Shown here piece by piece: positions 1 to 64,000 of a DNA stretch of 64,000 nucleotides. Each line of letters begins with the position of its first letter. Position 1 is the stretch's first letter. Below the pieces are notes generated by a model. It searched no databases, was not told the DNA's origin, and saw only the letters and a list, made by a program, of their open reading frames with translations. Source of the stretch: Lentilitoribacter sp. Alg239-R112 (GTDB taxonomy: Bacteria > Pseudomonadota > Alphaproteobacteria > Rhizobiales > Rhizobiaceae); contig NZ_LS999834.1 of NCBI RefSeq assembly GCF_900537175.1, positions 623,406 to 687,405 of the forward strand. Direction: 5' to 3'. The position numbers were made by a program, and so were the translations under genes.

Positions 1-198
1 CGCATTGGACCAGCATTGCGCGAGCGCGGGTTTACTCTCGTCGGCATCGATGTCATCGGCGACTATATGACTGAAATCAACGTCACATCGCCCACAGGTG
101 TGCGTGAGGTGAAGAAATTTGGCGGCACTGATATTGCAAGCTTATTCTGGGATGCGATTGAAAATCGCAAGAAAAATGGCGGACAATTCGTTCTTTAA
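1..198 (+). CDS. gshB: Glutathione synthetase, C-terminal end (partial)
   Basis: The last 65 codons of a gene that begins before the window. The segment [22 protein letters not shown], then a TGVREV-like stretch, matches the C-terminal end of the ATP-grasp domain of bacterial glutathione synthetase, which joins gamma-glutamylcysteine and glycine in the cytoplasm. The D and N of the GIDVIG and EINVTSP motifs are the usual metal- and substrate-binding positions of this family. The short C-terminal tail ([12 protein letters not shown]) is normal. The identification rests on family recognition of a fragment; the ATP-binding core is not visible here. Confidence 0.85.
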
Positions 199-356
199 TT
201 GTTCCATTTTCGCAACCAAATACAACTCATCACAACCTGAAATGCAAAAATACAGCATTTTGTTCTCATAATGTTCTTGTTTTTACGACACAAACATGTG
301 TATTGTAAAACCCGATACTCGCAAATAGTGTATTAGAGCACAATATGGGGACGTAA

Positions 357-1889
357 ATGGTTGCGCATGTAAAGACTGTCGCATTTCAGGGAATTGAAGC
401 TCTGCCTGTTGATGTTCAGGTTATGATTTCACCCGGGAAGATTGGCATGCATATTGTTGGCTTGCCAGACAAGGCCGTTGCTGAAAGTCGCGAGCGGGTA
501 CAAGCTGCACTTCATGCATCTGGCTTATCGTTACCTGCGAAAAAAGTTACGATTAATTTAGCGCCCGCTGATCTACCCAAAGAAGGATCCCATTTCGATC
601 TTCCTATTGCGCTTGGTCTAATGGCAGCGATGGATGCAATCCCAAATGATGTTTTGCAGAACTATGTTGTTCTAGGCGAATTATCGCTTGATGGAGCAAT
701 TTCTTACGTTACAGGTTCACTTCCTGCAGCCATCGGTGCCAATGCGATGGATCGTGGTTTAATCTGCCCCGAAGCCTGTGGCGCAGAGGCCGCATGGGCA
801 GATGAAGATATGGATATTTTAGCACCCATAAGCCTGATCTCAATTGCCAACCATTTTCGAGGCACCCAAGTCTTATCGCGGCCAAAACCAGCGCAACGAG
901 CACTTACAACCAACTTACCTGATCTAGCCGACATAAAAGGGCAAGAAACAGCAAAACGCGCATTGGAAGTCGCAGCGGCTGGCGGGCATAATTTACTGAT
1001 GGTTGGTCCGCCTGGTTCTGGAAAATCCATGCTTGCATCCCGTCTTCCATCCATTTTACCACCTCTTACGCCGGCTGAAATGCTCAGTGTGTCGATGGTT
1101 CATTCCATTGCTGGACAATTATCTGGTGGGCATTTAACTGATCAACGTCCATTTCGGTCACCGCATCACTCTGCTACCATGGCAGCAATGGTTGGCGGTG
1201 GTGCAAAAGCACGTCCAGGTGAAGTTTCTATGGCACATAAAGGGGTCTTGTTTTTAGATGAATTTCCAGAATTTTCACCGCAAGTTCTGGATTCCCTGCG
1301 CCAACCTCTGGAAAGTTCACAATCTGTCATCGCACGGGCCAATCACCGCGTGAGTTATCCAGCAGATATTCAACTGATCGCAGCCATGAACCCGTGCCGC
1401 TGCGGCATGGCAGGAGAGCCCGGGCAGACCTGTGCACGTGGTCCACGTTGCCAAACCGACTACCAAGCTCGTATTTCAGGCCCTTTATTAGACCGTATCG
1501 ACCTGCGCATCGAAGTGCCTGCCGTTACGGCAATGGACCTCATACAACCAAAGCCTGCTGAACCAAGTGAGAACGTCGCGAAAAGAGTTTTGCGAGCCCG
1601 GCAGCTGCAAGAACAAAGATATCAAGACCTTAGCCATAGCGATGTTTTAGTCAATGCGCGTTGCCCCACCGCATTGATTGAAAAGGTTGCCCAGCTGGAT
1701 AAGGCTGGAACATCCCTGTTGCAAGAAGCAGCAGAAAAAATGGTGTTTTCTGCTCGCGCTTATCATCGTGTGTTAAAAGTTGCCCGAACGCTTGCCGATT
1801 TAGATAATTCAGACATTGTGGGTCGAATTCATTTAGCAGAAGCGATCTCTTATCGAATTGCAGGTGAACGACTGACACAAGCCGCATAG
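357..1889 (+). CDS. comM: YifB/ComM family Mg-chelatase-like AAA+ ATPase
   Basis: A 510-residue protein of usual family length. An N-terminal Lon/S5-like ChlI domain (about residues 1-165) is followed by an AAA+ Mg-chelatase domain with Walker A GPPGSGKS near residue 218, Walker B VLFLDEFPEF, a Cys-rich insertion (PCRCGMAGEP...CARGPRC) and a C-terminal helical region. ComM proteins are hexameric helicases that help branch migration during integration of transformed DNA. The ATG at 357 has GGGGA five bases upstream. It faces dut convergently with a 12-base gap. Being beside gshB is usual in rhizobia. Whether this organism is transformable cannot be judged from this window. Confidence 0.93.
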   Translation: MVAHVKTVAFQGIEALPVDVQVMISPGKIGMHIVGLPDKAVAESRERVQAALHASGLSLPAKKVTINLAPADLPKEGSHFDLPIALGLMAAMDAIPNDVLQNYVVLGELSLDGAISYVTGSLPAAIGANAMDRGLICPEACGAEAAWADEDMDILAPISLISIANHFRGTQVLSRPKPAQRALTTNLPDLADIKGQETAKRALEVAAAGGHNLLMVGPPGSGKSMLASRLPSILPPLTPAEMLSVSMVHSIAGQLSGGHLTDQRPFRSPHHSATMAAMVGGGAKARPGEVSMAHKGVLFLDEFPEFSPQVLDSLRQPLESSQSVIARANHRVSYPADIQLIAAMNPCRCGMAGEPGQTCARGPRCQTDYQARISGPLLDRIDLRIEVPAVTAMDLIQPKPAEPSENVAKRVLRARQLQEQRYQDLSHSDVLVNARCPTALIEKVAQLDKAGTSLLQEAAEKMVFSARAYHRVLKVARTLADLDNSDIVGRIHLAEAISYRIAGERLTQAA

Positions 1890-1901
1890 TTTATTTATTG
1901 C

Positions 1902-2360
1902 TTAACTTGTTCCCGTTGAACCAAACCCGCCAGTACCGCGAACTGTCTCACTTAGTGCATCAATTTCCCTAACCTTTGCCTGCACCACTGGCGCGACAAC
2001 CATTTGCGCCACGCGCATACCCCGTGTGATTTTAAATGCCTCTTGGCCCAAATTTGCCAGAATGATTTTTACTTCACCTCGATAATCGCTATCGATAGTG
2101 CCAGGCGTATTAAGACACGTGACACCATGCTTTAAGGCCAAGCCCGAACGCGGTCTGATTTGAACCTCAAATCCTTGAGGTATTTCAAAGATAAACCCGG
2201 TTGGCACTAGCGTTCGTCCGGTCGGGGGAATGACAAACGTATCATCCTCTCCAATTGCAGCACGCAAATCCATACCGGCAGAACCTGTCGTTTCATACTC
2301 CGGCAAGGCGATGCCTACGCCATGTGGCAGACGATAAAACCCGATAGTTGGATGGGACAT
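1902..2360 (-). CDS. dut: dUTP diphosphatase (dUTPase)
   Basis: A 152-residue trimeric dUTPase that hydrolyses dUTP to dUMP and pyrophosphate, keeping uracil out of DNA and feeding dTMP synthesis. All five conserved motifs are present in order: [29 protein letters not shown] (with the catalytic Asp), [10 protein letters not shown] and the C-terminal [10 protein letters not shown] arm that closes over the active site. The length is normal and the gene is complete. It is transcribed towards comM and diverges from prfC. Confidence 0.96.
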
Positions 2361-2475
2361 TTTATACCCTTATTAATTTCTTTGACATCAACATCCAAAT
2401 TTCCAAACAAGCGTCAATTGCATCTTTCCTGTTTAGAGGTTAGAAGCTTGCTCAATCAACAGGAAATCATTCTAA

Positions 2476-4056
2476 ATGACTGAGACGCTCTCTGAGGCGG
2501 TATCGCGCCGTAGAACTTTTGCGATCATTTCGCACCCAGATGCTGGTAAAACGACTCTCACTGAAAAACTTTTGCTTTTTGGTGGCGCTATTCAGCTTGC
2601 AGGCGAGGTGAAAGCCAAAAAGGACCGTATTCAAACGCGATCCGATTGGATGAAGATCGAACGTGAGCGCGGCATTTCCGTCGTCACATCCGTAATGACA
2701 TTCGAGTATGATGATAAAGTCTATAATCTTCTAGATACACCAGGCCACGAAGACTTCGCCGATGATACATACCGTACATTAACGGCAGTCGATGCGGCTG
2801 TCATGGTTGTAGATGCTGCCAAAGGTATCGAACCTCGAACACTCAAACTTTTTGAAGTTTGTCGTTTGCGCGATATTCCAATTATCACATTTGTAAATAA
2901 GATGGACCGTGAGGCCCGCGACATTTTTGAAATCCTTGACGAGATTGAAGAAAAACTTGCGCTTGATACGGCTCCCATCACATGGCCGATTGGTCAGGGC
3001 AAAACATTTTCTGGCACCTACCACTTAGCTGATAACAGCGTTCGCAAAAATGATAGTGAAACTGAAACGACACCCGTAATTGGGCCAGAGGCTGACAGTG
3101 CAGCAGGTTTGCTTCCTGAAAATGAGCGGGAAGCATTTATTGAATCTTGCGCTCTCGCACAAGAGGCATGTAATCCATTTGATTTAGAAGCCTTTCTTGC
3201 AGGGCATTTATCTCCCGTGTTCTTTGGGTCCGCCTTGCGTAACTTCGGTGTTCGAGACCTAATCAATGCACTTGGGAAGTTCGCACCACCACCTCGTTCT
3301 CAAGTTGCTGATATTAGAACTGTTGAGGCGATAGATCCGAAAATGTCTGCTTTCGTATTTAAAATTCAGGCGAATATGGACCCCAACCACCGAGACCGTA
3401 TCGCATTTGTGCGTGTTTGTTCAGGCCAGCTGAAACGTGGCATGAAAGCTCGCCTTGCCAGAACCGGTAAACTTATGGGGCTATCAGCGCCACAATTCTT
3501 TTTTGCATCTCAACGACAACTTGCAGACACCGCTTATGCTGGCGATGTAGTGGGCATTCCCAATCACGGGACATTACGCATTGGCGATACGTTGACCGAC
3601 GGTGAGGCACTTGTTTTCCAAGGCGTACCAAATTTCGCACCTGAAATATTGCGTCGTGTAAGGCTGGAAGATGCCATGAAAGCCAAGAAGTTGAAGGAAG
3701 CGCTGCAGCAAATGGCCGAGGAAGGCGTCGTGCAGCTCTTTATTCCAGAGGATGGATCACCCGCAATCGTGGGTGTAGTTGGTGCGCTCCAACTTGATGT
3801 ATTGAAAGAACGTTTAAAAGTTGAATACAGCCTTCCGGTTAGCTTTGAATTGGCTAGATTCTCTATTTGCCGCTGGATTTCTGCAGATGATGAAAGTGAT
3901 GTTGACCAATTTATCAAGACCCACCGCGGTGATATTGCACGCGATCTTGATGGCGACCCGGTATTTTTAGCTGCGGACGGCTTTTCATTGAATTATGAAG
4001 CCGACAGGTCACCATCAATTAAGATGGTTGATATTAAAGAATATCAAACTCAATAA
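2476..4056 (+). CDS. prfC: Peptide chain release factor 3
   Basis: A 526-residue translational GTPase that recycles RF1/RF2 from the ribosome after termination. The G domain shows G1 SHPDAGKTT, G3 DTPGHEDF and G4 NKMD. The switch region RGISVVTSV carries the RF3-specific pattern that separates it from EF-G. Domain II and a C-terminal RF3 domain follow. The length matches the family (about 525-530). It stands alone, divergent from dut, with about 140 bases before the peroxiredoxin gene. Confidence 0.95.
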   Translation: MTETLSEAVSRRRTFAIISHPDAGKTTLTEKLLLFGGAIQLAGEVKAKKDRIQTRSDWMKIERERGISVVTSVMTFEYDDKVYNLLDTPGHEDFADDTYRTLTAVDAAVMVVDAAKGIEPRTLKLFEVCRLRDIPIITFVNKMDREARDIFEILDEIEEKLALDTAPITWPIGQGKTFSGTYHLADNSVRKNDSETETTPVIGPEADSAAGLLPENEREAFIESCALAQEACNPFDLEAFLAGHLSPVFFGSALRNFGVRDLINALGKFAPPPRSQVADIRTVEAIDPKMSAFVFKIQANMDPNHRDRIAFVRVCSGQLKRGMKARLARTGKLMGLSAPQFFFASQRQLADTAYAGDVVGIPNHGTLRIGDTLTDGEALVFQGVPNFAPEILRRVRLEDAMKAKKLKEALQQMAEEGVVQLFIPEDGSPAIVGVVGALQLDVLKERLKVEYSLPVSFELARFSICRWISADDESDVDQFIKTHRGDIARDLDGDPVFLAADGFSLNYEADRSPSIKMVDIKEYQTQ

Positions 4057-4167
4057 ATTTGCATCTTGTAGATTTATTTTTCTTGAAACAAAGGGCCACA
4101 ATTTCTACATCTGTTACCTACAATACATGAGGGTCGTACTCTCATAAAATGTTCTGTTTTATTGCAA

Positions 4168-4181
4168 TGACCAATTGGTCA
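4168..4181. promoter_or_regulatory. Perfect 14-bp palindrome upstream of peroxiredoxin gene
   Basis: TGACCAATTGGTCA is a perfect palindrome ending 13 bases before the peroxiredoxin ATG and just ahead of its AGAAGGAG ribosome binding site. Its position in the 5' leader or around the transcription start suits a repressor operator of TetR or GntR type. The regulator is unknown and no such gene is adjacent. Confidence 0.45.
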
Positions 4182-4194
4182 GAAGGAGAAAATA

Positions 4195-4851
4195 ATGTCA
4201 CTTCGCATCAACGATACGGCACCAGATTTTACTGCCGAAACTACACAAGGCACAATTAATTTCCACGAATGGATGGGCGATAGTTGGGCGGTGTTATTTT
4301 CTCACCCAAAAGACTTTACCCCCGTTTGCACCACAGAACTTGGCACAATGGCTGGCATTGCACCTGAGTTTGAAAAACGCAATGTAAAGATCATTGGCAT
4401 CTCCGTTGATCCCGTTGAAAGTCATGAAAAATGGAAAGCTGACATTGCAACAGCTACTGGCCATAATGTTGATTACCCACTGATTGGCGACAAAGATCTA
4501 GCTGTTGCGAAAGCATTTAGTATGTTGCCAGCTTCGGATGGCGATACATCAGAAGGCCGTACTCCGGCAGATAACGCAACAGTTCGTTCAGTGTTCGTCA
4601 TCGGACCTGATAAAAAGGTTAAGTTAGTTCTCACATATCCAATGACAACTGGCAGGAATTTTAATGAAATTCTTCGAGCGATTGATTCCATGCAACTCAC
4701 TGCAACACACAAAGTAGCGACACCTGCAAACTGGGAAAATGGTGATGATGTTATTATCACGCCAGCCGTTTCGAACGAAGAAGCAACTGAAAAATTTGGT
4801 AGCTTTGACACTGTTTTGCCTTACCTGCGCAAAACAAAACAGCCAAAATAA
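4195..4851 (+). CDS. 1-Cys peroxiredoxin (Prx6 type)
   Basis: A 218-residue thiol peroxidase that reduces peroxides in the cytoplasm. The peroxidatic site reads DFTPVCTTELG (PxxxTxxC), near residue 47. The overall length and C-terminal extension (TPANWENGDDVIITPAVSNE) fit the Prx6/1-Cys subgroup, where no resolving Cys is conserved and an external thiol regenerates the enzyme. Indeed no second Cys is seen after the active site. It has a strong AGAAGGAG ribosome binding site, a palindrome in its leader and a rho-independent terminator after it, so it is probably monocistronic. Confidence 0.95.
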   Translation: MSLRINDTAPDFTAETTQGTINFHEWMGDSWAVLFSHPKDFTPVCTTELGTMAGIAPEFEKRNVKIIGISVDPVESHEKWKADIATATGHNVDYPLIGDKDLAVAKAFSMLPASDGDTSEGRTPADNATVRSVFVIGPDKKVKLVLTYPMTTGRNFNEILRAIDSMQLTATHKVATPANWENGDDVIITPAVSNEEATEKFGSFDTVLPYLRKTKQPK

Positions 4852-4870
4852 AACTATCATATCTAATGAA

Positions 4871-4896
4871 AACCGGCGAAATTCGCCGGTTTTTTT
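4871..4896 (+). terminator. Rho-independent terminator after peroxiredoxin
   Basis: ACCGGCGAA and TTCGCCGGT form a 9-bp stem followed by seven T residues on the plus strand. It sits between the convergent peroxiredoxin and pirin genes. A shorter T run (four) on the other strand may let it work in both directions. Confidence 0.88.
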
Positions 4897-4910
4897 GTAA
4901 TGTTTTTTGC

Positions 4911-5813
4911 TTAATCTACAAATGACCCTGATCTAAGATCTCGCATCGCCTGATTGATCTCTTCTTGCGTGTTCATCACGATAGGCCCATGCCAAGCCAC
5001 CGGCTCCTCAATTGGTTTTCCTGAAACTAGCAAGAATCTAATACCCTCTTCACCGGATTGCACAGTAATCTCATCGCCCGTATCGAAAACAACCAAGGTA
5101 CGGTCACCGCTCAGGTCGCGCAGGTGCACTTCCTCCCCTGCGATTTCTTTTTCAATCAGTATGCCCTGCGGTCTAGATGCATCTCGAAATGTACCGGACC
5201 CAGCGAATATATATGCAAAAGCTGATTTATAGGTATCCACTTTAAAACGTTTTCTTGTGAGCGGTGGTACGGAAATATCCAAAAAAGTTGGCTCCGCAGC
5301 AACACCTTCTACTGGGCCAGTTTTACCCCAAAAGTCACCAATAATTACACGCGCAACCGTTCCATCATCCTCTATCACTGTTGGAATTTCTTTAGATGAA
5401 ATATCCTGATATCGCGGGTCAGTCATTTTTAACGCAGATGGCAAGTTTGCCCATAGTTGAAAACCATGCATCTTTCCAGTTGCATCACCATGAGGCATTT
5501 CTTGGTGCATAATTCCGCGACCTGCAGTCATCCATTGCACATCGCCTGCCCTCATACTACCTCGATTGCCAAGACTATCGCCATGTTCGACAGAGCCAGC
5601 AAGCACATACGTAATTGTCTCAATGCCGCGATGGGGGTGCCATGGGAAACCATTCTCATATTTTGCCGGGTCATCATTTCGAAAATCATCGAACAACAAA
5701 AAGGGGTCCGCAAGAGTTGGATCCGTAAATCCAAATGCGCGATGCAAATGCACGCCCGCACCTTCCATCGTAGGTACCGCTTGAGAAGTAGATTTAATTG
5801 GCCTGATAGACAT
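4911..5813 (-). CDS. Pirin family bicupin protein
   Basis: A 300-residue pirin-family protein with the N-terminal cupin metal site visible as FPWHPHRGIETITYVL and a later His/Glu pair in GRGIMHQEMP. Pirins bind iron. Bacterial members have been reported as quercetinase-like dioxygenases or redox sensors, so the substrate here is not known. The C-terminal cupin (about residues 180-290) is intact. The location beside a peroxiredoxin is compatible with a redox role but this is only an inference. Confidence 0.9.
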   Translation of the reverse strand: MSIRPIKSTSQAVPTMEGAGVHLHRAFGFTDPTLADPFLLFDDFRNDDPAKYENGFPWHPHRGIETITYVLAGSVEHGDSLGNRGSMRAGDVQWMTAGRGIMHQEMPHGDATGKMHGFQLWANLPSALKMTDPRYQDISSKEIPTVIEDDGTVARVIIGDFWGKTGPVEGVAAEPTFLDISVPPLTRKRFKVDTYKSAFAYIFAGSGTFRDASRPQGILIEKEIAGEEVHLRDLSGDRTLVVFDTGDEITVQSGEEGIRFLLVSGKPIEEPVAWHGPIVMNTQEEINQAMRDLRSGSFVD

Positions 5814-5939
5814 ATCTTATCCTTCGGTTTAACACCGTTTCTTTGCGTTCTACCGACAACGTATAGATTGCACTCTTCAAAACAAGTCATAGACTAAACG
5901 ACAAATTATTCGCAAAAACGCAACAATAACGGGATTTAC

Positions 5940-6407
5940 TCAAACAAGGTTTGTAAGAGGGATAGCAGTCTCTTCTTTGACTTCTTCCATAATGAAAGAA
6001 GCTGAAACATCTGCAAGTGGTACATTTCCAATTAATTTTTTGTACAGTCTATCATATGCTTTTACATCGCTTACACGTGCGCGAAGAACATAGTCAATCT
6101 CACCCGAGGTTCTATAAAACCCAACAATTTCAGGTATTGTCGATACGGTTTGCTTCAAGCGCTCGAACCAATGATCGTCATGATTGGATGTGCGAATAAA
6201 TATCATGACAGATAAACCACAGCCAGCCATTTCAGCATCAAGCACCGCAACTCGACCCTTGATAATTCCACTCTCCTCAAGCTGTTTTAGTCGACGCCAG
6301 CATGTATTGCGGGGAACACCTGTCTTCTCAGACAGAGCCTCTACAGACAGAGTGCCATCTTTCTGTAATTCATTCAAAATTCGGGAATCTTGTTCGCTTA
6401 TTTTCAT
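5940..6407 (-). CDS. Lrp/AsnC family transcriptional regulator
   Basis: A 155-residue protein with an N-terminal winged helix-turn-helix (DSRILNELQKDGTLSVEALSEKTG, then PRNTCWRRLKQLEESGIIKG) and a C-terminal RAM/ligand-binding domain. Members usually sense amino acids and form octameric discs. The product would bind DNA in the cytoplasm; the effector is unknown. A near-palindrome lies 5 bases upstream of the ATG, and no clear Shine-Dalgarno sequence is seen. It diverges from the small DUF6356-like gene. Confidence 0.93.
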   Translation of the reverse strand: MKISEQDSRILNELQKDGTLSVEALSEKTGVPRNTCWRRLKQLEESGIIKGRVAVLDAEMAGCGLSVMIFIRTSNHDDHWFERLKQTVSTIPEIVGFYRTSGEIDYVLRARVSDVKAYDRLYKKLIGNVPLADVSASFIMEEVKEETAIPLTNLV

Positions 6408-6411
6408 GGTA

Positions 6412-6429
6412 ATGGGATATATATCTCAT
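6412..6429. promoter_or_regulatory. Possible Lrp/AsnC autoregulatory operator
   Basis: ATGGGATATATATCTCAT is an 18-bp palindrome with 8 of 9 pairs matching, placed between the Lrp/AsnC start codon and the divergent small gene. A related AT-rich stretch, ATATTGAGACAT, follows at about 6450-6461. AsnC-family proteins commonly bind such AT-rich repeats at their own promoter. The assignment is inferred from position and symmetry only. Confidence 0.35.
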
Positions 6430-6509
6430 TTTTTCGCGCACATCTAGATATATTGAGACATCATTCCCAAGAAATATTGTTATAATGGATGTATCAAGGG
6501 GAGCAAAAT

Positions 6510-6719
6510 ATGCAAAAACTTATAAATGCATTCATCGAACATCCACAATCAGTTGACGAGACCTATTGGCAGCACATGTTATTTGCCGGCAGTTTCTCAT
6601 ATAAATTAACGCTGGCCGCAATGGCTGCGATGGTCCACGCTATTTTCCCATTTCTATTTGAGAAAACAGCAAGCACAATTCTTCAAGGCCTCGTTAATAA
6701 GATGCACAATCGATCTTAA
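6510..6719 (+). CDS. Small DUF6356-like protein
   Basis: A 69-residue protein, MQKLINAFIEHPQSVDETYW onward. The pattern FxxHPxSVxETYxxH, then a hydrophobic stretch with AMVHAIFPFLFEKTAS, is what I recall for DUF6356, a small alphaproteobacterial family of unknown function. The middle segment (about residues 25-52) is hydrophobic enough to be membrane-associated. The ATG at 6510 is preferred over the in-frame ATG at 6489 because AAGGGGAG lies six bases upstream of it. Function is unknown. Confidence 0.75.
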   Translation: MQKLINAFIEHPQSVDETYWQHMLFAGSFSYKLTLAAMAAMVHAIFPFLFEKTASTILQGLVNKMHNRS

Positions 6720-6735
6720 CAAAACAGGGATATTA

Positions 6736-8142
6736 CTAGATTGAAATTCCTGAAAGTTTCAACGCGATATATTCAACCAAACGACTGGCAACCTGCGATT
6801 TACTCAGATCCGGCCAATCCTGAACATTATCCTTAGAAATAATTTTCACCCTATTTCGATCGCCACCCATAATGCCAGTTTCCGGTGATACATCATTTGC
6901 AACAATTAAGTCCGCACCCTTGCGCTTAAGTTTTGATGTTGCATTATTGACGAGATTCTGCGTCTCTGCTGCAAAACCAACGACAATTTCAGGTCTTTGC
7001 TTATGATGTCCGACAGTTTTTAAGATATCCGGATTTTCAACCAATTCAAAATTTGGGACAGATTTCCCCTTCTGTTTTTTAATTTTTTCACCCGCCTCAC
7101 CTTTTACGCGCCAGTCTGCAACTGCTGCGACCATAATGGCGATATCAACAGGAAGAAGCTGTTCAACAACATCCAACATTTCTTCAGCACGCTCTACGCG
7201 CACAACATCAACGCCATAAGGGTCAGGAATATCTACTGGACCGGAAATTAGCTTTACTTTAGCGCCAGCTCTTGAAAGCGCTGCGGCAATAGCATGCCCT
7301 TGCTTACCAGAAGAACGATTGGCAATATAGCGTACGGGATCAATCGGCTCGTGGGTAGGGCCGGACGTCACAATTGCCGTTTTGCCGAGCAATGGCTGAG
7401 GGCGATCATCAAGAAGTTCATTTGCCGCCATCGCAATAGACAACTCATCAGCGAGACGCCCTTTGCCTGCCTCGCCACTTTCTGCCATCTCGCCAGCCTC
7501 AGGTTCAATCACATGAACACCATCTTGCTTAAGTGCCATCAAGTTTCGCTGAGTTGCTTTATTCATCCACATCTGAGGGTTCATTGCAGGCGCAATGAGA
7601 ATAGGCTTATTCGTGGCAAGCAAAATTGTCGAAGCAAGATCATCGGCTATACCATTGGCCATTTTTGCCATAATGTTAGCTGTTGCTGGAGCAACCAACA
7701 CAAGATCACAGTCTCGTGCCAAGCGGATATGGCCTACATCTTGTTCATCTTCACGCGAAAAAAGCTCCGTATAAACATGATCGGCAGCAAGCGCGCCGAC
7801 CGATAGTGGTGTGATAAATTCTTGCGCACCATTTGTCATAACAGGCCTTACAGACACACCCCGCTCGCGCAAGCGACGAATGAGATTAAGCGATTTATAG
7901 GCAGCAATACCACCAGTAATAATAAGAAGTACTCGCTTTCCATCTAACGCAGGCATATCGTGGACATTAGAAGGCGTGGGCATCGGCGAGGAAACGGACA
8001 TAGTAGGCTCCCCTGTTGACTCATCTAATCCCGCCAGCAAAAGACGCATCTCCTCTTCCATTGATCTACCATTTGCAGCAGCCTGCTCGCGCAGTTTTTG
8101 CTTTATCTCAGGATCAAGATTCCGAATTGTTAAACTAGCCAT
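6736..8142 (-). CDS. coaBC: CoaBC bifunctional enzyme with N-terminal RHH domain
   Basis: The enzyme makes 4'-phosphopantetheine for coenzyme A by ligating cysteine to phosphopantothenate (CoaB) and decarboxylating the product with FMN (CoaC). From the chosen ATG it is 468 residues. Residues 1-40 (MASLTIRNLDPEIKQKLREQ, then AAANGRSMEEEMRLLLAG) look like a FitA-type ribbon-helix-helix DNA-binding domain of antitoxins. A Pro/Ser-rich linker follows, then CoaC from about residue 67 (KRVLLIITGGIAAYK, PAMNPQMW) and CoaB (TSGPTHEPIDPVRYI, NRSSGKQG). The start at 8142 is chosen because MASLTIRN is the canonical RHH beginning and GGAAG precedes it. The TTG and ATG codons upstream would give nine or five extra residues. 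A promoter and an inverted repeat lie just upstream. Confidence 0.93.
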   Translation of the reverse strand: MASLTIRNLDPEIKQKLREQAAANGRSMEEEMRLLLAGLDESTGEPTMSVSSPMPTPSNVHDMPALDGKRVLLIITGGIAAYKSLNLIRRLRERGVSVRPVMTNGAQEFITPLSVGALAADHVYTELFSREDEQDVGHIRLARDCDLVLVAPATANIMAKMANGIADDLASTILLATNKPILIAPAMNPQMWMNKATQRNLMALKQDGVHVIEPEAGEMAESGEAGKGRLADELSIAMAANELLDDRPQPLLGKTAIVTSGPTHEPIDPVRYIANRSSGKQGHAIAAALSRAGAKVKLISGPVDIPDPYGVDVVRVERAEEMLDVVEQLLPVDIAIMVAAVADWRVKGEAGEKIKKQKGKSVPNFELVENPDILKTVGHHKQRPEIVVGFAAETQNLVNNATSKLKRKGADLIVANDVSPETGIMGGDRNRVKIISKDNVQDWPDLSKSQVASRLVEYIALKLSGISI

Positions 8143-8156
8143 AACGCTTCCCATAT

Positions 8157-8171
8157 GATTGCAATGCAATC
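8157..8171. promoter_or_regulatory. Inverted repeat operator at coaBC promoter
   Basis: GATTGCA-A-TGCAATC is a perfect 7-bp inverted repeat with a one-base centre, immediately downstream of the coaBC -10 box and covering the likely transcription start. A third copy of the half-site TGCAATC lies at 8197-8203 over the -35 box. Ribbon-helix-helix antitoxins bind short inverted repeats at their own promoters, so the N-terminal domain of CoaBC is the obvious candidate ligand (inference). Confidence 0.6.
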
Positions 8172-8172
8172 A

Positions 8173-8201
8173 ATTATAAGAATTTTACGCCATCATTGCA
8201 A
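8173..8201 (-). promoter_or_regulatory. coaBC promoter, sigma-70 type
   Basis: On the minus strand, TTGCAA (8201-8196), a 17-base spacer and a perfect TATAAT (8178-8173) lie 30-60 bases ahead of the coaBC ATG. The -35 box starts right at the end of ubiB, so coaBC has its own promoter although it follows ubiE-ubiB in the same direction. Confidence 0.7.
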
Positions 8202-9785
8202 TCAAATTGAAGAATAAGCCATCATTGCTAAACTAATTGCAATGACCCACAGCGCCCAACGGCCTCCACGTGCATAATGAGCTTCTGCTTTGCCAATATT
8301 TTTCGCTGTCTGTTCATCAAAGCGCAAACCATGCTCAGTCATATATGAAATTTCAGACGACATCTTCTCAGCCTGCATCGCAATCTCGGGTGCCATTTTC
8401 CCCAAACGATGCAGCGCAATAAGCCCATCTTTTGCATCAGCTGCAAACCTTGCGGGGCCAAGATTAGATCTTATCCATTCGCTTACAACACTTTCAGATG
8501 CTTTCCACATATTGAAGTTTGGATTAAGCGTTCGCGCAACACCTTCTACAACGACCATTGTCTTTTGAAGCATAACCAATTCAGATCGTGCCTCCATATC
8601 GAACAACTCAGTAACTTCAAATAGAAGCGTCAGCAGCTTTGCCATTGAAATGGTTTCTGCAGATTGCCCGTGTATAGGCTCGCCAATGGCACGAATGGCC
8701 TGGGCGAAACTAGCAACATTATGTTTGGCTGGTACGTAGCCCGCATCAAAGTGCACCTGCGCCACCCGCATATAATCACGCGTAATAAAGCCAAATATAA
8801 TTTCGGCCAGAAAACGACGCTCTTTAAAACCCAAACGACCAACGATACCCATATCCACCGCAACGAGACATCCGTCCTTATCAACGAATAAATTACCTTG
8901 ATGCATGTCAGCATGGAAAAACCCATCTCGCAGGGTATGACGCAAAAAAGACTGAATAAGAACTTCCGCAATATGATTTAGATCGTGACCCGCAGCTTTT
9001 AAGCCATCAATATCACTCATCTTTGTGCCATCAATCCACTCCATGGTCAGCACATCACGGCCCGTTCGCTCCCAATCAACTATTGGCACACGAAAATCAG
9101 GATCGTCTTTCGTATTTTCAGCAATTTCAGAAAGCGCTGCAGCTTCTAAACGAAGATCCATCTCAATCTTCGTTGTCTGCTCAAGCGTTTGCGTGACCTC
9201 AACAGGACGCAAGCGTCTTGCTGCAGGAATAAATTTCTCCTGCAAATGCGAGACAAGATAAAAGACTTCTAAATCATGCCGAAACCGCATTCGCACCCCA
9301 GGACGTATGACCTTGACGGCAAGTTTTTTCTTTTCCCCATTGTCGGTAACTATCGCCGGATGAACCTGCGCAACCGAAGCTGCTGCAATTGGCTCTTCTA
9401 CAACATCATACAGCTTATCAATTGATCGCCCGAGCGATTCCTCAATCTTCTTGACGGCAAGATCTTTTGCAAACGGCGCCATCTGATCTTGTAGCAACCC
9501 GAGATCGGCGGCTATATCTGTGCCGACTACATCAGCTCTCGTTGCCAAAAACTGCCCGAGCTTTACATAAGACGGACCAAGTTTTGCTATACCGCGCGCC
9601 AACCGATCGCTTCGCTCATCGCTGGCATTATTTTTTTTTCGCGACCGCGCAAACAAGCCGGCAAGCCGACTGATGAACATAGCCTGCCGGCCCATATCCT
9701 TACTAATTAGTTCGGATACGACACCTTCGCGAACCAAAACCCAACCATCACGGGCAAGCCGTAAATACGTACCGATTGACGCCAT
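8202..9785 (-). CDS. ubiB: UbiB, atypical kinase of ubiquinone biosynthesis
   Basis: A 527-residue ABC1/ADCK-family protein needed for ubiquinone synthesis, probably as an ATPase that extracts membrane intermediates. Family hallmarks are visible: the KxGQ motif (KLGQ, residues 75-78), an Ala-rich loop (PIAAASVAQVHPA), and the catalytic loop HADMHQGNLF followed by VAVDMG. The C-terminus has one hydrophobic segment (ALWVIAISLAMMAYSSI) as a membrane anchor. It starts directly after the ubiE stop, indicating one operon. A run of nine A residues occurs in the coding strand near 9639 without breaking the frame. Confidence 0.95.
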   Translation of the reverse strand: MASIGTYLRLARDGWVLVREGVVSELISKDMGRQAMFISRLAGLFARSRKKNNASDERSDRLARGIAKLGPSYVKLGQFLATRADVVGTDIAADLGLLQDQMAPFAKDLAVKKIEESLGRSIDKLYDVVEEPIAAASVAQVHPAIVTDNGEKKKLAVKVIRPGVRMRFRHDLEVFYLVSHLQEKFIPAARRLRPVEVTQTLEQTTKIEMDLRLEAAALSEIAENTKDDPDFRVPIVDWERTGRDVLTMEWIDGTKMSDIDGLKAAGHDLNHIAEVLIQSFLRHTLRDGFFHADMHQGNLFVDKDGCLVAVDMGIVGRLGFKERRFLAEIIFGFITRDYMRVAQVHFDAGYVPAKHNVASFAQAIRAIGEPIHGQSAETISMAKLLTLLFEVTELFDMEARSELVMLQKTMVVVEGVARTLNPNFNMWKASESVVSEWIRSNLGPARFAADAKDGLIALHRLGKMAPEIAMQAEKMSSEISYMTEHGLRFDEQTAKNIGKAEAHYARGGRWALWVIAISLAMMAYSSI

Positions 9786-10562
9786 TTAGATTTTCCAACC
9801 CGAATGAAGGGCCGCAATTCCGCCTGTGTAATTTTTATATGTCACGCGCGAGAAGCCAGCATCTGAAATCATCTTCGCAAAATCATCTTGGTTAGGAAAT
9901 TTTCGGATTGATTCAACCAGGTATTGATAAGGCTCGCTCTCGCCGGTCACCAAAGCGCCCATTTTAGGAATAGCATTAAACGACCATGCATCGTAGACTT
10001 TATCCAAAATCGGCATGTCAACTTCAGAAAATTCTAATACTATAATGCGCCCGCCCCGCTTTAAAACCCGAAAGGCTTCACGAAGAGCTTTATCGATATC
10101 AGGAACATTACGTATGCCAAATGCAATCGTGTAGGCATCAAAGCTACTATCTTCAAACGGCAAAGTCTCCGCGTTTGCCTCCACAAATTCGAGCTGCGAC
10201 GCAAGCCCCCGACTTTGTGCCCGCTCCTGGCCAACAGCTAACATCGAGGCGTTAATATCCAACACGACACCGTTCGCATTTTTATCGGAGGCCTCAGCAA
10301 TTCGGAATGCGATATCGCCGGTTCCACCCGCAACATCGAGAAAACGATAATCAGACGTTTTCTTGGGATTTAGTGATGCGATCATCGCATCTTTCCAAAT
10401 ACGATGCATGCCTGCCGACATCACGTCATTCATAATGTCATAGCGTTTAGCAACTTTGTGAAACACATCATTGACCAGTGTTTGTTTTTCACCCTCATCG
10501 ACCGACTGAAAACCATAGGATGTCTGCATTCCACCATCTGTGGATGTGCGCTCTGTTGACAT
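9786..10562 (-). CDS. ubiE: UbiE, ubiquinone/menaquinone C-methyltransferase
   Basis: A class I SAM-dependent methyltransferase that methylates the quinone ring (2-polyprenyl-1,4-benzoquinol to its 5-methyl product). The SAM motif [15 protein letters not shown] and UbiE signatures [18 protein letters not shown] and AFGIRNVPD are present. The start [11 protein letters not shown] at 10562 (258 residues) is chosen over an upstream in-frame start at 10583 because AAGGAG lies five bases before it. It heads the ubiE-ubiB pair and diverges from mutM, an order usual in rhizobia. Confidence 0.95.
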
Positions 10563-10760
10563 GTGTACTCCTTCAGAAGTCAATTTTTCATCTCACTATC
10601 TCAACGATAACGCATAAACTTAAAAGAACCCATGTGACATTTTAAGACAGGCGGATATTTTGCCTCTTGGCAGATTCTCAGTTATGCATTTCTCAAGCCA
10701 TCTGTTTGCCTTATATGATATAAGCGCGCCAATTACCAAGAAAAAGCTGGAGTCTGGTAA

Positions 10761-11651
10761 ATGCCTGAATTGCCCGAAGTTGAAACCGTCAGGCGGGGAC
10801 TTACCCCCTCAATGGAAGGCGCACAAATATATAAGGTTGACCAAAACAGAGCGGATTTGCGCTTTCCCTTTGACCCGCATTTCAAAGAAACGCTTGAAGG
10901 TGCGATTATTAGAGAAATTGGAAGGCGAGCCAAGTATCTTCTGTTTCATCTCGATAATGATTATGTCCTGATTTCACATTTGGGCATGTCAGGCTCCTTT
11001 CGCATAATGAGCGAGGCGGAGGACTTATACCCTGGCGATTTTAATCATGAGAAAAGCAAAAACAAGAAACATGACCATGTCATCATTTATATAGAGAAGA
11101 ATGGCATCAAATCTCGCATTGCATATAATGACCCTCGGCGCTTTGGGTTTATGGTCCTCATTAAACGGAATGACCTTCATGACCATAAATTCTTAAAAAG
11201 TATGGGGCCAGAACCTACCGGCAACGGAGTGGGTGCGGAATATTTGGCGACAAAATTCCAAAATCGAAAAACACCATTGAAGTCAGCATTACTTGATCAA
11301 AAAATCATCGCAGGGCTTGGTAATATTTATGTCTGCGAAGCATTATGGCGGTCCAGACTGTCGCCACTTACACAAATTGGCAGCCTTGTTAAGAAAAACG
11401 GCCAACCTAAGTCCAAATTAGGCTTTCTGGCAGAAAACATACGCGATGTGATAACTGATGCCATAAAGGCTGGCGGCTCGTCGCTTCAAGACCACATTCA
11501 GGCAGATGGCAGCTTGGGTTACTTCCAACATAGTTTTGCTGTTTACGGTCAAGAGAACAAACCTTGCAAACACGAAGACTGCGGCGGCGATATCATCCGC
11601 ATCACACAAAGTGGACGTTCAAGCTTCTATTGTCCAAAATGTCAGAAATAA
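10761..11651 (+). CDS. mutM: Formamidopyrimidine-DNA glycosylase
   Basis: A 296-residue base excision repair enzyme that removes 8-oxoguanine and formamidopyrimidines and nicks the strand. The N-terminal catalytic MPELPEVETVRRGL (Pro2 after Met removal, Glu3), the helix-two-turn-helix region (LLDQKIIAGLGNIYVCEALW) and the C-terminal zinc finger (C-x4-C ... YCPKC) are all intact. The ATG has GGAG eight bases upstream. In many rhizobia an enoyl-CoA hydratase gene follows; here rpsT follows directly after about 155 bases. Confidence 0.96.
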   Translation: MPELPEVETVRRGLTPSMEGAQIYKVDQNRADLRFPFDPHFKETLEGAIIREIGRRAKYLLFHLDNDYVLISHLGMSGSFRIMSEAEDLYPGDFNHEKSKNKKHDHVIIYIEKNGIKSRIAYNDPRRFGFMVLIKRNDLHDHKFLKSMGPEPTGNGVGAEYLATKFQNRKTPLKSALLDQKIIAGLGNIYVCEALWRSRLSPLTQIGSLVKKNGQPKSKLGFLAENIRDVITDAIKAGGSSLQDHIQADGSLGYFQHSFAVYGQENKPCKHEDCGGDIIRITQSGRSSFYCPKCQK

Positions 11652-11807
11652 TTGTAACTAGAAGATTGACCTTTTCCAAGTTTGACGCTATATGCCAGCT
11701 CAAGATTGATGGGCTTATCCATTAAACTAATTCCGACCATCGCAGGGATTGAATGTGCTACGGCACAATATACTATTGCGTTGGGTCGTTTATGAGTGAG
11801 AAAATTT

Positions 11808-12074
11808 ATGGCTAATACTACTTCGGCAAAAAAAGCAACTCGCAAGATGGCTGCACGCACAGACGTGAATAAATCACGCAGAACACGCGTACGCAATTAC
11901 ATCAGAAAAGTTGAAGAAGCGATTGCTAGTGGCGATCAAAAAGCTGCTTCTGAGGCACTTAAAGCTGCTCAACCTGAAATGATGCGCGCTGCATCTAAGG
12001 GTGTTATGCACGCGAACACTGTGTCTCGTAAAATTTCAAGATTGTCTAGTCGCGTTAAAGCAGTTTCTGCTTAG
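11808..12074 (+). CDS. rpsT: 30S ribosomal protein S20
   Basis: An 88-residue, strongly basic protein of the 30S subunit. [18 protein letters not shown] and the alpha-helical body with [20 protein letters not shown] and [10 protein letters not shown] are typical of bacterial S20. The start MANTT at 11808 is preferred to the in-frame upstream ATG at 11796. It precedes the dnaA leader, as is usual in rhizobia, and ends in a hairpin terminator. Confidence 0.96.
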
Positions 12075-12103
12075 CCAACTAAGTACTTTTTGAGACTAAA
12101 AAT

Positions 12104-12127
12104 GCTCGGCAGTTTGCCGGGCTTTTT
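12104..12127 (+). terminator. Rho-independent terminator after rpsT
   Basis: GCTCGGCA and TGCCGGGC form an 8-bp stem (one G-T pair) around a short GTT loop, followed by TTTTT. It begins 30 bases after the rpsT stop. Confidence 0.8.
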
Positions 12128-12708
12128 CTGTTTTGGCACAAATAGCGTGAATTCAATACGTTAGCAACTTCTTACATTGCAAGATATTACCCCTAATATT
12201 CAGGTGGTTAGGTCATTATTTACATGTTGCAATGCATTACGCATTATGACTCAGATAACTAAATAAAATTAAATTAAAAAAATGTTCATCATACCTTCTG
12301 CATCCATTTTCAAGGTTGCCGGATTGAAACTTCAATGAATCCAATAGACTAAAAAATTTTAACCAATACACACTGTTTAGAGAAAGCGCTGTCAAGTGTC
12401 AGAGGTTAAAATTTCGTAAAAATAGTCCCTTGATCTTGCCGCTTCATCCTGCGTAAATAGGAGATAGAAGTTCAAGGGTAGATAACAGGTGCGGCGGATT
12501 AAACCTTCTCTCATTTGCTACTCTGGGGGTTAGTAGGAACGTATTTTTCTAATACGTTTATTTTGTTTTTGTGAGTATTTTGATCTAAGCTGCTTGCAGC
12601 CTAGAAACGGTGTTTATAGCCGCGTCGAATGACGCCTGCCATTACACGGCGGTGAGGTGTAGATATTTGTTTTAGAGATCATTTTAGCGCCTTAAATGGG
12701 CAGAGGGG
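12128..12708 (+). promoter_or_regulatory. Long non-coding dnaA upstream region
   Basis: About 580 bases hold no convincing gene. Visible elements are two GANTC (CcrM) sites at 12248-12252 and 12337-12341; an AT-rich stretch at 12255-12285; an inverted repeat AACGTAT/ATACGTT at 12538-12558; and a near-palindrome around GCTGCTTGCAGC at 12585-12604. I find no good match to the DnaA box TTATCCACA, so I do not call an origin. It most likely contains the dnaA promoter and a long leader. CcrM-site control of dnaA is known in Caulobacter; its use here is inference. Confidence 0.5.
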
Positions 12709-14292
12709 ATGACTTTGGATATGGTTACTAGGGGCGACGATAGCGCGTGGAATAAAATGGATAATGATCTACATCTTAGCGAAGGTCTTATACTAAATCC
12801 TGAAGAAACCAAACCGGATATGATCCAAATGCCCAACACAACAATCGCAGATGCTGAGAAATCGTTCACACGAGTTCAAAAGCGATTGAAAGCAAAAGTC
12901 GGCCAAGAAGTATACACAAGCTGGTTTGGTCGTCTAAAATTGCATTGCACATCAAAAAATGTCATCCGCCTTTCAGTCCCAACGACTTTTTTAAAATCCT
13001 GGATCAATAATAAGTATCTCGACATTATCACAGAGCTTTTTCAGGAAGAAGAAGAAGCCATTATGAAAGTAGAGATCGTTGTCCGTTCTGCAACACGCGC
13101 TCCTGTGGAGAGCGCGATTGTTGCAGATACCAGCCAAAAACAACTCAAAGGCCCTGCAACACGAGTTGAAGACATTGATAAGGCCGCTCGGGTTCTCAAC
13201 CCCAATCAAGCTGCGAACCATCCAAGTACTGACTTTAGTAATCAAAAGGTCATCGGGTCTCCATTGGACGGACGTTTTGATTTCACAAATTATATTGAAG
13301 GCTCATCTAATCGTGTTGCCTTAGCCGCCGCAAAAACGATCTCTGAATCTGGTATGGGTGCCATCCGCTTTAATCCGCTGTTCATCCATTCCAACGTGGG
13401 CTTAGGCAAAACACATCTTCTACAATCTATTGCTGGCGCTGCAAGCCAGAATAATCCGTCATTGCGTGTTGTGTATTTGACTGCTGAATATTTCATGTGG
13501 CGTTTTGCATCTGCTATTCGCGACAAAGATGCCCTGTCATTTAAAGAATCTTTACGAGATATAGACCTTCTCGTCATTGACGACATGCAATTCTTACAAG
13601 GCAAGTCTATACAAAATGAGTTTTGCCACCTTCTAAACATGCTTCTTGATTCAGCAAAACAAGTTGTTGTTGCTGCCGATCGCGCGCCATGGGAATTGGA
13701 ATCACTTGATCCACGTGTCCGCTCTCGTCTTCAAGGTGGTGTTGCTATTGAAATAGAAGCACCCGATTATGAGATGCGCCTTAGAATTCTTAAAAACCGC
13801 CTTGAGATCGCCAAACAAAGTGACCCTAGTCTCGAAATTTCGGATGCAATCCTAAACCATGTAGCAATGACAATTACATCAAGTGGACGTGAATTGGAGG
13901 GTGCGTTTAACCAGCTTCTCTTCCGTCGCAGTTTTGAACCTGATCTTGATATTGACCGCGTTGATGCGCTCTTGGGTCACTTAGTCAACTCGGGTGAACC
14001 AAAGCGCATTCGTATTGAAGATATTCAACGCGTCGTGTCGCGTCACTTCAATGTGTCGCGTCAGGAGCTTGTTTCAAACAGACGCACACGCGTTATTGTA
14101 AAGCCTCGTCAAATCGCCATGTATTTAGCTAAGACTATGACACCACGTTCTTTTCCTGAGATTGGTCGTCGTTTTGGTGGCCGTGACCACACGACCGTAC
14201 TTCATGCGGTTCGTAAGATTGAAGGCTTGATGAACGAAGATACTAAACTTTCTCATGAAGTTGAATTACTCAAACGCTTGATCAACGAATAG
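12709..14292 (+). CDS. dnaA: Chromosomal replication initiator DnaA
   Basis: A 527-residue AAA+ initiator that opens oriC. Domain I is recognisable ([20 protein letters not shown]), followed by a variable linker, the AAA+ core with Walker [13 protein letters not shown] and Walker [11 protein letters not shown], and domain IV with the DnaA-box-binding signature [16 protein letters not shown]. The start is uncertain: GAGGGG abuts the ATG at 12709, while an in-frame ATG at 12721 lies 12 bases from it. Either gives a longer N-terminal extension than I expect for rhizobial DnaA. dnaN follows after about 200 bases. Confidence 0.97.
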
Positions 14293-14494
14293 AAGTCATC
14301 CATTTCCCAAATTGAAACTTAAAGTCGGGGAAAGCAGGGTCGTAAACCTTGTTTTCCTTGCTTTTTGTGTCACGAATCGGCACATTATAATCCCAATTGC
14401 TATCTGCATTTGGGCTGTTGTTTCTATTTGCCCAAACAAAAATTGTGAATAGGATCAGCAAGATTTCCAACAAATTTAAAAATGGTCATTGATT

Positions 14495-15613
14495 ATGCGT
14501 GTTACTCTTGAGCGTTCGAACCTCTTAAAATCCCTCAACCATGTACATCGTGTTGTTGAACGCAGAAATACAATTCCCATTTTGTCCAACGTCCTTTTAC
14601 GAGCACAAGATGCAAGCCTTGAAATGAAGGCAACAGATCTTGATCTTGAGATAACAGAGGCAACCGCTGCAATGGTCGAACAAGCTGGCGCGACAACAGT
14701 GCCCGCTCATTTGCTTTATGATATTGTGCGCAAGTTGCCGGACGGCTCTGAAGTACTTCTGTCAACAGATGCAGATGGCAAAACAATGACTGTTGCATCA
14801 GGCAGGTCAAACTTCTCGTTACAATGCCTATCTGAAGCAGATTTTCCTGATCTTCCAGCTGGCGCATTTAGCAATACATTCAGAATTGCATCGACTGATC
14901 TTAAGATGCTGATCAGCCGCACACAGTTTGCAATCTCGACAGAGGAAACACGTTATTATCTCAATGGCATTTTCATGCATACAATTGAGACCGATGGCGG
15001 ATTAAAACTTCGCGCCGTTGCAACAGATGGGCACCGCCTCGCTCGTGCTGACATTGATGCACCTAGTGGTTCAGAGGGTATGCCCGGTATTATCATCCCG
15101 CGTAAAACAGTTGGCGAATTGACAAAACTCGTCGATGATCCTGATTTATCCATTACTTTAGAAATATCAGAAGCAAAAATTCGTATGACTATTGGTAGTA
15201 TTGTCATGACGTCGAAATTGATCGATGGTACGTTCCCGGATTATCAGCGCGTTATTCCATCTGGGAATGACAAAAAACTTTCGATAGATACACAAAGCTT
15301 CTCGCAAGCAGTTGATCGTGTTTCGACAATTTCCAATGAACGTGGTCGGGCTGTAAAACTATCTCTGTCTGAGGGACAGTTAACGCTCACCGTCAATAAT
15401 CCTGATTCAGGCACCGCGACTGAGGAAGTTGCAGTCGCATATGATGACGACCCAATTGATATTGGATTTAATGCTAAGTATTTGCTTGATATCACAAATC
15501 AACTTTCTGGTGATGAAGCGATATTTATGCTCGCTGATCCAGGTTCACCAACGCTTGTACAAGATACTGCCGGAGATGATGCGTTGTACGTTCTTATGCC
15601 AATGCGTGTCTAG
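14495..15613 (+). CDS. dnaN: DNA polymerase III beta subunit (sliding clamp)
   Basis: A 372-residue clamp that tethers DNA polymerase III to DNA. Three repeated clamp domains are recognisable, beginning MRVTLERSNLLKSLNHV and ending with the conserved C-terminus DDALYVLMPMRV. The ATG at 14495 is used rather than a TTG two codons upstream. It lies between dnaA and recF on the same strand, the classical bacterial order, although dnaA and dnaN are often apart in Hyphomicrobiales. Confidence 0.97.
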   Translation: MRVTLERSNLLKSLNHVHRVVERRNTIPILSNVLLRAQDASLEMKATDLDLEITEATAAMVEQAGATTVPAHLLYDIVRKLPDGSEVLLSTDADGKTMTVASGRSNFSLQCLSEADFPDLPAGAFSNTFRIASTDLKMLISRTQFAISTEETRYYLNGIFMHTIETDGGLKLRAVATDGHRLARADIDAPSGSEGMPGIIIPRKTVGELTKLVDDPDLSITLEISEAKIRMTIGSIVMTSKLIDGTFPDYQRVIPSGNDKKLSIDTQSFSQAVDRVSTISNERGRAVKLSLSEGQLTLTVNNPDSGTATEEVAVAYDDDPIDIGFNAKYLLDITNQLSGDEAIFMLADPGSPTLVQDTAGDDALYVLMPMRV

Positions 15614-15696
15614 ATTGAACATTACCAGTTGCTCTCCAAAAACGCATAAAGCGACTGTTCGGGCGATTGCTTTGACTGCCAACACATGGACGCCTT

Positions 15697-16821
15697 ATGA
15701 GCGATAAGATCTATATTGAGCAATTACGTCTTGAACATTACCGCAATTATCAGTCGTTGCGTCAGAATCTGGATAGTCGTCATGTCGTACTCACAGGTGA
15801 AAATGGATCAGGTAAAACCAATCTGATTGAAGCGATCTCTCTCCTGACACCAGGTCGCGGCATTCGGCGCAGTTCCTATACTGAAATTCCTAATATCAAG
15901 GGACAGGGGTCATTCTCCGTTTTTGCTAAACTCTGCGGTATTGCAGGTGAAGTTAGCATTGGAACAGGGCTAACACCTGATGAACCAGGCTCACGCCGAA
16001 TTCGGATTGATGGCCAAAATGCCAAAACAAATGATGAATTACTGGATCATACTCGAATATTATGGCTGACGCCTGCCATGGATGGATTGTTTACAGGAGG
16101 CGCGGGTGATCGGCGCAGGTTCCTTGACCGCCTGGTGCTCGCCATCAACCCTGCCCATGGTAAGCGCTCATCTAATTATGAGCGCACAATGCGCAGTCGC
16201 AATAAATTGCTGTCTGATGGAAACTTTGACCCTGTCTGGTTGGATGGAATTGAAGAGCAGATGGCTGAACTTGGCATCGCTATATCACATGCACGCTACG
16301 AATTTATCAATCTTTTGTCTTCGCTCATAGAAACTAATCTGGCCGATAGTATCTTTCCAAAATCTGTCTTAGCGCTCGATGGATTTGAATTTGGCGGCAA
16401 TGATCAACCCGCTGCAGATGTCGAACAGAATTATATCGATCATCTGAAACAAGCCCGTCACCGGGATGCTGCAGCTGGCCGTTCACTGACTGGGCCCCAC
16501 AAGATGGATCTTATTGTACAGCATCAAGAAAAAGAAATGCCAGCGGGAAACTGCTCCACAGGCGAGCAAAAGGCTCTGCTCATCGGATTAATTTTAGCCC
16601 ATAGTCGCCTTGTAAAAAACCTTACCGGTTATGCACCTATTTTGCTTCTTGATGAAATTGCTGCACACTTGGATGAGAAACGACGCGCGGCACTGTTTGA
16701 TTTAATCGATAGTCTTAATTGCCAGTCTTTTATGACCGGAACCGATAGATCAATGTTTGATGCGCTGGGAAATCGAGCACAATATTTCCAGGTGTCAGAT
16801 GGTAAACTGCAAAGTGAATAA
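15697..16821 (+). CDS. recF: DNA replication and repair protein RecF
   Basis: A 374-residue SMC-like ATPase that loads RecA at gapped DNA with RecO and RecR. It contains Walker A GENGSGKTNLIEAI, the ABC-type signature STGEQKALLIGLILAH and Walker B PILLLDEIAAHLD. The N-terminus IEQLRLEHYRNYQSL is the typical RecF opening. It is four bases from the following moeB-like gene, so these two are probably co-transcribed. Confidence 0.96.
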   Translation: MSDKIYIEQLRLEHYRNYQSLRQNLDSRHVVLTGENGSGKTNLIEAISLLTPGRGIRRSSYTEIPNIKGQGSFSVFAKLCGIAGEVSIGTGLTPDEPGSRRIRIDGQNAKTNDELLDHTRILWLTPAMDGLFTGGAGDRRRFLDRLVLAINPAHGKRSSNYERTMRSRNKLLSDGNFDPVWLDGIEEQMAELGIAISHARYEFINLLSSLIETNLADSIFPKSVLALDGFEFGGNDQPAADVEQNYIDHLKQARHRDAAAGRSLTGPHKMDLIVQHQEKEMPAGNCSTGEQKALLIGLILAHSRLVKNLTGYAPILLLDEIAAHLDEKRRAALFDLIDSLNCQSFMTGTDRSMFDALGNRAQYFQVSDGKLQSE

Positions 16822-16825
16822 TTAA

Positions 16826-17563
16826 ATGAGCCAGTTGGATAGTTCGGAAATCGAAAGATATGCACGCCATATTATCTTGCCCGAAATCGGTGGGATTGGT
16901 CAGCAAAAATTGAAGTCCGCTAAAGTTGTCATTCTGGGAGCAGGTGGATTAGGCTCACCTGTGGCCGCATACCTGGCCGCAGCTGGTATCGGCCAAATTG
17001 GGATCATCGACGATGATGTTGTTTCACTCTCCAATCTACAACGTCAGATCATTCATGACACAGCTAAAATAGGTATACCTAAGACGGAAAGCGCAAAGAC
17101 ATCGCTTGAACGTATCAACCCAGAGATTGAGATAACAGCACATAACATACGATTAAGTGATGAAAACGCTGACGATCTACTTAGTTCTTATGACATTATT
17201 GTTGATGGTTCTGACAGTTTTAGCACACGCTACATATTGGCAGATCACGCAGAGCAACTTAAAATACCGATGGTGATGGCAGCCGTAGGACGGTTCGATG
17301 GCTCCCTCACTGTTTTTAAACCCTACATCAATACAAACCCGCGCATCCGCGACCTTTACCCCGAGGAACCTCCAGAGGGACTATTACCATCTTGCGCAGA
17401 AGCGGGAATCATTGGAGCTTTAACTGGCGTTATTGGAACATTACAAGCGATGGAAGTAATCAAACTGGTCACAGGAATTGGTGAACCACTTGTGGGTAGA
17501 TTGCTTTTATATGACGCTCTTCGCACTCGATTTGATGAAATTGAATATCGACGTATGGAATAG
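16826..17563 (+). CDS. moeB: MoeB/ThiF-family adenylyltransferase
   Basis: A 245-residue E1-like protein of the HesA/MoeB/ThiF family that adenylates the C-terminal Gly of a small sulfur carrier such as MoaD. The nucleotide-binding GAGGLGSPVAAYLAAAGIG, the SNLQRQ motif and the crossover-loop Cys (LLPSCAEAG) are present. The zinc-binding CxxC pair of E. coli MoeB is missing: the equivalent segment reads NPRIRDLYPEE. This variant is common in alphaproteobacterial relatives as far as I recall. The recF-moeB order is typical of rhizobia. ThiF or a thiolation role cannot be excluded. Confidence 0.85.
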   Translation: MSQLDSSEIERYARHIILPEIGGIGQQKLKSAKVVILGAGGLGSPVAAYLAAAGIGQIGIIDDDVVSLSNLQRQIIHDTAKIGIPKTESAKTSLERINPEIEITAHNIRLSDENADDLLSSYDIIVDGSDSFSTRYILADHAEQLKIPMVMAAVGRFDGSLTVFKPYINTNPRIRDLYPEEPPEGLLPSCAEAGIIGALTGVIGTLQAMEVIKLVTGIGEPLVGRLLLYDALRTRFDEIEYRRME

Positions 17564-17687
17564 AGTTGAGAAATAAGCACCCCAATTCAACATTGCTGAT
17601 TTGTAATTCTACATGAAGATGTTGTAACTTGAGATAACAGACATTGTCCCGCACCATCCAAGCATGAATAGATAAAAGGATAGGTAG

Positions 17688-18017
17688 ATGTCAAAAATTT
17701 TAATACTTCTTTCGGTCTTAACTATCGGCACGATAGCGACGACTTCAACGCAAGCTGCATCGATAAAACGCAATGACCCTAATCGTCCGGTTGGCTCAAT
17801 AGCCGCTGATCTGGGCATTTCAACGAACCAATTTGTTACATGTTTTCACAACGTGAATCCCGCTTCTAAGGGTACAAAAGCATCCAGAGCACGCGAACAT
17901 GCTAACAAGGATATTCTTTTGCCATGTTTGCAAAAAGCAAATACCAGCATAACGAATAATAGGCTTGATGATGTAATGGATAAATATCGGCCTGAAGGTC
18001 GCGTTGCAGGCGATTGA
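17688..18017 (+). CDS. Exported protein of unknown function
   Basis: A 109-residue protein with an apparent Sec signal peptide (residues 1-23, ending STQAA). The mature part includes RPVGSIAADLGISTNQFVTC and LPCLQKANTSITNNRLDDVM, with two Cys that could form a disulfide in the periplasm. The pattern resembles a family of small secreted rhizobial proteins that I recognise only as hypothetical. A possible weak terminator follows. No function can be assigned. Confidence 0.75.
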   Translation: MSKILILLSVLTIGTIATTSTQAASIKRNDPNRPVGSIAADLGISTNQFVTCFHNVNPASKGTKASRAREHANKDILLPCLQKANTSITNNRLDDVMDKYRPEGRVAGD

Positions 18018-18042
18018 TCGGCATAGAACCCAATAGAGATAT

Positions 18043-18078
18043 GCTGGCCGCAAAATCATTGCAGCCAGCTAATTTTCA
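18043..18078 (+). terminator. Probable terminator hairpin
   Basis: GCTGGCCGC and GCAGCCAGC pair (one C-A mismatch) around a short AT-rich loop and are followed by TAATTTTCATT. The T tract is interrupted, so this is a weaker call. It sits between two convergent exported-protein genes. Confidence 0.5.
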
Positions 18079-18726
18079 TTACTTAATGACGGTACGACAT
18101 AGAAGCGTATTATTTGTTTCCAGATCTGGGCCCCAAATCAACTTAGCACCACTATCCCATCTGACTTGATCATAACCATCTTTAGGTCCAACAGAGCGTT
18201 CCGAGTACTCACTTGCTTTAGGCCACGAACTGTCATCAAAAGATGGTGACTTCCAACCAGAAGGTTCAGCAGTTTTTGTAAAACCGCAGTTCCCTTTGCC
18301 AGCGACCGGATTTTTATCTTTCTCGCAAGACTTATTTGACGGCGCATTGTGCGTCACCATGCACCGCCATGATGAATTTGTCACGGCAACGGTTTTACCT
18401 GAGCTATCTTTGAACTGCGCTATAAAACCACCATCACCCATCTGCTGTTTGCGCGAGCCTATATATTCAAGGCCAGAATCATTTTCCTTAAAATCCTTAA
18501 CAACAAAATTTAAAACAAATGGTCGCTCGGCGTTAAATGTAAAGCTTTCCTTATTAAAGGAACGCTCGGTATTGATGGAAACAGAATCTTCCTTAATTTC
18601 TTTCTCACCTGAATAGAATGCGAACCAATTATCAGCCCAAACATCTACGTTGAGTTTTTCAGCTTGCACTGCAGATGTTGCTAACAACCCTGCTAGCCCT
18701 GCAATTAAAACTGTCTTATTAATCAT
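18079..18726 (-). CDS. Exported protein, galactose-binding-like features
   Basis: A 215-residue secreted protein with a clear signal peptide (MINKTVLIAGLAGLLATSAVQA). The start at 18726 follows a GGAGG ribosome binding site; an in-frame ATG at 18741 lies upstream. The mature part has four Cys, likely two disulfides. A segment near residue 160, PSGWKSPSFDDSSWPKASEY, is the W-x-x-x-x-FDDSxW pattern seen in jelly-roll carbohydrate-binding modules, and the C-terminus has IWGPDLETNNTLLCR. The protein may bind carbohydrate or another ligand outside the cytoplasm, but no enzymatic motif is visible and the family is not one I can name. Confidence 0.75.
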   Translation of the reverse strand: MINKTVLIAGLAGLLATSAVQAEKLNVDVWADNWFAFYSGEKEIKEDSVSINTERSFNKESFTFNAERPFVLNFVVKDFKENDSGLEYIGSRKQQMGDGGFIAQFKDSSGKTVAVTNSSWRCMVTHNAPSNKSCEKDKNPVAGKGNCGFTKTAEPSGWKSPSFDDSSWPKASEYSERSVGPKDGYDQVRWDSGAKLIWGPDLETNNTLLCRTVIK

Positions 18727-18824
18727 AAAATGCACCTCCATATAGTCTAGATATGAAACAGTAGATAATGATGAATATTGAAGACAATGTGTACAAAGTG
18801 TGAATAAAGAAGTGCTTCTCTGCT

Positions 18825-19832
18825 CTATTGACCAACCATGATCGGAATAACGACATTTGGAGGTCTGTGGCCATCAAAATAAGTACGAATATTGACGATT
18901 ACCGCATTGCCCATGTCAATGCGACTTTCAATTGTTGCGGACCCTAAATGTGGTAGAATGGTTACTTTGCCGGACTTTGCGAGCTGCACCAACTTATCAT
19001 TCACAGATGGTTCATGTTCAAAAACATCCAAACCAGCGCCACCAAGTTTCTCATCTTGCAGCGCTCTAACCATAGCTTCTTCATCAATGATTTCACCACG
19101 CGCCGTATTGACAATAAAGCTACCAGGCTTCATCAAAGCAATTCGGGCGGCCGATATCAAATGGTGAGTGGCTGTTGTCGAGGGACAATTGATGGACAAT
19201 ATGTCGACCTCTGTCAGCATTTTATCGAGATCTTCCCAATAAGTTGCTTCAAGCTCGTCATGTGTCTTTTGATCAACTTGCTCCCGGTTATGATAGTGGA
19301 TATCCAAGCCAAATGCTTTGGCACGCTTGGCAACGGCGCTGCCAATGCGCCCCATCCCCAAAATACCCAGTTTTTTGCCATGAATACGGCTACCCAACAT
19401 CCATGTCGGTGACCAACCCTGCCACGGCTCATCAGATGTCAGAACCTGCGCACCTTCAACCAGACGACGTGGCACTGCAAGAATGAGTGCCATTGTCATA
19501 TCCGCAGTGTCGTCATTTAAAACATTTGCTGTGTTGGTAACTGTAATTCCATGATCTGTGGCGGCCTTGACATCGATATTATCAAACCCGTTACCAAAGT
19601 TAGTAATAAGCTTTAGGGAAGGTCCTGCTTGTTCGATTAGTTCGGCATCAATTATGTCGGACACCGTTGGCACCAAGACATCATTATTTTTCATTGCTGC
19701 GATTAATTCTGGCCGACTTCGCGGCTGATCAGTTACGTTAAACTCCACATTAAAAAGCTCCTGCATCCGGTCTTCCACCGCTTGTGGGAGTTTTCGGGTT
19801 ATGTAAACCTTCGGCTTAGGCTTATCAGTCAC
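18825..19832 (-). CDS. D-isomer 2-hydroxyacid dehydrogenase
   Basis: A 335-residue NAD(P)-dependent dehydrogenase, most like glyoxylate/hydroxypyruvate reductases of the GyaR type. The Rossmann motif is GILGMGRIGSAVAKRAKAFG. The catalytic triad is visible as Arg in NTARGEIID, Glu in FEHEP and His in LPHLGSAT. These enzymes reduce glyoxylate to glycolate or hydroxypyruvate to D-glycerate. The exact substrate cannot be read from the sequence. It is transcribed away from the SH3-domain gene. Confidence 0.9.
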   Translation of the reverse strand: MTDKPKPKVYITRKLPQAVEDRMQELFNVEFNVTDQPRSRPELIAAMKNNDVLVPTVSDIIDAELIEQAGPSLKLITNFGNGFDNIDVKAATDHGITVTNTANVLNDDTADMTMALILAVPRRLVEGAQVLTSDEPWQGWSPTWMLGSRIHGKKLGILGMGRIGSAVAKRAKAFGLDIHYHNREQVDQKTHDELEATYWEDLDKMLTEVDILSINCPSTTATHHLISAARIALMKPGSFIVNTARGEIIDEEAMVRALQDEKLGGAGLDVFEHEPSVNDKLVQLAKSGKVTILPHLGSATIESRIDMGNAVIVNIRTYFDGHRPPNVVIPIMVGQ

Positions 19833-19932
19833 TTCAGATCTCGTCCTTTTGTAAACAAATCTTTAACAAAAATAGTAGACTATGATGTATTACGTCTCCT
19901 GCAACATCTAATCTGTAACAGACCTGCACATA

Positions 19933-20478
19933 ATGACAACAAAAACTCGTTTATTCAGCTTCGTTTTTTCTTTAACCCTCGGGTTGGTAACATTATTATT
20001 GCCTTTTGATAGCACAGCGCAAAGCACAACTAAAGGTGCAAGCGGCTTACCAATACCGCGTTTTGTTAGCTTAAAAGCAAAGCGCGTGAATATGCGCGTT
20101 GGCCCAGGTCAAAATTACAGGGTATCTTGGCTTTACACAAGAGCGGGTATCCCGATGGAAATTGTGCAAGAATATGATAATTGGCGACGTGTACGAGATC
20201 TCGACGGAACTGAGGGATGGGTTTTTCACTCACTATTGAGCGGTGAAAGAAGTGCTGTCGCTGCGCCTTGGATGAGAACCAAGGTAGAAGCATCACATAT
20301 CAACGTATACAAGAAAGCCACCCAAAACAGTACTATATCTGCAAAGCTTGAGCCTGGTGTTGTTACAAAAATCGAACAATGTACCGGAGATTGGTGCGAA
20401 ATACGTGTTGAAAATATACAAGGATGGGTTTCGCAAAGCGAACTTTGGGGCGCTTATCCTGGCGAAGCGTTTAAATAA
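19933..20478 (+). CDS. Exported SH3-domain protein
   Basis: A 181-residue protein with a signal peptide (residues 1-30) and two bacterial SH3-like repeats: one around RFVSLKAKRVNMRVGPGQNY to GWVFHSLL, the other around SHINVYKKATQNS to GWVSQSELWG. Bacterial SH3 domains typically bind cell wall peptides in the periplasm. Two Cys occur in the second repeat (EQCTGDWCEI). Family-wide its function is uncertain. In rhizobia such a gene commonly lies near a hydroxyacid dehydrogenase and irr, as here. Confidence 0.85.
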   Translation: MTTKTRLFSFVFSLTLGLVTLLLPFDSTAQSTTKGASGLPIPRFVSLKAKRVNMRVGPGQNYRVSWLYTRAGIPMEIVQEYDNWRRVRDLDGTEGWVFHSLLSGERSAVAAPWMRTKVEASHINVYKKATQNSTISAKLEPGVVTKIEQCTGDWCEIRVENIQGWVSQSELWGAYPGEAFK

Positions 20479-20502
20479 TAGTTTTGATAAGTTTTTATCG
20501 GC

Positions 20503-20955
20503 TTATTTTTTCGGGCGAAGCCGGACAATTACATCTACATTGGCAATTTCCATTCCCTCAGGAATGTCTGGTAAACCAGTTACACTCAACTCGTCCGTTT
20601 CAATATCAAAAACCTCTTCCGAACCTTCAACAATAAAATGATGATGATCAGAAACATTTGTATCAAAATATGTTTTATTGGAATCAAGAGATAAAACACG
20701 CAGCATACCAGCATCCGTAAACTGATGCAGCGTGTTATAAATCGTTGCTAACGAACAAGACACACCGCTTTTTAGCGCATCATCTTGCAAGGCTTCGGCG
20801 GTCAAGTGACGATCACCACGTTCAAAAACAAGTTGGGCAAGTGCAACACGCTGGCGGGTTGGTCTTAAACCAACTGCACGCAATCGATCTGCTGAAGCAC
20901 GATTTTGCTCACAATCTACTTCAGAAATATCTAATTTTGCATCTTCAAGCATCAT
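20503..20955 (-). CDS. irr: Iron response regulator Irr (Fur family)
   Basis: A 150-residue Fur-superfamily repressor. In rhizobia Irr controls haem synthesis and iron genes and is inactivated by haem rather than using iron directly. Evidence: the Fur winged helix (LRPTRQRVALAQLVFERGDR), the SLATIYNTLHQF recognition helix and the Irr-type haem-binding HHH at residues 104-106. The N-terminal GCPWHD haem motif of Bradyrhizobium Irr is absent. Its position divergent from fabA-fabB-fabI is the standard rhizobial arrangement and supports the name. It has its own promoter. Confidence 0.92.
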   Translation of the reverse strand: MMLEDAKLDISEVDCEQNRASADRLRAVGLRPTRQRVALAQLVFERGDRHLTAEALQDDALKSGVSCSLATIYNTLHQFTDAGMLRVLSLDSNKTYFDTNVSDHHHFIVEGSEEVFDIETDELSVTGLPDIPEGMEIANVDVIVRLRPKK

Positions 20956-20990
20956 TCTTACTGTCCAAGTTCAAAGTCACATCTTCATAT

Positions 20991-21019
20991 CATATAACTT
21001 TTATGGGATTAGCTTGCAA
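20991..21019 (-). promoter_or_regulatory. irr promoter, sigma-70 type
   Basis: On the minus strand TTGCAA (21019-21014), 17 bases, then TATATG (20996-20991). It lies about 36 bases before the irr start codon. No clear Irr-type ICE box (TTTAGAA-N3-TTCTAAA) is seen in this intergenic region. Confidence 0.5.
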
Positions 21020-21169
21020 TAGTCTCCAATAAACACCAAATTCCTTGAAAGAGTACTAGTTTCCTTTCTCATGATCCGCTATTTGAGGTTTATATAGATT
21101 CATATTGAAGTAAATTAGGTGAATTGACGAAAAGATGCCAACAGACGTGGCATAAGGGGAGATAAGTTT

Positions 21170-21685
21170 TTGACTGAAGATCGGCAATCGAGTTTTACGT
21201 ATGAAGAAATTCTAACCTGTAGCCACGGCAAAATGTTTGGCGAGGGAAATGCACAATTACCTTTGCCACCAATGTTGATGGTCAATCGCATCACAGAAAT
21301 TTCTGAAACTGGTGGTGAGCATGGCAAAGGTGTCATCCGCGCTGAGTTTGATATCAATCCGGACCTTTGGTTTTTTCCTTGTCACTTTGAAGGTGATCCG
21401 GTGATGCCAGGCTGCTTGGGACTTGATGCGCTATGGCAATTGACGGGTTTTTATTTAGGCTGGCTAGGCGAGCCTGGCAAAGGTCGCGCGATATCAACTG
21501 GCGAAGTTAAATTTAAAGGCATGGTCACACCGGAAACAAAAGTCGTCGAATATGGAATCGACTTTAAACGCGTTATGCGTGGCCGCCTTGTACTTGGTAT
21601 TGCTGATGGTTGGGTAAAGGCAGATGGTGAAGTTGCTTTCCTTGCAAAAGATTTACGCGTTGGCCTCTTTCAGGACAACAAATAA
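21170..21685 (+). CDS. fabA: FabA, 3-hydroxydecanoyl-ACP dehydratase/isomerase
   Basis: A 171-residue type II fatty acid synthesis enzyme that dehydrates 3-hydroxydecanoyl-ACP and isomerises trans-2 to cis-3-decenoyl-ACP, the branch point for unsaturated fatty acids. The catalytic His72 lies in [21 protein letters not shown] together with the catalytic Asp86 of LGLD. The start is a TTG with AAGGGGAG nine bases before it; no in-frame ATG is available near that site. It is the first gene of the fabA-fabB-fabI operon. Confidence 0.96.
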
Positions 21686-21756
21686 GCACTGACCTGGAAT
21701 TATGAATTAATCTGGCTCGATATTAATTCTAGAGCCACCCGAAGGAAGGGATATAG

Positions 21757-22980
21757 ATGAGACGAGTTGTTGTAACAGGTATGGGGATTATATCCTCCAT
21801 TGGTACAGGTAAAGACGAAGTTCGCGAATCGCTCCGCGATGCAAAATCCGGCATTACATTCTCCGAGAGCTTTTCTGAAAAAGGCTTCCGCAGCCGCGCT
21901 TGGGGTGAACCTAATCTGGCTGATCCGGCACCGCTAGTTGACCGTCGCGCCATGAGATTTTTATCTCGTGCTGGCGCTTGGAGCCATCTTGCAATGCAAG
22001 AAGCTATCGACGATTCCGGCCTCGAACAATCCGACATTACAAATGTGCGTACAGGAATTGTTGCAGGTTCCGGTGGTGCAGATACCGATACGGTTTACCA
22101 GTCAGCACTTACAACCGTCGAAAAAGGCAGCCCAAAACGCATTGGACCATTTGCAGTTCCAAAAGCCATGAGTTCAACGACATCAGCCACACTTGCCACG
22201 TGGTTTAAGATCCACGGTGTAAACTATTCCATTTCATCAGCCTGTTCGACATCCGCGCACTGTATTGGCAATGCAGCCGAACTTATTCAATGGGGCAAGC
22301 AGGACGTTGTATTTGCAGGTGGACACGAAGACCTACATTGGACAATGTCCAATCTGTTTGACGCTATGGGTGCGATGTCATCGAAACATAATGACAATGC
22401 TTCAAAAGCATCGCGCGCTTATGATGCTAATCGTGATGGGTTTGTTATTGCCGGCGGTGCAGGCATGGTGGTTCTTGAAGAATTGGAGCATGCTAAAGCT
22501 CGTGGCGCTAAAATCTATGGTGAGATCGTTGGTTATGGCGCAACGTCTGATGGTTTCGACATGGTTGCCCCATCTGGAGAAGGTGCCGTACGTTCTATGA
22601 AGATGGCGCTATCGACCGTTGATAATCCGGTCGATTATATCAACACGCATGGCACATCAACAGGCGTTGGTGACATCAAGGAAATCGGTGCTATCAAAGA
22701 AGTATTTGGCGATAATGTCCCACATATTCAGTCAACAAAATCTTTGACTGGTCACTCACTGGGTGCAACAGGCGTACAAGAAGCTATTTATTCATTGCTC
22801 ATGATGAATGCAGGCTTCATTGGCGAAAGCGCGCATATCGAAGAGCTTGATCCAGAGTTTGAGGGCATGCCAATCGTTCGTAAACGTATTGATGATGCTA
22901 AATTTGATACCGCTATTTCCAATTCATTTGGCTTTGGTGGTACAAACGCAACGTTAGCATTCCAGCGCTATAACGGTTAA
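21757..22980 (+). CDS. fabB: FabB, beta-ketoacyl-ACP synthase I
   Basis: A 407-residue condensing enzyme that elongates the cis-3-decenoyl-ACP made by FabA. The catalytic triad is complete: Cys163 in [10 protein letters not shown], His in [11 protein letters not shown] and His in [12 protein letters not shown]. Length and the C-terminal [11 protein letters not shown] are typical. It lies between fabA and fabI on one strand. Confidence 0.97.
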
Positions 22981-22998
22981 TTCGCTCAGGGGAACGAT

Positions 22999-23802
22999 AT
23001 GATTGATATGAAAGGTAAACGCGGCCTTATTATGGGCGTTGCAAACGATCATTCGATCGCTTGGGGAATAGCAAAAGCACTGCGTGACGCAGGTGCTGAA
23101 CTTGCTTTTACCTACCAAGGCGAAGCGTTTGGAAAACGTGTTAAACCACTTGCTGAATCCGTCGACTCTGACATTCTTCTTCCGTGTGATGTCGAAGATT
23201 TAGAAACTGTTGATGCTGTTTTTGACACACTCAAAGATAAATGGGGCAGCATTGATTTCATTGTTCACGCAATTGGATTTTCCGACCGCAATGAACTTAA
23301 GGGGCTTTACGCAGATACAAGTCGCGAGAATTTTTCCAAAACAATGGTCATTTCTTGCTTCTCATTTACTGAAGTTGCAAAACGTGCGGCAGACATGATG
23401 AATGATGGCGGATCGATGATCACCCTGACCTATGCCGGTTCAACCCGCGTTATGCCGAACTATAACGTTATGGGTGTCGCAAAAGCTGCCCTTGAGGCGA
23501 GCGTTCGCTACCTTGCATCAGATTATGGTCCGCGTGGCATTCGTGTAAATGCAATCTCTGCCGGTCCTGTTCGCACACTCGCCGGCGCCGGAATTGGCGA
23601 TGCTCGTGCAATGTACACTTGGCAGCAAAAAAACGCACCGCTTCGACGTTCAATTGACATCAATCATGTGGGGCAATCGGCGCTCTATCTGCTGTCAGAT
23701 ATGTCCTATGGTGTCACAGGTGAAGTACATATGGTCGATTCCGGCTATCACGTCACATCAATGCCAACGCTTGATACATTAAACGAGCTGGATTCGAAAT
23801 AA
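22999..23802 (+). CDS. fabI: FabI, enoyl-ACP reductase (NADH)
   Basis: A 267-residue short-chain dehydrogenase-type enzyme that catalyses the last step of each fatty acid elongation round and is the target of triclosan in other bacteria. The Gly-rich nucleotide site (RGLIMGVANDHSIAWGIAK) and the FabI catalytic Tyr-x6-Lys (YNVMGVAK) are present. It has GGGGA five bases upstream of the ATG at 22999, is 18 bases from fabB, and ends the operon before a strong terminator. Confidence 0.95.
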   Translation: MIDMKGKRGLIMGVANDHSIAWGIAKALRDAGAELAFTYQGEAFGKRVKPLAESVDSDILLPCDVEDLETVDAVFDTLKDKWGSIDFIVHAIGFSDRNELKGLYADTSRENFSKTMVISCFSFTEVAKRAADMMNDGGSMITLTYAGSTRVMPNYNVMGVAKAALEASVRYLASDYGPRGIRVNAISAGPVRTLAGAGIGDARAMYTWQQKNAPLRRSIDINHVGQSALYLLSDMSYGVTGEVHMVDSGYHVTSMPTLDTLNELDSK

Positions 23803-23817
23803 CAAATTATAATTTGA

Positions 23818-23840
23818 GGTCGCGAAAGCGACCCTTTTTA
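23818..23840 (+). terminator. Rho-independent terminator after fabI
   Basis: GGTCGC-GAAA-GCGACC is a 6-bp stem capped by a GNRA tetraloop and followed by CTTTTTA. It ends the fabA-fabB-fabI operon just before the convergent hydrolase gene. Confidence 0.88.
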
Positions 23841-23843
23841 TAC

Positions 23844-24740
23844 TTAGTGATTTGTATCGAGCCAATTCAGAGTTGCTTCTGATACTTCGTTAAATTCTTG
23901 CAGACCTAGTGATGCTCCCATTCTATGGCCAACATCAAACTCCATAAATGTGAGGTTTCTGACAAAGCTGTTGAACACCTTTGCACTGCCCGTTGGAGAT
24001 GTACGATCCCTCTGACCTGTAACGATCAAAACGCGGCCAGGAAAATTTTTTAGATCCTCGCCAGCATGAAAATTTGAGAGTGTTTTATAAAAGTCAGATC
24101 GAAAAGCTCTTACTTTACCGCTTGCACTTCGCCATTTGACAACTTCCCTTGGTTTTGCGCTCAAACCTTGCTGAAAGATCGTATCGCCCATAGCGCGTCG
24201 ATAGGTACGAAGTGCATCGATTTGGGGTGCCCACAGTATAACGGATTTCAATGGGCATATATCATTTCTTTTAGCAACAGAAGCGGCAATCAAGGCGCCC
24301 TGACTATGACCCAATACGCTTATTGACGAAGCATCAAAAGTGTCTTGAGCAACAATCCAATCCACTGCTTCAAGCGCTTCTTCTGTTCGCCTTTCAAGCG
24401 TCATATTTCGAAAATCACCTTCCGAACCGCCACGACCTCGCGTGCTAACTCGCAAGCTTGCAATACCCCTCATTGCCCAAGTATGTGAAAGTACTTCAAA
24501 CACAGCGCTATTCATGCCGCGAATAGGTGGACCATTGCGAAGGCCGCTCATGCCACTCAGAATGAGAACAATTGGTGGTTTTTTAATATTAGTCGGCAGG
24601 ACTAATGTACCAACCAAACTTTGAGCTCCTATTTTGAATGATATCTCTCTTGATGAGACTAAATTATCATCAGCTCTGACGCTAGAAATTGCGAACCAGC
24701 TTAAAACCAACAACAAAATGATGTTACTGATTTTGTTCAT
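23844..24740 (-). CDS. Exported alpha/beta hydrolase
   Basis: A 298-residue protein with a signal peptide (residues 1-23, ending SSVRA) and an alpha/beta-hydrolase core. The nucleophile elbow is GHSQGAL (GxSxG). A late Asp (QRDRTSP) and His (VGHRMGAS) could complete the triad. The oxyanion region is ILSGMSGLRNG. It would act in the periplasm as an esterase or peptidase-like hydrolase; the substrate is unknown. Confidence 0.8.
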   Translation of the reverse strand: MNKISNIILLLVLSWFAISSVRADDNLVSSREISFKIGAQSLVGTLVLPTNIKKPPIVLILSGMSGLRNGPPIRGMNSAVFEVLSHTWAMRGIASLRVSTRGRGGSEGDFRNMTLERRTEEALEAVDWIVAQDTFDASSISVLGHSQGALIAASVAKRNDICPLKSVILWAPQIDALRTYRRAMGDTIFQQGLSAKPREVVKWRSASGKVRAFRSDFYKTLSNFHAGEDLKNFPGRVLIVTGQRDRTSPTGSAKVFNSFVRNLTFMEFDVGHRMGASLGLQEFNEVSEATLNWLDTNH

Positions 24741-24921
24741 TTTGAATATTCCTCTTCGCTATACCACTCAGTATTGAGACGTAACTCTCCACGCTCATTG
24801 GTTAGCTTACTATTACCGGTCCTTGCGTCAACCGCGTCGAATTCGAAAAATTGATCTGGATCAAGGCATATGCAGCCCCCCATCGTAGACTAATTGAAGA
24901 GTATTTGAGAGGAGAGTAATC

Positions 24922-25896
24922 ATGGACAAACAGGTAGATGAAAGTTTTGGAGCAACAGGTCATGTTGATGTCGAGGTGCAACCTAAAAAGGAGGGAATTA
25001 TTTCCTCTCAGGATCTAAAATCAAAAAAACTGCAGCGTCCGCGAACTCAAGCCGAAATCCGTCGGATGTTTGAAAATGGCGAATATCCCTATACACGGAA
25101 AATGAAAGCTGCCACCTATGAGAAGCAAAAAGCAGAACTTCAACTTGAATTATTGAAAGCTCAAGATTGGATTAAGGCGACGGGACAGAAGGTTGTTCTA
25201 CTTTTTGAGGGCAGAGATGCTGCTGGAAAAGGCGGAACGATTAAACGCTTTATGGAGCACCTCAATCCTCGCGGTGCACGTGTTATTGCGCTCGACAAAC
25301 CTTCTGAACGCGAGAAATCCCAATGGTACTTTCAGCGTTACATTAATCACTTGCCCGCAGGTGGTGAAATGGTGTTGTTCGATCGGTCTTGGTATAATCG
25401 TGGTGGCGTTGAACGGGTTATGAACTTTTGTACTCCGAATGAGTATCTTGAATTTATGCGCCAAGCACCTGAACTTGAACGTATGATGGTCAGGTCTGGA
25501 ATATTACTTTTCAAATACTGGTTTTCAGTGACCCAAGACGAACAGATAAAACGCTTTAAATCGCGCGAACTCGAACCATTGAAACAATGGAAACTATCCC
25601 CTATCGACCGTATGTCTTTGAACAAATGGGATGATTACACAGAAGCTAAAGAGGCTATGTTCTTTTATACGGACACCGCAGATGCACCGTGGACAATTGT
25701 TAAATCCAATGACAAAAAACGTGCGCGCCTCAACTGTATGCGGCACTTTCTAGCCTCGCTGCCATATCCCGGCAAAGATACAAGAATAATCAGCCATCCC
25801 GACCCATTAATTGTGGGATCGAGCGGGGACGTTATAGGCAGAAGTGAACATATTCTCGGCAAAACTATGCATCCGGAACGGAAACGAGAGAGATAG
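24922..25896 (+). CDS. ppk2: Polyphosphate kinase 2 (PPK2 class I)
   Basis: A 324-residue single-domain PPK2 that phosphorylates nucleotides with polyphosphate. The Walker A motif FEGRDAAGKGGTIKRF, the lid-module Arg-rich region and FDRSWYNRGGVERVM (Walker B and the WYNR motif) are intact. The conserved C-terminal RLNCMRHFL stretch is present. Class I enzymes convert NDP to NTP. The N-terminus is Lys- and Glu-rich. The start at 24922 has GGAGAG upstream. It stands alone except for the small DUF465 gene that follows. Confidence 0.93.
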   Translation: MDKQVDESFGATGHVDVEVQPKKEGIISSQDLKSKKLQRPRTQAEIRRMFENGEYPYTRKMKAATYEKQKAELQLELLKAQDWIKATGQKVVLLFEGRDAAGKGGTIKRFMEHLNPRGARVIALDKPSEREKSQWYFQRYINHLPAGGEMVLFDRSWYNRGGVERVMNFCTPNEYLEFMRQAPELERMMVRSGILLFKYWFSVTQDEQIKRFKSRELEPLKQWKLSPIDRMSLNKWDDYTEAKEAMFFYTDTADAPWTIVKSNDKKRARLNCMRHFLASLPYPGKDTRIISHPDPLIVGSSGDVIGRSEHILGKTMHPERKRER

Positions 25897-25955
25897 CGTA
25901 GCGCATCCGCTCAAAGATCATAAATTTAACAATCGACTCTATCAAAGGAGCTTAT

Positions 25956-26195
25956 ATGTCTCACGTACCACATGAACTCGCAGAAGAATTCCCTACCCAA
26001 ACGGATAAAATTCATGAACTAAAAATTGGGAACGCCCATTTCGCGAAACTGGCTGATCAATATCATGAGATTAATCGGGAAATACATCGTCTTGAAACAG
26101 GTATAGAGCCAGCTTCTGAATTACGAGAAACCCAATTGCGTAAGGAACGCATGACACTCAAAGATATGATTTCCACCATGCTCTCGGCATCCTGA
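25956..26195 (+). CDS. YdcH/DUF465 family small protein
   Basis: A 79-residue acidic, helical protein, MSHVPHELAEEFPTQTDKIH onward, matching the DUF465 (YdcH) family of unknown function. The central HRLETGIEPASE and LRKERMTLKDMI segments fit the usual two-helix coiled hairpin. It follows ppk2 by about 60 bases and has AAAGGAG upstream. Confidence 0.85.
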   Translation: MSHVPHELAEEFPTQTDKIHELKIGNAHFAKLADQYHEINREIHRLETGIEPASELRETQLRKERMTLKDMISTMLSAS

Positions 26196-26208
26196 AAGGA
26201 CGTATATT

Positions 26209-26859
26209 TTAGTTGGTAACCCAGCGCGACCAATCGCTAACATTACCACGAGCATCGCACAATTTACCCTTGCGGATTTCTGCATCGCCGACATCTTGAG
26301 GGTAAATAAAAATCGCACCGAGCAATATCTCCGAATTAGAAATATTATATCGGTTAAAGATTTGAGACGTTCTAAGAACACCACCTGTCGACCAATAGGT
26401 GCGCCAGCCTGCTTCCGTTGCGAGTAACAAAAGGTTTTGAACAGCAGCGGATGCCGCCGCCACATGCTCCATATTGCGCTCTGTGCCTTCAAATAGGATA
26501 TTCTCGCTTAAATCATCGTTTGCTGCATCAGGCGTCCATGTGGCAAGAACCATCGCTTCGCTGGCAGCGAGCATATTGCAGATTTTCCCGGCATCGGTAT
26601 TCTCATTCAAGTAAGTAAGCAACTCACGACAATTAAGAGCATCAAACTTGTACATTCGCCACGGGACAGGTGACGATAAACTAGCCTTGTGAGAACGTTC
26701 CGCCTGATGGTGAAATGGTGCCTGCCCCGCAGAAGAAAGCCACTCATCAACCTCTGATCGCTCTAAACCGTACGGAGGCAATGGCTTTACGGGATCAGCC
26801 AAAACCTTGCTTGTTACCCGGCGGTTTAGGACATCTTTCAATTTCAAATGATCGTTCAT
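26209..26859 (-). CDS. Nitroreductase family protein
   Basis: A 216-residue flavin-binding nitroreductase-fold protein. RRVTSKVLADPVKP, SSAGQAPFHHQAERSH (an S-x-x-x-A-P-x-H type FMN contact) and the AAASAAVQNLLLLATEAGW helix with the following GG segment resemble the family. Members reduce quinones, nitro compounds or flavins using NAD(P)H. The substrate is unknown. It is convergent with the DUF465 gene (13-base gap). Confidence 0.78.
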   Translation of the reverse strand: MNDHLKLKDVLNRRVTSKVLADPVKPLPPYGLERSEVDEWLSSAGQAPFHHQAERSHKASLSSPVPWRMYKFDALNCRELLTYLNENTDAGKICNMLAASEAMVLATWTPDAANDDLSENILFEGTERNMEHVAAASAAVQNLLLLATEAGWRTYWSTGGVLRTSQIFNRYNISNSEILLGAIFIYPQDVGDAEIRKGKLCDARGNVSDWSRWVTN

Positions 26860-26940
26860 AGTAAGCTCTTTGTTGTTATCTGATCCAATGCCAAATTAAA
26901 CTAGTCATTTATACTCAAGTTTAAAAGAGGTTAGAGAATT

Positions 26941-26970
26941 AAAAAACCCCGCCAGTTAGACGGGGTTTTA
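26941..26970 (-). terminator. Rho-independent terminator after pnp
   Basis: AAACCCCG and CGGGGTTT form an 8-bp stem around CCAGTTAGA, with A/T tracts on both sides. On the minus strand it follows the pnp stop by about 20 bases and ends in TTTTTT. Confidence 0.88.
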
Positions 26971-26990
26971 AAAATTAAGTCAGAATATTT

Positions 26991-29111
26991 CTATTCTTCA
27001 GGTTTGATTTCTTCGCCAGTTTCCTGATTAACAACTTTCATAGATAAGCGAACTTTTTTACGCTCATCAAAGCCCATCAACTTAACGAAAACTTTTTGAC
27101 CTTCTTTAACAACGTCAGATGTTTTAGCAACACGCTCTGCAGCAAGCTGAGAGATGTGTACCAAACCATCACGTGGCCCAAAGAAGTTTACGAACGCACC
27201 AAAGTCAGCAACTTTAACAACAGTACCTTCGTAGATTACGCCAACTTCTGGCTCATCAACGATTGAGTGGATCCATTTTTTTGCAGCTTCAATCTCTTTA
27301 CCTGATGAGGATGCAATGCGAATTGTACCATCATCTTCGATGTTGATTTTCGCACCCGTTTTTTCGCAAATCTCACGAATGATTTTGCCGCCGGCGCCGA
27401 TAACATCGCGAATTTTATCAACTGCAATGTTCATCATTTCAATGCGCGGTGCAAATTCACCAAGCTGCTCACGGCTCTCAGTCAATGCATTGGCCATTTC
27501 GCCAAGGATGTGTAAACGACCATCTTTCGCCTGACCAAGCGCAATCTGCATGATCTCTTCTGTGATGCCATCAATTTTGATATCCATTTGAAGCGATGTG
27601 ATACCAGCTTCTGTACCAGCAACTTTAAAGTCCATATCACCCAGGTGATCTTCATCACCCAAGATGTCTGAGAGAACAGCAAAGTCGGCGCCTTCTTTAA
27701 TCAAGCCCATTGCGATACCAGCAACAGGTTTTTGCAATGGAACACCAGCATCCATAAGCGCCAATGATGTACCACAAACGGTAGCCATTGAAGACGAGCC
27801 ATTTGATTCAGTGATTTCAGACACAACACGAATTGTGTAAGGGAACTGTTCAGCAGATGGCATCATTGGGTTAATCGCACGCCAGGCCAATTTACCATGA
27901 CCAATTTCACGACGACCAGGGGAGCCAATACGACCAGCTTCACCAACAGAATATGGAGGGAAGTTATAATGCAACATGAATTTAGATTTTGTTGTACCTG
28001 TTAGGCCATCAACAAACTGCTCATCTTCTGCAGTACCCAGCGTTGCAACGACAAGGGCTTGCGTTTCACCACGCGTGAACACGGAAGAGCCGTGAGTACG
28101 TGGCAAGACACCAACTTCTGAATTAATCGCACGAACTGTTGAAAGGTCACGACCATCAATCCGCGTTTTCGTTTCAAGAATGTCACCACGAACAACAGTA
28201 GCTTGAGCCGATTTAAACACAGCACCAATTTGTTCTGGTGTGTATTCTGGCTCTTCACCCTCTGCAGGTGCAAGTTCTTCTTTGACAGTTGCTTTGACCG
28301 CATCAATTGCATCATAACGTGCAGCTTTATCAGAGATTTTATAAGCAGCACGAAGACCCTCATCAGCAATCTTGATGATTTTTGCTTCAAGTTCAGAATG
28401 ATCTTCAGGAATAAATTCACGAGGCTCTTTTGCTGCAGCTTCAGCTAGTTTGATGATTGCATCAATTACAGGCTGGAAGCCTTTTTGACCGAACATCACA
28501 GCGCCAAGCATGACATCTTCAGCTAGTTCTTTAGCTTCTGATTCAACCATTAATACAGCATCTTGAGTACCTGCAACCATAAGATCAAGATCAGTTTCTT
28601 CCATCTCGTCAATGTGCGGGTTTAGAACGTATTCGCCGTTGATATAACCAACGCGCGCGCCACCAATTGGGCCCATGAAAGGGACGCCAGAAATTGTAAG
28701 AGCTGCAGAAGCTGCAACCATTGCCAATACGTCTGGGTTATTTTCCATGTCGTGTTGAACAACTGTTAGAATGATTTGTGTTTCATTCTTGTAGCCATCT
28801 GGGAAAAGCGGACGGATCGGACGGTCGATCAAACGACATGTCAGCGTTTCGTTTTCACTCGGACGACCTTCGCGCTTGAAAAAACCACCTGGAATTTTAC
28901 CAGCAGCAAATGTTTTTTCCTGATAGTTTACAGTCAGCGGGAAAAAATCCTGACCTGGCTTCGCGCTCTTTGCAGACACGACTGTCGCAAGAACAACTGT
29001 TTCGCCGTAAGTAGCCATAACTGCACCATCAGCCTGACGTGCAACTTTACCTGTTTCTAAGATGAGAGGGCGACCGCCCCACTCTATTTCCACTTTGTGG
29101 GAATCGAACAT
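26991..29111 (-). CDS. pnp: Polynucleotide phosphorylase
   Basis: A 706-residue 3'-5' exoribonuclease and component of RNA decay. Two RNase PH domains (about residues 1-230 and 310-540), a linker helical domain, a KH domain ([20 protein letters not shown]) and an S1 domain ([20 protein letters not shown]) are in normal order. The length is standard. It is preceded by rpsO and has a structured leader. As in many bacteria, PNPase could control its own leader. Confidence 0.97.
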
Positions 29112-29134
29112 TTATATCTATCCTTCGTACATAA

Positions 29135-29178
29135 TTTTGATCTGCCCCGTGGGCATTATGATTTTCGTGTGATCAAAA
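29135..29178 (-). promoter_or_regulatory. Hairpin in pnp leader
   Basis: In the pnp mRNA, TTTTGATC and GATCAAAA (8 bp) enclose a shorter GCCC-ACG-GGGC hairpin, ending about 24 bases before the pnp ATG. The layout recalls the RNase III-processed leader through which E. coli PNPase represses itself, but the sequence is not the same. Function is inferred. Confidence 0.4.
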
Positions 29179-29353
29179 TCTTTAAGTTTGGTGCGCCAGC
29201 GGGCAAGACAACAAGAAACTTCTTATTAGGTGAAGCATCTGATAATCCTGCCCCGCGAGCCGACCACCGGTTAATTTTACATCCCAGCTTATCTGGGCTG
29301 CAAATTTTCAATCGCCAAATGCATAACCGGAATTAAGGCTAAATGCAGGGCTT

Positions 29354-29388
29354 TTAAAAAAATGACGCCCTGCGATAAGCGGGGCGCC
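29354..29388 (-). terminator. Rho-independent terminator after rpsO
   Basis: On the minus strand GGCGCCCCGC and GCAGGGCGTC pair over 10 positions (one mismatch, one G-U) around TTATC, followed by ATTTTTTT. It begins about 14 bases after the rpsO stop and separates rpsO from pnp, so read-through or a separate pnp promoter is needed. Confidence 0.8.
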
Positions 29389-29401
29389 AAATAGCAAGAT
29401 C

Positions 29402-29671
29402 TTAGCGACGTAGGCCAAGTTCTTTAATAAGATTTTGGTAACGCGCTTCGTCTTTTTTCTTGAGGTAATCAAGAAGCGAACGGCGTGTTGAAACCAAAGC
29501 CAAAAGACCACGACGTGAATGGTTGTCTTTTTTGTGCTCTTTGAAGTGTTCTGTAAGGTTCAAGATACGTTCTGTAAGAACCGCAACTTGCACTTCTGGT
29601 GAACCTGTATCGCCCGCTTTAGTAGCAAATTTAGCAATAAGTTCAGCCTTACGTTCAGGCGTAATCGACAT
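29402..29671 (-). CDS. rpsO: 30S ribosomal protein S15
   Basis: An 89-residue 16S rRNA-binding protein of the 30S platform. [34 protein letters not shown] and [16 protein letters not shown] are the canonical S15 segments. It lies between truB and pnp in the conserved rimP-to-pnp block. About 250 bases to truB hold no gene and probably its promoter. Confidence 0.97.
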
Positions 29672-29922
29672 CGAATTATCCTTTTCTATATTTTAGGATT
29701 TCAGGGTCGCCCACCGCCGAGATATCGTCCAGCGAGGGCCATATGCAAATAGCGGAACTAACCTTTAGACCCGCTATCGCAGCGTATAGTCGAAAAAATA
29801 GCAAAAAGCCAGCGTTTTTCACCACTGAACTTATTTAAAGTGGTCAGTTATATGGCGATCGTCCTTGCAAAAACCATCAAGTTAGCTAGCACTATATCCG
29901 TACTGATCTAATTAAGTCGAAA

Positions 29923-30861
29923 CTATGTATTATTGAATACGCGTTTAGGCCTAAATTCGCCACAAGTGATCTGTCCAATTGCGACCAGCTGACCCCTTTC
30001 GGTGGCATAAGCTTCATCTTCTTCAACAGGAGCATTATGACCGCGTAGGAGAACTGGATTGCCGCTTCTTATGCGCAAGGCTTGTTGATCAGTAACAACA
30101 ATATGCGGTAAAGATGAAAGCGCTTCGCCTGTATCAATAAGGTAGCCATCAAGATGTGCCAAGCGCTCGGCATCATCTTCAATCTCTTCAAGTGCCGTTA
30201 GCTCAGATAACGGGATCATCTGATCTTCACCAAACGGCATTACACATGTACGGCGCAAGTTTGATACATAACCAAAACAATCCAAGTCTTGACCAAAATC
30301 ACGTGCAAGTGCCCGAACATATGTTCCTTTGCCGCATTCAACTTCAAATGTGGCTTTGTTTTGATCTGAACCATCGATCAGAGTAAGTCGGTGTATAATG
30401 ACTTCGCGTTCAGGAATATCGACATCCTCACCGCTACGCGCTTTGTCATAAGCGCGTTCACCAGCAATCTTAATGGCAGAAAATTGTGGCGGCACCTGCA
30501 TGATTTCACCAATATAGTTCGGCAAAATCTCTTCGATCTCTTCGATTGTTGGCCTCTGGTCAGAGGTGTCTAAAACCTCACCTTCCAAATCATCAGTCGA
30601 ACGCTGCTCACCCCAAGTCACAGTAAATTGGTAAATTTTACGCCCATCCATCACATAAGGAACAGTTTTTGTTGCCTCACCAAGTGCAAGCGGCAGCATA
30701 CCTGATGCAAGCGGATCAAGCGTTCCGGCATGGCCGGCTTTTTGGGCTTTGAAGAGCCATTTTATTTTTGAAACGGCTTCTGTTGAACCAAAGTCGTAGG
30801 GTTTGTCTAAGATAATCCAACCTGAAACCGGACGACCTTTTTTCTTTCGCTGTCGTGCCAC
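29923..30861 (-). CDS. truB: tRNA pseudouridine(55) synthase TruB
   Basis: A 312-residue enzyme that makes pseudouridine 55 in the T loop of tRNAs. The catalytic Asp lies in [20 protein letters not shown]. The [14 protein letters not shown] start region and [15 protein letters not shown] motif are typical. The C-terminal part beyond about residue 235 would hold the PUA-like segment and is short. It is four bases from rbfA. Confidence 0.96.
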
Positions 30862-30864
30862 GTT

Positions 30865-31305
30865 TTATGCCTCATTATCATCGGGCTGACCATCATTAGA
30901 CGGCTCATCAATATCAGGTTGCTCCAAATCGCGCAAAACTTCCGGCCGACTTAACAGCTGATCAATACGGTTATAATTATCAAAACTCGTGTCATCGCGA
31001 AATCTAACCTCAGGCATATATTTCATATGACTGAGCTCCGGTCCTAAACGTTTGCGAACGAATTTAGCACTGCGATTTAGCCCTTTAAGTACGTTTTTCT
31101 GATCATCTTGGCCAAGTGCTTTTACATAGGCATTTGCAATCTTTAGATCCGGTGACATGCGAACTTCGGACACGGTAATCACCACACCCTCTACATCCGG
31201 ATCGCGAATTTCATCGCGCTGCAGGATTTTAGTGACCGCAGCCCTTACCATCTCACCAACGCGTAACATGCGTTGCGATGGCGCTGACGTTGTTGCTTTT
31301 ACCAT
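30865..31305 (-). CDS. rbfA: Ribosome-binding factor A
   Basis: A 146-residue 30S maturation factor with a KH-like fold. [38 protein letters not shown] and [22 protein letters not shown] are the expected segments. The acidic C-terminal tail ([15 protein letters not shown]) is common in alphaproteobacteria. It lies between infB and truB, which is the conserved order. Confidence 0.95.
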
Positions 31306-31366
31306 TTTAGATTCTCAAAATTTAAGTGCAGCGATTGCGCCATGAAAGCGCAATCGACTTGCTCAA

Positions 31367-33943
31367 TTAAAGTGAGCGTTCGATGTGCTCGACACGGAAA
31401 CACTCGATGACATCTTTTGCACGGATGTCTTCATAGTTTTCAAATGCCATACCACATTCTTGACCTGAATTAACCTCAGATACTTCATCTTTGAAGCGCT
31501 TAAGCGTTTTCAAGCTGCCTTCATGGATAACCACATTATCACGAAGGAGACGTACACCTGAGCCACGTTCAACCTTGCCTTCCGTGATACGACAACCAGC
31601 AACTTTACCCAATTTGGTGATGTTGAAGACTTCCAATATCTCTGCGTAGCCAAGGAATGTTTCGCGGCGTTCTGGTGACAAGAGACCAGACATTGCAGAT
31701 TTCACATCATCAATGAGATCATAGATGATGCTGTAATATCTGATTTCAACACCGGCAGCTTCAGCAGCATCTCGCGCTTGTCTGCTTGCACGAACGTTAA
31801 AGGCGATAATCGGCGCCTCAGATGCTTCGGCCAATGCCACATCAGATTCTGTAATACCGCCTGCGGCAGAATGAACGACGCGAGCTGCGACTTCATCTGT
31901 GCTAATTTTATCAAGAGAGCCAATGATGGCTTCAATAGAACCTTGCACGTCGCCTTTGACAACAAGCGGGAATTCACTTGTTCCAGTAACTTGAAGTTTC
32001 GTCATCATCTGTTCAAGTGAACCACGAGAACCTGATTGACGTGCAGCCGCTTTATCACGCGCCAGACGTTGACGGTATTCTGCATATTCACGTGCCTTTG
32101 CTTCATTTTCAACGACAGCAAAGCGATCACCGGCTTGTGGCGGACCATTCAGACCCAACACTTCAACTGGAACTGCGGGGCCAGCTTCTTTAACATGAGC
32201 ACCTTTGTCATCCACCAGAGCACGTACTTTACCCCATTGATCACCTGCAACAATGATTTCGCCTGGATGTAATGTACCCTTGCTAACTAGAACAGTCGCA
32301 ACCGAACCACGACCGCGATCTAGTTTAGCTTCAACGACTGTACCCTCTGCCGTGCGGTCTGCATTGGCTTTTAGATCAAGTACCTCGGACTGAAGGATAA
32401 TTGCTTCGAGTAGCTTATCAAGATTTGTGCCTTTGAGTGCTGATACTTCGACTTCAAGCACCTCACCACCCATAGATTCTACAAATACTTCGTGCTGCAA
32501 AAGCTCAGTTCTAACTTTTTGCGGATCAGCGGACGGTTTATCCATCTTGTTAATTGCAACGATGATTGGAACACCAGCGGCTTTCGCATGATTGATCGAT
32601 TCAATCGTTTGCGGCATGACACTATCATCCGCGGCTACAACTAGAATTGCAATATCAGTTACTTCAGCACCACGTGCACGCATTGCCGTAAAGGCAGCAT
32701 GACCCGGTGTATCAATGAACGTAATTTTCTGACCATCCTGCTCAACCTGATACGCACCAATGTGCTGGGTAATACCACCAGCCTCACCAGAAACAACATT
32801 GGCATTGCGCAATGCATCAAGCAATGACGTCTTACCATGATCAACGTGACCCATAATTGTAACAACAGGTGAACGTGGTGTGAGTTCGCCGTCATCATCG
32901 CCATCTTTTATATCAAAGATTTTATCTTCGATATCTGACTCTGACACACGTTTAACTGTATGGCCAAATTCACCGGCGATCAACTCAGCCATATCCGCAT
33001 CAATCACATCGCCTGCTGTCATCATCTGCCCCTCTTTCATAAGGTACTTGATAACGTCAACAGAACGTTCAGCCATGCGCTGAGATAATTCTTGGATTGT
33101 AATGGTTTCAGGAAGCGTCACTTCACGCGCAATTTTTTCACGCTCGACCGGTTCCATTTGCGCCCGGCGCATTTTTTCCTGACGACGACGTGTCGCTGCA
33201 AGTGAACGAGAACGCCCGCCATCATCATTAAGGGCTGAAGTAAGTGTCAGCTTGCCGCGACGACGATCATCTTGACCACGTGGGTTACGTGTCGGTTTTG
33301 GTGCCTCTGGGCGTGCCGGCTTACCACCACGCGGCGCAGCTTTATTTGCAGGTGCAGCATCCGCTTTTTTGCCGGTATTACGACGCCCTGCCTCAGGTGT
33401 TTCACTGACGACATCAACAGGTGCTTTTTTGCGTGCTATTTCTTCTGCGTGTTTTTTCTCATCAGCTTCTTTTTGTAGCCTTAGATCTTCTTCAGCTTGT
33501 TTGCGAGCAAGCTCTTCGACCTCTTTCGCACGAATTTTTTCTTGCTCAGCACGACGAAGAGCGTCTTCTTCCGCACGTTTACGATCTTCAACTTCTCGAA
33601 CACGTGAACCTTCAAGCGCTTTACGTCTAGCTTCCATCTCGCTCGCAGAAAGGCGCGAACCTTGCTGCACAGTTGGTTTAGGGCGCATTGGCGATGGAGC
33701 CGGCTCTTTTTTAACAGGAGCAGCAGCTGGCGGTGGTGTTTTTTCACGTGGCTTCAACGAAATTGTAGGCTTTTCTTCGTCAGGACGAGAAATACGACGC
33801 TTCCGTGTTTCCACGACCACAGACTTAGAGCGTCCACGCCCTATATCCTGGCGCACAGTTCCCTGGCCAAGCCCTGCGCCCTTTAGCGTTAAGGTCTTTT
33901 TGGCGCCTGTTTCATTTTTCTTATCGTCTGTACTATCGTTCAT
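31367..33943 (-). CDS. infB: Translation initiation factor IF-2
   Basis: An 858-residue GTPase that places initiator tRNA on the ribosome. A long Lys/Glu/Ala-rich N-terminal region (residues 1-270) precedes the IF2-N domain. The G domain has [20 protein letters not shown] and NKMD. Domains II to IV follow with normal length. It belongs to the rimP-nusA-ylxR-infB-rbfA-truB block. Confidence 0.97.
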
Positions 33944-34036
33944 ATAACTTCCGTTCCTTTTGGGGTCTCACCCCAAGCTGCTGCCAGCTTTTACACTCCG
34001 TTACACCACATCGCGAAGAAATGCATCAAAAACTCG

Positions 34037-34660
34037 TCATTTTTGGTTTTCTTTTTCCGATATAGGTATTTCTCTGTAATCAGCCAGCGCCTTTGCTCGC
34101 TTCAATACACTTTCACCCGCACGTCCTGCAAGGGCTGCCGCATGAATAAAATTTCCTTCGCCAAGCACATTTGACATTTCATCGCTCGAGAACAACGAAA
34201 AAGAAGGCATTATCGCTTCTTCCGTCATCTTTGAGTAAAATGTTCTTGCTTGGTTTAACTTACGTATACCATCTTCGGCGGCATCAGTTGCATGAAAACT
34301 TGCTACTGCTTCGCCATTGCGTAGAGCCGTATCAACTTTTGCTGATCCGGTAATAAACTGGCCTGCTTTACGGGCCATCCCAATCATACCTAAAGTTGAC
34401 TTTGTCAGCAACATATCGACCGATGTCGATAAATTGTCCGGCACATCCACTTTAGATTTCAATGCGTTTGCAAAAACATTTCTATTTACTGCCTGATCAA
34501 TAATAGACTTTTTTGCAGTAACCCAGCAACCTCGGCCAGGTAACTTTTGCTTTAAATCAGGAACAAGTTCCCCTGATGGACCCACGACAAAGCGCACAAG
34601 CTCTTCGGCCTGTAGCTTTTCTCGGGTAACGATACACATGCGATCGTTCATATTGTCCAT
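34037..34660 (-). CDS. YlxR (DUF448) and L7Ae-like RNA-binding protein
   Basis: A 207-residue protein. The N-terminal YlxR domain (RMCIVTREKLQAEELVRFVV, then PGRGCWVTAKKSIIDQA, about residues 5-80) is followed by an L7Ae/YlxQ-like domain from about residue 85 (LGMIGMARKAGQFITGSAKV). YlxR-family proteins bind RNA (in Bacillus, the RNase P RNA) and also affect transcription. The fusion of YlxR with an L7Ae-like domain is usual in alphaproteobacteria. It lies between nusA and infB. Confidence 0.9.
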   Translation of the reverse strand: MDNMNDRMCIVTREKLQAEELVRFVVGPSGELVPDLKQKLPGRGCWVTAKKSIIDQAVNRNVFANALKSKVDVPDNLSTSVDMLLTKSTLGMIGMARKAGQFITGSAKVDTALRNGEAVASFHATDAAEDGIRKLNQARTFYSKMTEEAIMPSFSLFSSDEMSNVLGEGNFIHAAALAGRAGESVLKRAKALADYREIPISEKENQK

Positions 34661-34683
34661 CCTGGGTCAACACCTTGCTCACA

Positions 34684-36351
34684 TCAGTCTTTAAAGACTG
34701 ATTCAGCTGTAGGCTCTACTTCTACAGCCGGTTGATCTTCTTCTAAGAGCGCTTCTTCACCTTCTTCCAATTCAGTCGCAGCTGCATTCATTGCATCAAG
34801 CTCTTCTTGCGTAATCCAGCCTGCCGCTAAACGAGCAGACATAACCATGGCTTCTGCTTCATCGCGGGAAACTTCTTTACTGGAGAAAAGGCCCTCAAAA
34901 CGTTTTGTTTCGCCATCTTTACGTTCAGTCCAACCAACAAGATCATCTGCGGCACAGCCAGCAAAATCTTCCATTGTTTTGATGCCATCCTCGCCAAGGG
35001 CAACGAGCATCGCCGTTGTAATACCGTCGATTGCCAGAATTTCATCCGAAACACCAAGCTCTTTGCGTTTTGCGTCAAGTTCACCCTCGATACGATCGAG
35101 ATATTCACGTGCACGGGTTTGCAGCTCTTGTGCAGTATCAGCGTCAAAACCTTCAATAGATGATAGTTCATCAAGCTCAACATAGCCAACTTCTTCGACC
35201 TGACTAAAGCCTTCAGAGGCCAGAACCTGACCAACCATTTCGTCTACATCAAGCGCTTTCATGAAGAGTTCTGAACGTTCTGTGAACTCTTTCTGACGAC
35301 GAGAAGATTCTTCTTCTTCTGTCATGATGTCAATATCCCAGCCGGTAAGCTGAGAAGCCAGGCGTACATTTTGACCGCGACGACCGATAGCCAGTGAAAG
35401 CTGATCATCCGGCACAACAACCTCAATACGCTCTGCATCTTCATCCAAAACAACTTTCGCAACTTCCGCTGGCTGAAGCGCGTTCACGATAAAGCTTGCA
35501 GGAGATTGAGACCAAGGAATAATGTCAATTTTCTCGCCTTGCAGCTCGCCAACAACAGCCTGCACACGTGAACCACGCATACCAACACAGGCACCCACTG
35601 GATCAATTGACGAATCATTTGAAATCACTGCGATTTTGGCGCGTGAACCTGGGTCTCGAGCAACAGAGCGAATTTCGATAATACCATCGTAAATTTCCGG
35701 CACTTCCATCGTAAACAATTTAACCATGAATTGGGGGTGTGTACGAGATAGAAAAATCTGCGGGCCACGTTGCTCGCGGCGCACATCGTGCACATAAGCA
35801 CGAACGCGATCACCATAACGAACATTTTCACGAGGAATCATTTCGTCACGACGAATAATACCTTCACCACGACCCATATCGATAATCACATTACCATATT
35901 CAACACGTTTAACTGTGCCATTGACGATTTCACCAACACGATCTTTATATTCTTCAAATTGGCGATCGCGTTCTGCTTCACGAACTTTTTGCACAATAAC
36001 CTGCTTTGCAGATTGTGCAGCAATGCGACCAAAGTCCATTGGGGGAAGCGGATCGTGCACTTCATCACCAACTTTAGCATCTGGATCGCGATCTTGTGCA
36101 ATCATCAAAGCCATCTCAGTAGAATAATCTTCAACAACATCAACAACCGTCAGCATGCGTGTGAGTTTAATTTCACCAGTCTTAGGGTCAATATCAACTT
36201 GAATATTGGATTCTGTGCCGTATCTCGAACGTGCCGCTTTTTGAATTGCTTCGGCCATAGCATCGATAACGATCTCACGATCAATAGCTTTTTCCCGCGC
36301 AACTGCGTCAGCGATCTGCAACAGTTCAAGTCTATTTGCACTAACTGCCAT
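34684..36351 (-). CDS. nusA: Transcription termination/antitermination factor NusA
   Basis: A 555-residue RNA polymerase-associated factor. An N-terminal RNAP-binding domain (MAVSANRLELLQIADAVARE), an S1 domain (YKDRVGEIVNGTVKRVEYGN), two KH domains (SIDPVGACVGMRGSRVQAV and GRRGQNVRLASQLTGWDI) and C-terminal helix-hairpin-helix repeats with a long acidic tail are in order. The start at 36351 has GGAGA six bases upstream; in-frame starts at 36381 and 36363 would add a non-family extension. Confidence 0.96.
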   Translation of the reverse strand: MAVSANRLELLQIADAVAREKAIDREIVIDAMAEAIQKAARSRYGTESNIQVDIDPKTGEIKLTRMLTVVDVVEDYSTEMALMIAQDRDPDAKVGDEVHDPLPPMDFGRIAAQSAKQVIVQKVREAERDRQFEEYKDRVGEIVNGTVKRVEYGNVIIDMGRGEGIIRRDEMIPRENVRYGDRVRAYVHDVRREQRGPQIFLSRTHPQFMVKLFTMEVPEIYDGIIEIRSVARDPGSRAKIAVISNDSSIDPVGACVGMRGSRVQAVVGELQGEKIDIIPWSQSPASFIVNALQPAEVAKVVLDEDAERIEVVVPDDQLSLAIGRRGQNVRLASQLTGWDIDIMTEEEESSRRQKEFTERSELFMKALDVDEMVGQVLASEGFSQVEEVGYVELDELSSIEGFDADTAQELQTRAREYLDRIEGELDAKRKELGVSDEILAIDGITTAMLVALGEDGIKTMEDFAGCAADDLVGWTERKDGETKRFEGLFSSKEVSRDEAEAMVMSARLAAGWITQEELDAMNAAATELEEGEEALLEEDQPAVEVEPTAESVFKD

Positions 36352-36436
36352 TTTTGTCTCCATATGAGGGTATAAACCCATTTATTCCCTAATTAAGCAG
36401 CCCCAAATTGGGCTATCCCAAATTCACTTAACTCTA

Positions 36437-37048
36437 TTACTCAGTTGTACCGTTGTTCGGTGAACCATTCTCATTGTCAGCTTTCCGCTGGGCCTTTTTT
36501 GCCTGCTTGTCAGCCTTTAATGCCTGATCAATAAGCTCATCCGTCAAGATCAACTTTCCTTCTGCATAGGCAGAAAACGGTATTGTCAAAATTGCCTCTT
36601 CATCGGGTGACGGATCATCGCGCTCAATGACAAAACCAGTTTCATCAACCTCACCTATCCAACCACGAAACCGTTTGCGACCTTCAACCATCACGGATGT
36701 TTCGCACTTTAAAATATGCCCAGCCCAGCGCACAAAGTCACCTTTACGAACCATTGGACGATCAATCCCGGGGGATGACATTTCCAAATGATAAGCTCGC
36801 TCGATAGGATCTTCCACCTCAAGCACAGGCGAAATCGCACGCGAAACAGCTTCACAATCTTGTACCGACATAGTGCCATCGGGGCGCTCAGCCATAATTT
36901 GTAGCGTTAAACCGTTTTCGCCTGTGGTGCGGATGCGCACAAGCTGAAAACCCATAGATTCTATCACAGGCTCAACGATCTCGGCAACTTTAGCTTCTAA
37001 TCCAGTTTCTACAAAAAGCCGTGGCTCAATTTCAGATATTTGTTCCAA
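36437..37048 (-). CDS. rimP: Ribosome maturation factor RimP
   Basis: A 203-residue 30S assembly factor. [40 protein letters not shown] and [20 protein letters not shown] are diagnostic RimP segments. The start is a TTG at 37048; an in-frame TGA lies two codons upstream and no ATG is available before the conserved core. No clear ribosome binding site is seen. It heads the nusA-infB operon, and a possible promoter lies directly upstream. Confidence 0.93.
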
Positions 37049-37055
37049 GTGTCAC

Positions 37056-37084
37056 ATAATCCGTCAATGTTAAATTGTCTTCAA
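37056..37084 (-). promoter_or_regulatory. Possible rimP-nusA operon promoter
   Basis: On the minus strand TTGAAG (37084-37079), a 17-base spacer and GATTAT (37061-37056) lie just after the upstream terminator and before the rimP TTG, leaving a very short leader. The -10 match is only moderate. Confidence 0.35.
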
Positions 37085-37086
37085 GT

Positions 37087-37120
37087 AACAAAAAAGAGCG
37101 GGTCCGGTAGGGCCCACTCT
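37087..37120 (-). terminator. Rho-independent terminator upstream of rimP
   Basis: On the minus strand AGAGTGGG and CCCGCTCT (with one G-U pair) form a stem around CCCTACCGGA, followed by TTTTTT. It most likely ends the transcript of the 37199-37615 membrane protein gene and insulates the rimP operon. Confidence 0.75.
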
Positions 37121-37198
37121 TGTTCATCAGATCAAGATTTGTGATCTATTTAGTATGATTTGCCACAAAATGCAAGCGAGTCATCGACGACCTTCTCC

Positions 37199-37615
37199 TC
37201 ATACAGACTTAACATTTCTAAAAATGGAAAAAAACATCAATCCAATCAGGACAAAATGGATTATTTCGAAAACAAGCTCCAGAGCAACATATTCAAACGT
37301 AGGAGATACGGCAAATTTTGCCGGAACGACCAATGCGGCATAAGTTATTAGGAAAACACCAAATCCTACAGTTAACATCAGCGCCGTTTTTAGAGTTGGC
37401 GCGAGTGGAAAAAATTTACCAAATAGATAGGTGATGGTAATCGCTTGAATAACGATTGCTACAAAACCAAGCGGTATAATTGGCTCTGACCTATATGCCG
37501 ACACCGCAAGCGCTGAATATGCCTCTTTAAAAAACACTAAATTCCATATGATCGCCCAGGCAAATGTAACAGCAATGTAAGAAGCGAAAGCCACAATCTG
37601 TCGTTTAATACTCAT
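37199..37615 (-). CDS. Small four-helix membrane protein of unknown function
   Basis: A 138-residue protein with four predicted membrane segments: about residues 8-28, 46-68, 76-97 and 108-131. It resembles DUF1761-like small membrane proteins in size and hydrophobicity, but I cannot assign a family. A GGAGG ribosome binding site lies seven bases before the ATG. It diverges from an HxlR-family regulator with two matching operator-like repeats between them, so it is the likely target of that regulator. Confidence 0.8.
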   Translation of the reverse strand: MSIKRQIVAFASYIAVTFAWAIIWNLVFFKEAYSALAVSAYRSEPIIPLGFVAIVIQAITITYLFGKFFPLAPTLKTALMLTVGFGVFLITYAALVVPAKFAVSPTFEYVALELVFEIIHFVLIGLMFFSIFRNVKSV

Positions 37616-37634
37616 ATATATTCCTCCAAGTTTA

Positions 37635-37651
37635 ACTTGTTTTTTGCAAGT
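37635..37651. promoter_or_regulatory. HxlR-type operator, copy 1
   Basis: ACTTGTTTTTTGCAAGT: arms ACTTG and CAAGT separated by seven bases. It sits about 20 bases from the start codon of the membrane protein gene. It is one of two copies that match at 15 of 17 positions. Confidence 0.6.
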
Positions 37652-37672
37652 AAATTATTTTTAATGTGATTC

Positions 37673-37689
37673 ACTTGTTAATTGCAAGT
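37673..37689. promoter_or_regulatory. HxlR-type operator, copy 2
   Basis: ACTTGTTAATTGCAAGT, identical to copy 1 except for the two central bases, 38 bp further along. It lies just upstream of a TATAAT at 37694-37699 that probably serves the HxlR gene, so binding would block that promoter. Confidence 0.6.
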
Positions 37690-37715
37690 ATTATATAATA
37701 TGCTAAACTCATCCC

Positions 37716-38156
37716 ATGGTGAAAGATTCTAAAATAAACTGGGATGGATGCCCCGTGCGGTACGCAGCATCCATCTTTGCTGACCGCTGGAGTTTTATGC
37801 TGCTCCGAGATGTACTGTTCAAAGGCAGGCGCTACTACGGCGAGTTTTTGGATGCAGGTGAAGGCATATCAACAAATATTCTTGCTGATAGACTAGGCAA
37901 ACTGGAAGCTTCGGGAATTTTTACGCGTCACAGAGACCAAATTAAAAAATCGAAGGTCTATTACCTACCAACAGAAAAGGCATTGGAACTTATTCCTATT
38001 TTCCTATCAATCATTGAGTGGGCGGAGCGTCATGATGAGAATACAGAAGTGCCAAGGGATTTTATAACATCTTATCGAAATGACGCTGACGCCACTATTT
38101 TAGAATCCAAGAAGCTCATTTCGCTCGTAAATGAGCAGATAACTAAACTAAATTAA
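37716..38156 (+). CDS. HxlR family transcriptional regulator
   Basis: A 146-residue winged helix protein. WDGCPVRYAASIFADRWSFM has the conserved N-terminal Cys (residue 12) of many redox- or electrophile-sensing HxlR proteins. The domain body DVLFKGRRYYGEFLDAGEGI with STNILADRLGKLEASGI is typical. The ATG has almost no leader and no Shine-Dalgarno sequence. It likely represses the divergent membrane protein gene and itself through the paired repeats. Confidence 0.9.
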   Translation: MVKDSKINWDGCPVRYAASIFADRWSFMLLRDVLFKGRRYYGEFLDAGEGISTNILADRLGKLEASGIFTRHRDQIKKSKVYYLPTEKALELIPIFLSIIEWAERHDENTEVPRDFITSYRNDADATILESKKLISLVNEQITKLN

Positions 38157-38165
38157 GGACCTCCA

Positions 38166-38528
38166 TTGGCATATAATGAAGAAACTGCGGATAGATTTCG
38201 TAAAAAATTGGGTCTTATGGATGGTGTCGGCGAGAAAAAAATGATGGGCGGCATATGCTTTCTTCATCATGGCAACATGATCGGCGGCGTATCAATTGAG
38301 AAGAAAACTGGTATCGACAAATTTATGTTTCGTGTTGGCAAGGATAACGAAGACGAAGCGATTGCACGGTATGGCGCCAAAGCACTCTCATTTACAGGCC
38401 GGCGAATGGGTGGTCTTGTTGAGAAGGCTTGCACGGAGTGCAACAACGATGATCTTGATGGATTGATTTCTCTTTCGATGAGTTTTGTCGGTCAACTTCC
38501 ACCTAAAAAACCAAAAGAAACGAAGTAA
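38166..38528 (+). CDS. TfoX N-terminal domain protein
   Basis: A 120-residue protein resembling the TfoX N-terminal domain: ETADRFRKKLGLMDGVGEKK, MMGGICFLHHGNMIGGV and the later FTGRRMGGLVE. Stand-alone TfoX-N proteins are common and their role is unclear; competence control is known only for longer TfoX proteins. The start is a TTG at 38166 with AAGGA six bases upstream. It lies nine bases after the HxlR gene and may be co-transcribed. Confidence 0.85.
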   Translation: MAYNEETADRFRKKLGLMDGVGEKKMMGGICFLHHGNMIGGVSIEKKTGIDKFMFRVGKDNEDEAIARYGAKALSFTGRRMGGLVEKACTECNNDDLDGLISLSMSFVGQLPPKKPKETK

Positions 38529-38638
38529 ATCCTGACGTTTCCGCATTATATAGACGAGTTGACGCATCATAAAATCTGGCGCACAAAGATTTGTCTCACT
38601 TAAACACCTGATTTCGCACCAAATACTGAAAGCAAACC

Positions 38639-40030
38639 ATGTCAGCTACTTTTGATCTCACGGAAGGTTCTATACCGAACCATTTCAAAAAAATCGCCAT
38701 TCCCGCTGCCATAGGCATGATTTTTACGACACTCTACAATGTTGTTGATGTGTTTTACGCGGGGCTTTTGTCCACCGATGCACAAGCAGGCTTAGCTATA
38801 GCCTTTCAGGTCTTTTTTGTGCTGGTTGCTCTTGGAATTGGCCTCAGCTCAGCTATGGGCGCGCTTGTTGGCAACGCACTGGGAGCCAAAGATAACCGTT
38901 TGGCCAAAGAAATAGCGACACAAGGCATTGGATATGGCACTATCGCGTCTGTCTTCTTCGGTATTCTTGGCTTTTTCTTTGGTGCAGACCTTATTGCAAT
39001 TATTACAGAAGCAGGCGCTTATCGTGACGCAGCGAACAATTATTTCCTCGTTATGTTGCTTGCAGCTCCGGCGTTCTTACTCACATTTGGCGCTAATGGT
39101 ATTTTACAGGCGCAAGGTGATACGGTCTCTATGGAACGTGCACAAATTGCCGCCTTCTTTGCAAATCTTATATTAAATCCATTGTTTATCTTCGGCATTC
39201 CAGGTTTTATTGATGGCTTCGGCTTCACCGGACTTGCACTCTCAACCGTGGTCAGCCAAACAGGTGTAATGACATTCATACTCTATCGAGTATGGAAATC
39301 TGACCTTATGAAAGCAGATGCTCCTGCAAGTTTTACACCTCACTTTCCAACTTATAAAGACATCACAGCACAAGCGCTGCCATCCAGCTTCACCATGGTT
39401 GTCATGATGTTTTCTGGGTTTGTTATTCAATTTTACCTGAAAGGATTTGGTGGAGACGCAGTCGCTGCCTATGGTGTAGCACTACGTGTTGAGCAGCTTT
39501 TGCTGCTGCCGGCCTTTGGCCTCACAGGCGCATTATTACCTATTGCCGCACAAAACTTTGGGGCGAAAAACTACGACCGCGTGCGTGAAGCATTTATGTT
39601 CTGCTGTAAAGTTGGCATTGTCATGATGCTTGCTGCATCCGGAATTCTCTGGCTCGCTGCTGAACTTTTGATGGGAGTTTTCTCAGATAATTCTGAAGTG
39701 CAGAGAATAGGTGCCCAATATCTACGGGTTGATGGTTTTATTCTGCCCGTTTATCTCGTCCTGTTTGCAATAAACTCCTTACTGCAGGCCTTTAAGAAGC
39801 CCGTCTGGACATTAATTATCGGTATCTATCGACAGGGGCTAGCGGTCGCTGCCTTTGTCTATATCTTCGTTGTCTTACTAGATTTCGGCACTTTGGGTGT
39901 CTGGCTTGGCGTCGCAACTAGTGTGATAACGGGACTGCTATTCTCAATTATTGTAACAGAAGGTATTGCGCGCAAACAAATTGGCGGCATTTTATTTTCA
40001 AAACCGAAAGCAGTCGCACAACCCAGCTAG
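38639..40030 (+). CDS. MATE family efflux transporter
   Basis: A 463-residue inner-membrane cation/drug antiporter with about twelve hydrophobic segments. The N-terminal FKKIAIPAAIGMIFTTLYNVVDVF segment, GALVGNALGAKD and the second-half repeat SFTMVVMMFSGFVIQFYLKG are typical of MATE proteins. The ion it uses and its substrates cannot be inferred. It is convergent with the sensor kinase gene. Confidence 0.93.
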   Translation: MSATFDLTEGSIPNHFKKIAIPAAIGMIFTTLYNVVDVFYAGLLSTDAQAGLAIAFQVFFVLVALGIGLSSAMGALVGNALGAKDNRLAKEIATQGIGYGTIASVFFGILGFFFGADLIAIITEAGAYRDAANNYFLVMLLAAPAFLLTFGANGILQAQGDTVSMERAQIAAFFANLILNPLFIFGIPGFIDGFGFTGLALSTVVSQTGVMTFILYRVWKSDLMKADAPASFTPHFPTYKDITAQALPSSFTMVVMMFSGFVIQFYLKGFGGDAVAAYGVALRVEQLLLLPAFGLTGALLPIAAQNFGAKNYDRVREAFMFCCKVGIVMMLAASGILWLAAELLMGVFSDNSEVQRIGAQYLRVDGFILPVYLVLFAINSLLQAFKKPVWTLIIGIYRQGLAVAAFVYIFVVLLDFGTLGVWLGVATSVITGLLFSIIVTEGIARKQIGGILFSKPKAVAQPS

Positions 40031-40038
40031 GCTTTCAC

Positions 40039-41340
40039 CTAAAAAACATCCAGCTCTGATCGGGGCCAACGGATTGAAACTTGCGCACCAGTTTCTGGAT
40101 ATTTAAGATTGTTGAATTTGAGGTTCGCACCTGAACGCTCTAGCAGTGTTTTTGCGATAAACAAGCCTAGACCTAAACCGCCTGCCTTATCTAACTGAGA
40201 GCCACTACGATGTTTCATATAAGGCTCGCCAATCTGCTGAATCATATGCTGACTATAGCCTGGACCATCATCGGTAATAACTATTTCAACGATATTTGCA
40301 TCATACCGGGCTTTTATCGTCACCTCGTCACATGCAAAATCAACCGCATTCTCCATCAGATTTCCAAGCCCAAACAGGATACCAGCATTTCGACGACTAA
40401 CAGGTTCATTTTCAGTTTTTGCATCAATTGAGCTGATAAGTTCAATACCGAATTCACGATGCGGGGCGACAACCTCTTCAATCAATGAACTAAATGGCAA
40501 ACGTCGCATATGCTCTTCATCTTCAGCTGACAAAGTGGTCAATCTCTGCAAAATATCGCGGCAACGTTCACTCTGGCTGGTTAGCAATTGCACATCTTCA
40601 TGGAAGGGGCTGTCCGGGCCGATTGCACGCTGCATTTCCTTTGCCACGACAGAAATTGTCGCCAAAGGGGTGCCAAGCTCATGCGCGGCGGCGGCAGCCA
40701 AACCATCAATTGCGGATAGATGTTGTTCGCGTTGAAGCGCCAGTTCCGTGGCGCTTAGCGCACCTGCGAGTGCATTGGCTTCAGCAGAAACGCGATAGGC
40801 ATAAAATGCAGCAAAGGCTGTGGTTGAAACAATCGCGATCCACACACCGAAGAGAAAGACACGCGGAATTTCAAGTTGTGTGCCTTCGTACCAAGGCAAT
40901 GGCAAGGAATAGAAGCCAAGCACGGACACACTAAAAAAAGTTACCAGACCAAGCAGGAGTGTGCGGCTCATTGGCAAAGATGCTGAGGAAATTATGACAG
41001 GCACACATATAAGAATGGAAAACGGATTTGCCAAACCGCCCGTCATGAACAACAATCCAGATAATTGAAGCACATCAAAACCAAGTACAAGCATTGCAGA
41101 TACTGGCGTTAGTCGCCGTGTAGAAGGGTTCCTCTGTGCCAAGTAAATATTCAAAACAATAGAAATAGCGACAAGGCTTAGACAATAACCGACCGGCAGC
41201 GGAAACTTTAAAAACATCGCCACGAACAATATCGTTGCAATCTGACCAGCTACCGCCAACCAGCGAAGCCTGATAAGTGTTTGTAAACGCAACATACGTG
41301 AGCGCGAAAACTCTTCAGCCGCTGTCGATGACAAATTCAT
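40039..41340 (-). CDS. actS: ActS/RegB-type redox sensor histidine kinase
   Basis: A 433-residue membrane kinase. The N-terminal half has about six hydrophobic segments and the quinone-interacting motif GGLANPF. The H-box reads AAAAHELGTPLATISVVAKEM, just after it the redox-active Cys is seen in SQSERCRDILQRL, and the ATPase domain has N, G1 and G2 boxes (ENAVDFACDEV, DDGPGYS, GLGLGLFI). In rhizobia ActS/RegB phosphorylates ActR/RegA. Here the partner gene is not beside it, but the hrpB neighbour is conserved. Confidence 0.92.
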   Translation of the reverse strand: MNLSSTAAEEFSRSRMLRLQTLIRLRWLAVAGQIATILFVAMFLKFPLPVGYCLSLVAISIVLNIYLAQRNPSTRRLTPVSAMLVLGFDVLQLSGLLFMTGGLANPFSILICVPVIISSASLPMSRTLLLGLVTFFSVSVLGFYSLPLPWYEGTQLEIPRVFLFGVWIAIVSTTAFAAFYAYRVSAEANALAGALSATELALQREQHLSAIDGLAAAAAHELGTPLATISVVAKEMQRAIGPDSPFHEDVQLLTSQSERCRDILQRLTTLSAEDEEHMRRLPFSSLIEEVVAPHREFGIELISSIDAKTENEPVSRRNAGILFGLGNLMENAVDFACDEVTIKARYDANIVEIVITDDGPGYSQHMIQQIGEPYMKHRSGSQLDKAGGLGLGLFIAKTLLERSGANLKFNNLKYPETGAQVSIRWPRSELDVF

Positions 41341-41364
41341 TATATAATAACCTCAACCCAGAAT

Positions 41365-43821
41365 TTAACGTTGGCGTTTAACGGGCGGTTTAGCATTTGC
41401 AGGATCATCTGGCCAATCATGTTTTGGATAACGCCCCCGCATATCGCTGCACACATCTGACCAAGAACCTTTCCAAAACCCGGGCAAATCACGGGTCAAC
41501 TGAATTGGCCTTTGCGCTGGCGATAAAAGCTCGACAAGTAATGGAACCTTACCATTTAAAATCGATGGATGATGCTTCTGGCCAAAAAATTGCTGCACAC
41601 GAAGTGAAATTGCAGGGCCTTCATTGCGATACTCAATTATGGCACTCTTTCCATTTTCAAGCTTAAAATGGGTCGGCACCATATCATCAAGCTGTCGTGC
41701 CTGATCCCAATTAAGAAGAGTTTTAATACCATATTCTAAACTTTGCGCAGAAATATTCTTGATCGAGAGGACATCAGTTTGAAATGGCAAAAACCATTGA
41801 TCAAGTGATCCAATCAAACCTTCATCAGATAGGTTCGGCCAATTTTCATCGTAGTTTAGTCGTAGATATTCAGAGCGATCTATCCATTGGTGAAGTGACT
41901 TTGAAAAGTGTAGTTTTTTAATACCAACTTGTGAAATACCATCCGCTAAAGCTTCTGCCGCGGCAGCGCCCTCAGGCTTAGACAACTGTTTTTCCTGCAA
42001 GATAATTGCACCCAAGCGCTTTTGATACCTTGCTCGAACCGATTGACTTTGACGATCAAAGTAACACTCTTCAGCTTCTTGCAAAACGCCGTGCGGAAGA
42101 TCATCCAACTCAGCCATGTCAAATCGACATGCCGACAATACACGCGGGGCGGCGGCTCTGCCGGTTAGGTCTGCGATAATAAGCATCGGCTCTGATGCTA
42201 GCTTATTCATATGATCAATCACCGCACCCCTGCCATTTGCCATCGTGAACTGACCATCTTTACTGCGTTGTTTTGCAATCCGATCTGGAAACGCTGTTGC
42301 GAGTAATCCACCAACTGACCGCGCATCATATCTTGGCAATGTTTTAACTGACTGCTCTGCCATTCTGGCAATTCTCTCTGCCAGCTTGCGGGATGAAACT
42401 GCGCGTTTACTTCTATCATTTTCAAAACGCTGCAAGCGGTATTCGATATCAACATCATTACCACCCAAACCCTGCTCGGAAAGAAGAACGGATAATTTGG
42501 CTGCCAGCAACGCCTGCCCACGTTTTGCCGCATCAATTACCATAGCAGCCAAGCGCACAGGCAATGGCAACAACCGGATAGATTTACCAAGTTCGGTTAG
42601 TTTAGCCTTTTGATCAATCGCGCCAATTTTACGCAATAGGGCCAAAGCCGCCTCGACTGCAGATGACGGTGGCTCTGTTAAAAATGCTAACTGATGTAGG
42701 TCGCTCACACCCCATGATAGACAATCCAGCATAAGCGTTGATAGATCACTTGATAATATTTCTGGTGCTGTAAATTTCGGCAAAGCAGCTTGCTGTTCTT
42801 TTTGCCACAAACGCAATGCGATTCCCGGCGCTGTTCGACCGGCACGACCTGCACGTTGTGTCGTTGCGGCCTGTGATGCTCTTATTGTCTCAAGCCGCGT
42901 AATGCCAGTAACAGCCTCAAAGAAAACTTCTCGGCGAAGTCCTGAATCTATGATGATCCGCACCCCTTCAATTGTAATTGACGTTTCCGCAATTGAAGTA
43001 GAAAGCACAACCTTTCGTCGACCATCTACAACGGGTTGGATTGCGGCATCCTGATCTTTCATTGGCATAGATCCGAAGAGCATATGACACTCGACACCAT
43101 CGCCAATTCTGTTTTCCAGCCGACCGTAAACACGTTTTATTTCACCCTGACCGGGCAAGAAACATAGAATGGAACCCTCTTCTGATGCGAGTATGTTTGC
43201 GATCGCATCAACCATGACATCCTCAATGCGATCATTGGCTCGTCGTGGTTGATAACGAATATCAATCGGGAAAGTTCGACCTTCAGAAATGATCGTACCT
43301 GCATCAGGTAAGATGCGGTTGATTTCTTCAATATCGAGCGTTGCAGACATTACCAAAATCTTGAGATCTTCCCGCAAACCAGCCTGAACATCAAGCGTCA
43401 GCGCAAGACCAAAATCCGCATCCAGTGAGCGTTCATGAAACTCATCAAAGATCACGCACTCAATGCCGGATAGTTCCGGATCATCCAAAACCATCCGCGT
43501 GAAAACGCCTTCGGTCACCACTTCAATACGGGTTTTATCGGATATCTTGGTATCAAGCCGCATACGATAACCGATGGTTTGGCCAACATCATCACCATGT
43601 AACACAGCCATCCGGTGTGCTGCAGAACGAGCCGCCAAACGCCGCGGTTCAATAAGGATGATCTTACTACCTTCATACCAACTGCTTTCCAAAATCTTCA
43701 AAGGAACGACAGTCGTTTTACCTGCGCCAGGTGGCGCTGCGATAATGAGATTATTTCGTCGCGCCAACTCTTCTTCAATGTCGCTTAGAACATCATTGAT
43801 GGGAAGATATGAAGAACTCAT
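41365..43821 (-). CDS. hrpB: ATP-dependent helicase HrpB
   Basis: An 818-residue DEAH-box helicase. Walker A APPGAGKTTVVPL, DEFHERS, SAT (VMSATLD), and the C-terminal QRAGRAGRT motif are intact, followed by the HrpB-specific C-terminal domain. The in vivo role of HrpB is poorly known, with RNA-related activity suspected. It is 24 bases upstream of actS on the same strand, an order conserved in rhizobia. Confidence 0.95.
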   Translation of the reverse strand: MSSSYLPINDVLSDIEEELARRNNLIIAAPPGAGKTTVVPLKILESSWYEGSKIILIEPRRLAARSAAHRMAVLHGDDVGQTIGYRMRLDTKISDKTRIEVVTEGVFTRMVLDDPELSGIECVIFDEFHERSLDADFGLALTLDVQAGLREDLKILVMSATLDIEEINRILPDAGTIISEGRTFPIDIRYQPRRANDRIEDVMVDAIANILASEEGSILCFLPGQGEIKRVYGRLENRIGDGVECHMLFGSMPMKDQDAAIQPVVDGRRKVVLSTSIAETSITIEGVRIIIDSGLRREVFFEAVTGITRLETIRASQAATTQRAGRAGRTAPGIALRLWQKEQQAALPKFTAPEILSSDLSTLMLDCLSWGVSDLHQLAFLTEPPSSAVEAALALLRKIGAIDQKAKLTELGKSIRLLPLPVRLAAMVIDAAKRGQALLAAKLSVLLSEQGLGGNDVDIEYRLQRFENDRSKRAVSSRKLAERIARMAEQSVKTLPRYDARSVGGLLATAFPDRIAKQRSKDGQFTMANGRGAVIDHMNKLASEPMLIIADLTGRAAAPRVLSACRFDMAELDDLPHGVLQEAEECYFDRQSQSVRARYQKRLGAIILQEKQLSKPEGAAAAEALADGISQVGIKKLHFSKSLHQWIDRSEYLRLNYDENWPNLSDEGLIGSLDQWFLPFQTDVLSIKNISAQSLEYGIKTLLNWDQARQLDDMVPTHFKLENGKSAIIEYRNEGPAISLRVQQFFGQKHHPSILNGKVPLLVELLSPAQRPIQLTRDLPGFWKGSWSDVCSDMRGRYPKHDWPDDPANAKPPVKRQR

Positions 43822-43854
43822 TCATTTTCCAAAAACGCAAATTTATTAGCAAAG

Positions 43855-46806
43855 TTAATGCGCTTCGTCCCAATTTTCCGCAGCGCGAGCATCTACTTTC
43901 AATGGAACAGACATCGATAGCGCTGGCATTGAAGCTGTTTCCATCACTGATTTGACCAAATCGATAGTCGGCTCAGTTTCGGCTTCAACGGTTTCAAAAA
44001 TCAATTCATCATGAACCTGCAGAAGCATTTTTGCCTGCAAACCAGCATCAGCCAAAGATTGATCCATCTTGACCATTGCACGGCGGATAATGTCTGCCGC
44101 TGACCCTTGGATCGGTGCGTTGATTGCAGCACGTTCATTAAATGCACGAACTTGATGATTGGATGATTTTACATCCGGGAAATTGATTCTTCGACCAAAT
44201 ATTGTCTCGACAAAACCTTGTTCTTTCGCCAAGGTTTTGGTGTTTTCCATATAATCTTTGATGCCAGGGAAACGTTCGAAATACATTTTAATATAGTCGC
44301 TGGCTTCGCCGCGCGGAATGCCGAGTTGATTGGCGAGGCCAAAGGCTGAAATCCCGTAGATGATACCAAAATTAATTGCCTTTGCTCTGCGGCGAACTTC
44401 GCTTGGCATATCTTTGATAGGCACACCGAACATTTCGGAGGCAGTCATAGCATGAATGTCCAAACCATCCGCAAAGGCTTGCTTTAACGTCGTAAGATCC
44501 GCGACATGCGCCAAAACACGCAGCTCAATCTGACTATAGTCAGCGGAGATAAGCGTATTACCTTTTTCAGGTACGAAAGCGGTTCTAATTTTGCGACCTT
44601 CAGCGGTCCGAACTGGAATATTTTGCAAATTTGGATCGTTTGATGAAAGCCGCCCGGTTGATGTTGATGCCATTGCATAGGACGTGTGCACACGCTTTGT
44701 CACAGGGTGAATATGATTTGGCAACGCGTCAGTATATGTTGATTTTAGCTTTGTAAGCTGGCGCCAATCAACAATTTTGCGCGGCAGTTCATGACCTTCA
44801 GCGGCTAAATCTTCCAACACTTGTGCAGATGTTGACCATTGACCCGTTTTGGTTTTTGCACCACCTGGCACACCCATTTTCCCAAAGAGGATTTCACCCA
44901 ATTGCTTGGGCGAGCCAATGTTAAAATTCTCACCGGCAAGTTCGTAAATTTCAGCTTCAAGCCCCGCAGCACCTTGCGCCAACTCGCCAGATAACCGTGA
45001 TAGAATCTGACGATCTACTGAAATTCCCCGCGATTCCATATCGACAAGCACTTTAACCAGAGAGCGCTCTAGACGCTCATAGACTGATACCAATCCATCC
45101 GCTACGAGGCGAGGTTTGAGCGCATACCAAAGACGTAATGTTATGTCGGCATCTTCTGCGGCATAGGCTGTGGCTTTTTCGATCTCGACCAGATCAAACG
45201 TAATTGCTGATTTTCCTGAACCCGCAACTTCCTTATAGGGAATAGGTTTGTGACCAAGCCAACGATCAGCAAGCACATCCATGCCGTGACCACCGGAACT
45301 TCCGTGACCTACACCTGCATCGAGTACGTAGGACAAAAGCATCGTGTCATCAAATGACACCACATCGATATCAAGCTGCTTTAAAACCAGCATATCATAT
45401 TTAAGATTTTGAGCGATTTTAAGCAGAGATGCATCTTCCAGGACATTTTTAAGCCGCGCGAGCGCCTGATCAAAGTTGATCTGGTTCTCATCCAGTCCGC
45501 CTCCAAGCAGATCATCTACACCCGTCTTATGCGTAAGTGGCACATAAGCAGCTTTAACCTTGAGGTCACTATCTTTTCCCTCGAAATAGGCAATTGAGAA
45601 GCCCACCAACTCCGCCTGCATCGCATCAAGCGACGTTGTTTCTGTGTCGAATGCAAATGTACCTTTTGCTCTGATATCAGCACACCATCTATCAAGGGTT
45701 TCAATATCACGAATTGTCTCATAAGTGCTATGATCAATGTTGGATTGTGCGACACGTTCTGCACGGGCATTTACGAGTTTACGCGGCGTATATTTTGCAG
45801 CGCTTGAACCATCATTTGGGCCATCTTCCGCATCGCTATCTTCAGGATCAAGATCAGGTCCACGGGCGTTCTCCCATTCGATCACCAATTCAGCTGGTTC
45901 GATAGTATCCGCATCGGAACCCGTGTCGGCCGCAACACGCTTGGTAAGCGTTGTCATCTCCATAGCTTTTAAATAGCTGATAAGCATCGGCCCATTGGGT
46001 TGCTCCAAAAATAACCCATCTAAATCAACGTCAAGTTCAACATCATCACGAAGACGAACAAGCTCGCGCGAGATACGAGCATTGTCAGCAAATTCAATAA
46101 GGTTTTCACGACGTTTATTCTGCTTAATCTCACCAGCACGTTCAAGTAGGGTATCCAAATTGCCAAATTGTTCAAGCAGCTGGGCCGCAGTTTTGGGTCC
46201 AATACCTGGAACACCCGGAACGTTATCAACCGAATCGCCGGCCAATGCTTGCAAATCTATCATTTGCTCAGGCGGGACACCCCATTTTTCGATAACTTCC
46301 GGCACCTGAATATGTTTGTTTTTCATCGTATCAAGCATCGACACCTGATCACCAACAAGCTGCATTAAATCTTTATCTGACGAAATAATCGTGCAATCTG
46401 CGCCTGCTTCTCGAACATGGCGGGCATAGGTTGCAATAATATCATCAGCTTCAAAGCCCTCTTTATCTATGCAAGGCAGGTTAAACGCCTTTGTAGCCTG
46501 ACGGATTAGCCCAAATTGTGGGCGCAAATCTTCTGGTGGCGCATCACGATTGGCTTTGTATTCAGGATAAAGCTCATTGCGAAATGTCTTTGATGAATGA
46601 TCAAAAATCACTGCAAAATGAGTGGGTGTAACACCATCATTTTCATCTCGGGCGGAAGAAACGAGCTTCCACAGCATGTTACAAAAGCCTGATACCGCTC
46701 CTACAGGCAAACCGTCAGATTTGCGCGTTAGAGACGGCAGGGCGTGATAAGCTCTGAAAATATAGCCAGAGCCGTCGACGAGGAAGAGATGATCACCTTT
46801 TTTCAT
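43855..46806 (-). CDS. polA: DNA polymerase I
   Basis: A 983-residue polymerase for gap filling and primer removal. The N-terminal 5'-3' exonuclease domain (YRAYHALPSL, then DDIIATYAR), an active-looking 3'-5' proofreading domain (FAFDTETTSLDAM) and the polymerase domain (DYSQIELRVLAHVADL, GIIYGISAFG, LLQVHDELIFE) are complete. An acidic insertion (about residues 315-345) lies between exonuclease domains. A candidate sRNA gene lies upstream of its start, on the other strand. Confidence 0.97.
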   Translation of the reverse strand: MKKGDHLFLVDGSGYIFRAYHALPSLTRKSDGLPVGAVSGFCNMLWKLVSSARDENDGVTPTHFAVIFDHSSKTFRNELYPEYKANRDAPPEDLRPQFGLIRQATKAFNLPCIDKEGFEADDIIATYARHVREAGADCTIISSDKDLMQLVGDQVSMLDTMKNKHIQVPEVIEKWGVPPEQMIDLQALAGDSVDNVPGVPGIGPKTAAQLLEQFGNLDTLLERAGEIKQNKRRENLIEFADNARISRELVRLRDDVELDVDLDGLFLEQPNGPMLISYLKAMEMTTLTKRVAADTGSDADTIEPAELVIEWENARGPDLDPEDSDAEDGPNDGSSAAKYTPRKLVNARAERVAQSNIDHSTYETIRDIETLDRWCADIRAKGTFAFDTETTSLDAMQAELVGFSIAYFEGKDSDLKVKAAYVPLTHKTGVDDLLGGGLDENQINFDQALARLKNVLEDASLLKIAQNLKYDMLVLKQLDIDVVSFDDTMLLSYVLDAGVGHGSSGGHGMDVLADRWLGHKPIPYKEVAGSGKSAITFDLVEIEKATAYAAEDADITLRLWYALKPRLVADGLVSVYERLERSLVKVLVDMESRGISVDRQILSRLSGELAQGAAGLEAEIYELAGENFNIGSPKQLGEILFGKMGVPGGAKTKTGQWSTSAQVLEDLAAEGHELPRKIVDWRQLTKLKSTYTDALPNHIHPVTKRVHTSYAMASTSTGRLSSNDPNLQNIPVRTAEGRKIRTAFVPEKGNTLISADYSQIELRVLAHVADLTTLKQAFADGLDIHAMTASEMFGVPIKDMPSEVRRRAKAINFGIIYGISAFGLANQLGIPRGEASDYIKMYFERFPGIKDYMENTKTLAKEQGFVETIFGRRINFPDVKSSNHQVRAFNERAAINAPIQGSAADIIRRAMVKMDQSLADAGLQAKMLLQVHDELIFETVEAETEPTIDLVKSVMETASMPALSMSVPLKVDARAAENWDEAH

Positions 46807-46997
46807 GCTTCTGATTTAACGCCTAAAACCGCCAACGTCCATGCCAGATTTTTCTTTTCAACTTAGACTTATGGGTTACACTAAAACACCTGTCGAATCA
46901 GAGGTTGAAACACGCCTGTGCGTACAATCACATAAATGTTACAAATAATTAATATATTGGCCATTGTTTCGCCGCTTTCCTAACCCCAAATAACTCA

Positions 46998-47146
46998 CAT
47001 AGGCGTTACAAGCCGCTGTCTGGAAAAAAGCTTCCCCTGCTGATCCAGCCAGTCAAGAGCCTCACCCTCCCCCCCCTCATAGGGTAGGCTCCAAATAAAA
47101 TGCCACCATGACCATCCCCCTCCGGTTATGGTGGCTTTTCTTTTTA
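46998..47146 (+). ncRNA. Candidate trans-acting sRNA (alpha-r7-like)
   Basis: A 407-base intergenic region (46807-47213) holds no gene but has two consecutive, strong hairpins. The first pairs GAGCCT-c-ACCCT (47057-47068) with AGGGTAGGCTC (47081-47091) and has a C-rich loop, CCCCCCCCTCAT. The second, GCCACCATGACC with GGTTATGGTGGC (47102-47135, one G-U pair), has the loop ATCCCCCTCC and is followed by CTTTTCTTTTT, a terminator. Exposed CU-rich anti-Shine-Dalgarno loops and a terminator hairpin are hallmarks of trans-acting alphaproteobacterial sRNAs, and I recall that the rhizobial alpha-r7 family is encoded next to polA. The 5' end is estimated; a weak TTGTTT/-10 candidate lies near 46964. 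Confidence 0.6.
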
Positions 47147-47213
47147 TCCAAATGTGATTACATCAAACTAAGAATTAGTCGATAGCTCCAATTCGTTTAA
47201 CAGGATAAACTTA

Positions 47214-48596
47214 ATGCCTTCAATTACACCCGTTTTAGAAAAAGCAGATGCAAACCTGGATACAAGCCTTGAACGCTTGTTCGAACTACTGGCTATTCCG
47301 TCGATCTCGACAGATCCGGCATATAAAGATGATTGTTATAGAACAGCTACTTTTTTAGCTGATTATCTTAATAAACTTGGTTTTAGTGCGGATGTAAGAG
47401 ACACAATCGGTCACCCAATGGTTGTTGGCCATCATGCCTGTGAAAACCCAAATGCACCGCATGTTCTTTTTTATGGACACTATGATGTACAGCCAGTCGA
47501 TCCTATAGAGTTATGGGACTATGATCCATTTACACCACAAATCTTGGAACGAAATGGCCGCAAAGTAATCGCAGGGCGCGGTTCTAGCGATGATAAGGGG
47601 CAACTCATGACGTTTGTGGAAGCTTGCCGAGCCTATAAAGAAACCCACGGAGAACTTCCTTGCAAGATCACAATTTTATTTGAAGGCGAAGAAGAATCTG
47701 GCTCCCCATCTCTTCAACCTTTTCTTGAAGCCAATAAGGATGAGTTAAAAGCCGACTTTGCTCTCGTGTGTGATACATCTATGTGGAACCATGAAACACC
47801 GGCGATCCCCACAAGCTTGCGCGGATTGTTGGGCGAAGAAGTGACAATTCATGCGGCATCTCGCGATCTGCATTCAGGTCTTTATGGTGGTGCAGCCGCT
47901 AACCCGATTACGATCTTAGCCCGTATTGTTGCCGATCTACACGATAGGGATGGTAAAATAACCATTGATGGGTTTTATCATGGTGTTGAAGAAACACCTG
48001 AACAGATTAAACAAGCGTGGAGAAGTCTAGACCAAAGTGATGAAGAATTTTTGGGTGATGTTGGTTTGTCCAAATGCTTTGGCGAGAAAGGTCGCTCCGC
48101 CCATGAACTTACATGGGCACGCCCAACTGCCGAAATTAACGGGATTACTGGCGGCTATACCGATGATGGCTTCAAAACCGTTATTCCAGCACAGGCCAGC
48201 GCGAAAATCTCATTCCGTCTCGTTGGCAAGCAAGATGCAGAGAAAATACGTGTGTCCTTCCGTAGATTTGTAGAAGAACGTTTGCCCGAAGACTGCACAG
48301 TAAGTTTTAAAGATCACGGCGCATCTGGCGGTATCGCATTACCATTTGATTCTCCGATCATAGAAAAAACCAAAACTGCCCTTTCGGATGAATGGCCAAA
48401 ACCAACCGTTCTTGTTGGCATGGGCGGCTCCATTCCCATCGTCGGCGATTTTCAAACATTTCTTGGTATGGAATCCGTACTTGTTGGCTTTGGGCTTGCT
48501 GACGATCAGCTCCACTCTCCCAATGAAAAATACGAGCTAAATTCATTCCATAAAGGTATTCGTTCATGGATCCGTATCCTAAACGCTTTAGCCTAA
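47214..48596 (+). CDS. M20 family dipeptidase
   Basis: A 460-residue zinc metallopeptidase of the M20 family, dipeptidase/carnosinase-like. Metal-binding motifs are FYGHYDVQPVDP, GRGSSDDKGQ, EGEEESGSP and the later GGSIPIV. A lid domain (about residues 200-330) is present. It probably hydrolyses short peptides in the cytoplasm. AGGA lies eight bases before the ATG. The neighbour is the candidate sRNA. Confidence 0.9.
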   Translation: MPSITPVLEKADANLDTSLERLFELLAIPSISTDPAYKDDCYRTATFLADYLNKLGFSADVRDTIGHPMVVGHHACENPNAPHVLFYGHYDVQPVDPIELWDYDPFTPQILERNGRKVIAGRGSSDDKGQLMTFVEACRAYKETHGELPCKITILFEGEEESGSPSLQPFLEANKDELKADFALVCDTSMWNHETPAIPTSLRGLLGEEVTIHAASRDLHSGLYGGAAANPITILARIVADLHDRDGKITIDGFYHGVEETPEQIKQAWRSLDQSDEEFLGDVGLSKCFGEKGRSAHELTWARPTAEINGITGGYTDDGFKTVIPAQASAKISFRLVGKQDAEKIRVSFRRFVEERLPEDCTVSFKDHGASGGIALPFDSPIIEKTKTALSDEWPKPTVLVGMGGSIPIVGDFQTFLGMESVLVGFGLADDQLHSPNEKYELNSFHKGIRSWIRILNALA

Positions 48597-48717
48597 AGAA
48601 AGAGAATTGAGACATACAGCGAGGAGTATGGTTAATAGTGAGCTTAACCTCCCCTTAAATTGCAACATATAGATTGTGCCTAAATAAGTATTTTAAAGAA
48701 TCGATTCTGGCGCATAA

Positions 48718-50973
48718 ATGGCACGAAAAACAACAAAAAAGAGGGTAGAACCGAGTTTTAGAAAGAAAGCTACGGCTAGGAAACCCAACAAAACCACAGC
48801 AAAATCTGGTGCTAGAAGGCGTAACTCTTCCAAATCTGGTGGCGCAAAGTCGCGTTCTGGGTCTGCACGTAGAAAAAACAAGTCTCGCAGTTTACTTGTT
48901 CGCTTTGTCAAATCATCGGTATACTGGTGTTTTGTTTTGGGTATTTGGGGCGCTCTCGCCGTCGGTGGTCTTTTTGCATTTTACGGTGCGCAAATGCCAG
49001 CTGCTGACAGTTGGGAAGTTCCAAAACGTCCACCAAATGTGAAAATTGTAGCGCTTAACAGTCAAATTATTGCAAATCGCGGTGCGACAGGCGGGGAAGC
49101 ATTGCTTTTGAGCGATATGTCTCCATTTATTCCGCAAGCTGTCATTGCGATTGAAGATCGTAGATTTTACTCCCATTTCGGCATCGACCCAATCGGCCTG
49201 GCTCGTGCAATGTTTTCAAATGTTATGGCAGGCCGAACCGTACAGGGCGGCTCTACACTCACACAGCAGCTTGCAAAGAACCTATTTCTTTCACCTGAAC
49301 GGACATTGGAACGAAAAGTACAAGAAGTTTTACTTTCTGTCTGGCTCGAACATAATTTCACAAAAGATCAGATCTTGGAAATGTATCTTAATCGAGTTTA
49401 CTTTGGTTCTGGTGCATATGGTGTACAAGCAGCCTCTCGCCGCTACTTCCATAAACCCGCAAGCGATGTCACATTATCGGAAGCAGCGCTACTGGCGGGT
49501 CTTTTAAAAGCTCCCTCGCGACTTTCACCTGCTCGTAATCCGGATGCTGCTGAAGCAAGAGCGCAGGTTGTGCTTGGCTCCATGAGCCGTTCTGGTTTCA
49601 TTGACGACAATCAAGCAACCGTCGCACTCACTCAGCCTCAAATACGGGCAAAAAGCTATTGGTCTGGTTCTGAAAATTTTGCTGCTGACCGTGTCATGAG
49701 CGATCTTAAGAAAGTTATTGGCGAGGTGAAGGAGGATCTCATTGTTGAGACTACGCTTGACCTAAATCTACAAAAAGATGCCGAAGTCATCTTACGCGAT
49801 ACGCTTGATCAAAACGGCAAGAAATATTCAGTGAAAGAAGGCGCGATTGTTGCTCTGGATGCAAACGGTGCAATTCGCATTCTGATTGGCGGTCGCAGCT
49901 ATGAAACAAGCCAATATGACAGAGCAAGTGGCGCAAAGCGTCAACCTGGTTCAGCATTTAAGCCTTTTGTCTACGCGGCAGCGCTCGAACAAGGTCGCAC
50001 ACCTCAATCTGTTCGTAATGATGCGCCGGTGCGCATCAATAAGTGGACACCCAAAAATTACGATCAAAAATATCGCGGTCCTGTAACACTCACTGTAGGA
50101 TTATCCAAGTCACTTAATACAATCGCTGCTCAACTTGTCATGGAGGTTGGGCCAAAAAATGTTGCCAAAACTGCACGTCGTTTGGGTATCGAATCAAAAC
50201 TTACACCCAACGCGTCCATTTCCTTGGGAACATCTGAGGTCACACTGCTTGAACTAACATCCGCGTATGCACCATTTATGAATGGCGGCTACAAGGCCAC
50301 ACCGCATATTATATCTCGTGTCATGACGACTAGTGGGCGCGTTCTATATGAAAGCTCATTTCAAAACCCACCTCGCGTTCTTTCAACTGGTGTTGTTCAA
50401 GATATGAACTACATGCTGACGGAGGTCGTTCGGTCAGGGACTGGGCGCAAAGCACAAATCGATAATTGGCAGGTGGCAGGCAAAACTGGGACAAGTCAGT
50501 CTTTCCGAGATGCGCTCTTTGTCGGTTACACAGCAAACCTAACCATGGGTGTTTGGCTTGGTAATGACAATGGTAAGCCGACTCAAAAAGTAACAGGCGG
50601 TGGATTGCCAGCACAAATCTGGCAAAAAGTTATGACAAATGCGCATTATGGTGTACCCGTTGCCTCACTACCACGCGTGACGGTCACCGCACCATTGGGT
50701 GAGATTTCAAATATAAACGGAACTGATAATGAGCCACTTGATCTTACGCGCGATCTAAAACCCATTCCAAATATTTCTATCGAATCAACCAGCTCTATCC
50801 CTATACCAGCACAGCGCGGCCAAGCATCAAAGCCGCGGCGCCAAGCGCAAATCAAACCGCAAACCAGATCACAATCTGCCGGGTTAACGCCACCCGGGGA
50901 TGTCGGTCGAAAGTCTCAAAAATCCAGACCTGATAGGCCAAAATCCATACTTGATGTCATTTTGGGGCAATAA
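48718..50973 (+). CDS. Class A penicillin-binding protein (PBP1 type)
   Basis: A 751-residue bifunctional peptidoglycan synthase. A very basic N-terminal tail (residues 1-65) precedes a single membrane helix (about 70-88). The GT51 glycosyltransferase domain has EDRRFYSHFGIDP and QGGSTLTQQLAKNLFLSPER. The transpeptidase has SxxK as PGSAFKPF, SxN as SKSLNT and KTGTS. The C-terminal region is Pro/Arg-rich and disordered. It would polymerise and cross-link septal or lateral wall in the periplasm. Confidence 0.95.
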   Translation: MARKTTKKRVEPSFRKKATARKPNKTTAKSGARRRNSSKSGGAKSRSGSARRKNKSRSLLVRFVKSSVYWCFVLGIWGALAVGGLFAFYGAQMPAADSWEVPKRPPNVKIVALNSQIIANRGATGGEALLLSDMSPFIPQAVIAIEDRRFYSHFGIDPIGLARAMFSNVMAGRTVQGGSTLTQQLAKNLFLSPERTLERKVQEVLLSVWLEHNFTKDQILEMYLNRVYFGSGAYGVQAASRRYFHKPASDVTLSEAALLAGLLKAPSRLSPARNPDAAEARAQVVLGSMSRSGFIDDNQATVALTQPQIRAKSYWSGSENFAADRVMSDLKKVIGEVKEDLIVETTLDLNLQKDAEVILRDTLDQNGKKYSVKEGAIVALDANGAIRILIGGRSYETSQYDRASGAKRQPGSAFKPFVYAAALEQGRTPQSVRNDAPVRINKWTPKNYDQKYRGPVTLTVGLSKSLNTIAAQLVMEVGPKNVAKTARRLGIESKLTPNASISLGTSEVTLLELTSAYAPFMNGGYKATPHIISRVMTTSGRVLYESSFQNPPRVLSTGVVQDMNYMLTEVVRSGTGRKAQIDNWQVAGKTGTSQSFRDALFVGYTANLTMGVWLGNDNGKPTQKVTGGGLPAQIWQKVMTNAHYGVPVASLPRVTVTAPLGEISNINGTDNEPLDLTRDLKPIPNISIESTSSIPIPAQRGQASKPRRQAQIKPQTRSQSAGLTPPGDVGRKSQKSRPDRPKSILDVILGQ

Positions 50974-51019
50974 TTTTTAGAAAATTTGCGATTCTTCTCT
51001 AAAAGTTGCAACTCAATGG

Positions 51020-51051
51020 CTTGCAGTCTGATCAAACCCTTCTTATATAGG
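51020..51051 (+). promoter_or_regulatory. Heat-shock (RpoH) promoter of dnaK
   Basis: CTTG (51020-51023), an 18-base spacer and CTTATATAGG (51042-51051) match the alphaproteobacterial sigma-32 consensus CTTG-N17/18-CYTATNTNNG at every fixed position. The same sequence also contains TTGCAG-N17-TATATA, usable by the housekeeping sigma factor. It leaves an mRNA leader of about 150 bases for dnaK. Confidence 0.7.
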
Positions 51052-51208
51052 CCTCAGATAGCAAAGGGGTGTTTTTGCTAGCCAAATACCACATCCTTTG
51101 GTAAATGGACCGCTTTGGCGGAACACCTTAATATGTCAGTACCCATAGGGGTTGTTTTGGAATGCTGAATTTCGGTTCCAACAACTCGCTTTTAGGAGAA
51201 AGAAGAGA

Positions 51209-53140
51209 ATGGCAAAAGTAATAGGAATTGACTTGGGAACTACAAACTCCTGTGTCGCAGTAATGGATGGCGGAGAAGCTAAAGTTATCGAAAATGCAGA
51301 AGGTGCACGTACAACGCCTTCAATGGTTGCATTTTCTGATGATGGTGAGCGTCTTGTTGGTCAACCCGCGAAACGTCAGGCAGTGACGAACCCAACCGAT
51401 ACACTATTTGCTGTAAAGCGTTTGATCGGTCGTCGTTTTACGGACAAAATGGTCAAAAAAGATAAAGACCTTGTCCCATATGAAATCGTCAAAGGCGAAA
51501 ATGGCGATGCATGGGTTAAAGCGTCCGGTAAGGATTATTCACCATCACAAGTTTCTGCGATGATTCTTCAAAAAATGAAAGAAACTGCTGAAGCTTACCT
51601 CGGCGAGACTGTCCAGCAGGCAGTTATCACTGTTCCTGCTTACTTTAATGATGCACAGCGTCAAGCAACTAAAGATGCAGGCAAGATTGCTGGCCTTGAA
51701 GTTCTACGGATCATCAACGAGCCAACCGCTGCGGCTCTTGCATACGGCCTTGATAAAAAAGAAGGCAAAACAATTGCAGTCTACGATCTTGGCGGTGGTA
51801 CATTCGATGTATCCATCCTAGAAATCGGCGACGGTGTTTTCGAAGTTAAATCAACCAATGGTGATACATTCTTGGGTGGTGAAGATTTTGACATGCGTTT
51901 GGTTGAATATCTTGCGACTGAATTTAAGAAAGATCAGGGTGTAGACCTTAAAAGCGATAAGCTTGCTCTTCAACGCTTGAAAGAAGCTGCTGAAAAAGCA
52001 AAAATCGAATTGTCTTCAACGACACAAACTGAAATCAACCTTCCGTTCATCACAGCTGATGCTTCAGGTCCAAAACACTTAACAATGAAACTTACTCGTG
52101 CAAAGCTTGAAAATCTCGTTGATGATTTCGTTCAGCGCACAGTTGGTCCATGTAAAGCAGCTCTTAAAGATGCTGGCATTTCTGCTGGTGAGATCGACGA
52201 AGTTGTTCTTGTGGGCGGCATGACACGTATGCCTAAAATCCAGGAAGTTGTTAAAGAATTCTTTGGTAAAGAGCCGCACAAAGGTGTGAACCCGGATGAA
52301 GTTGTTGCCATGGGTGCAGCTATTCAGGGCGGTGTTTTACAAGGTGATGTTAAAGACGTTCTTCTTTTAGATGTGACCCCTCTTTCACTTGGTATTGAAA
52401 CATTGGGCGGTGTGTTCACTCGTCTGATTGATCGCAACACAACAATTCCAACGAAGAAAAGCCAGGTCTTCTCAACTGCTGAAGATAACCAAAATGCTGT
52501 GACTATTCGTGTGGCTCAAGGTGAGCGTGAAATGGCTGCGGATAACAAAAATCTTGGCCAGTTTGATCTTGTAGGTATTCCTCCGGCACCGCGTGGCGTT
52601 CCACAAATCGAAGTTACATTTGATATCGATGCCAATGGTATTGTGAATGTATCGGCGAAAGATAAAGGCACAGGCAAAGAACACCAAATTCGCATTCAAG
52701 CGTCTGGCGGCCTGTCTGATGATGATATCGATGATATGATCAAAGAAGCTGAAAACAATGCGGAAGCGGATAAAAAGCGTCGCGAGACAGTTGAAGCTAA
52801 AAACAATGCGGAAAGCTTGATCGATTCATCTAAAAAGTCGCTTGAAGAATATGGCGATAAAGTTTCTGAAGATGATCGCAATGCAATTTCTGCAGCGATC
52901 GAAGGCTTGGAAGAAGCTGTTGCAGCTGAAGAACCAGATGGTGATGTTATCAGCGAGAAAACACAAGTTCTCATGGAAGCTTCCATGAAACTTGGTCAGG
53001 CAATGTATGAGGCTCAGCAAGCTGAAGAGCAAGCTGCCGCTGATGCGGATGCCGCGGCAGATGCAGCAGCTGACGACAATGTTGTTGATGCTGACTTTGA
53101 AGAAGTTGATGACGCTGATAGCGATCAAAAATCTGCTTAA
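51209..53140 (+). CDS. dnaK: Chaperone DnaK (Hsp70)
   Basis: A 643-residue Hsp70 chaperone. The ATPase domain has [14 protein letters not shown], the linker is [15 protein letters not shown], and a substrate-binding domain and a helical lid follow, with the acidic tail [14 protein letters not shown]. The ATG at 51209 follows TAGGAG; the in-frame start at 51152 would add 19 residues not seen in the family. Its promoter is of heat-shock type. It is followed by dnaJ after a large hairpin. Confidence 0.97.
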
Positions 53141-53154
53141 ATCCAACTTATAAA

Positions 53155-53194
53155 CAATTGGCGATCACCAGATTTAAACTGGGATCGCCAATTG
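53155..53194 (+). promoter_or_regulatory. Large hairpin between dnaK and dnaJ
   Basis: CAATTGGCGATC (53155-53166) pairs perfectly with GATCGCCAATTG (53183-53194), and inner CCAG/CTGG adds four more base pairs around ATTTAAA. No T tract follows, so it is not a simple terminator. It could set the ratio of dnaK to dnaJ mRNA by RNA processing or stabilisation (inference). Confidence 0.65.
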
Positions 53195-53216
53195 CACACT
53201 AACGGATATTTCTCAA

Positions 53217-54362
53217 ATGGCAAAAGCTGACTTCTACGAATTGCTCGGCGTTTCAAAGAGCGCGGACGAGAAAGAGCTGAAAAGCGCTTTCCGTAAACTT
53301 GCCATGAAACACCATCCGGATAAAAACCCAGACAATCCGGAAGCTGAGAAAAAATTCAAAGAAATTAATGAAGCCTATGAGACGTTGAAAAACCCTCAAA
53401 CACGTTCCGCTTACGATCAGTATGGTCATGCCGCTTTTGAACAAGGCGGCCCAGGTGCTGGTGGTGGCGGCTTCGGCGGCGGCGCTGGCGGGTTCCATGA
53501 TATTTTCGAAGATATCTTTGGAGATATGATGGGTGGTGGTGGCGCTCGCACACGACGATCAAGTGGTGGTCGCGAACGCGGTGCTGATCTTCGTTACAAT
53601 ATGGAAATTTCTCTTGAAGAGGCTTATGAGGGTAAAACTGCTCAAATCCGTGTGCCGACTTCTGTTTCATGCACAACATGCTCAGGCTCCGGTGCAAAAC
53701 CAGGCAGCAGTCCAACCACTTGCTCTACATGTGGTGGCATTGGTCGCGTACGCGCAGCGCAAGGTTTCTTCTCTGTAGAGCGCACTTGTCCGACATGTCA
53801 CGGTAATGGTCAGATGATTTCTGATCCTTGCACCAAATGTTCTGGTCAGGGCCGTGTCTCCGAAGAAAAATCACTATCGGTTAATATTCCTGCAGGTATC
53901 GAAGATGGTACACGTATTCGCGTTGCCGGAGAAGGCGAAGCAGGACAACGCGGTGGTCCAACGGGCGACTTATATATATTCTTATCTGTTAAGCCGCATG
54001 AATTTTTCCAGCGCGAAGCTGCTGATCTATATTGTGCCGTACCGATTTCTATGGCGAAAGCTGCCCTTGGCGGTAAGTTTGAAGTCACCACACTTGATGG
54101 CACTAAGTCCCGCATCACGATCCCTGAAGGTACACAATCAGGCAAAGAGCTTCGAATGCGCGGCAAAGGTATGCCGGTGATGCGCTCTAGCCAAATGGGT
54201 GATCTATACATTCGTGTTGCGGTTGAAACACCACAAAATTTGAGTAAGCGTCAAAAAGAGCTATTGGAAGAATTCCAAGAAATTTCATCTAAAGAAAATA
54301 GCCCAGAAACATCGGGTTTTTTCTCTAAGATGAAGGGTTTCTTTGATACATTAAGTGATTAA
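53217..54362 (+). CDS. dnaJ: Co-chaperone DnaJ (Hsp40)
   Basis: A 381-residue DnaJ that stimulates DnaK. It has the J domain with the HPD motif ([12 protein letters not shown]), a Gly-rich linker, and a zinc domain with four CxxCxGxG-type motifs ([32 protein letters not shown]). The two C-terminal substrate-binding domains and a Phe-rich tail follow. It is 76 bases after dnaK. Confidence 0.96.
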
Positions 54363-54442
54363 TAGAATTGTTTTTCGCTTTTCTTGACAAAGTAACTTCT
54401 TTTCGCCGAAATTAACCATTAGTTAAGAATTCTCAAACGGCC

Positions 54443-54470
54443 TTAGACTTGCACTGTTAGCTTGTATATG
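54443..54470 (+). promoter_or_regulatory. Possible promoter of pmtA
   Basis: TTAGAC (54443-54448) with a preceding C, a 16-base spacer and TATATG (54465-54470) resemble the rhizobial housekeeping promoter pattern CTTGAC-N17-CTATAT. It lies about 40 bases ahead of the pmtA ATG. Confidence 0.45.
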
Positions 54471-54508
54471 TTCGTCGAAAAGTTGGTAACAAGGTTTCTG
54501 AGGGCGAC

Positions 54509-55102
54509 ATGCGTCTTGATATCGCAAATAAAATAGTCAAAAAATTCGATGATGAAATCGTATTTTTGAAAGGTATGATTTCCTCGCCGGATACAGTTGG
54601 ATCTATCGTTCCCACATCACGTACAACTGCACGATGTATGGCTCGGCAAATTGATTTAACATCAGATCTGCCAGTCCTTGAACTAGGGCCAGGGACAGGC
54701 GTCATAACGAAAGCTATCCTAAGCGAAGGCGTTAAACCAGAAGGCCTTTATTGTGTTGAATATTCGGATATTTTTGCAAAACGCCTAGTCAAAGCATTTC
54801 CAAACGTCAATATTTTGAATGGTGATGCATTTCGTCTCGATGACGTTTTGAATGATAAAAAAGATCAAATTTTTAATACGATTATTACATCTATGCCATT
54901 GTTGAATTTTCCGATGGTGAACCGTATTTCGCTTATTGAAGATCTGCTTGATCGATTGCCTAACGGTCGGCCAATAATTTTGTTTTCCTATAGTGCGACA
55001 GCACCGGTCCCGACAGACGGTCAAAATTTCAAAGTAAAATCGATAAGTTGGGTATTCCGCAATGTGCCGCCTGCACGTGTTTGGGCTTATACTCGCCGAT
55101 AA
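54509..55102 (+). CDS. pmtA: Phosphatidylethanolamine N-methyltransferase PmtA
   Basis: A 197-residue SAM-dependent methyltransferase that converts phosphatidylethanolamine to phosphatidylcholine. The PmtA-type beginning FDDEIVFLKGMISSPDTVGS with IVPTSRTTARCMARQID, the SAM site VLELGPGTGVITKAIL and SMPLLNFPMVNRI are the features recognised in rhizobial PmtA. It follows dnaJ, which is the usual gene neighbourhood in rhizobia. Three N-methylations would be done by this one enzyme in that family. Confidence 0.9.
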   Translation: MRLDIANKIVKKFDDEIVFLKGMISSPDTVGSIVPTSRTTARCMARQIDLTSDLPVLELGPGTGVITKAILSEGVKPEGLYCVEYSDIFAKRLVKAFPNVNILNGDAFRLDDVLNDKKDQIFNTIITSMPLLNFPMVNRISLIEDLLDRLPNGRPIILFSYSATAPVPTDGQNFKVKSISWVFRNVPPARVWAYTRR

Positions 55103-55131
55103 ATTAGCGCGATAGTTAGGCTCTTAACATC

Positions 55132-55698
55132 ATGATGAAAAAAATTCTTGTTATTCCCGGATCGAACAGATCTGGCTCCCATAATGTAAAACTTGCGGCA
55201 GCAGCGGCAAAGGAGTTTGCATTACTTGGTGCTGACGTTACGCGAATATCTCTTCTTGATTACCCGCTCCCACTATATGATGAGGACTTGAAAAGTAACG
55301 ATGGCATTCCGAAAAATGCGTCCAAAATAGCCAGTTTAATTGATTTACACGATGGCGTATTCATCGCAAGCCCTGAATATAATGCGTCAGTCTCACCTCT
55401 GCTTAAAAACATGATCGATTGGGTGAGTGTAATCCGTGAAATTGATGGCAGAGCTTTTGCGCCATGGAAAGAAGCAACCCTGGCACTGGGTGCAGCTTCT
55501 CCCGGCAATCTTGGCGGAGTGCGCGGGTTGAACCACCTACGGTCAATCATGGTTTCTATCGGAAGTCTCGTTATCTCGGAGCAAGTATTAGTACCAAAAG
55601 CGGGAATCGCATTTGGTGAAGATGGCTCAATCTCAAGCGAGCGAACAGCCAAATCTTTGTCAAATACGTGTCGGTCACTTTTCAGAGCTAGCGCTTAA
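55132..55698 (+). CDS. NAD(P)H-dependent FMN reductase
   Basis: A 188-residue flavodoxin-like protein of the NADPH-dependent FMN reductase family. The FMN-binding loop reads PGSNRSGSHNVKLA. SPEYNASVSPLLKNMIDWVS is the conserved SPEYNxSxxxxLKNxIDWxS motif. Members reduce flavins, quinones or azo compounds; the physiological substrate is unknown. It is between pmtA and pyrF on one strand. Confidence 0.9.
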   Translation: MMKKILVIPGSNRSGSHNVKLAAAAAKEFALLGADVTRISLLDYPLPLYDEDLKSNDGIPKNASKIASLIDLHDGVFIASPEYNASVSPLLKNMIDWVSVIREIDGRAFAPWKEATLALGAASPGNLGGVRGLNHLRSIMVSIGSLVISEQVLVPKAGIAFGEDGSISSERTAKSLSNTCRSLFRASA

Positions 55699-55816
55699 TA
55701 AACTTATCTGAAACCCCAATACTTATCAGATACTTTCGTCTGTTACGTTTAGTCACCTTGCAGTTTTTATGCGGTTCTGTCACAAGATCAGAAAATCATA
55801 AGTGCGGGAATAGATT

Positions 55817-56851
55817 ATGGCTACCAATCACGATGTCAAAAATCAACTGATCGTCGCCCTAGATGTACCAAGCGTTAAAGAGGCTGAAACTATCGTCACC
55901 GAACTCGGTGATAGTGCAATATATTACAAAATTGGTCACCAACTTGGATTTGCTGGTGGGCTATCATTTGCATCTGACTTGATCAAAGACGGCAAAAAAA
56001 TCTTTCTTGATATGAAATTGCTGGATATCGACAATACTGTCGCAAAGGGCGTTGAGAGTATTGCCAAAATGGGTGTTTCCATGCTCACTATACATGCTTA
56101 CCCAAAGGCAATGCGAGCAGCTGTCGAGGCCGCAAAAGGTTCTGAGCTTACTCTGCTTGGGGTGACAGTTTTAACGTCTATGGATGGTAAGGATCTACTT
56201 GAAGCAGGGTACTTACATTCTGACCCTACCGAACTGGTTAAAGCTCGTGCAAAACAAGCAGCTGACGCTGGCATGGGCGGCGTTGTTTGCTCTGCGCAAG
56301 AAGCAGCAATTGTTCGTCAGATTGTCGGCGAAGACATGGCCATTGTAACACCAGGCATCCGGCCTGCTGGTGCTGATTTGGGCGACCAAAAACGGGTTAT
56401 GACACCTTCTCAAGCTATCGAAGCTGGCGCAAGTCACCTCGTTGTCGGCCGTCCGATTGTGGCAGCTAGTGATAGGCGTGCCGCAGCGCTTAATATCATC
56501 ATGGATATGACGAATATCGAAGCTCAAACGATAACAACGCCTGCTGCAGCTCCGAAACCGAAAGGCTATTGGATCGCGCGGATCGATGCGCAAGATGGTA
56601 GTGAAGAGCATTATCAAGACTACATCAACACGGCAAAGCCTGCTTTCGAAAAATATGGTGCAAAATTTATCGTAAGAGGCGGCAATTCAATTGCTGTCGA
56701 AGGCCAAGGTCGCAAACGAAACATCATTATAGAGTTTGAATCATTAGAAGTGGCGCAAGCATGCTATAATTCGGAGCAATATCAAAAGGCGACCGCGATC
56801 AAACTAGCAGTTGCAGATAGTGAAATTATTTTGGTAGAAGGTTTGCAGTAA
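55817..56851 (+). CDS. pyrF: PyrF fused to C-terminal DUF1330 domain
   Basis: A 344-residue fusion. Residues 1-232 are orotidine-5'-phosphate decarboxylase, which makes [16 protein letters not shown] carries the catalytic Asp-Lys-Asp array, and [20 protein letters not shown] and VVGRPI bind phosphate. A Thr/Ala/Pro linker (233-249) then leads to a DUF1330-type alpha/beta dimeric barrel (250-344, [20 protein letters not shown] onward). In rhizobial relatives I recall DUF1330 proteins as separate genes beside pyrF. The reading frame is continuous. The function of DUF1330 is unknown. Confidence 0.93.
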
Positions 56852-56970
56852 TTATGTCTTGCTGGTAACAGGGCATAAACTTGTGCGCACTATAGTAAGC
56901 TTATCGCAAATTTTACAAAAATGATCTAGAAACTTGTGAAATACCAACCGTTCACGGCAGGAGCAAATCA

Positions 56971-57951
56971 ATGGAAGTCAGCAATCAACCTAAACTCGTC
57001 ACAGTTTTTGGTGGTTCAGGTTTTCTTGGACGCCATATCGTTCGTCTTTTGGCAAAAGAAGGTTACAATATTCGTGTTGCTTGTCGTCGGCCCGACCTTG
57101 CTGGCCACTTACAGCCATTGGGAAATGTTAGCCAGATCACAGCGGTACAGGCAAACTTGCGCTATCGCGATTCTATAGATCGCGCGGTCCAAGGCTCTGA
57201 TTATGTCATAAATTGTGTCGGCATCCTTTTTGAAAGTGGGCGTAATACATTTGATGCGGTTCAGGAATTTGGCGCACGGGCTATTGCAGAAGCGGCAAAA
57301 GCCAACAATGCAAAATTGGTCCATATTTCAGCAATTGGTGCTGATAAAAATTCCAACTCTGATTATGCCAGAACAAAAGGTCGAGCCGAAGAAGCAGTCT
57401 TAAATATTGTGAAAGATGCTGTTATTTTGCGACCATCTATTATTTTTGGTCCAGAAGATGGGTTTTTCAATAAATTTGCTGACATGTCTCGGTTTGCACC
57501 AGCTCTGCCGCTGATAGGTGGTGGCCATACGAAATTCCAACCGGTTTATGTTGCGGATGTTGCGGCGGCTGTTGTCAAAGGTGTAAATGGCGAACTTCAG
57601 GCTGGCAAAACGTATGAACTCGGCGGACCAGAGGTCATGAGTTTTAAAGAATGCCTACAGCTTATGCTTAAAGTTATTTCCCGTAAACGCATGATGGTCT
57701 CGCTACCTTGGGCAATCGCCTCCCTGATTGGCAGCATAACCTCACTTATACCATTTATCGATCCGCCACTTACACCAGATCAAGTCGAACTTCTTAAGCA
57801 AGATAATGTGGTATCAACAGATGCCGAGAACGCTGATCTTGATCTTCAATCAATGGGTATTGCGCCGACAGCACTTGAAGCCATTCTCCCAACCTATTTG
57901 GTACATTATCGCCCCGCAGGCCAATATACGAAGATGAATTCATCATCATAA
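56971..57951 (+). CDS. NDUFA9-like NAD(P)-binding protein
   Basis: A 326-residue extended short-chain dehydrogenase of the complex I NDUFA9 family, common in alphaproteobacteria. The N-terminal VTVFGGSGFLGRHIVRLLAK is the GxxGxxG nucleotide site; an SAIGAD and YARTKGRAEE (Tyr-x-x-x-Lys) site follows. NDUFA9 homologues are accessory subunits of complex I in mitochondria; the bacterial role may be assembly or quinone-related. The C-terminal segment (FIDPPLTPDQVELLKQDNVV) is typical of this family. Confidence 0.88.
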   Translation: MEVSNQPKLVTVFGGSGFLGRHIVRLLAKEGYNIRVACRRPDLAGHLQPLGNVSQITAVQANLRYRDSIDRAVQGSDYVINCVGILFESGRNTFDAVQEFGARAIAEAAKANNAKLVHISAIGADKNSNSDYARTKGRAEEAVLNIVKDAVILRPSIIFGPEDGFFNKFADMSRFAPALPLIGGGHTKFQPVYVADVAAAVVKGVNGELQAGKTYELGGPEVMSFKECLQLMLKVISRKRMMVSLPWAIASLIGSITSLIPFIDPPLTPDQVELLKQDNVVSTDAENADLDLQSMGIAPTALEAILPTYLVHYRPAGQYTKMNSSS

Positions 57952-57980
57952 ATTCATGATACATCATCTACGCAACAGAA

Positions 57981-58006
57981 ATGTTGGAAAACTTGTTTTC
58001 CAACAT
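57981..58006. repeat. Perfect 11-bp inverted repeat
   Basis: ATGTTGGAAAA and TTTTCCAACAT are exact inverted copies around a CTTG loop. No T run follows, although the right arm begins with TTTT. It lies 30 bases after the NDUFA9-like gene and may end that transcript or serve as a protein site. Confidence 0.6.
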
Positions 58007-58159
58007 GGATTTTAACCAAATCAGATGTTTTGGGGTTGCTATTTTTTGCTGTGTCAGCGACATAGCGTTCATATTTCTCAACCCTGAAAACACGATTAAA
58101 ACCCTGTTCAGACTGCGAGGGCTTGTGTCCTCAGGCCAACAACAACAGAGAGCTGTTTT

Positions 58160-58309
58160 ATGATTAAAGCCGTCGTTCCTGCATTCATTCTTGCTGTAAC
58201 AATTATTATATCTGCTTCTGCATTTGCGCCACGCAGCAATATGATTGGAGATGAAGGATGCGACCTTGCTTATGGTATTGAAGGATGCAGCAAAACTTCC
58301 CTACACTAA
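58160..58309 (+). CDS. Small exported peptide of unknown function
   Basis: A 49-residue open frame, MIKAVVPAFILAVTIIISAS onward. The first 22 residues form a convincing signal sequence (basic n-region, long hydrophobic core, then ASAFAP). The mature part, about 27 residues, contains GCDLAYGIEGC, two Cys separated by eight residues. AGAGAG lies eight bases upstream of the ATG. No homologue is known to me. It is convergent with uppP, with a four-base gap. Confidence 0.5.
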   Translation: MIKAVVPAFILAVTIIISASAFAPRSNMIGDEGCDLAYGIEGCSKTSLH

Positions 58310-58313
58310 ATCA

Positions 58314-59117
58314 TTAGGTCAACCAAAGACCTATCAGGCCAGCAGTTCCAATGAATATTCGCCAAATTGCAAATGGCATGAACCCGTGCTTTGAAACAAA
58401 ATCCAGCAGCCCCCTTACCACAAATGCACCCGCGATAAATGCGGTAATAAATCCTACACCTATGATCGATAGATCATCATATGACAGTTGATCTATATTT
58501 TTATAAAGATCGTAAGCAAAAGCTCCAACCATGGTTGGCATTGCCAAAAAGAATGAAAATTCTGCAGCTGATCGCTTATCTGTTCCCATCAATAGAGCAC
58601 CCGCGATTGTTGCACCAGAACGTGATGTTCCTGGCACCATAGCAAGAACTTGGCACATTCCAATTTTTAGAGCCAATGAAGGTGGGTATTCCATCGCATC
58701 AAAATATCGCGGTTTTAATGGTAGACGGTCGATAACCAGCAAGATTACACCACCAATAATCAGTACAATACAAATAAGCATTGGAGCTTCGAAAAGGACC
58801 GTTTTAATGAAATCATGCGCAAGCACCCCAACAAATGCAGCGGGCAGAAAAGCAAGTATAATAGCTGCAACAAACCGTCTTGCTTTTGTACTTTTTGGTA
58901 AATCGATGAAGACTTGCCACAGACGGGTGAAATAGATACTTAGTATAGCTAAGATCGCACCAAGTTGAATAAGTATCTCAAACGTATTGCCCGGTGAATC
59001 AAAACCTATAAAATGCCCGGCGAGAAGAATATGACCTGTTGAAGACACGGGAATAAACTCCGTTAAACCTTCTAGAAGACCTAAAAGAATTGCACCCACT
59101 ATTGTTTGATCAGCCAT
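58314..59117 (-). CDS. uppP: Undecaprenyl-diphosphatase UppP (BacA)
   Basis: A 267-residue inner-membrane enzyme that recycles undecaprenyl pyrophosphate to undecaprenyl phosphate, the lipid carrier for cell wall precursors. Two hallmark motifs are present: [17 protein letters not shown] near the N-terminus (catalytic Glu region) and [15 protein letters not shown]. About eight hydrophobic segments fit the family. Overproduction is linked to bacitracin resistance. Confidence 0.95.
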
Positions 59118-59298
59118 TGCACTCGTTCCACCTACATTCTAAAGATTTTCTACTTATTGGAATCAAATTCTTTTGATCATCATTTAGCCATTTAAGCCAT
59201 ATAACTCTTGCAGTTATTAATGTCAGTGATAAATTTAAGAAGTTGAAATAAAACTAATCTATTCACTCAATATCATGCCAACGGGATCTGCTTAATTC

Positions 59299-59991
59299 AT
59301 GCCTGTATTGTATCATTACACTTTGTCGCCAGCGTCCCGCTTCATCCGTCTTTGTTTGGGCGAATATAATCTCAAAACCGACCTCGCCGAAGAGTATCCT
59401 TGGGAAATACGCAAAGACTTTCTTGCCATGAACCCTGCAGGGACGCTTCCAGTTTATCTTGACGATACTATGCGAGCATTAAGTGGCGCCCACGTAATGG
59501 CGGAATATTTAGATGAAACACATGGCATTCTGTTTCGTGACAAGAGATTGTTAGCAGAAGACCCATTTGAGCGGGCGGAAACTAGAAGGTTGATGGAATG
59601 GTTTTTGATCAAGCTGGAGAATGAAGTCACAACGCCTCTTCTTAAAGAACGCGTTTATAAGCTTTTTGCACCATCGGTAAATGGTTCATCTGCACCCGAT
59701 TCGAAGAAGCTTCGAGTTGCGCGCAGCAATATTAACCTTCATCTAAAATACTTGAACTGGCTAGCTGGCACTCGAAACTGGCTTGCCAGTGACCGCCTAA
59801 GCTATGCAGACTTAGCCGCAGCATCGGCAATATCAACACTCGATTACCTTGGTGAGGTCCATTGGTCTGAGTTTCCGCAAGCCAAGGAATGGTATCAACG
59901 AATTAAATCACGCCCCTGTTTTCGTCCTCTTCTGGCCGAACGCATTGTAAAAATACCGCCAGTATCGCATTATGCAGATCTTGATTTCTAG
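59299..59991 (+). CDS. Glutathione S-transferase family protein
   Basis: A 230-residue two-domain GST-like protein. The N-terminal thioredoxin-fold domain has LYHYTLSPASRFIRLCLGEY and MNPAGTLPVYLDD with the cis-Pro; the C-terminal helical domain has LSYADLAAASAISTLDYLGE (the N-capping D-L-A-A motif). The substrate is unknown; the family includes detoxifying and thiol-dependent reductases. It is immediately ahead of queG. Confidence 0.85.
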   Translation: MPVLYHYTLSPASRFIRLCLGEYNLKTDLAEEYPWEIRKDFLAMNPAGTLPVYLDDTMRALSGAHVMAEYLDETHGILFRDKRLLAEDPFERAETRRLMEWFLIKLENEVTTPLLKERVYKLFAPSVNGSSAPDSKKLRVARSNINLHLKYLNWLAGTRNWLASDRLSYADLAAASAISTLDYLGEVHWSEFPQAKEWYQRIKSRPCFRPLLAERIVKIPPVSHYADLDF

Positions 59992-60011
59992 TTGGGGTTT
60001 TACGGGTTGAA

Positions 60012-61190
60012 TTGGCAGATCTTTTATCTAACCAGAAGCTAAAAGAATTTCTAATATCGGATGCTGAGCGTTTGGGCTTTTCCGATATGCGGATTACCAG
60101 CGCTGATCAAGTTCCACTACTCAAAGACAATCTGCTAAAGTTTGTTTCCAACCAATATCATGGAACAATGGATTGGTTGAAGGAAACAATTGATCGGCGT
60201 AGTGATGTCAAAACTCTATGGCCCAATGTGAACTCAATCATCATGTTATCCATGTCCTATTCGCCGGACACCGACCCGCTTGGTAATTTGGAAAATCCTG
60301 ATGTAGCCAATATTTCAGTTTATGCACGACATCGCGATTATCATGACCTTATTAAAGGGCGACTTAAAGAGATCGCTGGAAGATTAGCTGCGCGATCGGA
60401 CAAGGATGTGAAAGTCTTCGTCGATACAGCTCCCGTTATGGAAAAACCACTTGCTCAGAAAGCGGGCTTAGGCTGGCAAGGCAAACACACAAACCTTGTT
60501 AGTCGAAAACAAGGTTCATGGTTCTTCCTTGGTTCAATTTTTACAGAAGCAGAGCTTGAGCCTGATGAGGCAGAGAATAATCACTGCGGAACTTGCTCTG
60601 CATGTATTTTGGCCTGTCCTACCAATGCTTTTCCAGCGCCATATAAAATCGATGCACGACGCTGCATTTCCTATTTAACGATAGAACACAAAGGTCCAAT
60701 TGAGCACGAATTTCGAGAGAAAATCGGCAATCGAATTTATGGTTGCGATGACTGCCTTGCTGCCTGCCCATGGAACAAATACGCGATCGAAGCAAATGAA
60801 AACAAGCTAAAAGCTCGCAGCGATTTGATTTCACCTGAACTCGAAGACCTTCTCAAGTTTGATGACGCTGCATTCCGCACGTTCTTTTCCGGCTCACCCA
60901 TCAAACGCATAGGTCGTGATCGCTTTGTTCGAAATGTGTTAATCGCGGCTGGCAATAGCAAAAACCCAAAATATAAAGAAGCCTGTGTCAGATTACTGAA
61001 TGATAAGAATGAGACTGTTCGCGGCGCGGCAATTTGGGCGCTTGCAAAACTAATAAAAAAATCAGAATTGCGGCAACTCTACTCGCAAAACACTAATGAA
61101 AAAGATGCGAGTGTTCTTGATGAATGGAACATAGCTCTTGACCGAGATATAAACCAAGCAATTAGCCAAGTATTGAAAGATAGTAAATGA
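60012..61190 (+). CDS. queG: Epoxyqueuosine reductase QueG
   Basis: A 392-residue cobalamin- and iron-sulfur-dependent enzyme for the last step of queuosine synthesis in tRNA wobble positions. The DUF1730 N-terminal domain is followed by two 4Fe-4S motifs (CGTCSACILACPTNAF and CDDCLAACPW) and a C-terminal HEAT-like repeat (VRGAAIWALAKL). The start is a TTG at 60012; no clear Shine-Dalgarno sequence is seen. Its stop overlaps the start of the next gene by four bases (ATGA). Confidence 0.93.
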   Translation: MADLLSNQKLKEFLISDAERLGFSDMRITSADQVPLLKDNLLKFVSNQYHGTMDWLKETIDRRSDVKTLWPNVNSIIMLSMSYSPDTDPLGNLENPDVANISVYARHRDYHDLIKGRLKEIAGRLAARSDKDVKVFVDTAPVMEKPLAQKAGLGWQGKHTNLVSRKQGSWFFLGSIFTEAELEPDEAENNHCGTCSACILACPTNAFPAPYKIDARRCISYLTIEHKGPIEHEFREKIGNRIYGCDDCLAACPWNKYAIEANENKLKARSDLISPELEDLLKFDDAAFRTFFSGSPIKRIGRDRFVRNVLIAAGNSKNPKYKEACVRLLNDKNETVRGAAIWALAKLIKKSELRQLYSQNTNEKDASVLDEWNIALDRDINQAISQVLKDSK

Positions 61191-62053
61191 GACTTATGAT
61201 TTTTGGCGCAGGGTTTTCTGGCCGCACGATTGGAAAACATATTCAAGATAATTTTCAGTTCATTGGCGGCACGACACGGCAGGACAAAAACTTTTCTCAA
61301 CTTCGTGATGATGGGATCTCACCTTTTCAATTCACCGGTGAGGCATTTTCAGATGTGCTTTCTCAAGAATTAAAAGACGTTACCCACATTATTCAATCGA
61401 TCTCACCAGACAAAGGAGGAGATCCATTGTTACCGCTGATTAGTCATAAGTTGCTTACACTAATGCCGAACCTAAAATGGGTAGGGTATCTTTCAACGGT
61501 GGGCGTTTATGGCAATCATGATGGTGAATGGGTTAACGAAGAAACTGTTTGCAAACCAGTTTCAAAACGGTCCATTGCAAGACTTGACGCGGAAAATGCA
61601 TGGACGAGCCTATGCAACGCGAATGATCTTCCTTTGGCGATTTTACGTCTTTCCGGTATCTACGGCCCGGGCCGGAATACATTCGTAAACTTCGAAAAAG
61701 GTAAAGCACGCCGCCTTGTTAAAGAAGGGCAAGTCTTCAATCGAATTTTTGTCGATGATATTGCACGTGCTGCGAAATTGCTGATGACACAGAATATAAG
61801 CGGCATATTTAATATTACTGATGATGAACCCGCCCCTCCGCAGGACGTTGTTGCCTATGCCGCCGAACTGCTTGGAGTTGAACCACCACCAGAAATTGAT
61901 TTCCAGACAGCAGACCTTACGCCCATGGCTCGCTCATTTTATGGAGAAAATAAACGTGTTTCCAATCAAAAGATTAAAGATCTAGGGTTTGAGTTTTTGC
62001 AGCCCAATTATCGTTCTGCACTTGCCTATTTACACGGCAGATATCACACGTAG
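61187..62053 (+). CDS. NAD-dependent epimerase/dehydratase-like protein
   Basis: A 288-residue extended SDR, similar in outline to YeeZ. The N-terminal MIFGAGFSGRTIG is a GxGxxG-like NAD(P) site. A Tyr-x-x-x-Lys catalytic pair is not obvious: the expected region reads STVGVYGNHDGEWVNEE. The later segment LRLSGIYGPGRN is typical of SDR proteins. It overlaps queG by four bases, indicating translational coupling. The substrate is unknown. Confidence 0.82.
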   Translation: MRLMIFGAGFSGRTIGKHIQDNFQFIGGTTRQDKNFSQLRDDGISPFQFTGEAFSDVLSQELKDVTHIIQSISPDKGGDPLLPLISHKLLTLMPNLKWVGYLSTVGVYGNHDGEWVNEETVCKPVSKRSIARLDAENAWTSLCNANDLPLAILRLSGIYGPGRNTFVNFEKGKARRLVKEGQVFNRIFVDDIARAAKLLMTQNISGIFNITDDEPAPPQDVVAYAAELLGVEPPPEIDFQTADLTPMARSFYGENKRVSNQKIKDLGFEFLQPNYRSALAYLHGRYHT

Positions 62054-62056
62054 ATG

Positions 62057-62602
62057 TTAGGCTGGAATATGGGCTAGTTTCGCCAAAAGTTCGGTGGCGT
62101 TTTTCACGCTCATCTTTTTATGCAGCCGCAACCGAATATCTTCGATGGATCGTGGTGACATAGAAAGCTCAATTGCGATTTCCTTGCTGGTTAGACCCTT
62201 ACTTAAATACAGAATTACCTCTCGTTCACGTGGTGTAAAACTATGGGTTGTTTGCGAAATCACCGCGTAACTCATAATGGTCTTTGCAAGTGGAGCTTCT
62301 CGCGTTAGGGTTTGCGCGCGAAATCGACACCAAATCTGATCACCATCTTTTCGCTTCACCAAACGCTCATCGGTGTATACGCCTTTTTCCTTCAGCGGCT
62401 TTATCCCGATATCGCGCACATTGTCGAACTCTTTCCGAGTTTGATAAAACATTCGAAAGGATTGCTCCAATACTTCATCTTTTTGATAGCCAAGCATCTC
62501 TGCAAACATCAGATTGCAACTTTTAACAATTCGATGTTGGGTCAAAACAATCCCAATGGGCGCACTTTCATATGCAATTTGGTCAAAATTGATATCAGCC
62601 AT
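62057..62602 (-). CDS. PAS domain LuxR-type regulator
   Basis: A 181-residue transcription factor. Residues 1-110 form a PAS domain (YESAPIGIVLTQHRIVKSCN, MLGYQKDEVLEQSFRMFY), and residues 115-180 form a LuxR-type helix-turn-helix (FTPREREVILYLSKGLTSKE, then IAIELSMSPRSIEDIRLRLH). It lacks a receiver domain. The ATG at 62602 is chosen because GGAG lies eight bases upstream. It diverges from the M20 deacylase gene, a candidate target. The PAS signal is unknown. Confidence 0.88.
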   Translation of the reverse strand: MADINFDQIAYESAPIGIVLTQHRIVKSCNLMFAEMLGYQKDEVLEQSFRMFYQTRKEFDNVRDIGIKPLKEKGVYTDERLVKRKDGDQIWCRFRAQTLTREAPLAKTIMSYAVISQTTHSFTPREREVILYLSKGLTSKEIAIELSMSPRSIEDIRLRLHKKMSVKNATELLAKLAHIPA

Positions 62603-62716
62603 GACATTACTCCAAATAGATGCCAATGGTATTTCTACGGTATTGTCCCCGTAGCTACAATAAGCTTAGATATAAATCTTAATACTCAAACGATTATTGC
62701 AAAGTACAAGTGGTCG

Positions 62717-64000
62717 ATGAACAAACAGAATGACATTCAGCCCCTATTAAATCATGCAATTGAGGCAAAGCGTGATGACTTGATTGCGCTCACGCAAGAT
62801 CTTGTTCGAATACCGACACTTAACCCTCCCGGTGATTGCTACTTGGAAGTTTGCGAATATTTAAAACATCGCCTTGAGAAAAGCGGTTTTGACGTTCAAC
62901 TAATCAGGGCTTTTGAGACGCCTGGTGATAGTGATAAATATCCCAGATGGAATATTCTTGCTCGCAAAGAGGGCGCATATGGTGGCGATTGCGTACATTT
63001 TAACTCCCACACTGATGTCGTGGAAGTTGGAAATGGATGGACGAAAGACCCCTTTGGTGCGGAACTTGATGGTGATCTCATCTATGGGCGCGGCACATGC
63101 GATATGAAGGGCGGTTTGGCCTCTTCAATCATAGCGGTTGAAGCCTTTATTGAGACTTTTCCAAGATTTAGCGGTGCCATTGAAATATCCGGTACAGCGG
63201 ACGAAGAAACCGGCGGCTATGGTGGGGTCGCGTATTTAGCTGAAAAAGGCTATTTTTCTCCTTCTCGCGTACAGCATGTGATCATTCCTGAGCCCTTAAA
63301 CAAAGATTGTATCTGTTTGGGGCATCGCGGTGTCTGGTGGGCGGAAATAGAAACCAAAGGCAAGATTGCGCACGGTTCGATGCCATTTCTGGGTGATTGT
63401 GCAGTCCGGCACATGGGCGCTGTTTTGGAAAAAATGGAACATGAGCTGATACCAACACTTTATGAACGAACAACGGCAATGCCCGTCATACCGGAGGGTG
63501 CTAAACACTCAACGATAAACATCAATTCTCTTCATGGTGGGCAAGAGGAACCAGAGGAAGGTTTCACAGGTTTTCCGTCAGCATGCGTTCCAGATTCTGC
63601 GCGCATGGTGATAGATCGCAGATATCTTTTTGAAGAAACCGAAGAAGAAGTTCGGGAAGAAATCACTGAACTTCTCGAACGAGTTAAAAACGAACGCGAG
63701 CATTTTGAATATGACATTACGGAATTATGGACTATTCAGCCGACATTGGCAGACAAAGAAGCGCCCGTAGTTAAAGCCGTCCAAAGTGCAATAGGTTCAG
63801 TTCTTAAATGTGAACCGACATTTGTCGTTTCCCCCGGAACATACGACCAAAAACATATTGACCGTATCGGTAAATTAAAAGACTGTATAGCCTATGGCCC
63901 GGGAATATTGGATCTTGCGCATCAACCGGATGAATATATCAGCGTACAAGACATGCTCGATTCAAGTAAAATAATGGCCAACAGCTTGGTCACACTTCTA
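62717..64000 (+). CDS. M20 ArgE/DapE-type deacylase (runs off end)
   Basis: An open frame of 428 codons that continues past the window. MNKQNDIQPLLNHAIEAKRD starts at an ATG at 62717. Zinc motifs of the M20 family are visible: FNSHTDVV, GRGTCDMKGGLASS, and ADEETGGYGG (with the catalytic Glu). It most resembles acetylornithine deacetylase/succinyl-diaminopimelate desuccinylase-like enzymes; the true substrate is uncertain. The last residues (QDMLDSSKIMANSLVTLL) look like the usual C-terminus, so only a few codons are probably missing. Confidence 0.88.
   Translation, partial: MNKQNDIQPLLNHAIEAKRDDLIALTQDLVRIPTLNPPGDCYLEVCEYLKHRLEKSGFDVQLIRAFETPGDSDKYPRWNILARKEGAYGGDCVHFNSHTDVVEVGNGWTKDPFGAELDGDLIYGRGTCDMKGGLASSIIAVEAFIETFPRFSGAIEISGTADEETGGYGGVAYLAEKGYFSPSRVQHVIIPEPLNKDCICLGHRGVWWAEIETKGKIAHGSMPFLGDCAVRHMGAVLEKMEHELIPTLYERTTAMPVIPEGAKHSTININSLHGGQEEPEEGFTGFPSACVPDSARMVIDRRYLFEETEEEVREEITELLERVKNEREHFEYDITELWTIQPTLADKEAPVVKAVQSAIGSVLKCEPTFVVSPGTYDQKHIDRIGKLKDCIAYGPGILDLAHQPDEYISVQDMLDSSKIMANSLVTLL

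Follow-up and report, generated by a model that had tools for sequence, protein, structure and literature searches.

Domain structure and promoter of coaBC

The window analysed here, a stretch of 64,000 nucleotides of Lentilitoribacter sp. Alg239-R112, carries coaBC and its upstream neighbour ubiB on the minus strand, with the following features.

6736..8142, minus strand: coaBC with an N-terminal FitA-like RHH domain, 468 aa, ATG at 8142
8032..8139, minus strand: FitA-like ribbon-helix-helix (RHH) domain, residues 2-37 (PF22513; helices 11-24 and 28-39 in the structure model)
7948..8031, minus strand: linker, residues 38-65 (pLDDT <50 at residues 41-60)
6766..7947, minus strand: CoaBC enzyme part, residues 66-459, CoaC flavoprotein followed by CoaB (TIGR00521; PF02441 and PF04127)
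8156..8172, no strand assigned: candidate operator TGATTGCA-T-TGCAATCA, a perfect inverted repeat directly downstream of the -10 box and conserved in relatives that carry the fusion
8173..8178, minus strand: -10 box TATAAT, 17-bp spacer (read from the sequence; recovered in the promoter scan, row L015)
8196..8201, minus strand: -35 box TTGCAA (read from the sequence; recovered in the same scan and row)
8197..8204, minus strand: further candidate operator half-site TGATTGCA, overlapping the -35 box as well as the stop codon of ubiB (8204-8202)
8202..9785, minus strand: ubiB; in relatives, an antitoxin gene and a toxin gene separate it from coaBC

The initial annotation had read the first 40 residues of CoaBC as a FitA-type RHH segment and proposed a profile search as a check. 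This search matched PF22513 (FitA-like_RHH) to residues 2-37 with E 1.1e-16 and 60.9 bits (cut-off 27), which bears out the reading. The top sequence match of residues 1-44 in the PDB was FitA (2bsq, 2h1o), a weak match with E 0.016. TIGR00521 (CoaBC) covered residues 66-459 with E 1.5e-128 and 429 bits (cut-off 219.7). The CoaC and CoaB parts are thus present above the curated cut-off within a single chain, and in this same chain the enzyme is joined to the DNA-binding domain (PF22513 and TIGR00521). The single PF04127 match in the genome makes it likely that the protein is an active bifunctional CoaBC enzyme. The structure model indicates that the linker is probably disordered. Within the RHH strand, T5, R7 and L9 are conserved in 68/68 fused rows (copies included; without L051, L156 and L190), and in RHH proteins it is this strand that contacts DNA. 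The start codon was placed at 8142-8140, where homologues begin with an equivalent MAS[IL]T[IV]R[NK]L; this common start favours it over the TTG at 8169, further upstream, given by the ORF lister.

The promoter TTGCAA-N17-TATAAT read previously upstream of coaBC was found again, with its boxes at 8201-8196 and 8178-8173, and so was the extra half-site over the -35 box, TGATTGCA at 8204-8197. The perfect repeat annotated as GATTGCA-A-TGCAATC is present at its position, but its length had to be corrected since each arm is one base longer.

Co-occurrence of operator and RHH domain

Loci from relatives were compared with respect to the RHH domain and the sequence upstream of coaBC. The 190 loci were hand-picked from homologue tables, so that the counts are no measure of prevalence; in at least 41 of the 199 genomes of the family the match begins at residue 1 or 2 (split matches excluded). 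Co-occurrence was counted over 187 loci, after removal of two copies of the window locus (L001 and L132) and of L036, a copy of L004. The exact half-site TGATTGCA was present upstream of 62/69 RHH-CoaBC fusions and at 6/35 loci with a separate RHH gene, leaving seven fused genes without it, and at 0/83 loci without RHH, a group that includes L008 and L009 from outside the class as well as L112 and in which the 150-bp upstream region was counted from a point 15 bp ahead of the conserved core rather than from a proven start codon. Shuffled upstream sequences gave 9/345, 2/175 and 0/415, respectively. The wider repeat TGAYWGCA-N-TGCWRTCA with up to two mismatches, a motif picked after the loci had been inspected, was detected at 53/69 fused loci, 31/35 loci with separate RHH and 1/83 without RHH, and in none of the shuffles (0/345, 0/175 and 0/415). 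The comparison of repeat and fusion in relatives that the initial annotation had suggested thus comes out in its favour. The RHH of L051 is divergent and was counted as RHH. An N-terminal extension in L112 (genome G146) was considered as a second type of DNA-binding fusion and was discarded, as it gave a sub-threshold HTH match with E 0.023.

On the CoaBC tree, RHH and operator change together. Eleven independent pairs of loci differing in RHH could be drawn on supported branches. With the operator counted as present for the wider repeat with up to two mismatches or an exact TGATWGCA, it differed in the same direction in 9.8 of these pairs (mean), in the opposite direction in 0.0 and not at all in 1.2 (sign test, median p 0.002, range 0.002-0.02). 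Fused loci against those without any RHH alone gave just five independent pairs on supported branches, with p 0.06. Conservation of the half-site with the RHH was seen in the family of the window and in two other families of the order (f35 and f16). Promoter-like pairs of boxes were found at 45/69 fused loci (shuffle mean 6.9) and the half-site touches 44 of these 45; in the group without RHH, it touches 10 of 26 such pairs with one mismatch allowed.

A toxin-antitoxin pair between ubiB and coaBC in relatives

At 33 of the 190 loci, an RHH antitoxin gene and a PIN toxin gene lie between ubiB and an unfused coaBC, an arrangement absent from the initial annotation. PF01850 and PF22513 were matched in all three slot pairs tested against Pfam; a PIN gene was called full if more than 80 residues aligned. 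The toxin stop lies a median 9 bp before the CoaBC ATG (n=33) and in seven cases it is at -4 relative to it. Intermediates also occur, namely an antitoxin with a toxin remnant, a remnant alone, and fusions that retain an antitoxin tail. Six of 69 fused linkers match tails of slot antitoxins (E ≤0.05), compared with 1/345 shuffled linkers, and in L156, 43 linker residues align with such a tail at 60%. The linker of the window protein is outside these six, so that no C-terminal toxin-binding tail was found on it at this threshold, and PIN queries matched no cognate toxin gene next to coaBC at the window locus. For the lineage of the window, a toxin-antitoxin origin consequently rests on the relatives.

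Sister pairs of one fused and one toxin-antitoxin locus (L156/L147 and L051/L152) stand on supported branches. In genus g73, the toxin-antitoxin locus L115 is nested among fused loci, so that locus exchange in either direction is possible; a topology that unites the five fused g73 rows to the exclusion of L115, chosen after the first tree had been seen, was weakly rejected (AU p 0.020). That all fusions go back to one origin and form one clade is not supported: on the FastTree tree the fused label has to change 20 times (19 with L026 scored as fused), and at least 11 times on supported branches by FastTree local SH-like values. Losses and locus exchange can account for part of these changes. 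The pair at the same spot in relatives suggests how a self-regulating switch may arise, and the best reading of these loci is that a toxin-antitoxin operon was captured by coaBC, the toxin being lost and the antitoxin joined to the enzyme.

Number of candidate targets per genome

Without mismatch, the palindrome occurs once in the complete genome of 3.9 Mb. Sites with two mismatches occur at seven further places (reversed control pattern: one place), all within long reading frames. A loose operator search within the window, with up to three mismatches, is not significant alone, 15/100 shuffles reaching an equal number of matches. Among 16 fusion genomes, the strict operator (at most one mismatch) was present in eight, in all eight at coaBC, and the reversed-pattern control gave 0; the near-perfect palindrome is absent from the other eight. 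A wider RHH-CoaBC regulon was discarded on these grounds. A survey of FitA-like RHH domains of the PF22513 type in eight fusion genomes, with 150/227 first-look candidates scored in G232 and 150/175 in G446, revealed only CoaBC's own domain in seven of them; G135 has one additional such domain, in a separate antitoxin gene just upstream. A FitA-like RHH found only on CoaBC in seven of eight genomes, and near-perfect operators confined to coaBC in the eight of 16 genomes that have one, support a single-target autorepression by RHH-CoaBC.

Proposed model of a self-repressing CoaBC

Domain, operator, their co-occurrence and the intermediates are established by computation. We consider it probable, with good though not full confidence, that RHH-CoaBC is a bifunctional enzyme of CoA synthesis that represses its own promoter and derives from a captured FitAB/VapBC-type operon. 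RHH dimers would bind TGATTGCA half-sites lying across the -35 box and the start region, and because of this overlap more CoaBC is proposed to lead to less transcription. CoaBC would thus probably turn down its own production, as the initial annotation had proposed from the promoter region, a proposal strengthened by the profile match and the conserved repeat. In place of the toxin, the scaffold is probably the CoaBC oligomer (dodecameric in mycobacteria), which would hold several RHH dimers on several half-sites. As to its origin, a FitAB/VapBC-type operon probably settled between ubiB and coaBC with its self-regulated promoter driving coaBC; the toxin gene would then have been lost and the antitoxin joined to the enzyme, separately in some lineages, a direction of change that we infer for the window's own lineage. 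A bolder version is less likely than not: type II toxin-antitoxin operons would repeatedly settle before coaBC, seize its transcription and, once the toxin is lost and the antitoxin fused to the enzyme, become a single-protein autorepressor, the CoaBC oligomer replacing the toxin as a co-repressor that relays the state of the CoA pool to the promoter.

The RHH part could also be an inert toxin-antitoxin leftover, with promoter and repeats as relics and a CoaBC devoid of self-regulation. Many relatives do manage without RHH and operator (83/187 loci lack the RHH), but an inert remnant would hardly account for T5, R7 and L9 being invariant in the 68 fused rows, nor for a half-site conserved with the RHH in three families and found at none of the 83 loci without it, and we regard this explanation as very unlikely. 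Slightly less likely still is that the repeat serves another regulator in trans while the RHH part has some other role. The survey was directed at PF22513-type domains and scored part of the candidates in two of eight genomes, which leaves room for such a regulator; on the other hand, no other FitA-like RHH was found in seven of the eight genomes, the strict site is confined to coaBC in the eight of 16 genomes that have one, and where the RHH is missing the repeat is absent too.

Binding of the promoter by RHH-CoaBC as an activator, or as a PutA-like switch gated by a ligand (CoA thioesters, CTP or the flavin state), is rather unlikely, yet clearly ahead of both these explanations. Mycobacterial CoaBC is described as inhibited by CoA thioesters at its CoaB part (PMC7794376), so that an existing signal could be passed on. 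Against this, the position of the sites, on the -35 and start region, fits repression better than activation, and the linker is predicted to be disordered. The ligand-gated form extends self-repression by CoaBC and is not opposed to it.

Comparison with known systems and significance

PutA carries an N-terminal RHH and is a proline dehydrogenase, whereas RHH-CoaBC is the CoaBC of CoA synthesis with a FitA-type RHH. PutA, which represses the put genes, is described as a flavoenzyme that doubles as transcriptional repressor of its own operon (PMC6978683). RHH-CoaBC shares with this type an enzyme and a DNA-binding domain in one chain, and a candidate binding site at its own promoter that is conserved with the domain. 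Unlike PutA, RHH-CoaBC has a single operator in each genome in which one was detected and relatives whose slot holds a toxin-antitoxin pair, and no ligand switch is known for it. BirA and other group II biotin ligases likewise place a DNA-binding domain on a cofactor enzyme (PMC4016012), with a helix-turn-helix and biotin in BirA as opposed to an RHH and the CoA pathway. On the best reading, RHH-CoaBC would work like PutA or BirA.

If this is true, CoaBC has a transcriptional control circuit, and the locus offers a concrete, testable case of a toxin-antitoxin operon turned into control of a housekeeping gene, with likely intermediate stages still found in relatives. A 2021 paper states in the passage cited that before its work the regulation of CoaBC was unknown in any organism (PMC7794376), and a transcriptional circuit of this kind for CoaBC was not found in the literature searched. 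Other enzymes downstream of captured antitoxins would be a worthwhile place to look.

FitA half-sites read TGATAGCA/TGCTATCA; the operator sequence of FitA did not turn up in the literature searched. A match between RHH residue 8 (N or K) and the half-site variant TGATAGCA was discarded as a trend only (K 11/17, N 9/51), confounded by kinship. FitAB/VapBC type II operons have a FitA-like RHH antitoxin in common with RHH-CoaBC, and an RHH-PIN pair occupies the slot in its relatives; in contrast, no toxin gene was found by the PIN queries at the window locus and the antitoxin part belongs to the same chain as a CoA-synthesis enzyme. In FitAB, four heterodimers are described to assemble on 36 bp of regulatory DNA, the toxin stabilising the binding (PMC3920265). 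With an ordinary CoaBC, that of Mycobacterium smegmatis (6TGV), the whole CoaC-CoaB part aligns over residues 69-463, and the alignment begins downstream of the RHH of RHH-CoaBC.

An RHH domain, a promoter and an operator at coaBC

The coaBC gene of the window and the elements preceding it are the following.

8142 to 6736, minus strand: coaBC, from its ATG at 8142
8172-8156: inverted repeat TGATTGCA-T-TGCAATCA, directly after the -10 box, read from the sequence
8178-8173, minus strand: -10 box TATAAT, spacer 17 bp, read from the sequence
8201-8196, minus strand: -35 box TTGCAA, read from the sequence
8202, minus strand: 3' end of ubiB, before coaBC
8204-8197: further half-site TGATTGCA, spanning the -35 box together with the stop codon of ubiB, read from the sequence

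Residues 1-37 of CoaBC are a FitA-like ribbon-helix-helix (RHH) domain (PF22513, E 1.1e-16), as the initial annotation had proposed for the N-terminus, and a linker and a complete CoaBC (TIGR00521, 429 bits) follow. A PF04127 search found a single coaBC in the genome. In the AlphaFold2 single-chain model of this RHH-CoaBC (mean pLDDT 79.9, pTM 0.61), residues 11-24 and 28-39 form helices and residues 41-60 have a pLDDT under 50; the RHH strand was unformed, presumably because the fold needs two chains. The promoter TTGCAA-N17-TATAAT, the inverted repeat right after its -10 box and the half-site overlapping its -35 box, all noticed in the initial annotation, were recovered.

Without mismatch, the palindrome (the putative operator, each arm being a half-site) occurs once in the 3.9-Mb genome. 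At two mismatches there were 7 further places, all within long reading frames, and the reversed pattern gave 1. When the window only was searched loosely (≤3 mismatches), the result was uninformative: 15 of 100 shuffles had as many matches. The case against chance draws its strength from the relatives and not from the window alone.

The operator follows the RHH domain among relatives

The scan covered 187 distinct CoaBC loci (190 less three copies), each over the 150 bp preceding the RHH or, where RHH was absent, the CoaBC core. When relatives with and without the fusion were compared, as the initial annotation had suggested, the exact half-site TGATTGCA was present in 62/69 fused loci and in 0/83 without RHH, with 6/35 for loci having a separate RHH gene (shuffled sequences: 9/345, 0/415 and 2/175, respectively). 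A wider repeat, TGAYWGCA-N-TGCWRTCA with ≤2 mismatches, defined after the loci had been seen, was found in 53/69 fused, 31/35 separate-RHH and 1/83 RHH-free regions (shuffles: 0/345, 0/175 and 0/415). The absence of exact TGATTGCA from 7 of the 69 fused loci counts against the reading that the operator follows the RHH; exact TGATWGCA is absent, for example, from the fused L064, L075 and L120. RHH presence requires 22 changes on a FastTree tree built from the CoaBC core. In 11 independent pairs on supported branches, operator and RHH went together in a mean of 9.8 and opposite ways in 0.0, while the operator did not differ in 1.2 (sign test: median p 0.002, range from 0.002 to 0.02). When fused loci were compared with RHH-free loci alone, 4.8 of 5 such pairs went the same way, too few for significance (p 0.06).

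A promoter-like pair (TTGnnn-N16..18-TAnnnT) was detected in 45/69 fused, 29/35 separate-RHH and 26/83 RHH-free regions (shuffle means 6.9, 1.1 and 1.7), and a half-site with ≤1 mismatch touched it in 44/45, 25/29 and 10/26 of these, respectively. This geometry would fit repression by occlusion.

Autogenous repression as the best supported candidate mechanism

Autogenous repression of coaBC by RHH-CoaBC is the best supported mechanism: RHH dimers on several promoter half-sites would block coaBC transcription. With ≤1 mismatch, the operator was found in 8 of 16 fusion genomes, once each and always directly upstream of coaBC, and nowhere in the other 8; the reversed pattern gave 0 in the same 16. 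In 7 of 8 fusion genomes searched with PF22513 (150 of 227 candidates scored in G232, 150 of 175 in G446), the CoaBC domain was the sole FitA-like RHH found; the eighth, G135, has a second one in an antitoxin gene directly upstream. Since there is one operator per genome where it was found, and mostly one FitA-like RHH in the genomes searched, a trans-acting regulator of the FitA-like RHH family is unlikely, as is a wider regulon.

FitAB assembles as four heterodimers on a 36-bp stretch of regulatory DNA, where the toxin stabilises binding (PMC3920265). As mycobacterial CoaBC is a dodecamer (PMC7794376), the enzyme oligomer may here take the toxin's role of stabilising the RHH on DNA. CoA thioesters inhibit the mycobacterial enzyme (PMC7794376), so a metabolic signal to the switch is possible.

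As an enzyme acting as its own regulator, RHH-CoaBC would resemble PutA and BirA. PutA carries an RHH. Both repress genes of their own pathway (PMC6978683). A search of the open-licence literature for CoaBC with an RHH or a rhizobial DNA-binding domain found none, though a description elsewhere is possible; for coaBC autoregulation or antitoxin-enzyme fusions it returned only papers unrelated by title. The terms "transcriptional regulat" and "repressor" are absent from a review of CoA synthesis as drug target (PMC7770189).

Spread of the fusion

The CoaBC survey covered 199 genomes from the family, 397 from the order and 385 from the class; a match starting at query residue 1 or 2 was taken as the fusion. 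Of the 199 family genomes at least 41 have it, as do two other families of the order (f35 and f16); among the class matches listed, it occurred only in the window's genome and in G232, of the same order. A search with the RHH part returned 327 proteins of similar length. Because all 120 listed of these carry PF22513 and PF02441, the architecture is already visible in databases, which the initial annotation had allowed for; the NCBI names, where there are any, read simply CoaBC. One protein, P0119 (367 aa), has RHH and flavoprotein domains only and the source name "plasmid stability protein/3-polyprenyl-4-hydroxybenzoate decarboxylase". At L081 (G387), the CoaBC open frame measures 1205 aa and the ubiB frame seems stop-free through the operator region into RHH-CoaBC, possibly giving a UbiB-RHH-CoaBC single chain. 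The CoaBC N-terminal extension at L112 (G146) resembles a Cro/C1-type HTH below the Pfam cut-off (HTH_26, E 0.023); if real, CoaBC would have acquired DNA-binding domains of two kinds.

A toxin-antitoxin pair between ubiB and coaBC in relatives

In a number of relatives whose CoaBC is unfused, the slot between ubiB and coaBC is occupied by two genes, one for a FitA-like antitoxin and one for a PIN toxin.

State of the ubiB-coaBC slot in 190 scored loci
Fused: 72
Separate RHH and full PIN: 33
RHH and toxin remnant: 2 (L105, L145)
Toxin remnant only: 2 (L154, L167)
ubiB adjacent, no RHH: 19
Other gap: 10
ubiB not found next to coaBC: 52

One of the 72 fused loci, L026, still has both a PIN gene and a separate RHH gene upstream. 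PIN (PF01850) was matched in all three toxins tested (L103, L165, L115), whose antitoxins are FitA-like RHH by Pfam; for the pairs of L103 and L165, NCBIfam yielded only matches below its cut-offs, the L103 toxin having no match at all. The slot PIN proteins are of at least two kinds. The slot antitoxin genes have the same style of repeats, with the wider motif in 31/35. Over the 33 loci, the median distance between the toxin stop and the ATG of CoaBC is 9 bp (7 loci at -4); from this spacing, coaBC is probably part of the toxin-antitoxin operon there.

Linkers matched slot-antitoxin tails in 6 of 69 fused loci (L002, L003, L004, L012; L075; L156) versus 1 of 345 shuffled. At L156, 43 tail residues align at 60% identity, with a few residues then left before CoaBC. 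The best matches are tails of three different antitoxins, the tails in L075 and L156 being similar; since they belong to at least two clearly different kinds, this argues for more than one fusion event. In an IQ-TREE tree of 22 rows, L156 is sister to the toxin-antitoxin locus L147 (100/96) and L051 to L152 (97/92). The toxin-antitoxin locus L115 is nested among fused relatives of genus g73, a placement that also allows whole-locus exchange. Because the window's linker shows no antitoxin tail and its locus gave no toxin match, the toxin-antitoxin origin of its fusion rests on the relatives.

In genus g73 (L071, L073, L074, L075, L076, L115, L178, L179), the slot is a fast-changing site: it is fused, toxin-antitoxin or empty, with two kinds of RHH among the fused and two kinds of PIN among the toxin-antitoxin loci. 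In Hoeflea, a member of the window's family, L002, L003, L004 (the same record as L036) and L012 have the fusion plus a further upstream FitA-like RHH frame, which is either interrupted or has no PIN toxin detected with it. Between ubiB and coaBC, L104, L118 and L004 carry a frame named by eye as an FKBP-like peptidyl-prolyl isomerase.
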